Of a stretch of DNA of 20,693 nucleotides, positions 1 through 20,693 are shown piece by piece (the first letter of the stretch is position 1; every line of letters starts with the position of its first letter). Position numbers and translations under genes: made by a program. The stretch is from Candidatus Neoflavobacterium equi (GTDB lineage: Bacteria > Bacteroidota > Bacteroidia > Flavobacteriales > Flavobacteriaceae), in contig JAGHSS010000087.1 in NCBI GenBank assembly GCA_018065745.1, positions 1 to 20,693 of the forward strand, read 5' to 3'. The notes beneath the pieces were generated by a model, which did no database searches, was not told the DNA's origin, and was given only the letters and a program-made list of their open reading frames with translations.

Positions 1-2088
1 ATATTATTGTTAATAGTTGCAGTTTCTGCAGGGTTATGGGGATTTAAATCATTTCAGAAGGAAGATCCTTATAAAGACAAATTGCTTACTGAATTATTGA
101 CTTTTGTTCTTGAGAAGGCTCATTACCAGCCGGCAAAGATAGACGATGCATTTTCAAAACAGGTTTACAAAAAATACATGGACAATTTGGATCCATCGCG
201 CAGGTATTTCTTACAAGCCGATATTGATGAATTTAAAAAATATGAGTTGGCCATTGACGACATGATCAATGAGCGCGATTTGAGCTTTTTTGAATTGACC
301 TACAACAGATTGATGTTGCGTATGAAAGAGGCCCAAGACGTTTACAAACAAGTTTTGGAAGAGCCTATTGATTTCAATATTGATGAGCAGGTGAGCACAG
401 ACTTTGAGAAGATGGCTTATGCTTCAAATGTTTCAGAGCTTAAAGAGCGTTGGAGAAAACAGTTGAAGTTATCCATTTTATCTTCAGTTTATGATGCAGA
501 AAAATTAGAAAACGATTCTAAAGAGAAAGACCCAAAATATACCGTAAAGACTTTTGCTGAATTGGAAAAGACTTCACGTGAGAAAAGTTTAAAATCTCTA
601 AACGAGTATTTTGAATTTGTGATGGATTTGGAGCGCAAAGATTGGTTTGCAATGTATTTGAATGCCATGGTGGAAACATTTGATCCACACTCCTCTTATA
701 TGTCTCCAGACGATAAAGAAAAATATGACGCTAGTATTTCTGGAAGTATTGAAGGAATTGGAGCGCGTTTACAAAAGAAAAATGACTATACAGAAATTTC
801 AGAATTAATCCCTGGTGGACCAGCTTGGAAGAGCAAAGAGGTTGAGCAAGGAGATTTGATCATGAAAGTTGGTCAAGGAAAAGAAGATGCCATTGATATT
901 GTTGGAATGCGTTTGGATGACGTTGTCAAAAAGATCAAGGGTAAAAAAGGTACTGAAGTTCGTTTAACTGTAAAAAAATTAGACGGTACAATTAAAGTTA
1001 TTTCCTTGATTCGCGATACTGTTGAATTTGAAGAGTCTTATGCAAAATCTACCATAATTGAAAAAGATGGTAAGAAATTTGGTTTTATCTACTTGCCAAA
1101 GTTCTACATCAATTTTGAAAATAAAGATGCACGTGATGCCTTTAAAGATGTAGCCAAAGAAATTGAAAATTTAAAATCTCAAAATGTAGATGGTATTGCC
1201 ATGGATTTGAGAGATAACGGCGGTGGATCTTTACAGACTGTAGTTGATATGGTTGGATTGTTTATTGAAGAAGGACCAATTGTTCAAGTAAAATCATCAA
1301 ACAAACGCAAAGAAGTTTTGTCAGACCGCGATAAGAAAGTTCAGTGGGACGGACCGTTGGTGGTTATGGTAAATACATTCTCTGCCAGTGCATCAGAAAT
1401 TTTTGCTGCAGCAATTCAAGATTACAACCGCGGGGTTATTATAGGATCTAAACACACCTTTGGAAAAGGAACTGTTCAAAACATGATTGATTTGAATGGA
1501 TTTTTGAGAAACAGTCAATATGGTGATTTGGGAGCTTTGAAAGCTACTATCCAAAAATTCTATAGAATTAACGGAGGATCTACTCAGATTGAAGGTGTAA
1601 GAAGTGATATTGTTGTTCCAGATCGTTATACTTATATTGATACAGGAGAACGTGATATGGACAATGCTTTGACTTGGGATAAAATTGATCCAGCAAGTTA
1701 TAAAGTTTTGAAAAACAACTTTAAAGACGCTATTGAACGCAGTAAAAAACGTGTTGCAGCCAACAAACAATTCAAGCTAATTGATGAAAATGCCAAATGG
1801 ATTTTTGAACGCAAGGACAAAAACGTTTATGATTTGCAAATGGCTAAATTCAAATTGGTTGAGAAAAACGTTGAAGAGCAGATTAAGAAGTACAAGGAAA
1901 TTTCAAAATATGACAATCATTTAAATTTTGTTACCTTGCCATCAGAAAAAGCACTTTTTGCAAAAGACACTACTTTGGTTGAGCGCGTTGATGCGTGGCA
2001 CAAGCAATTAAAATCAGATGTTTATGTTGAAGAAGCTATTCAAGTCTTGCAAGACATCAGCCCTAAAAAACGTTTAGTAAAACAATAA
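1..2088 (+). CDS. prc: Carboxy-terminal processing (tail-specific) protease, S41 family, 5'-truncated by the window edge
   Basis: A periplasmic serine protease that cleaves proteins from their C-terminal tails. The frame is open from base 1 and begins inside a hydrophobic stretch (LLLIVAVSAGLWGF) that looks like the end of a signal peptide, so the true start lies just outside the window. Counting from base 1 there are 695 codons, close to the usual 680-730 for the long Prc form. The order is an N-terminal helical domain, a PDZ domain (about 245-335, IEGIGARL to GDLIMKVGQG), the S41 core, then a C-terminal helical domain. The catalytic dyad is visible: the middle Ser of SASASE (463) and the Lys of TFGKGT (489), with DLRDNGGG upstream. 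A permease gene follows after 16 bp on the same strand, so the two are probably co-transcribed. Family assignment is firm; substrates are unknown. Confidence 0.93.
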   Translation: MLLLIVAVSAGLWGFKSFQKEDPYKDKLLTELLTFVLEKAHYQPAKIDDAFSKQVYKKYMDNLDPSRRYFLQADIDEFKKYELAIDDMINERDLSFFELTYNRLMLRMKEAQDVYKQVLEEPIDFNIDEQVSTDFEKMAYASNVSELKERWRKQLKLSILSSVYDAEKLENDSKEKDPKYTVKTFAELEKTSREKSLKSLNEYFEFVMDLERKDWFAMYLNAMVETFDPHSSYMSPDDKEKYDASISGSIEGIGARLQKKNDYTEISELIPGGPAWKSKEVEQGDLIMKVGQGKEDAIDIVGMRLDDVVKKIKGKKGTEVRLTVKKLDGTIKVISLIRDTVEFEESYAKSTIIEKDGKKFGFIYLPKFYINFENKDARDAFKDVAKEIENLKSQNVDGIAMDLRDNGGGSLQTVVDMVGLFIEEGPIVQVKSSNKRKEVLSDRDKKVQWDGPLVVMVNTFSASASEIFAAAIQDYNRGVIIGSKHTFGKGTVQNMIDLNGFLRNSQYGDLGALKATIQKFYRINGGSTQIEGVRSDIVVPDRYTYIDTGERDMDNALTWDKIDPASYKVLKNNFKDAIERSKKRVAANKQFKLIDENAKWIFERKDKNVYDLQMAKFKLVEKNVEEQIKKYKEISKYDNHLNFVTLPSEKALFAKDTTLVERVDAWHKQLKSDVYVEEAIQVLQDISPKKRLVKQ

Positions 2089-2104
2089 CAGTCAGATATT
2101 TTAT

Positions 2105-3205
2105 ATGTCTCAACATACAAATTCATTGACCGCTTTAGCGCTCCAGAGGTTTTTTAAAAACTTCTGGGGCGTTTTAAGTTTGGTATTTATCGTCGTCTTA
2201 TTTTTTATTTCCCTATTTGCCTATATTATCAGTCCCGATGCTTCTGAAAATGCCAACCAAATGAATTTGAGTATTCATTCTCAGTCTCCAGGATTTGAGG
2301 TTTTAGAGTTGCGCATCCCATCAGATCATCCTTATGAAAGCAGTTGGAAAGACTTGTTTTTTGGACACCACAATCAGGATACGTTTGAGCCGATCACTGC
2401 ATATCGTTTGACCCAAGATTCCATCTTTTACACCCCTTATACACAGGTAGCGGTAACCGGTTTGGAGAAGGGATTGCCCTTGTCTGCATTCCAATTAGAA
2501 GACGCGGAAGACATGAGTGCGTACGTCAAGAAGCACACATTTTTATTGGGTACAGACCGTTATGGACGTGATTTGTTGAGTAGGCTAGTGGTAGGTTCCA
2601 GAGTTTCTTTGGCCATTGGATTTGTCGCCGTGGCGATATCACTAATCGTTGGTTTATTTTTTGGATCTATAGCTGGTTATTTTGGTGGTAAAGTAGACGC
2701 CTTCATTATGTGGTTGGTCAATATTATTTGGTCAATACCTACATTATTATTGGTAATTGCAATCACCTTAACTTTGGGAAAAGGATTTTGGCAGGTTTTT
2801 CTAGCCGTTGGATTGACCATGTGGGTTGAAGTTGCACGCGTTGTTCGCGGACAGATCATCAGTGTGAAGGAAAGTCAATATGTCACTGCCGCAAGAGCTT
2901 TGGGGTATTCAGATTTGAGAATCATTGTCAAGCATATCCTGCCCAATTGTATGGCGCCTGTCATTGTAATTTCAGCAGCGAATTTTGCTTCAGCAATTTT
3001 GGTGGAAAGCGGATTGAGTTTTTTGGGACTCGGCGCACAGCCTCCCGTTCCAAGTTGGGGTGGGATGATCAAAGATCACTATAGTTATATTATCCTTGGC
3101 AAGCCATTTATGGCGTTAATACCAGGAATTGCCATGTCCTTGATGGTTTTGGCTTTTATGATGATTGGAAACGCTTTAAGAGACGCATTAGACGTCAAAT
3201 CATAA
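2105..3205 (+). CDS. ABC transporter permease, OppC/DppC (peptide/nickel) type
   Basis: An inner-membrane permease subunit of a binding-protein-dependent ABC importer of the oligopeptide/dipeptide group, 366 aa. One N-terminal membrane segment (about 17-40, OppC_N-like) is followed by a long periplasmic stretch (about 45-150). The BPD_transp_1 core with several membrane helices begins after the conserved GTDRYGRDLLSRL. The cytoplasmic EAA loop that docks the ATPase starts at residue 258 (QYVTAARALGYSDLRIIVKH). The protein is longer than E. coli DppC (about 300 aa), mainly because of the periplasmic insertion. No ATPase, partner permease or binding protein is in the window, so the substrate cannot be inferred. 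It follows prc by 16 bp and ends at a strong terminator. Confidence 0.9.
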   Translation: MSQHTNSLTALALQRFFKNFWGVLSLVFIVVLFFISLFAYIISPDASENANQMNLSIHSQSPGFEVLELRIPSDHPYESSWKDLFFGHHNQDTFEPITAYRLTQDSIFYTPYTQVAVTGLEKGLPLSAFQLEDAEDMSAYVKKHTFLLGTDRYGRDLLSRLVVGSRVSLAIGFVAVAISLIVGLFFGSIAGYFGGKVDAFIMWLVNIIWSIPTLLLVIAITLTLGKGFWQVFLAVGLTMWVEVARVVRGQIISVKESQYVTAARALGYSDLRIIVKHILPNCMAPVIVISAANFASAILVESGLSFLGLGAQPPVPSWGGMIKDHYSYIILGKPFMALIPGIAMSLMVLAFMMIGNALRDALDVKS

Positions 3206-3207
3206 TT

Positions 3208-3238
3208 AAAAAAGGGAAACATTACGTTTCCCTTTTTT
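3208..3238. terminator. Bidirectional intrinsic terminator between convergent genes
   Basis: A perfect 13-bp inverted repeat, AAAAAAGGGAAAC (3208-3220) and GTTTCCCTTTTTT (3226-3238), encloses a 5-nt loop, ATTAC. Read on either strand it gives an A-tract, a stem and a T-tract. It starts 2 bp after the permease stop codon and ends 6 bp before the stop codon of the convergent coiled-coil gene, so it can serve both. Confidence 0.92.
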
Positions 3239-3244
3239 TATCCT

Positions 3245-3820
3245 TTATTTTAGCTTTCTGAATTCATTAACAGCCTCCTCGTGCTTCAATTTAATCTTTG
3301 TTGCATCAAGCTCCAAATCTTTAATTTTAGCTTCAGATTTTGCAATTTTTAATTCATCTGGCGTGCTTTTAGTTTTTAATTTTTCAAGATTCTTCTTTTC
3401 TTCTTCAATTTTATCTTTCAATTTATTGAATTTTTCCTCTTGTTTTTCAACGTTTTTCTTAGCGTCGTTTAATTTTGAAGTCGCCTTTTCAGAAGCTTTC
3501 AATTCTTTGTCTGCAATTTTCTTTTTGCCCGCAACCTCTTTCAATTCATTTTTAGCCGTTTTTACCTGCAATTCTGCTTGTTTTTTAGCTTCAGTTGCTT
3601 CTTTCAACGCCTTAGTTGTTTCTTTCAGGTTTGATTCAGCATCTTTTAATTTTTGAGTTTGGTTGTTTTCCAACATTTTTAAATCCTGAGCATTTCTTTT
3701 TACTTCTTGCAAATTAGTTCTTACTTCTTTGTTTTCAGTTGCAATTTGTAATGTATTTTCTTGTGCTGATGCCAATCCAAAAGAAAGACATGCCATTGCG
3801 ATCATTAAATTTTTTTTCAT
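3245..3820 (-). CDS. Small secreted coiled-coil protein, function unknown
   Basis: A 191-aa protein with a clear Sec signal peptide (MKKNLMIAMACLSFGLASAQ, cleavage probably after ASA). The mature part is almost entirely Lys/Glu/Ala-rich heptad-like sequence (about 25-188), as expected of one long periplasmic or exported coiled coil. There are no cysteines in the mature part, no lipobox and no recognisable enzymatic motif. I do not recognise a named family. The gene stands alone: it shares the terminator at 3208-3238 with the permease and is divergent from the nuclease gene across about 77 bp of AT-rich DNA, where I could not find a convincing consensus promoter. It could be a periplasmic spacer or structural protein, but that is only a guess from composition. 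That it is coding is supported by the signal peptide and a full-length open frame. Confidence 0.8.
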   Translation of the reverse strand: MKKNLMIAMACLSFGLASAQENTLQIATENKEVRTNLQEVKRNAQDLKMLENNQTQKLKDAESNLKETTKALKEATEAKKQAELQVKTAKNELKEVAGKKKIADKELKASEKATSKLNDAKKNVEKQEEKFNKLKDKIEEEKKNLEKLKTKSTPDELKIAKSEAKIKDLELDATKIKLKHEEAVNEFRKLK

Positions 3821-3897
3821 TTTTAACGCTTGATGTATTTTTCATTTATATATTTACTAACATACAAAAAACATACCAAAACTTAATAAAAAACCAA

Positions 3898-4725
3898 ATG
3901 AACCTACAAAAATTAGTTGTTTCAAGTCTTGTGCTTCTTCCGCTTTTGATTGGGTGTAATACTGGCGAAAACAAAAATGTTGACATTCCTGGATTTCCAC
4001 CAAAAACCACAACTCAAGAGCAGGTAGCCGTTGAAGATACTGAGCCGATATCAAATTTTGACTTTTATCCTACCTCTACAACTGGTGTTGTAATTCACAG
4101 AAATACGTATGCCTATTCTTATAATGAGGACCATGAATTGTCAGAGTGGGTAGCCTATGAATTGGATTCAGAAGACACCAAGTACCACAAGTATGAACGT
4201 CCGTTTTTTGAGCAAGACAACAAAGTAGCAACCAAATCAGCTCATTGGAGAAATTACAAAAAGTCAGGATATGACAAAGGGCATTTGCTTCCTGCTGGAG
4301 ATAGAAGGCGTTCATTTGACGCTTATAAAGAGACTTTTTACACCTCTAATGTTGCGCCTCAGCGCCATGATTTTAACTCAGGAATCATCAATCGTTTGGA
4401 GGAAAAAACCCGTTATTGGGCAGGTAAATACGCTGGATTGTATGTCATTACAGGGTGTGTTTTAGAAAAAGGACTGCCAACAATTGGAGATGAGCAGGTT
4501 TCTGTACCCAATTATTTTTACAAAATTTTGATGACCAAAGACCAAAAGAAAATGATAGCATTTTTATTGCCTCATCAAGAGTCTAATCAGCCGTTGTACA
4601 CCTTTGTGACCAGCGTTTCCAAGTTGGAATCCATGACCGGAATTGACTTTTTTGCTGCATTGCCAGACGCCAAAGAACAGCGCATGGAGCAATCAAAAGA
4701 TTACAAAGATTGGAGTTTCAATTAA
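3898..4725 (+). CDS. DNA/RNA non-specific endonuclease, predicted lipoprotein
   Basis: A 275-aa nuclease of the NUC1/EndoG/Serratia nuclease family (beta-beta-alpha metal finger), which cuts DNA and RNA using one divalent metal. The start at 3898 is chosen over an in-frame ATG at 3739 because it gives a lipoprotein signal peptide with lipobox L-I-G-C (Cys20), and because the upstream extension overlaps the divergent gene. Catalytic His129 lies in DKGH, a variant of the usual DRGH. The metal-binding Asn160 lies 31 residues later in FYTSNVAPQRHDFN, the same spacing as in EndoG. The lipobox implies anchoring in the outer or inner membrane facing outward, which suits nucleic-acid scavenging or degradation of extracellular DNA (inference). 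It is a single-gene unit, with a structured repeat rather than a terminator downstream. Confidence 0.9.
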   Translation: MNLQKLVVSSLVLLPLLIGCNTGENKNVDIPGFPPKTTTQEQVAVEDTEPISNFDFYPTSTTGVVIHRNTYAYSYNEDHELSEWVAYELDSEDTKYHKYERPFFEQDNKVATKSAHWRNYKKSGYDKGHLLPAGDRRRSFDAYKETFYTSNVAPQRHDFNSGIINRLEEKTRYWAGKYAGLYVITGCVLEKGLPTIGDEQVSVPNYFYKILMTKDQKKMIAFLLPHQESNQPLYTFVTSVSKLESMTGIDFFAALPDAKEQRMEQSKDYKDWSFN

Positions 4726-4734
4726 TTTTTTGAT

Positions 4735-4843
4735 GGCGTTCCTTTTAAATTCGCTGCGCTCATGAAAAGGGCGGGTCTTTTGCTGTATCTTTTCTCCTGT
4801 CAGGGACAGGAGAAAAGGATGCCGCTTCAGCCCCTAACGCGGG
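4735..4843 (+). repeat. Structured intergenic repeat, copy A (three stem-loops)
   Basis: This fills almost all of the 124-bp gap between the convergent nuclease and rodA genes. Conserved blocks shared with copy B (13466-13578, opposite strand) are GGCGTTCC (4735-4742), TTCGCTGCGCTCA (4750-4762), GGATGCCGCT (4817-4826) and CTAACGCGG (4834-4842). Hairpin 1 has arms CCTTTT (4741-4746) and AAAAGG (4765-4770) around the conserved TTCGCTGCGCTCA loop. Hairpin 2 has perfect 13-bp arms, CTTTTCTCCTGTC (4789-4801) and GACAGGAGAAAAG (4805-4817), with loop AGG. A weak third stem pairs CCGC (4822-4825) with GCGG (4839-4842). No T-tract follows hairpin 2 on either strand, so it is not a standard terminator. 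The region is clearly more GC-rich than its surroundings. Confidence 0.88.
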
Positions 4844-4849
4844 TATTTA

Positions 4850-6106
4850 CTACCACTCATTCACCTTGTTTGCATCCAATTTCAAAAAGATAAACAACAA
4901 TATGGTAAACGCCCATAAACTGGATCCTCCATAAGAGAAAAAGGGCAGGGGCACCCCAATTGTTGGGAATAGTTTGATCAGCATGGTGATGTTCACAAAG
5001 AAGTGTATGAACAGATATGTCGCTACACAGTAGCCGTAAATTCTACTAAATTTTGTCTTTTGGTTTTCAGCCAGATAAATTATCCTCAAAAACAGTATTA
5101 CAAAAAGAGTGATTACCGTTGCAGATCCTGCAAATCCCCATTCTTCTCCCACTGTTGTAAAGATATAATCTGTGTGTTGCTCAGGTACAAATCCACCCTT
5201 AGTCTGTGTTCCTTCCAGGTATCCTTTACCCAGCCATCCACCAGAACCAATTGCAATCATGGATTGATTTAAGTTGTATCCTTCTTTTTGCATGTCAATG
5301 TCTTCCCCAATCAACACGTTAATTCTGTCTTTTTGATGGGGTTCCAACACATTTTCATACACATAGTCAACAGAGAATATAAACCCGGTAATAGCGACAA
5401 AAATGACCGCATAAACCACGGGATTTCTCTTGATGCTTCTGTTAAAGAAATAATGGATCAACATCACGATAAGTGTAAATATGGTCAGGAATACCGGTTC
5501 CACAATCAGTGAAAGGATAAAGAGCGCGATGGATATAAAACCCGTCCACAAGTACCAACCCGGTAAACCTTCTCTAAACAAAACAAAGACAATCGCGATG
5601 AAGATTAAGGCACTTCCCGCATCCGGTTGCATCATGATCAGCAAGATTGGAAAACCTAAGATTGCCAAAGCGATGATTTGACTTCTAAAATTTGACAAGT
5701 TCATCTGGCTGTCACTTACCACCTTAGCTAGAAACAAGGCCGTTGTTGTTTTGACAAATTCAGAAGGCTGCATACCAAAGCCTCCAAACTGATACCAGTT
5801 TGTTTGCCCTTTGATGGTTTTTCCCAGTACAAAAAGTCCCATCAAGGACAGGATGCCTAGGCCATAAAATATTACAGCATACTTTTCAAATATTTTTGCA
5901 TCAACAGAAAGTAGAATAAAAATCAAAGGTATGGTCAATATTATAAAAAGAATCTGTCTTCCATACGTTTGACTGATGTCAAAAAAAGACGTTTCCTCAA
6001 CAGGCAGAGAGGCTGAATATATATTCATCCATCCCATCACCACCAGACACATATAAATCAATATGGTAATCCAGTCAATATTGCTGATAACACTTTGGTT
6101 TTTCAT
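4850..6106 (-). CDS. rodA: Rod shape-determining protein RodA (SEDS peptidoglycan glycosyltransferase)
   Basis: A polytopic inner-membrane enzyme of 418 aa that polymerises lipid II glycan strands with PBP2 during cell elongation. SEDS signatures are present: QPSEFVK (113-119), QPDAGSA (160-166), EQHTDYIFTTVGEEWGF (309-325) with Asp313 at the position of the conserved SEDS aspartate, and GVPLPFFSYGGSS (384-396). About ten hydrophobic segments are visible. It is the last gene of the shape cluster: its ATG lies 2 bp after the mrdA stop codon, so it is almost certainly translated from the same mRNA. The pairing with mrdA next door matches the known RodA-PBP2 complex. FtsW is the alternative SEDS member, but the mre/mrdA context and the sequence favour RodA. 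Confidence 0.96.
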   Translation of the reverse strand: MKNQSVISNIDWITILIYMCLVVMGWMNIYSASLPVEETSFFDISQTYGRQILFIILTIPLIFILLSVDAKIFEKYAVIFYGLGILSLMGLFVLGKTIKGQTNWYQFGGFGMQPSEFVKTTTALFLAKVVSDSQMNLSNFRSQIIALAILGFPILLIMMQPDAGSALIFIAIVFVLFREGLPGWYLWTGFISIALFILSLIVEPVFLTIFTLIVMLIHYFFNRSIKRNPVVYAVIFVAITGFIFSVDYVYENVLEPHQKDRINVLIGEDIDMQKEGYNLNQSMIAIGSGGWLGKGYLEGTQTKGGFVPEQHTDYIFTTVGEEWGFAGSATVITLFVILFLRIIYLAENQKTKFSRIYGYCVATYLFIHFFVNITMLIKLFPTIGVPLPFFSYGGSSLWAFTILLFIFLKLDANKVNEW

Positions 6107-6108
6107 TC

Positions 6109-7968
6109 TTATCTATTAATTGTAAAAGGTTGACCACTATACGGCTTTGCGTACTCTTGTTCCAAGGTGGCATTTAAGATTCTATTCTCTAAATCTTGTC
6201 TGTATATGGTATCTTTTCTGATGTATTTTTCAATCATTAATGTGGCAATTGGAGCACCATATCTAGTTCCCCAGTATCCGTTTTCAACAAACACCGCCAA
6301 GGCAATTTTTGGGTTGTCTGCCGGAGCAAACGCCACAAACACAGAGTGGTCTGTTAGCTGTACCCTTTTCCCTCCAATTTTCATAAAGTTTTCTGCAGTT
6401 CCCGTTTTACCAGCAATTTCAATTCCCGGTGTTTTCGCACCTGCAGCGGTACCAATATTGTATACATCTTTTAGCCCCGCAATCATTGGTTCAAAGTGTT
6501 GTTTGTCAATGGTTGTTTGGTGTTTTGTTGTAAACTTAGTATCTATGGTATGATCTTTAATTTTCTTGATCATGTGAGGTGTGTAGTAATGCCCTCTATT
6601 GGCTACTGCAGCCATCATATTTGCTAATTGTATTGGCGTCATTAAGACCTCACCTTGTCCAATAGAATTGGAAATAATGGTTGTAGATCTCCATCCACCA
6701 TTTGGATACCAACGGTCATAATATTCAGAGTTAGGGATGTGTCCCTTTCTTCCCGGTGGTAAATCATACCCCATAAAGTTTCCTAAACCAAAACTTTTAA
6801 GGTGGTCACTCCAGGTGTTTACTCCTTTTTTAGGTCCGTATTTGTCAATAATTAATTTAAACGTATTGGCAAAATAGGTATTACAAGATTTGTATATGGC
6901 TCTGTGCAATTGTATTGGACCGTTGTCGTGACATTTCATAAATGCCCCACGACCGTAGTAAAATCCGTGTCCACAGTAAAACGTACTGTTTTGGTTGATT
7001 ACACCTTCTTGCAAACCAATCAATCCCGTCAAGATTTTGAACGGTGAACCAGGCGGGTATTCTGCTAACAATCCTCTGTCATAAAGTGGTTTTGCTATGG
7101 TGTCATAATACAATTTAGTGTAGTTTTTTGAACGTTCTCTTCCCACCAACATGGCAGGATCATAAGACGGAGCAGTTACTAACGCCAGAATTTCACCTGT
7201 TGCAGGTTCAAGCGCTACAATACCCCCTCTTTTGTTTTTCATCAACTCTTCACCATATTTTTGAAGTTCAATGTCCAAGGTCAACGTGATGTCACTTCCC
7301 TGAACAGCGATGGTATCATAAATACCTTCTTTATATGAACCAATATCTTTGTTGAAGCGGTCTCTTTGGCGGTATTTCACCCCTTTAATACCTCTTAAAA
7401 TTTCTTCATAGGTTTGTTCCACCCCTTGCATACCAATTAAATCCCCACTTTTGTAGTATGGATTTTTGGTAATGATGTTTTCATTTACTTGGGTGATGTA
7501 TCCAAAAACGTTAGCGCCCACGTTCACTTGGTAGTCACGCAGGGATCTTTTTTGGATGTAGAAGCCTTCAAATTTTCTAATTTTTTCTTGAAAGGCTGCA
7601 TATTCAGCTTTGTTTAATTGGGGTAAGAATACGGAAGGTAGTCTTGGAGAATACACCTTTGCTTTCTCAATTTTCTTGATGTAATCCTCTTTAGAGATTG
7701 CCAAGAGTTTGCAGAATTCAAGGGTGTCAATATTTTTTAAATCACGAGGAACCACCATGATGTCATAAGACGGTTGGTTGGCAACTAATAATTTGTTGTT
7801 TCTATCATATATGTATCCACGTTCCGGATAATCATAAACAATTTTAATGGCATTGTTTTCTGATTTTTTAATGTAAGAGTCATCTAAAATTTGCAAATAG
7901 AATAGCTTTCCTAAAATTACTAAGGCAGCAATAACAATTAGTGCAGGTAGGAATAACTTTCTTATCAT
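6109..7968 (-). CDS. mrdA: Penicillin-binding protein 2 (elongation-specific peptidoglycan transpeptidase)
   Basis: A class B PBP of 619 aa that cross-links nascent peptidoglycan in the lateral wall and is the target of beta-lactams such as mecillinam. An N-terminal membrane anchor (about 5-25) is followed by a PBP dimer/pedestal domain (about 40-215, including ERGYIYDRNNKLLVAN) and the transpeptidase domain (about 245-585). The active-site motifs are all present: S308-P-F-K311 (nucleophile Ser308), S361-C-N363 and K521-T-G523. Cys332 and Cys346 flank a short Tyr/Gly-rich insertion just after the active-site helix and could form a disulphide (inference). The start ATG overlaps the mreD stop codon in an ATGA arrangement, and rodA follows 2 bp downstream, so the three genes are probably translationally coupled. 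Confidence 0.96.
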   Translation of the reverse strand: MIRKLFLPALIVIAALVILGKLFYLQILDDSYIKKSENNAIKIVYDYPERGYIYDRNNKLLVANQPSYDIMVVPRDLKNIDTLEFCKLLAISKEDYIKKIEKAKVYSPRLPSVFLPQLNKAEYAAFQEKIRKFEGFYIQKRSLRDYQVNVGANVFGYITQVNENIITKNPYYKSGDLIGMQGVEQTYEEILRGIKGVKYRQRDRFNKDIGSYKEGIYDTIAVQGSDITLTLDIELQKYGEELMKNKRGGIVALEPATGEILALVTAPSYDPAMLVGRERSKNYTKLYYDTIAKPLYDRGLLAEYPPGSPFKILTGLIGLQEGVINQNSTFYCGHGFYYGRGAFMKCHDNGPIQLHRAIYKSCNTYFANTFKLIIDKYGPKKGVNTWSDHLKSFGLGNFMGYDLPPGRKGHIPNSEYYDRWYPNGGWRSTTIISNSIGQGEVLMTPIQLANMMAAVANRGHYYTPHMIKKIKDHTIDTKFTTKHQTTIDKQHFEPMIAGLKDVYNIGTAAGAKTPGIEIAGKTGTAENFMKIGGKRVQLTDHSVFVAFAPADNPKIALAVFVENGYWGTRYGAPIATLMIEKYIRKDTIYRQDLENRILNATLEQEYAKPYSGQPFTINR

Positions 7969-8468
7969 TTGTTAGGTTTGATTAGATAGATGATAATTAT
8001 ACTTAGAATCAGGGTAAAAATGGTTGAGCAAATTGTTCTCAATAAAATTTCAAAGATGAATTCAAATTTGAATATTTCCAGGAAGAACAAGGTAATGTGA
8101 TGGATCAAAATGGCGATTAGAATAAACGAAAAACGTTCTGTTGAAAGTTTGTCAGCAATTCTCACCGTTTGATATTCATAACTCAAACCAAAAGAAAATT
8201 TAAACAAGGTAGGTCTGACAAACGCGAGTACAAGACAAGCTGTTGTGTGTACACCACCAGAATTTAAAAACATATCCATAAATATCCCCAACGCAAAACT
8301 TGCTAAAAGCAGGCTGTTTTTATTTCCATTTACAGGAAACAAAAGAATGAAAAGGATGTATGGATAGGGATTGATGTATCCCAAAAAATTAATATTATTA
8401 AAAATAAGGATTTGTATTGCCATTAGCAATACAAATCGTATACTATTTTGAATAAGGTTGTTATTCAT
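7965..8468 (-). CDS. mreD: Rod shape-determining protein MreD
   Basis: An integral inner-membrane protein of 167 aa with about five hydrophobic segments, the usual size for MreD. It is the membrane partner of MreC and MreB in the elongasome. Sequence conservation is low in this family, so the call rests on size, topology and its place between mreC and mrdA. The 5' end overlaps the mreC stop region by 8 bp (ATG at 8466-8468), and the 3' end overlaps the mrdA start by 4 bp. The charged loop around 95-110 and the C-terminal IKPNK tail are consistent with cytoplasmic loops. Confidence 0.9.
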   Translation of the reverse strand: MNNNLIQNSIRFVLLMAIQILIFNNINFLGYINPYPYILFILLFPVNGNKNSLLLASFALGIFMDMFLNSGGVHTTACLVLAFVRPTLFKFSFGLSYEYQTVRIADKLSTERFSFILIAILIHHITLFFLEIFKFEFIFEILLRTICSTIFTLILSIIIIYLIKPNK

Positions 8469-9288
8469 TTGGTTTCGTTTCAGCTTCTAATTGTTCAATC
8501 TCTTTTTTGTGTGTATTTTCAATAATGTATATGGTACCTAAATTGGTCATATCATTGAACAAACGCACATCAATAGTGTAATAGTTTGTTTCCTTATCCA
8601 CATATACTTTATCAATTTTACCAATTGGAATATTTTCTGGGAAAATTTCAGAAAGTCCACCGGTTACAATGGTATCTCCTTTTCTTACACTTGCTAATCT
8701 TGGGACGTCAATCAATTGGGCATAACCCACATTTTTAGCGTTCCACGTTAGTGTTCCAAAGTGGTTTTCATTTTTGATTTTGGCGTTGATTTGAGATTTA
8801 GTATTTAAAATACTTTGGATTGTAGCATAGTTTGTTGACGTTTTTTCAATAATTCCAACAATACCAAGGCTGTTAACCACTCCCATATCTGGTTTTACAC
8901 GCAGTGCATTACCCGCATTGATCGTAATGTAGTTTTGAGGTACACTAAAAGAGTTATTGATCACTTTAGCTTGGGTGACCAAATATGTTGTATCAATAAA
9001 TTTAAGGGCACTGTGATCTGTGATTACAGTGTCCTTTTTATTGTAAAGTATTCTTTTAAGATATGCATTTTCTAGAGCAAGATTGTCATTTTGCTCTTTG
9101 AGGTTGAAATATTCTTTGACATTACTAATTTGTTGATAGACCCCACCCGTTAAAAAGTTAGCTGAAGTTACCACTTTGCTTCTATGATACGAATGTGACT
9201 GAACAGTTAAAGTCAAAGCTATGCACAAAAGCAGCAAAAACAGCAAACGATTGCTGTTTTTTATTAAAAAATTTAGTATTTGCTGCAT
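8461..9288 (-). CDS. mreC: Rod shape-determining protein MreC
   Basis: A 275-aa bitopic protein that links cytoplasmic MreB to the periplasmic wall synthases and activates PBP2/RodA. A short N-terminal cytoplasmic part precedes one membrane helix (about 13-29, LLFLLLLCIALTLTV). Next come a periplasmic coiled coil (about 55-85, NVKEYFNLKEQNDNLALENA and onward) and the two-barrel MreC domain (about 105-255), with typical motifs such as NSLGIVGIIEKTS and VRKGDTIVTGGLSEIFP. The C-terminal tail (HKKEIEQLEAETKPNE) is charged. It follows mreB by 10 bp and overlaps mreD by 8 bp. Confidence 0.95.
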   Translation of the reverse strand: MQQILNFLIKNSNRLLFLLLLCIALTLTVQSHSYHRSKVVTSANFLTGGVYQQISNVKEYFNLKEQNDNLALENAYLKRILYNKKDTVITDHSALKFIDTTYLVTQAKVINNSFSVPQNYITINAGNALRVKPDMGVVNSLGIVGIIEKTSTNYATIQSILNTKSQINAKIKNENHFGTLTWNAKNVGYAQLIDVPRLASVRKGDTIVTGGLSEIFPENIPIGKIDKVYVDKETNYYTIDVRLFNDMTNLGTIYIIENTHKKEIEQLEAETKPNE

Positions 9289-9298
9289 ATGCTAAGTT

Positions 9299-10327
9299 CT
9301 ATTTGATCAAGATACTTTTAAATTTGTTTATGTGCTTTAACGCCATACCAGTCCCACGAACAACTGCTCTTAATGGGTCTTCAGCGATATAAACAGGAAG
9401 GTCTGTTTTTTGAGAAATTCTCTTGTCCAAACCTCTTAACATAGATCCTCCACCTGCAAGGTAGATTCCTGTGTTGTAAATATCTGCTGCTAATTCTGGA
9501 GGTGTTTGAGATAAAGTCTCCATAACAGCATCTTCAATACGTTGGATTGATTTATCCAAAGCTTTAGCAATTTCTCTATAAGAAACATCTACTTGTTTTG
9601 GTTTTCCAGTCAACAAGTCACGTCCTTGAACTGACATATCATCTGGTGGTAATTCCAAATCTTCTGTAGCTGCTCCTACTTGAATTTTAATATTTTCTGC
9701 CGTGCGTTCCCCCACAAATAAATTGTGTTGAGTTCTCATGTAGTAAATAATATCGTTTGTGAAAACGTCACCTGCAATTTTCACAGATTTATCACATACA
9801 ATACCACCCAAAGCAATGACAGCGATTTCAGTAGTACCACCACCTATGTCAACAATCATATTTCCTTTTGGTTGCATGATGTCTACACCAATTCCAATTG
9901 CTGCTGCCATTGGTTCATGGATAAGATAAACCTCTTTACCGTTTACACGTTCACAAGATTCTTTAACCGCGCGCATTTCTACTTCAGTAATACCAGAAGG
10001 AATACATACTACCATGCGCAAAGCCGGAGTAAACATTCTTTTCTTTAATGCGGGAATACTTTTAATAAACATATTAATCATTTTCTCTGAAGCATCGAAA
10101 TCAGCGATAACTCCATCCTTTAACGGACGAATGGTCTTAATATTTTCATGTGTTTTCCCCTGCATATTATTAGCCTCAGCACCAACTGCGATGATTTTGC
10201 CAGAGATTCTATCTCTAGCAACAATTGACGGGCTGTCAATGACAACCTTGTCGTTATGTATTATAAGTGTATTCGCTGTACCAAGGTCAATTGCTACGTC
10301 CTCAGTCATGAAATCAAAAAATCCCAT
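9299..10327 (-). CDS. mreB: Rod shape-determining protein MreB (bacterial actin)
   Basis: A 342-aa actin-like ATPase that forms membrane-bound filaments guiding lateral wall synthesis. Actin-fold motifs are visible: phosphate-1 DLGTANT (14-20), the IHEPMAAAIGIGVD segment, phosphate-2 DIGGGTTEIAVIALGG and the adenosine motif LAGGGSML near the C-terminus. The N-terminal MGFFDFMTED begins with a hydrophobic, helix-like stretch suited to membrane contact. Length is normal for the family. It lies 57 bp downstream of the purH stop codon. A TAnnTTTG-like box in that gap (10371-10378) could give the mre genes a promoter of their own. Confidence 0.97.
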   Translation of the reverse strand: MGFFDFMTEDVAIDLGTANTLIIHNDKVVIDSPSIVARDRISGKIIAVGAEANNMQGKTHENIKTIRPLKDGVIADFDASEKMINMFIKSIPALKKRMFTPALRMVVCIPSGITEVEMRAVKESCERVNGKEVYLIHEPMAAAIGIGVDIMQPKGNMIVDIGGGTTEIAVIALGGIVCDKSVKIAGDVFTNDIIYYMRTQHNLFVGERTAENIKIQVGAATEDLELPPDDMSVQGRDLLTGKPKQVDVSYREIAKALDKSIQRIEDAVMETLSQTPPELAADIYNTGIYLAGGGSMLRGLDKRISQKTDLPVYIAEDPLRAVVRGTGMALKHINKFKSILIK

Positions 10328-10370
10328 ATTCAGAAATGGTTATTAATATATTATAAAAAAAATAAGCCTA

Positions 10371-10378
10371 CAAAAATA
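10371..10378 (-). promoter_or_regulatory. Possible internal -7 box upstream of mreB
   Basis: On the minus strand this reads TATTTTTG, an exact fit to the Bacteroidota -7 consensus TAnnTTTG, 43 bp upstream of the mreB ATG in the purH-mreB gap. No TTG is found at the expected -33 distance, which falls inside the purH 3' end, and the gap is AT-rich. It may therefore be weak or fortuitous. Confidence 0.3.
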
Positions 10379-10384
10379 ATAAAA

Positions 10385-11911
10385 TTAATGTTTGAAATGA
10401 CGAATACCGGTAAGAACCATTGCTAAATTATTTTCGTTGCAATAATTGATACTCAATTCATCTTTTATAGAACCTCCAGGCTGTATAACAGCTGTTATTC
10501 CTGCATTTTTAGCCAACTCCACACAATCAGGGAACGGAAAGAATGCATCACTAGCCATTACCGCACCATTTAAATCAAATCCAAATGAATTTGCTTTTTC
10601 AACCGCATGTCTCAAGGCGTCTACTCTGGATGTTTGTCCAGTTCCAGATGCTATTAGCTGGTTGTTTTTTGCAAAAACAATGGTGTTTGACTTGGTGTGT
10701 TTACCAATTTTAGAAGCAAACAACATGTCCTTAACCTCTTGTTCTGTAGGTTGTTTCTGTGTTGCAACTTTTAAAATGTCAGCACTGTCAGTAACATTAT
10801 CTTTATCTTGAACCAAATAACCGTTTAAACAAGTTCTCACTTGGATGTCTGATACATTGGTTTGTTTTTGAATTAAAATAATTCTGTTTTTCTTTTCTTG
10901 AAGTTTAACCAAAGATTCATCAGTATATCCTGGAGCGATGATTATTTCACAGAAAAGTTTGTTTATTTCTTCTGCTGCATCCAATTCAATTGGAGCGTTT
11001 GAAAAAAGAACACCACCAAATGCTGATGTTGGATCTGCTGCCAAAGCTGCTAAATAAGCTTCTTTAACTGTAGGTCTCGTTGCAAGTCCACAGGCATTGT
11101 TGTGTTTCAATATTGCAAAGGTAGGATCTTCTCCTTTGAATTCTGACATTAAATTTACACCGGCATCAACATCTAATAGATTGTTGTAAGATAATTCTTT
11201 TCCGTGTAATTTGTTAAACATCATATCCAAATTTCCGAAAAATATTCCTTTTTGATGTGGATTTTCACCATATCTTAACGTTTGCGATTCTTCAACGCTA
11301 ATTTTGAAGACGTCGTCTTCTGTGTTGAAGTAGTTGAAAATAGCGGTGTCATAGTGAGAAGAAACGTGGAAAGCTTTGGTTGCTAAAAGTCTTCTTTCTT
11401 GTAATGACGTACTGCCGTTATTCGCATTATAAAAATTCAAAAACGTTTCATATTCGTTTACAGATGCAACGATTACAGTGTCTTTGAAATTTTTTGCAGC
11501 TGCTCTGATCAAAGAGATTCCACCAATATCAATTTTTTCAATGATGTCAGCTTCTGAAGCTCCAGAGGCAACTGTTTTTTCAAATGGATACAAATCAACG
11601 ATAACTAAGTCAATTTGAGGAATGTTAAATTCTTCCATCTGAGCAATATCACCTTCGTGATCTTGTCTGTTCAAAATCCCTCCAAAAACTTTTGGGTGTA
11701 ATGTTTTTACACGTCCGCCAAGGATTGAAGGATATGAAGTAACGTCTTCAACAGGTACTACATTGATTCCAAGATCTCTAATAAACGTTTCTGTTCCACC
11801 AGTTGAGTAAATTGTTACATTTTGCTCGTTTAATTTTTGGACAATTGGTTCAAGTCCGGTTTTATCAAATACAGATATTAAAGCTGCTTTGATTTGTTTG
11901 TTTGTGTTCAT
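10385..11911 (-). CDS. purH: Bifunctional AICAR transformylase / IMP cyclohydrolase
   Basis: Catalyses the last two steps of de novo purine synthesis: formylation of AICAR with 10-formyl-THF, then ring closure to IMP. The chosen start gives 508 aa, a typical length. An in-frame ATG at 11965 would add 18 atypical residues (MIITITIATFANSN...) and would lie at or upstream of the promoter at 11935-11965, so it is rejected. The N-terminal MGS-like cyclohydrolase domain (1 to about 145) carries SVFDKTGL, STGGT, GGRVKTLHPKVFGGIL and VDLYPFEKTV. The AICARFT domain follows with RYGENPHQ (213-220), catalytic K269-H270 in KHNNACG, QPGGSIKDE, and the C-terminal GIRHFKH. It is the first gene of a run through mreB, mreC, mreD, mrdA and rodA with no terminator between them. 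Confidence 0.96.
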   Translation of the reverse strand: MNTNKQIKAALISVFDKTGLEPIVQKLNEQNVTIYSTGGTETFIRDLGINVVPVEDVTSYPSILGGRVKTLHPKVFGGILNRQDHEGDIAQMEEFNIPQIDLVIVDLYPFEKTVASGASEADIIEKIDIGGISLIRAAAKNFKDTVIVASVNEYETFLNFYNANNGSTSLQERRLLATKAFHVSSHYDTAIFNYFNTEDDVFKISVEESQTLRYGENPHQKGIFFGNLDMMFNKLHGKELSYNNLLDVDAGVNLMSEFKGEDPTFAILKHNNACGLATRPTVKEAYLAALAADPTSAFGGVLFSNAPIELDAAEEINKLFCEIIIAPGYTDESLVKLQEKKNRIILIQKQTNVSDIQVRTCLNGYLVQDKDNVTDSADILKVATQKQPTEQEVKDMLFASKIGKHTKSNTIVFAKNNQLIASGTGQTSRVDALRHAVEKANSFGFDLNGAVMASDAFFPFPDCVELAKNAGITAVIQPGGSIKDELSINYCNENNLAMVLTGIRHFKH

Positions 11912-11934
11912 TGTTGTGTTGTTGTTTGAATTTG

Positions 11935-11965
11935 CAAAAGTAGCTATTGTAATGGTAATAATCAA
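11935..11965 (-). promoter_or_regulatory. Consensus flavobacterial promoter of the purH-mre-rodA cluster
   Basis: On the minus strand, TTG (11965-11963), a 20-nt spacer and TACTTTTG (11942-11935) match the Bacteroidota primary sigma-factor promoter (TTG at -33, TAnnTTTG at -7). Transcription would start near 11929-11931, leaving a leader of about 18 nt before the purH ATG at 11911. Confidence 0.72.
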
Positions 11966-12069
11966 TATATTAAGTAGGTGTTTTTTGCCAAATGTTTATT
12001 TTTTTTGACTTTTTTGGAATAAATTTTTTAAGTACTGACTTTATTAAGATTTCACCGCTGTTGAAAAGC

Positions 12070-12101
12070 TTGATGCAGGAACTTCAATTTAAATTAATTT
12101 G
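12070..12101 (+). promoter_or_regulatory. Possible promoter of the MacB/FtsX-like permease
   Basis: TTG at 12070-12072, a 21-nt spacer and TTAATTTG at 12094-12101 match the Bacteroidota pattern except for one base of the -7 box (TT instead of TA). The predicted leader to the ATG at 12181 is about 75 nt. The rest of the 269-bp purH/permease divergent region is AT-rich, with T-runs around 11991-12030 and no hairpin or other motif that I can support. Confidence 0.42.
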
Positions 12102-12180
12102 CTTTTAGATGTAACGTTATTGTATAATTTACTACTTATCATTATCTCTTGGAATGGAGGTGATAATTGTATTTACTGAT

Positions 12181-13431
12181 ATGAATTTATATATAAGACT
12201 TCTTCACGAGAGTTTGAAATTTGCGCTCAATGCACTGCGCACAAATAAGTTGCGCACCTTGTTGTCTCTTCTGGGGGTGACGGTGGGTATTTTTTCCATT
12301 ATTGCTGTTTTGGCAGCTGTGGATTCTTTGGATAAAAAAATCAAGAGTGACCTTTCTGATTTGGACAAAAACACGATTTATTTGATGAAGTACTGTTTTG
12401 GACCGTCAGAAGTTCCAGATTGGAAAATAGATCAATTCCCAAATGTTACTTATGACGAATATGAGATGATCAAGCGCACACAGGCTGGTTTGGACAAGAT
12501 TTCATTCAACGTGTTTACAAAGGCTGAAAGTTTGCGCTATGAGTCCAAGGTGGCGTCTGCAGTGAGCATTACACCATGTTCTGATCAGTTTGTTGATTTG
12601 GATGCTTTAAAAGTGGAGCAGGGGCGTTTTTTTAACGAATCAGAATCCAATGCAGGTGCTGCTGTCATTGTTTTGGGGAATAGCGTTGCTGAGACTCTTT
12701 TTGATCAGTCCAACCCTTTGGGGAAAAAAATAAGAATGTATGGCAGGAGGTTTACTGTAATTGGCGTTTTGAAAAAGGCCGGTTCAGTTTCCATTGGGTC
12801 CAACACAGATAAAAATGTATTTATACCTGTAAATTTTGTTCGTATACTTTATGGGGATAACAATAAACAATTGACACCAGCGATTGTTTTGAAGCCGTTG
12901 AAGTCCTATGATGTGGATTTGTTCAAGGCTGAACTGACTCAGAAAATCAGAGCGTTTAGAGGTTTGAAGCCTGGTGCTGAAGACAATTTCTTTGTCAATA
13001 TTTTTGCTGGTTTCATGGACATGATTGATGAAGTGGTTGGCAAATTGAACTTGATGGGGTGGGTGATTAGTGGATTCTCTTTGCTTGTTGGTGGTTTTGG
13101 AATTGCAAACATTATGTTTGTTTCTGTAAAAGAACGCACCAATTTGATTGGAATTCAGAAATCTCTTGGCGCTAAAAACAGATTCATCTTGTTTCAGTTT
13201 TTGTTTGAAGCCGTTATTCTGTCCTTGATTGGAGGGGTTGTTGGGTTGTTATTGGTGTGGTTGATGGCGTTTATTGCTACAGCAGCTTTTGATTTTGAAT
13301 TTGTACTGAGTATGAAAAATATACTTTTGGGTAGTGGAATTTCCTGTTTGATTGGGTTAATTGCTGGGGTGATTCCTGCAATATCTGCTTCAAAGCTGGA
13401 TCCTGTTGAGGCCATTAGATCTGGAATGTAG
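12181..13431 (+). CDS. MacB/FtsX-family ABC transporter permease
   Basis: A 416-aa inner-membrane permease of the type VII (MacB/LolCE/FtsX) ABC superfamily, which acts as a mechanotransmission exporter rather than a classical channel. N-terminal ALNALRTNKLRTLLSLLGVT leads into the first membrane helix (about 25-50). A periplasmic MacB_PCD domain follows (about 50-275). Three C-terminal helices close the protein, with the conserved stretch GIANIMFVSVKERTNLIGIQKSLGAK and a terminal ASKLDPVEAIRSGM. The start at 12181 is chosen because it gives the usual N-terminus. An upstream in-frame ATG at 12154 would add nine residues, but an SD-like GGAGGTGAT directly follows it. No ATPase or membrane-fusion partner is in the window, so cargo is unknown. 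Its transcript would run into repeat copy B and the terminator at 13595. Confidence 0.88.
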   Translation: MNLYIRLLHESLKFALNALRTNKLRTLLSLLGVTVGIFSIIAVLAAVDSLDKKIKSDLSDLDKNTIYLMKYCFGPSEVPDWKIDQFPNVTYDEYEMIKRTQAGLDKISFNVFTKAESLRYESKVASAVSITPCSDQFVDLDALKVEQGRFFNESESNAGAAVIVLGNSVAETLFDQSNPLGKKIRMYGRRFTVIGVLKKAGSVSIGSNTDKNVFIPVNFVRILYGDNNKQLTPAIVLKPLKSYDVDLFKAELTQKIRAFRGLKPGAEDNFFVNIFAGFMDMIDEVVGKLNLMGWVISGFSLLVGGFGIANIMFVSVKERTNLIGIQKSLGAKNRFILFQFLFEAVILSLIGGVVGLLLVWLMAFIATAAFDFEFVLSMKNILLGSGISCLIGLIAGVIPAISASKLDPVEAIRSGM

Positions 13432-13465
13432 TGGTTTGATGAACCTGTTTACATTTTGTGAATTT

Positions 13466-13578
13466 GGGCGCATGCCGCGTTAGCGGGCGCAGCGGCATCC
13501 TTTTTTTGCTCGCAAAAAAAGATATAGCGGAGCACGCGACGCCTGTTTGAGCGCAGCGAAAGTACAGGGGGAACGCCC
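13466..13578 (-). repeat. Structured intergenic repeat, copy B (three stem-loops)
   Basis: A reverse-oriented relative of copy A (4735-4843), lying in the 201-bp gap between the convergent permease and accD genes. Shared blocks, given on the minus strand, are GGCGTTCC (about 13577-13570), TTCGCTGCGCTCA (about 13560-13548), GGATGCCGCT (ending at 13491) and CTAACGCGG (13483-13475). Hairpin 1 has arms CCTGT (13542-13546) and ACAGG (13564-13568) around the conserved 17-nt loop. Hairpin 2 has arms CTTTTTTTG (13500-13508) and CAAAAAAAG (13513-13521). Hairpin 3 has arms ATGCCGC (13472-13478) and GCGGCAT (13492-13498). The ends also form an 8-bp inverted repeat, TTTGGGCG (13463-13470) and CGCCCAAA (13574-13581). 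Hairpin arms differ from those of copy A while pairing is kept. Confidence 0.88.
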
Positions 13579-13594
13579 AAAAAATATGATATAC

Positions 13595-13630
13595 AAAAAA
13601 AGGCTGCTTCATGAGAAACAGCCTTTTTTT
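13595..13630. terminator. Bidirectional intrinsic terminator of accD and the permease
   Basis: Arms AAAAAAAGGCTG (13595-13606) and CAGCCTTTTTTT (13619-13630) enclose a 12-nt loop. The structure works on both strands. On the minus strand it begins 2 bp after the accD stop codon. On the plus strand it ends the permease transcript after repeat copy B. Confidence 0.9.
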
Positions 13631-13632
13631 TG

Positions 13633-14487
13633 TTATCTAATTGGTTGATTTAAAATCAAGTCAATGTATAAGTTTATTTTTTTCTTTAACTCTTTTCTGT
13701 GAGAAATGAAGTCTAGGAAACCGTGTTCCAACAAGAATTCTGATGATTGGAATCCTTCTGGTAAATCTTTTCCTGTGGTGTCTTTTACAATTCTAGGACC
13801 TGCAAAACCAATTAAAGCACCAGGTTCTCCAATATTAATGTCACCCAACATAGCATAAGACGCAGTAGTACCACCTGTTGTAGGATCAGTACATAAAGAG
13901 ATATATGGCAATTGAGCTTCTGCTAATTTTGTCAATTTAGCTGAAGTTTTTGCTAACTGCATCAAAGAGTATGCAGCTTCCATCATACGCGCTCCACCAG
14001 ATTTAGAAATCATCACAAAAGGCAATTTGTGAGCGATTGCGTAATCAATGGCACGTGCAATTTTTTCACCAACTACAGCTCCCATAGAACCTCCAATAAA
14101 GGCGAAATCCATACAGGCGATAACGATGTCATTACCTTTTGATTTTCCAACTGCAGTAGTTACCGCATCCTTCAATTTGGTCTTTTCAGTAACTTCAACA
14201 ATACGGTCGCTGTATTTTTTGGTATCCACAAAATTTAATGGATCCTTAGACGTGATGTTTTCGTTAATTTCAGTGTACTCGTTGTTGTCAAATAAAATTT
14301 GAAAGTACTCTTTGCTACCAATGCGGACATGGAAATCGTCCTCAGGGCTAACCCATAGGTTGCGCTCCAATTCATCAGCATCCACAATTTTCCCTGTTGG
14401 TGATTTATACCACAAACCTTTGGGTGTGTCTTTTTTATCTTCTGTAGCGGTCTGAATCCCTTTTTCTGTTCTTTTAAACCAAGCCAT
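13633..14487 (-). CDS. accD: Acetyl-CoA carboxylase carboxyltransferase subunit beta, without zinc-finger cysteines
   Basis: The beta subunit of the carboxyltransferase that moves CO2 from biotin to acetyl-CoA, forming malonyl-CoA for fatty-acid synthesis; 284 aa. The crotonase-like core is complete, with [60 protein letters not shown] and GFAGPRIV. The N-terminal region aligns with the E. coli zinc-ribbon segment (LWYKSPTG ... [12 protein letters not shown]). All four expected cysteines are replaced, by about Ser29, Gly32, Ser47 and Asp50, and no other Cys pair is present there, so it probably binds no zinc at this site. It follows fbaA by 60 bp on the same strand and ends at the terminator at 13595-13630. 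The alpha subunit (accA) is not in the window. Confidence 0.95.
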
Positions 14488-14547
14488 AATTTTAATTTTT
14501 TTGTATTGTTCTCAGTGTGTAACGCACTTGTGGGCGAACAATAAAAT

Positions 14548-15615
14548 TTATAAAGTATTGATATTATTAAGGTCGGCAAAAGCTTGTTCCAAACGGTTGT
14601 TGAAAGTCACTTCACCTTCACGTACCCATTTGCGTGGGTCGTAATATTTTTTGTTTGGCAATTCAGCACCTTCTGGGTTACCGATTTGCGTTTTTAGATA
14701 TTCTATATTTTTAGCTACATAATCTCTCACACCTTCTGTAAAAGCGAATTGAAGATCTGTGTCCAAATTCATTTTAATCACCCCATAAGTAATGGCTTCT
14801 CTGATTTCTTCAAGCGTTGAACCTGAACCACCGTGGAAAACAAAATCAACAGGATTGTTCCCTGTGTTGAATTTTTCTTGCACAAATGTCTGAGAATTTT
14901 TCAAAATTTTTGGTGTCAATTTCACGTTTCCAGGCTTGTAAACCCCGTGAACATTTCCAAAAGCAGCAGCGATAGTGAAACGAGGAGAGATTTTAAGTAA
15001 CTCTTCATAAGCAAAGGCCACTTCTTCCGGCTGTGTGTATAATTTTGATGAATCAACATCAGAATTATCAACTCCATCTTCTTCACCTCCAGTGATTCCC
15101 AATTCAATTTCTAAAGTCATTCCCATCTTGCTCATACGCTCCAGGTATTTTTTAGAAATCTCAATATTTTCTTCTATCGGTTCTTCAGATAAATCAATCA
15201 TGTGCGAGCTGAAAAGTGGTTTTCCAGTTTCTGCAAAGAACTTTTCGCTGGCATCCAAAAGACCGTCAATCCAAGGTAGCAAATTTTTAGCGCAATGATC
15301 TGTGTGTAAAATTACCGTTGCTCCATAAGCCTCAGCAAGTGTGTGGATGTGTTTTGCCCCAGCAATAGCTCCAAGAATAGCGCTTTGTTGGTTTGCGTTT
15401 GACATGCCTTTTCCTGCAATAAAAGAAGCTCCACCATTAGAGAACTGAATGATAACCGGGGCGTTTAACTTAGCCGCTGTTTCCATTACTCCGTTGATGG
15501 TACTTGAACTTGTAACATTGATAGCTGGTAATGCAAATCCTTTCGCTTTCGCGTAGTTGAAAATTTCTTGCACTTGATCTCCAGTTGCTACTCCAGGTTT
15601 GATGTTATGAGTCAT
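14548..15615 (-). CDS. fbaA: Class II fructose-bisphosphate aldolase
   Basis: A zinc-dependent aldolase that interconverts fructose-1,6-bisphosphate with dihydroxyacetone phosphate and glyceraldehyde-3-phosphate. At 355 aa it matches the E. coli FbaA (class IIA) form. The zinc and catalytic motif HTDHC lies at 104-108, with Asp106 and His107 corresponding to E. coli Asp109 and His110. Other class II signatures are LEIELGITGGEEDGVDN, FVFHGGSGST and MNLDTDLQFAFTEGVRDY. The C-terminal YYDPRKWVREGE is typical of this type. It sits 50 bp downstream of tamL and 60 bp upstream of accD. It may be read from tamL as well as from its own weak promoter at 15645-15652. Confidence 0.97.
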   Translation of the reverse strand: MTHNIKPGVATGDQVQEIFNYAKAKGFALPAINVTSSSTINGVMETAAKLNAPVIIQFSNGGASFIAGKGMSNANQQSAILGAIAGAKHIHTLAEAYGATVILHTDHCAKNLLPWIDGLLDASEKFFAETGKPLFSSHMIDLSEEPIEENIEISKKYLERMSKMGMTLEIELGITGGEEDGVDNSDVDSSKLYTQPEEVAFAYEELLKISPRFTIAAAFGNVHGVYKPGNVKLTPKILKNSQTFVQEKFNTGNNPVDFVFHGGSGSTLEEIREAITYGVIKMNLDTDLQFAFTEGVRDYVAKNIEYLKTQIGNPEGAELPNKKYYDPRKWVREGEVTFNNRLEQAFADLNNINTL

Positions 15616-15644
15616 TTGTGTGTTGTTTTATTTAATGGTGTTGA

Positions 15645-15652
15645 CAAAAATA
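15645..15652 (-). promoter_or_regulatory. Possible -7 box upstream of fbaA
   Basis: TATTTTTG on the minus strand is an exact TAnnTTTG match in the 50-bp tamL-fbaA gap, about 30 bp upstream of the fbaA ATG. No TTG is found at the correct -33 spacing, so only the -7 half is supported. Confidence 0.35.
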
Positions 15653-15665
15653 ATAATTTCAACAT

Positions 15666-18221
15666 TTAGAATGGATAATTAATTCCAATATTTAATATAG
15701 ATTCACTAAATTTTAAATCTTTGAACCATCTGCGTTCCATTTCATAGGCCGGATTGTAGGTTTTAAACCCTAAATCCAAGCGGACTATGAAGAAATTAAA
15801 GTCATATCTACCTCCAAAACCAGTTCCAACAGCAATGTCTTTCAAGGAACTTAAGCTAGAAAACTTACTTGCTGGGTCTTTGACGTTGTCCAAGACATTC
15901 CAAATGTTTCCTATATCAGTAAAAATCGCTCCGTTTAATTTTCCAAAGATATTAAAACGGTATTCAGCACTGAAGGCAATTTTTAAATTGGCCTCGTTGA
16001 AATCATTGATTCCTCCAGAACTACCTGGACCCAATGAATAGGGTTGCCAAGCTCTGTTGTCATTTGTACCTCCAGCAAAATAACTGCGGGAGAACGGGAT
16101 GTAATTGGAATTTCCATAAGGAACAGCAATCCCAATGAAACTTCTGGTTGCTATGATTTGTTTTTTGCCAATTTCCCACCACTTGATGAATTCAAATTCT
16201 GTCTTGAAATACTGAGAGTATTCAACATCCAAAAGGGTGTGATTTCCATTTTGGTTTTTAGGCGCATTTTCCATTTTTGACAAAAGAGAGGCAATGTTAC
16301 CTGCGTTTTCAACTTTTGTTCTGAAAGTGGAGAAATCATTGTCTTTAAGTCCTGTTCTGGTTGACTTCAAATAGGTAATATTTGTAGCGAAAATCAGGTT
16401 GTCTTCTGTTAATCTGCGTCTTCTTTCATCAATACTTCTCACGTTTTGGAAATCTCCATTGGTTGATGGAACCTGAATGGTGCCGTCCAAAACATCATTG
16501 ATGAACCCTTGGGTACCGCCGTTGTCTCTGTCCAAATTTCCGTTTTCATTGATGTAATCTGGATTGGTATTGTATACCTGAGCCAATTCATTCAATTTGT
16601 TGTAGGATGATTTGTAAACAGTAAAGTAGTTGTTTGGATTTAAATTTCTAACATACTGGATGTTAAATAAATCCACACGCATGGTGTTGTATCTCTTTGG
16701 CTTCCAATTGTAATTGAAGATACCGGTGAAACTTTCTTTGTCCAAACCAATGTTTGTCTGTCTGGTAATACCAAAACTAGCCACGGTTGTGGGAAACATG
16801 ATTTTTGGAATGTACTTGTCTGTATTGAACGGGAACAACAACCTTGGGAAGGTCAATTTCACATCTGCTCCGTATTCTGAGATGTTAAAGAAAACGTCGT
16901 TTGGATTGGCTACTTTTCCTGAACTACCGATGTTTAACTTGCTGGAAATGTCCAATATTTCTGCTCCGCCAAAGAGATTCCTGATGGACAGACCGGCACT
17001 TCCAATCACCCCAAATTCTTGGATGTTGGAGTGCATGAAATCGATGGATGCGTTTAACTGATACTTTTTCTCAGGTACCAGGTATATGTTTGTGATCAAA
17101 CTCTTTTTTGTGGAGTCTGCCGGGTCTTCAATGTATTCAATTCTTGGGTATTTGAAAATTCTCAAATTCCCCAATGCTTGTGTGGTCAGTGAACGTCTCA
17201 TGTCACTGTAGGTACTTCCTTCTGTGATGAACACCGCGTCTGTGATGGCTTTTGGTTTGTAGTTCAGCTTGGCAGTACTGTACAGGTTGAATTTTTTGAA
17301 TGCCACACTGTCCACAATGTTTTCTTTTTTACTGGATGCATTGTCTGTGAAAATATTTACACGGCTGATTTTGTACAACAAAAACGGCTCTCTGATCAAT
17401 GTGTCTCCAGATTTTTTTGTGTAATCTTCTATGATGACTTCCACATTGGCTTTGTGTTTGTTGACTGTGGTGTCAATCTCATAGTTGATGTAGGTCTCTT
17501 GGAATTTATATGCCCCGTTGTTTCTGAAAAAGTTTGAAAGTCTTGATCTTTCATTTGTGAAATCTTGGGTGTTGTATTGTTTGCCTCTTTTGATTAAAGA
17601 AGCATTTTTTGAGGCGTTGTACAGTGAGTCAAGCTCTGGGGAGTTGATGTATCTTGAAATGGAATCCACAATGTAAGCGTCACCCGTTTGAACGCTGTAG
17701 TATACTTTTACTTTTTTGTGGCTTGTCGTGTCTTGAGTGAAGGTTACTTTGTTGTCAAAATATCCTTGGTTGTAGTAATATTGTCTTAAACGATCTTTTG
17801 ATTTCACCGTTCTTGTGCTGTCAAAAATTACGGGTGGTTGTCCGTTTTCTTTTAGGAAATTACTGATTCCGGCAACAAAGAATGATTTTCCCAAACGTGC
17901 GACTTGTTTTTCAGAAAGTAATCTGGACAGTCTGTCATATCTTCCTGGTTTGCTTGCTAGCCATGCTTGGAAAGAAGAGTCTGGATCATTTTTAGCCAGA
18001 TTATATATGTGCAGAGACGCAGGAACCCCTAACAGTGCTGTATTGGGTTTCTGGTACATTAATTCGCCTAATTCTTCTTTACTATCTGGTGTGCCATTTA
18101 CCGTGAAAACGTTCTTGGTAAGCAACCTGCTGTTGTTGGGAACTTTTTTTGTGGACGAACACGCGTATAAAAAAAGGCCAATTACAAATAATAGTATTAT
18201 TTTTGGTGCGTAGTTATTCAA
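15666..18221 (-). CDS. tamL: TamL-type BamA/TamA-family outer-membrane lipoprotein
   Basis: An Omp85-superfamily outer-membrane barrel of 851 aa that works in assembly or translocation of outer-membrane proteins. In Bacteroidota this TamA-like protein carries a lipid anchor and is called TamL. A lipoprotein signal peptide ends at lipobox L-Y-A-C (Cys21, followed by SSTKK). POTRA-like periplasmic repeats extend to about residue 400, and the surface-antigen barrel runs to the C-terminal Phe (GINYPF). The substrate/lid-loop segment GGTNDNRAWQPYSLGPG starts near residue 717. The start codon is TTG (18221-18219): a stop codon lies seven codons upstream in frame, no ATG lies between, and a later start would lose the signal peptide. 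A TATTTTTG box 20 bp upstream supports transcription from here. The TamB partner is not in the window. Confidence 0.92.
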   Translation of the reverse strand: MNNYAPKIILLFVIGLFLYACSSTKKVPNNSRLLTKNVFTVNGTPDSKEELGELMYQKPNTALLGVPASLHIYNLAKNDPDSSFQAWLASKPGRYDRLSRLLSEKQVARLGKSFFVAGISNFLKENGQPPVIFDSTRTVKSKDRLRQYYYNQGYFDNKVTFTQDTTSHKKVKVYYSVQTGDAYIVDSISRYINSPELDSLYNASKNASLIKRGKQYNTQDFTNERSRLSNFFRNNGAYKFQETYINYEIDTTVNKHKANVEVIIEDYTKKSGDTLIREPFLLYKISRVNIFTDNASSKKENIVDSVAFKKFNLYSTAKLNYKPKAITDAVFITEGSTYSDMRRSLTTQALGNLRIFKYPRIEYIEDPADSTKKSLITNIYLVPEKKYQLNASIDFMHSNIQEFGVIGSAGLSIRNLFGGAEILDISSKLNIGSSGKVANPNDVFFNISEYGADVKLTFPRLLFPFNTDKYIPKIMFPTTVASFGITRQTNIGLDKESFTGIFNYNWKPKRYNTMRVDLFNIQYVRNLNPNNYFTVYKSSYNKLNELAQVYNTNPDYINENGNLDRDNGGTQGFINDVLDGTIQVPSTNGDFQNVRSIDERRRRLTEDNLIFATNITYLKSTRTGLKDNDFSTFRTKVENAGNIASLLSKMENAPKNQNGNHTLLDVEYSQYFKTEFEFIKWWEIGKKQIIATRSFIGIAVPYGNSNYIPFSRSYFAGGTNDNRAWQPYSLGPGSSGGINDFNEANLKIAFSAEYRFNIFGKLNGAIFTDIGNIWNVLDNVKDPASKFSSLSSLKDIAVGTGFGGRYDFNFFIVRLDLGFKTYNPAYEMERRWFKDLKFSESILNIGINYPF

Positions 18222-18240
18222 AGCATATATTAAATTAGGT

Positions 18241-18275
18241 CAAAAATACATTTTTTTATGGTTAGTAAAAACCAA
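18241..18275 (-). promoter_or_regulatory. Probable promoter of tamL
   Basis: On the minus strand, TTG (18275-18273) and TATTTTTG (18248-18241) are separated by 24 nt, slightly more than the usual spacing. Transcription would begin near 18235, leaving a leader of about 14 nt before the TTG start codon. The upstream part lies inside the 5' end of the divergent methyltransferase gene. Confidence 0.45.
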
Positions 18276-18992
18276 ATAAAGTTAATAACGAGCCTGCAAC
18301 AGAAAAAGTACCGTAAAGAACACGGTCTTTTCATTGCTGAAGGTAGAAAAGTCATTCAAGAATTATTGGATGCGTCCTTTGATTTGCATCAATTATTTGT
18401 GACAGAATCCCTTTTTGAAGGTATTCCATCATCCAAAAGATTTGAAATCACTCCGTTAGAGCTTACAAAAATATCAGCTTTAAAGACGGCAAACAACTGT
18501 TTGGCGCTTTTTAAAATTCCATCAGATCAAAAAATTGATGCGAGTGGGTTGTTATTGGGATTAGATGACGTGCGCGATCCAGGAAATATGGGAACCATTA
18601 TGCGTTTGTGTGATTGGTATGGAATTACAGATTTGGTATGTAGTGAGGACACGGTTGATTTATACAATCCAAAAGTGGTTCAGGCAACCATGGGTTCTAT
18701 TGCGCGTGTGCGCGTGCACTATCTAAATTTGGAATCCTTTGTTCAGGATTATGAAGGACCTGTGTTTGGAACGTTTATGGATGGAGTTTCCATATATAAA
18801 GAAAAACTTCCAAATGCTGGGATCATTATCATGGGTAATGAGGCTAATGGAATATCTGATAAGATAGCTGAATTAACGACACAACGCATTGCGATACCAA
18901 GATTTGGAAGTTTGCAGCAGACAGAAAGTTTAAATGTTGCCAGTGCAACAGCTATTATTTTGTCTGAATTTATGAGGTCTCAACCTTCTTAA
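18258..18992 (+). CDS. SpoU/TrmH-family 2'-O-ribose RNA methyltransferase
   Basis: A SAM-dependent methyltransferase of the SPOUT superfamily that modifies 2'-O-ribose positions in rRNA or tRNA; 244 aa. An N-terminal substrate-binding domain (about 5-85, KKYRKEHGLFIAEGRKVIQE) precedes the knotted catalytic domain. Motif 1 is GLDDVRDPGNMGTIMR (101-116), motif 2 IIMGNEANGIS (190-200) and motif 3 IPRFGSLQQTESLNVASATA (213-232). The domain layout resembles RlmB/TsnR-like enzymes, but the target nucleotide cannot be read from sequence. The start lies 36 bp from the divergent tamL start. The stop codon overlaps that of convergent porT within TTAA at 18989-18992, and no terminator separates them. 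Confidence 0.92.
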   Translation: MVSKNQIKLITSLQQKKYRKEHGLFIAEGRKVIQELLDASFDLHQLFVTESLFEGIPSSKRFEITPLELTKISALKTANNCLALFKIPSDQKIDASGLLLGLDDVRDPGNMGTIMRLCDWYGITDLVCSEDTVDLYNPKVVQATMGSIARVRVHYLNLESFVQDYEGPVFGTFMDGVSIYKEKLPNAGIIIMGNEANGISDKIAELTTQRIAIPRFGSLQQTESLNVASATAIILSEFMRSQPS

Positions 18993-19687
18993 TGGAAGGC
19001 GAAATTTAAGAACACTCCTCTGGTGTTCATTTTGTGTATGTTTCCAGTCCACGGACTGTTTGGATCATTATCTCTGACTAATTCATCATCAATTCCAAAA
19101 ACACCGCGAATTGATGGTGAAAATTTAAAGTATTCAAAATACAAATCAATCCCCACACCAGCAACCATACTTCCAGTGGCACTTTTCATTCTGAATTTTT
19201 GAGCCGAATTATCATCTTTTGCATCTTCATTAGCGGCTAAGTTGATGCTGTGCATATATCCTCCCAAAAGGTAAGGTTTTATGTTTCCAGTTCTCTTTGC
19301 TGAATAATGCACAATGATTGGAATGTTGATGTAAGTTGATTTTACTTCTCTCAATTGATCGTATACATCTGGTACTTGGTGAAAAGTTAAGTTTCTGGTT
19401 GTAAAGCTCACTCCAGGTTCTAACCTCACGTCAAAATGGTTGGAGATTCTAACATTTCCAATCATACCGACATTAAAACCTGTGGTTGAATTTACAGTAA
19501 CATCTTTTGCATCACGTTTGTAATCCATTTTAAAATCATAAAAATTCACCCCTAGATAATATCCCCAAGAGATGGGTTTTTTATCTATGTTTTCCAGATT
19601 TATGATTGGATCTTTACCAAATATACCGCCTTGTGCATTAGCAGAAAGCGAAAGGATCATTGTTAAAAGAGCAAGTACTTTATTCAT
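18989..19687 (-). CDS. porT: PorT family outer-membrane beta-barrel protein (type IX secretion)
   Basis: A 232-aa secreted protein with a Sec signal peptide (MNKVLALLTMILSLSANAQ) and a small-barrel pattern of alternating strands (OMP_b-brl_2 type). I recognise it as the PorT/SprT component of the Bacteroidota type IX secretion system from the segments WGYYLGVNFYDFKMDYK, STGFNVGMIGNVRI, REVKSTYINIPIIVHYS, FKFSPSIRGVFGIDDEL and DNDPNSPWTGNI, and from the C-terminal TRGVFLNFAFH. PorT is needed for secretion of gliding adhesins and surface enzymes in this phylum, although its exact role is unclear. It begins 2 bp after the ubiE stop codon, so the two are an operon. Its stop codon overlaps that of the convergent methyltransferase. 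No other T9SS gene is in the window, as expected for a dispersed system. Confidence 0.9.
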   Translation of the reverse strand: MNKVLALLTMILSLSANAQGGIFGKDPIINLENIDKKPISWGYYLGVNFYDFKMDYKRDAKDVTVNSTTGFNVGMIGNVRISNHFDVRLEPGVSFTTRNLTFHQVPDVYDQLREVKSTYINIPIIVHYSAKRTGNIKPYLLGGYMHSINLAANEDAKDDNSAQKFRMKSATGSMVAGVGIDLYFEYFKFSPSIRGVFGIDDELVRDNDPNSPWTGNIHKMNTRGVFLNFAFH

Positions 19688-19689
19688 AT

Positions 19690-20421
19690 TTATTTTTTGG
19701 TTGCCGTGTAAATTGAAGCAATTCCCAACGATTGAGGTAAGGATTTTGAATCAATGAATCCGACTTTTTGTAAAATGTTAGTTAAAGCAACACCGTGTGG
19801 GAATTTGTTAGCAGACTCAGAAAGGTAAGCATAAGCTTGTTTGTCCTTAGAGAATATGTTCCCAATTAGTGGTAATATGTTTTTTGTATAAAATTGATAC
19901 CCCTGTTTGAAAGGAAATTTAGTAGGAACAGAAGTTTCAAGAATTACAAAAATACCATTTGGTTTTAAAACGCGTAAGATTTCAGAAAGACCGATTTCCA
20001 AATCTTCAAAGTTTCTAATTCCAAAAGAAACGGTAATGGCATCAAAGTGATTGTCTGGAAAAGGAATTTTTTCTGAATCACCAAGAACCAATTCAATTTT
20101 GTTTTCTAATTTTTTTTCAGCGACTTTCTTTTTACCAATTTCTAACATTCCTGCAGAAATATCAAGACCTATGATTTTTTTTGCAGACGATTGTGAAAGT
20201 AGGATGGCAAGATCTCCAGTACCTGTAGCAATGTCTAAGATGTTGGAAGGATTTGTGTTTGCAACAATTTCCAATACCTTTTTTCTCCAGCTGATGTCGA
20301 TACCCATAGATATAACACGGTTCAGCCCGTCATAATTCCCTGATATATTGTCAAACATTTGAGCTACTTGCTCTTTTTTGCCAAGATTTGAATCTTTATA
20401 TGGATTGATATTGCTTTTCAT
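19690..20421 (-). CDS. ubiE: Demethylmenaquinone methyltransferase (UbiE/MenG)
   Basis: A 243-aa class I SAM-dependent methyltransferase that converts demethylmenaquinone to menaquinone, the last step of quinone synthesis in Bacteroidota. UbiE signatures are visible: VAQMFDNISGNYDGLNRVISMGIDISWRKK (19-48), SAM-binding ILDIATGTGD (61-70), GDSEKIPFPDNHFDAITVSFGIRNFED, and the C-terminal GIASIYTATKK. It is co-transcribed with porT, whose ATG lies 2 bp beyond its stop codon. A TATCTTTG box 19 bp upstream of the ATG (20447-20440) is a likely -7 element. The family is shared with ubiquinone synthesis, but menaquinone is the expected quinone in this group. Confidence 0.95.
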   Translation of the reverse strand: MKSNINPYKDSNLGKKEQVAQMFDNISGNYDGLNRVISMGIDISWRKKVLEIVANTNPSNILDIATGTGDLAILLSQSSAKKIIGLDISAGMLEIGKKKVAEKKLENKIELVLGDSEKIPFPDNHFDAITVSFGIRNFEDLEIGLSEILRVLKPNGIFVILETSVPTKFPFKQGYQFYTKNILPLIGNIFSKDKQAYAYLSESANKFPHGVALTNILQKVGFIDSKSLPQSLGIASIYTATKK

Positions 20422-20439
20422 CGATTATTTTTATTTATA

Positions 20440-20447
20440 CAAAGATA
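20440..20447 (-). promoter_or_regulatory. Probable -7 box of the ubiE-porT operon
   Basis: TATCTTTG on the minus strand is an exact TAnnTTTG match 19 bp upstream of the ubiE ATG, giving a leader of about 10-14 nt. I could not find a TTG at -33 in the very AT-rich DNA behind it. Confidence 0.45.
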
Positions 20448-20484
20448 ATATATTATAAATTATATTCTATAATGAAATAGGTTG

Positions 20485-20614
20485 TAAATTTGTACCCATA
20501 GAAGTCTACTAGTCTTTGCAAATTCTTTTGTAAGGTACTATAAAAATAAAAATGCAAGCAGATTAATTTTTGAAGAAATTTAAAAGGCTAAGCACAGCTT
20601 TTTACTTGAGCCTT
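20485..20614 (+). other. Possible non-coding transcription unit upstream of ubiE
   Basis: An exact TAAATTTG box (20485-20492) on the plus strand is followed by about 90 bp without a convincing ORF. It contains a small stem-loop, TTGCAAA (20516-20522) with TTTGTAA (20527-20533, one G-U pair). A second stem-loop has arms AAGGCTAAG (20584-20592) and CTTgAGCCTT (20605-20614, one bulge), followed by TTATTT-like sequence at about 20613-20618, which could act as a weak terminator. The predicted RNA would be about 120 nt. No TTG sits at -33, and I do not recognise a known RNA family (tmRNA, SRP RNA, RNase P and tRNA are excluded by sequence). It may be only an AT-rich spacer. Confidence 0.22.
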
Positions 20615-20658
20615 ATTTCATGACGTAAGTCAGCCAGGTGCTAAAACGTTCTTTGGGT

Positions 20659-20666
20659 TAAATTTG
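20659..20666 (+). promoter_or_regulatory. Possible -7 box at the right edge, plus strand
   Basis: TAAATTTG is an exact TAnnTTTG match 24 bp before an ATG that occupies the last three bases of the window (20691-20693). The spacing would suit a promoter of a plus-strand gene beginning at the edge, but the gene cannot be judged. A hairpin TGAC-GTAA-GTCA (20621-20632) lies just upstream. Confidence 0.25.
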
Positions 20667-20693
20667 TTTTTGTAAATTTTAGTAATTTATATG

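Follow-up and report, generated by a model that had tools for sequence, protein, structure and literature searches.

Two repeats in the window

The stretch of DNA analysed here (the window) comprises 20,693 nucleotides from Candidatus Neoflavobacterium equi and carries two oppositely oriented repeats, whose conserved blocks, block order, spacing and hairpin positions proved to be as the initial annotation had placed them. Copy A spans positions 4735–4840 on the plus strand in the orientation in which it was first read (GGCG...CGC), the folding strand being the opposite one. A T-tract that is a family-wide feature lies 5′ of it at 4726–4731. The outer stem, P1, is formed by GCGTT at 4736–4740 and AACGC at 4836–4840; columns 5p5–b21 and 5p6–b20 of this stem covary. 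Between the two sides of P1 lie hairpin 1, or P2 (4742–4770), with TTCGCTGCGCTCA in its loop, and a long arm, P3 (4773–4834), made up of a 5′ side (4773–4789, columns a1–a17), a variable tip that corresponds to hairpin 2 (4790–4816), and a 3′ side (columns b1–b18) that together with one linker base occupies 4817–4835. All of these coordinates refer to the plus strand.

Copy B occupies positions 13477–13578 on the minus strand (GGGCG...CGC) and has the same architecture, with the hairpin 1 region at 13538–13571, the 5′ side of P3 (a1–a17, with GCG as P3a) at 13521–13537, hairpin 2 at 13501–13520, and the 3′ side of P3, including the P3a partner CGC, followed by the 3′ side of P1 at 13477–13500. 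Inspection by eye also shows a hairpin of terminator type, with its T-run, 3′ of accD at 13594–13630 on the minus strand, just 5′ of copy B and outside the element.

Both repeats were matched by cmscan to Rfam family RF01705 (Flavo-1), copy A over and copy B just under the gathering score of 42 bits. The match to copy A covers its inner 84 nt (4765–4848, minus strand; 44.9 bits, E = 6.8e-7) and that to copy B its inner 77 nt (13469–13545, plus strand; 39.8 bits, E = 1.7e-5). Such E-values, together with the 116 matches found across the genome, put the two repeats far beyond chance. The family, for which the initial annotation knew no name, therefore does have one, and in part the repeats belong to an already described class. 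In the available text of Weinberg et al. 2010 (PMC2864571), Flavo-1 is curated as a motif that is probably RNA ('y') and probably not cis-regulatory ('n'). The Rfam model agrees with the window copies in its inner arm, strand and loop bases; it has eight unpaired positions at each end and includes neither P1 nor the 5′ hairpin. The variant of Flavo-1 described here has an additional hairpin on its 5′ side and an outer stem that pairs. Beyond the Rfam description, its copies are present or absent at orthologous sites and differ in their tips, and the RNA label is called into question.

Copy number

The window's genome contains many more than the two copies, with 116 matches, 81 of them over the cut-off, obtained from the 150 of 424 candidates that were scored, so that a full count is not implied. 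The weakest of these matches lie near the noise: matches at E ≤ 10 were obtained in 10 of 14 control genomes as well, none of them over the cut-off. Loci were fetched for 115 of the 116 matches, and 109 of these passed segmentation, in several cases with a 5′ end that is plainly misplaced. The flavobacterial genomes examined hold tens to over a hundred scattered copies each. A composite element built from the simpler form seen in Flavobacterium had no match in phage and plasmid collections. As in REP-type repeats, Flavo-1 is a high-copy, mostly extragenic palindrome, the term extragenic being imperfect because a minority of copies overlaps mechanically called ORFs (22/115 in the window's genome, ORFs of at least 70 aa; 4/109 in other Flavobacterium genomes, ORFs of at least 90 aa).

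Fold and folding strand

The element adopts a three-way junction composed of the outer stem P1, the hairpin P2 and the long arm P3, which contains G•A internal loops and ends in a tip of free sequence. Covariation was analysed in the 96 of 109 segmented copies that passed the filters, 92 of them distinct. In these 92 copies the eight highest-scoring APC column pairs all fall in one helix register, and for 10 of the 20 pairs of this register the mutual information exceeds that of all 2000 shuffles. These ten include a14/b5, which is T:G in 86 of 92 copies and is thus not Watson-Crick; it is a wobble on the strand opposite the Flavo-1 strand. Pyrimidine mismatches that read as G•A on the Flavo-1 strand are nearly fixed at a7/b12 (92/92), a9/b10 (90/92) and a12/b7 (91/92), and position a4/b15 swaps between C•T (48/92) and T•C (38/92). 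The initial annotation had taken CCGC/GCGG for a third, closing stem, which is not borne out: covariation gives P1 (GCGNN/NNCGC) and P3a (a1–a3/b16–b18) instead. Its proposal that structure is under selection fared better, in that the strong covariation across further copies, the wobbles and the compensated changes strongly support selection on, or active maintenance of, pairing. Because window-type copies have their outer stem misplaced in the mixed alignment A1, the model R1 (17 pairs) served for scanning only.

The excess of G·T/U wobbles on the Flavo-1 strand over those of the opposite type, 72:19 with two sets pooled, and the conserved G•A mismatches show that the Flavo-1 strand is the folding strand. 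The first set (42:13, p = 1e-4) consists of 102 distinct tips and 74 distinct hairpins 1 of the window's genome, and the second (30:6, p = 7e-5) of 89 distinct tips from 111 copies in other Flavobacterium genomes; three fitted neither stem type. RNA folding energy is lower on the Flavo-1 strand in 62 of the 74 copies folded. Tolerance of G·U pairs and G•A loops would be expected of an RNA just as well.

Sites, flanks and gene context

At the copy A site and at others, orthologous sites are found filled or empty with their flanks intact. In the window, 124 bp separate the stop codons on either side of copy A; at the corresponding site in seven of eight Flavobacterium loci the ends of the two genes, stop codons counted in, lie within 51 nt of each other, and the neighbour gene is missing from the eighth. 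One orthologous site carries Flavo-1 in nine species; beside these nine filled sites six were empty, a count that excludes three genomes where a different gene occupies the gap and several with a single-flank match. That nine species carry the element at one site suggests a role for the host, something not required of an element that is mobile and nothing more. A CCAG/CTGG pair shared by six of these nine copies is suggestive of vertical descent. Comparison of sites yielded no target-site duplication that could be called with confidence.

The 5′ flank is T-rich: in the profile of 101 of the 109 segmented copies, T makes up 65–85% at each of the last six positions ahead of the element, and the same T-tract precedes 111 copies of other Flavobacterium genomes. 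An intrinsic terminator was considered and rejected: on both strands the stem of hairpin 2 is typically preceded by T and followed by A, and the T-run is on the 5′ side of the element, where a terminator would have it 3′.

With mechanically called ORFs, 97 of 111 copies in the window's genome lie 3′ of genes, four of the 115 copies being without a left gene. Between tandem genes in this genome the folding strand is antisense to both neighbours in a ratio of 28:9 (raw counts, with no gene-orientation background). The other Flavobacterium genomes, where 113 elements were placed relative to mechanical ORFs (105 with genes on both sides, four inside an ORF, four left out), show the reverse orientation for tandem pairs, 17:37. 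With opposite biases in the two lineages there is no fixed transcript strand, and a general role in mRNA is therefore unlikely. The 3′-UTR RNA considered in the initial annotation thus agrees with the position of the copies in the window's genome, but the other genomes, with their opposite orientation bias, speak against it.

Replacement of the tip

Hairpin 1, P3a and hairpin 2 are found in many combinations across copies. Orthologous copies were compared one sequence per site for 24 pairs. One close species pair shares nine copies; in two of them the hairpin tip has been exchanged as a block on a stem that is kept, and two others show a compensated double change. Left flanks are 92–100% identical between species showing such changes and swaps; for the two tip-swap pairs they are 100% and 97% identical, and the right flank is just 79% identical over 150 bp. 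One hairpin tip seems to give way to another without disturbance of the fold.

Search for a RAYT or Y1 partner

The RAYT-like partner that had been postulated was sought, and the window's genome (G000, 83.6% complete) gave no match to the Y1 (PF01797) or RAYT (NF047646) profiles; nor did three further carriers of Flavo-1 (G008, G014 and G115). RAYT profile matches occur in 114 of 148 genomes of the class, and proteins with an NHxH...YIHNNP arrangement like that of RAYT subclass 2.6 are present. The RAYT loci inspected are a sample (two of five RAYT-profile matches in G058 and one of seven in G088, for instance). Thirty were scanned with R1, 20 of them also with the Rfam model, and a Flavo-1 match was obtained at locus L191 alone, where a sub-threshold element (37.4 bits) lies ~200 bp from the RAYT gene. 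Other palindromes adjoin the RAYT gene at L191 and at L195/L196. In 20 larger regions, 19 chosen by RAYT profile and one by Y1, the nearest Flavo-1 match is ~1.6 kb off. A regular expression detected no element at 30 Y1 loci, 24 of which have the IS200-like Y..NQ motif by simple motif search; this expression is imperfect, finding the element in 30 of 30 of its own loci yet just one of the two window copies. Where another regular-expression scan had given none in loci L111–L130, cmscan recovered four diverged elements in L111–L117. Y1 or RAYT proteins were dropped as movers, the sampled loci being without a flanking element apart from the sub-threshold one at L191.

The 5′ GT[AG]G foot of REPs is absent from Flavo-1, the foot being GGCG or AGGAGC behind the T-rich flank. 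In the available text of PMC6006769, RAYT subclass 2.6 (group 5) is mainly from Bacteroidetes and is flanked by 'atypical secondary structures' with copies elsewhere in the genome; its REPs also have no GT[AG]G foot, so that the missing foot does not exclude this subclass.

Interpretation

We favour, with moderate confidence, the explanation that Flavo-1 is a REP-like, non-autonomous dispersed DNA element that acts as a folded single strand and evolves by cassette replacement. Its working form would be the single-stranded Flavo-1 strand folded into the three-way junction. Presence or absence at orthologous sites would reflect insertion, new copies entering T-rich intergenic sites, and a putative structure-specific DNA-binding or cutting protein may see the fold on a strand exposed by replication or cruciform extrusion. 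Very short-tract conversion between copies would exchange the tip as a cassette and so renew perfect pairing. The suggestion of a REP- or MITE-like element in the initial annotation therefore stands as regards dispersal, location mostly outside genes and presence or absence with intact flanks, but not as regards the RAYT partner; searches with Y1 and RAYT profiles found no mobilising protein. Besides this negative result, the favoured explanation has against it that an RNA would show the same G·U tolerance and G•A loops, that a14/b5 is a wobble on the other strand, that the right flanks at the two tip swaps are so divergent, that no target-site duplication or phage or plasmid match emerged, that nine species hold the element at one site, and that some copies overlap ORFs. 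More tentatively, the copies of Flavo-1 may make up an exchange network across the genome, in which an element-specific process, acting on ssDNA or cDNA with less than ~20 nt of homology, would overwrite the arm tip of one copy, as a cassette, with that of another and keep stem and flanks fixed. Such structure-guided short-tract conversion would be Bacteroidia-wide, with a putative enzyme and a probable chromosomal role.

Rather unlikely, in our estimate, is that Flavo-1 is a genuine RNA, either a structured sRNA or a UTR element with many paralogous copies, which, once transcribed, binds a protein or ligand through its fold. Such an RNA would account for the original curation as an RNA motif (Weinberg et al. 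2010, in the available text of PMC2864571), the wobble excess and lower folding energy on the Flavo-1 strand, the purine-rich G•A loops and the presence at orthologous sites in several species. However, in the available text on the F. psychrophilum transcriptome (PMC9723704), matches seemed to lie indistinctly sense or antisense to transcribed regions, many being in none, and the antisense bias between tandem genes in the window's genome is reversed elsewhere. That the copies are REPs of a RAYT, for example of Bacteroidetes subclass 2.6, is the most doubtful of the readings: its unusual flanking structures without the foot (PMC6006769, available text), the frequency of RAYT profile matches, the NHxH...YIHNNP proteins and the element at L191 are in its favour, but four carriers (G000, which is incomplete, G008, G014 and G115) have neither a RAYT nor a Y1 match, only one of 30 sampled RAYT loci has an element, and it is other palindromes that adjoin the gene at L191 and L195/L196.

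We also regard it as improbable, if slightly less so, that Flavo-1 is an old insertion family with no function, its palindromes kept perfect by template switching in quasi-palindromes and occasional gene conversion. Bacteria are known to switch templates at quasi-palindromes, and the compensated double changes and tip swaps between species with nearly identical left flanks are what such a process could leave. It does not predict the one-strand wobble preference, nor the G•A/A•G swap at a4/b15 and the near-fixed internal-loop bases, which count against it because they are not palindromic repairs.

On the favoured reading of Flavo-1 as a folded DNA strand, an abundant catalogued flavobacterial 'RNA' may be a DNA element. 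Should the replacement of tips prove genuine and enzyme-driven, pairs of closely related species together with a single tractable laboratory Flavobacterium would lead directly to the enzyme, and covariation, usually taken to prove an RNA, would have to be read with caution in repeats of this type.

Comparison with known systems

Flavo-1 resembles the REP and REPIN elements associated with RAYT (TnpA_REP) in being short, mostly extragenic, high-copy, palindromic and dispersed. It differs from them in having no GTAG/GTGG foot (foot rules as given in the available text of PMC6006769), no RAYT linkage in the sampled loci, and a three-way junction with G•A loops and a free tip. Like MITEs it is non-autonomous and present or absent with intact flanks. 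MITEs of DDE transposons have sequence-conserved terminal inverted repeats and a fixed target-site duplication, whereas the outer repeats of Flavo-1 (P1) covary rather than keep their sequence and no duplication was read with confidence. Group IIC introns insert behind terminator T-runs; unlike them, Flavo-1 is too short for intron domains and has no ORF, and its T-tract is also present in the copy set that mostly does not lie behind gene ends. In integron attC sites one strand is recognised by its fold, in which some unpaired bases are conserved and the terminal structure varies, and Flavo-1 shares the one-strand fold, the conserved unpaired bases and the variable tip, although by eye its box order, GTT...AAC, is inverted with respect to the AAC...GTT of attC (RYYYAAC...GTTRRRY).

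Identification of the repeats as Flavo-1 elements

Both repeats reported in the initial annotation are confirmed. Copy A (4735..4840, + strand) occupies the gap between two convergent genes, one secreted-endonuclease-like (ending at 4725) and the other rodA (ending at 4850), and copy B (13477..13578, − strand) lies between a convergent MacB-like permease gene (ending at 13431) and accD (ending at 13633), 3' of the terminator-like hairpin of accD; these gene names were read from translations and are putative. An outer-membrane-protein-like ORF elsewhere in the window (18989-19687, − strand) resembles by eye PorT of the type IX secretion system. By cmscan, copies A and B match RF01705 (Flavo-1) with 44.9 and 39.8 bits, respectively (gathering score 42). 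The element, for which the initial annotation knew no named family, has a name in Rfam. The RF01705 model spans only its inner arm, with 8 unpaired positions marked at either end. The window repeats belong to this catalogued family as a form more structured than its model. Weinberg et al. 2010 (PMC2864571) place Flavo-1 in Bacteroidetes and regard it as "probably" an RNA and probably not cis-regulatory. PMC9723704 describes F. psychrophilum matches as sense or antisense to transcribed regions seemingly without distinction, with many in none. No description of the outer stem, 5' hairpin or tip replacement was found in the accessible portions of the open-access Flavo-1 literature.

Further copies exist: the genome containing the window (G000; 2.17 Mb, 83.6% complete) holds at least 116 Flavo-1 matches, at least 81 of them above the gathering score, with 150 of 424 candidates scored. 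The nearest named mreC loci to its own are from Flavobacterium. In a survey of 148 genomes of the class, limited to 29 scored candidates in each and filtered more strictly than for G000, matches at E ≤ 1e-4 occur in at least 61 genomes and matches above the gathering score in at least 41. Nine genomes re-scanned with 150 candidates scored out of at least 995 per genome gave between at least 19 and at least 109 matches each (E ≤ 1e-6).

Secondary structure and folding strand

Read as GGCG...CGC, the element comprises a T-tract, GGGCG-NN(N)-CC, hairpin 1 (P2, the 5' hairpin) and GG-TC, followed by a1-a17 (GGGCTTTCCGCTATATC), hairpin 2 (the variable tip) and b1-b24 (GGATGCCGCTTCAATCCCTAACGC), where a1-a17 and b1-b18 are the 5' and 3' sides of a long arm, P3. 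The proposed covariation is borne out in 92 distinct G000 copies, in which the top eight of 1128 column pairs by mutual information share one helix register (two in the outer stem P1, three in P3a, and a4-a6 with b15-b13), as do 11 of the best 20. A second set comprises 111 copies drawn from seven Flavobacterium genomes, mostly with a simpler 5' part (AGGAGC) and no hairpin 1; inner-arm pairs covary there as well.

Mismatches in the hairpin arms were counted with both wobble kinds handled alike. G·T/U wobbles on the Flavo-1 strand, the folding strand and opposite to the reading given here, outnumber those on the other strand 42:13 in G000 and 30:6 in the second set (p = 2e-8 combined, kinship of copies not removed). 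Wobbles of the Flavo-1-strand type number 12 at a5/b14 and 41 at a13/b6, with none of the opposite type at either. Four mismatches, three of them near-fixed and one that swaps, read as G•A on the Flavo-1 strand and as C•T on its complement. On the other hand, a14/b5 is T:G in 86/92 copies, a wobble on the non-Flavo-1 strand, and the unpaired position a8/b11 shows both kinds (16 and 8).

Occupied and empty sites

The order purH, mreC, rodA of window 4850-11965 is kept in all eight Flavobacterium loci compared (L111-L118), with a convergent endonuclease-like gene next after rodA in seven of them. In these seven no more than 51 nt, counting the stop codons, separates the two gene ends, and the element is absent; the eighth, L117, lacks the endonuclease-like neighbour. 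One site in the genome G058 is occupied in nine genomes (query included) and empty in six, as read from the printed gaps, with flanks intact in the empty G162 site. Four named species (L112-L115) carry a diverged Flavo-1 in the divergent gap that separates purH from the MacB-like gene, with a closing stem CCTG/CAGG and tips that differ among L112, L113 and the L114/L115 pair; copies can therefore also persist. Locus L238 (G160), orthologous to the L165 site, has a far longer tip with an apparent extra hairpin, as if an insertion into hairpin 2 had occurred.

Replacement of the tip

Flank matching among seven genomes gave 24 orthologous element pairs. The closest genomes, G088 and G153, share nine sites with none seen empty, a count biased towards presence because the fetched regions were centred on elements. 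At seven of these the tip is the same or nearly so, and at two it is a different hairpin (tip identity 0.62 and 0.55) between flanks that are 100% and 97% identical on the left and 79% over 150 bp on the right in both. The stem is unchanged in one swapped site; in the other the inner-loop type altered along with the tip, and there the G088 type is shared by G162, whose flanks are less similar, so that the G153 state is derived. The new tip is letter-for-letter identical at both G153 sites and recurs in three G058 copies. In two other pairs the stem carries a compensated double change. Within G000, a common tip (within 4 mismatches) is found in 30/109 copies, which between them carry 27 versions of hairpin 1 and four types of P3a. 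We read these swaps and combinations, with fair confidence, as cassette exchange between copies, for which we infer direction, donor and enzyme.

Candidate transposases

Y1 and RAYT genes, the candidate partners, occur in 112 and 114 of the 148 genomes. Both are absent from several element-bearing genomes, including G008, G014, G115 and the incomplete G000, in which the suggested RAYT gene was sought and none found. No element flanked any of 30 Y1 loci in a regex scan, 30 RAYT loci scanned with our model R1 (20 also with Rfam), or 20 larger regions scanned with R1; the nearest exception is a sub-threshold Flavo-1 match about 200 bp from the RAYT gene of L191. The RAYT-profile hits examined include 2/5 in G058 and 1/7 in G088. 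No named protein is put forward as a partner. Bacteroidetes-type RAYT genes (NHLH...YLHNNP) in L195 (G077) and L196 (G003) have short palindromes nearby, with repeated CCTCCGTAACCGTTACGG, unlike Flavo-1 by eye. In L377 (G052:C125:67900-87700), Flavo-1 copies at 6857-6929 and 13855-13960 stand on both sides of a Y1 gene, at distances of about 3 and 4 kb, and no further link between them was seen.

RNA or DNA element

A 3'-UTR RNA, one of the roles first considered, fits the position of the element after genes in G000, where the left gene is directed into it in 97/111 copies having one (p = 2e-16 against an even split) and 56 copies lie in convergent and 3 in divergent gaps. It does not fit the position in other genomes. 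The folding strand is antisense in 28 tandem gene pairs of G000 versus 9, and the bias is reversed in other Flavobacterium genomes (17 versus 37), which makes a fixed role in mRNA unlikely. In those genomes 26/105 elements lie in divergent gaps, which make up 159/935 gaps of the same regions. This leaves either a function in DNA or an RNA transcribed from promoters of its own, and we favour a DNA element with moderate confidence. Flavo-1 appears to behave as a non-autonomous DNA element that is recognised by its structure and, unusually, renewed in place.
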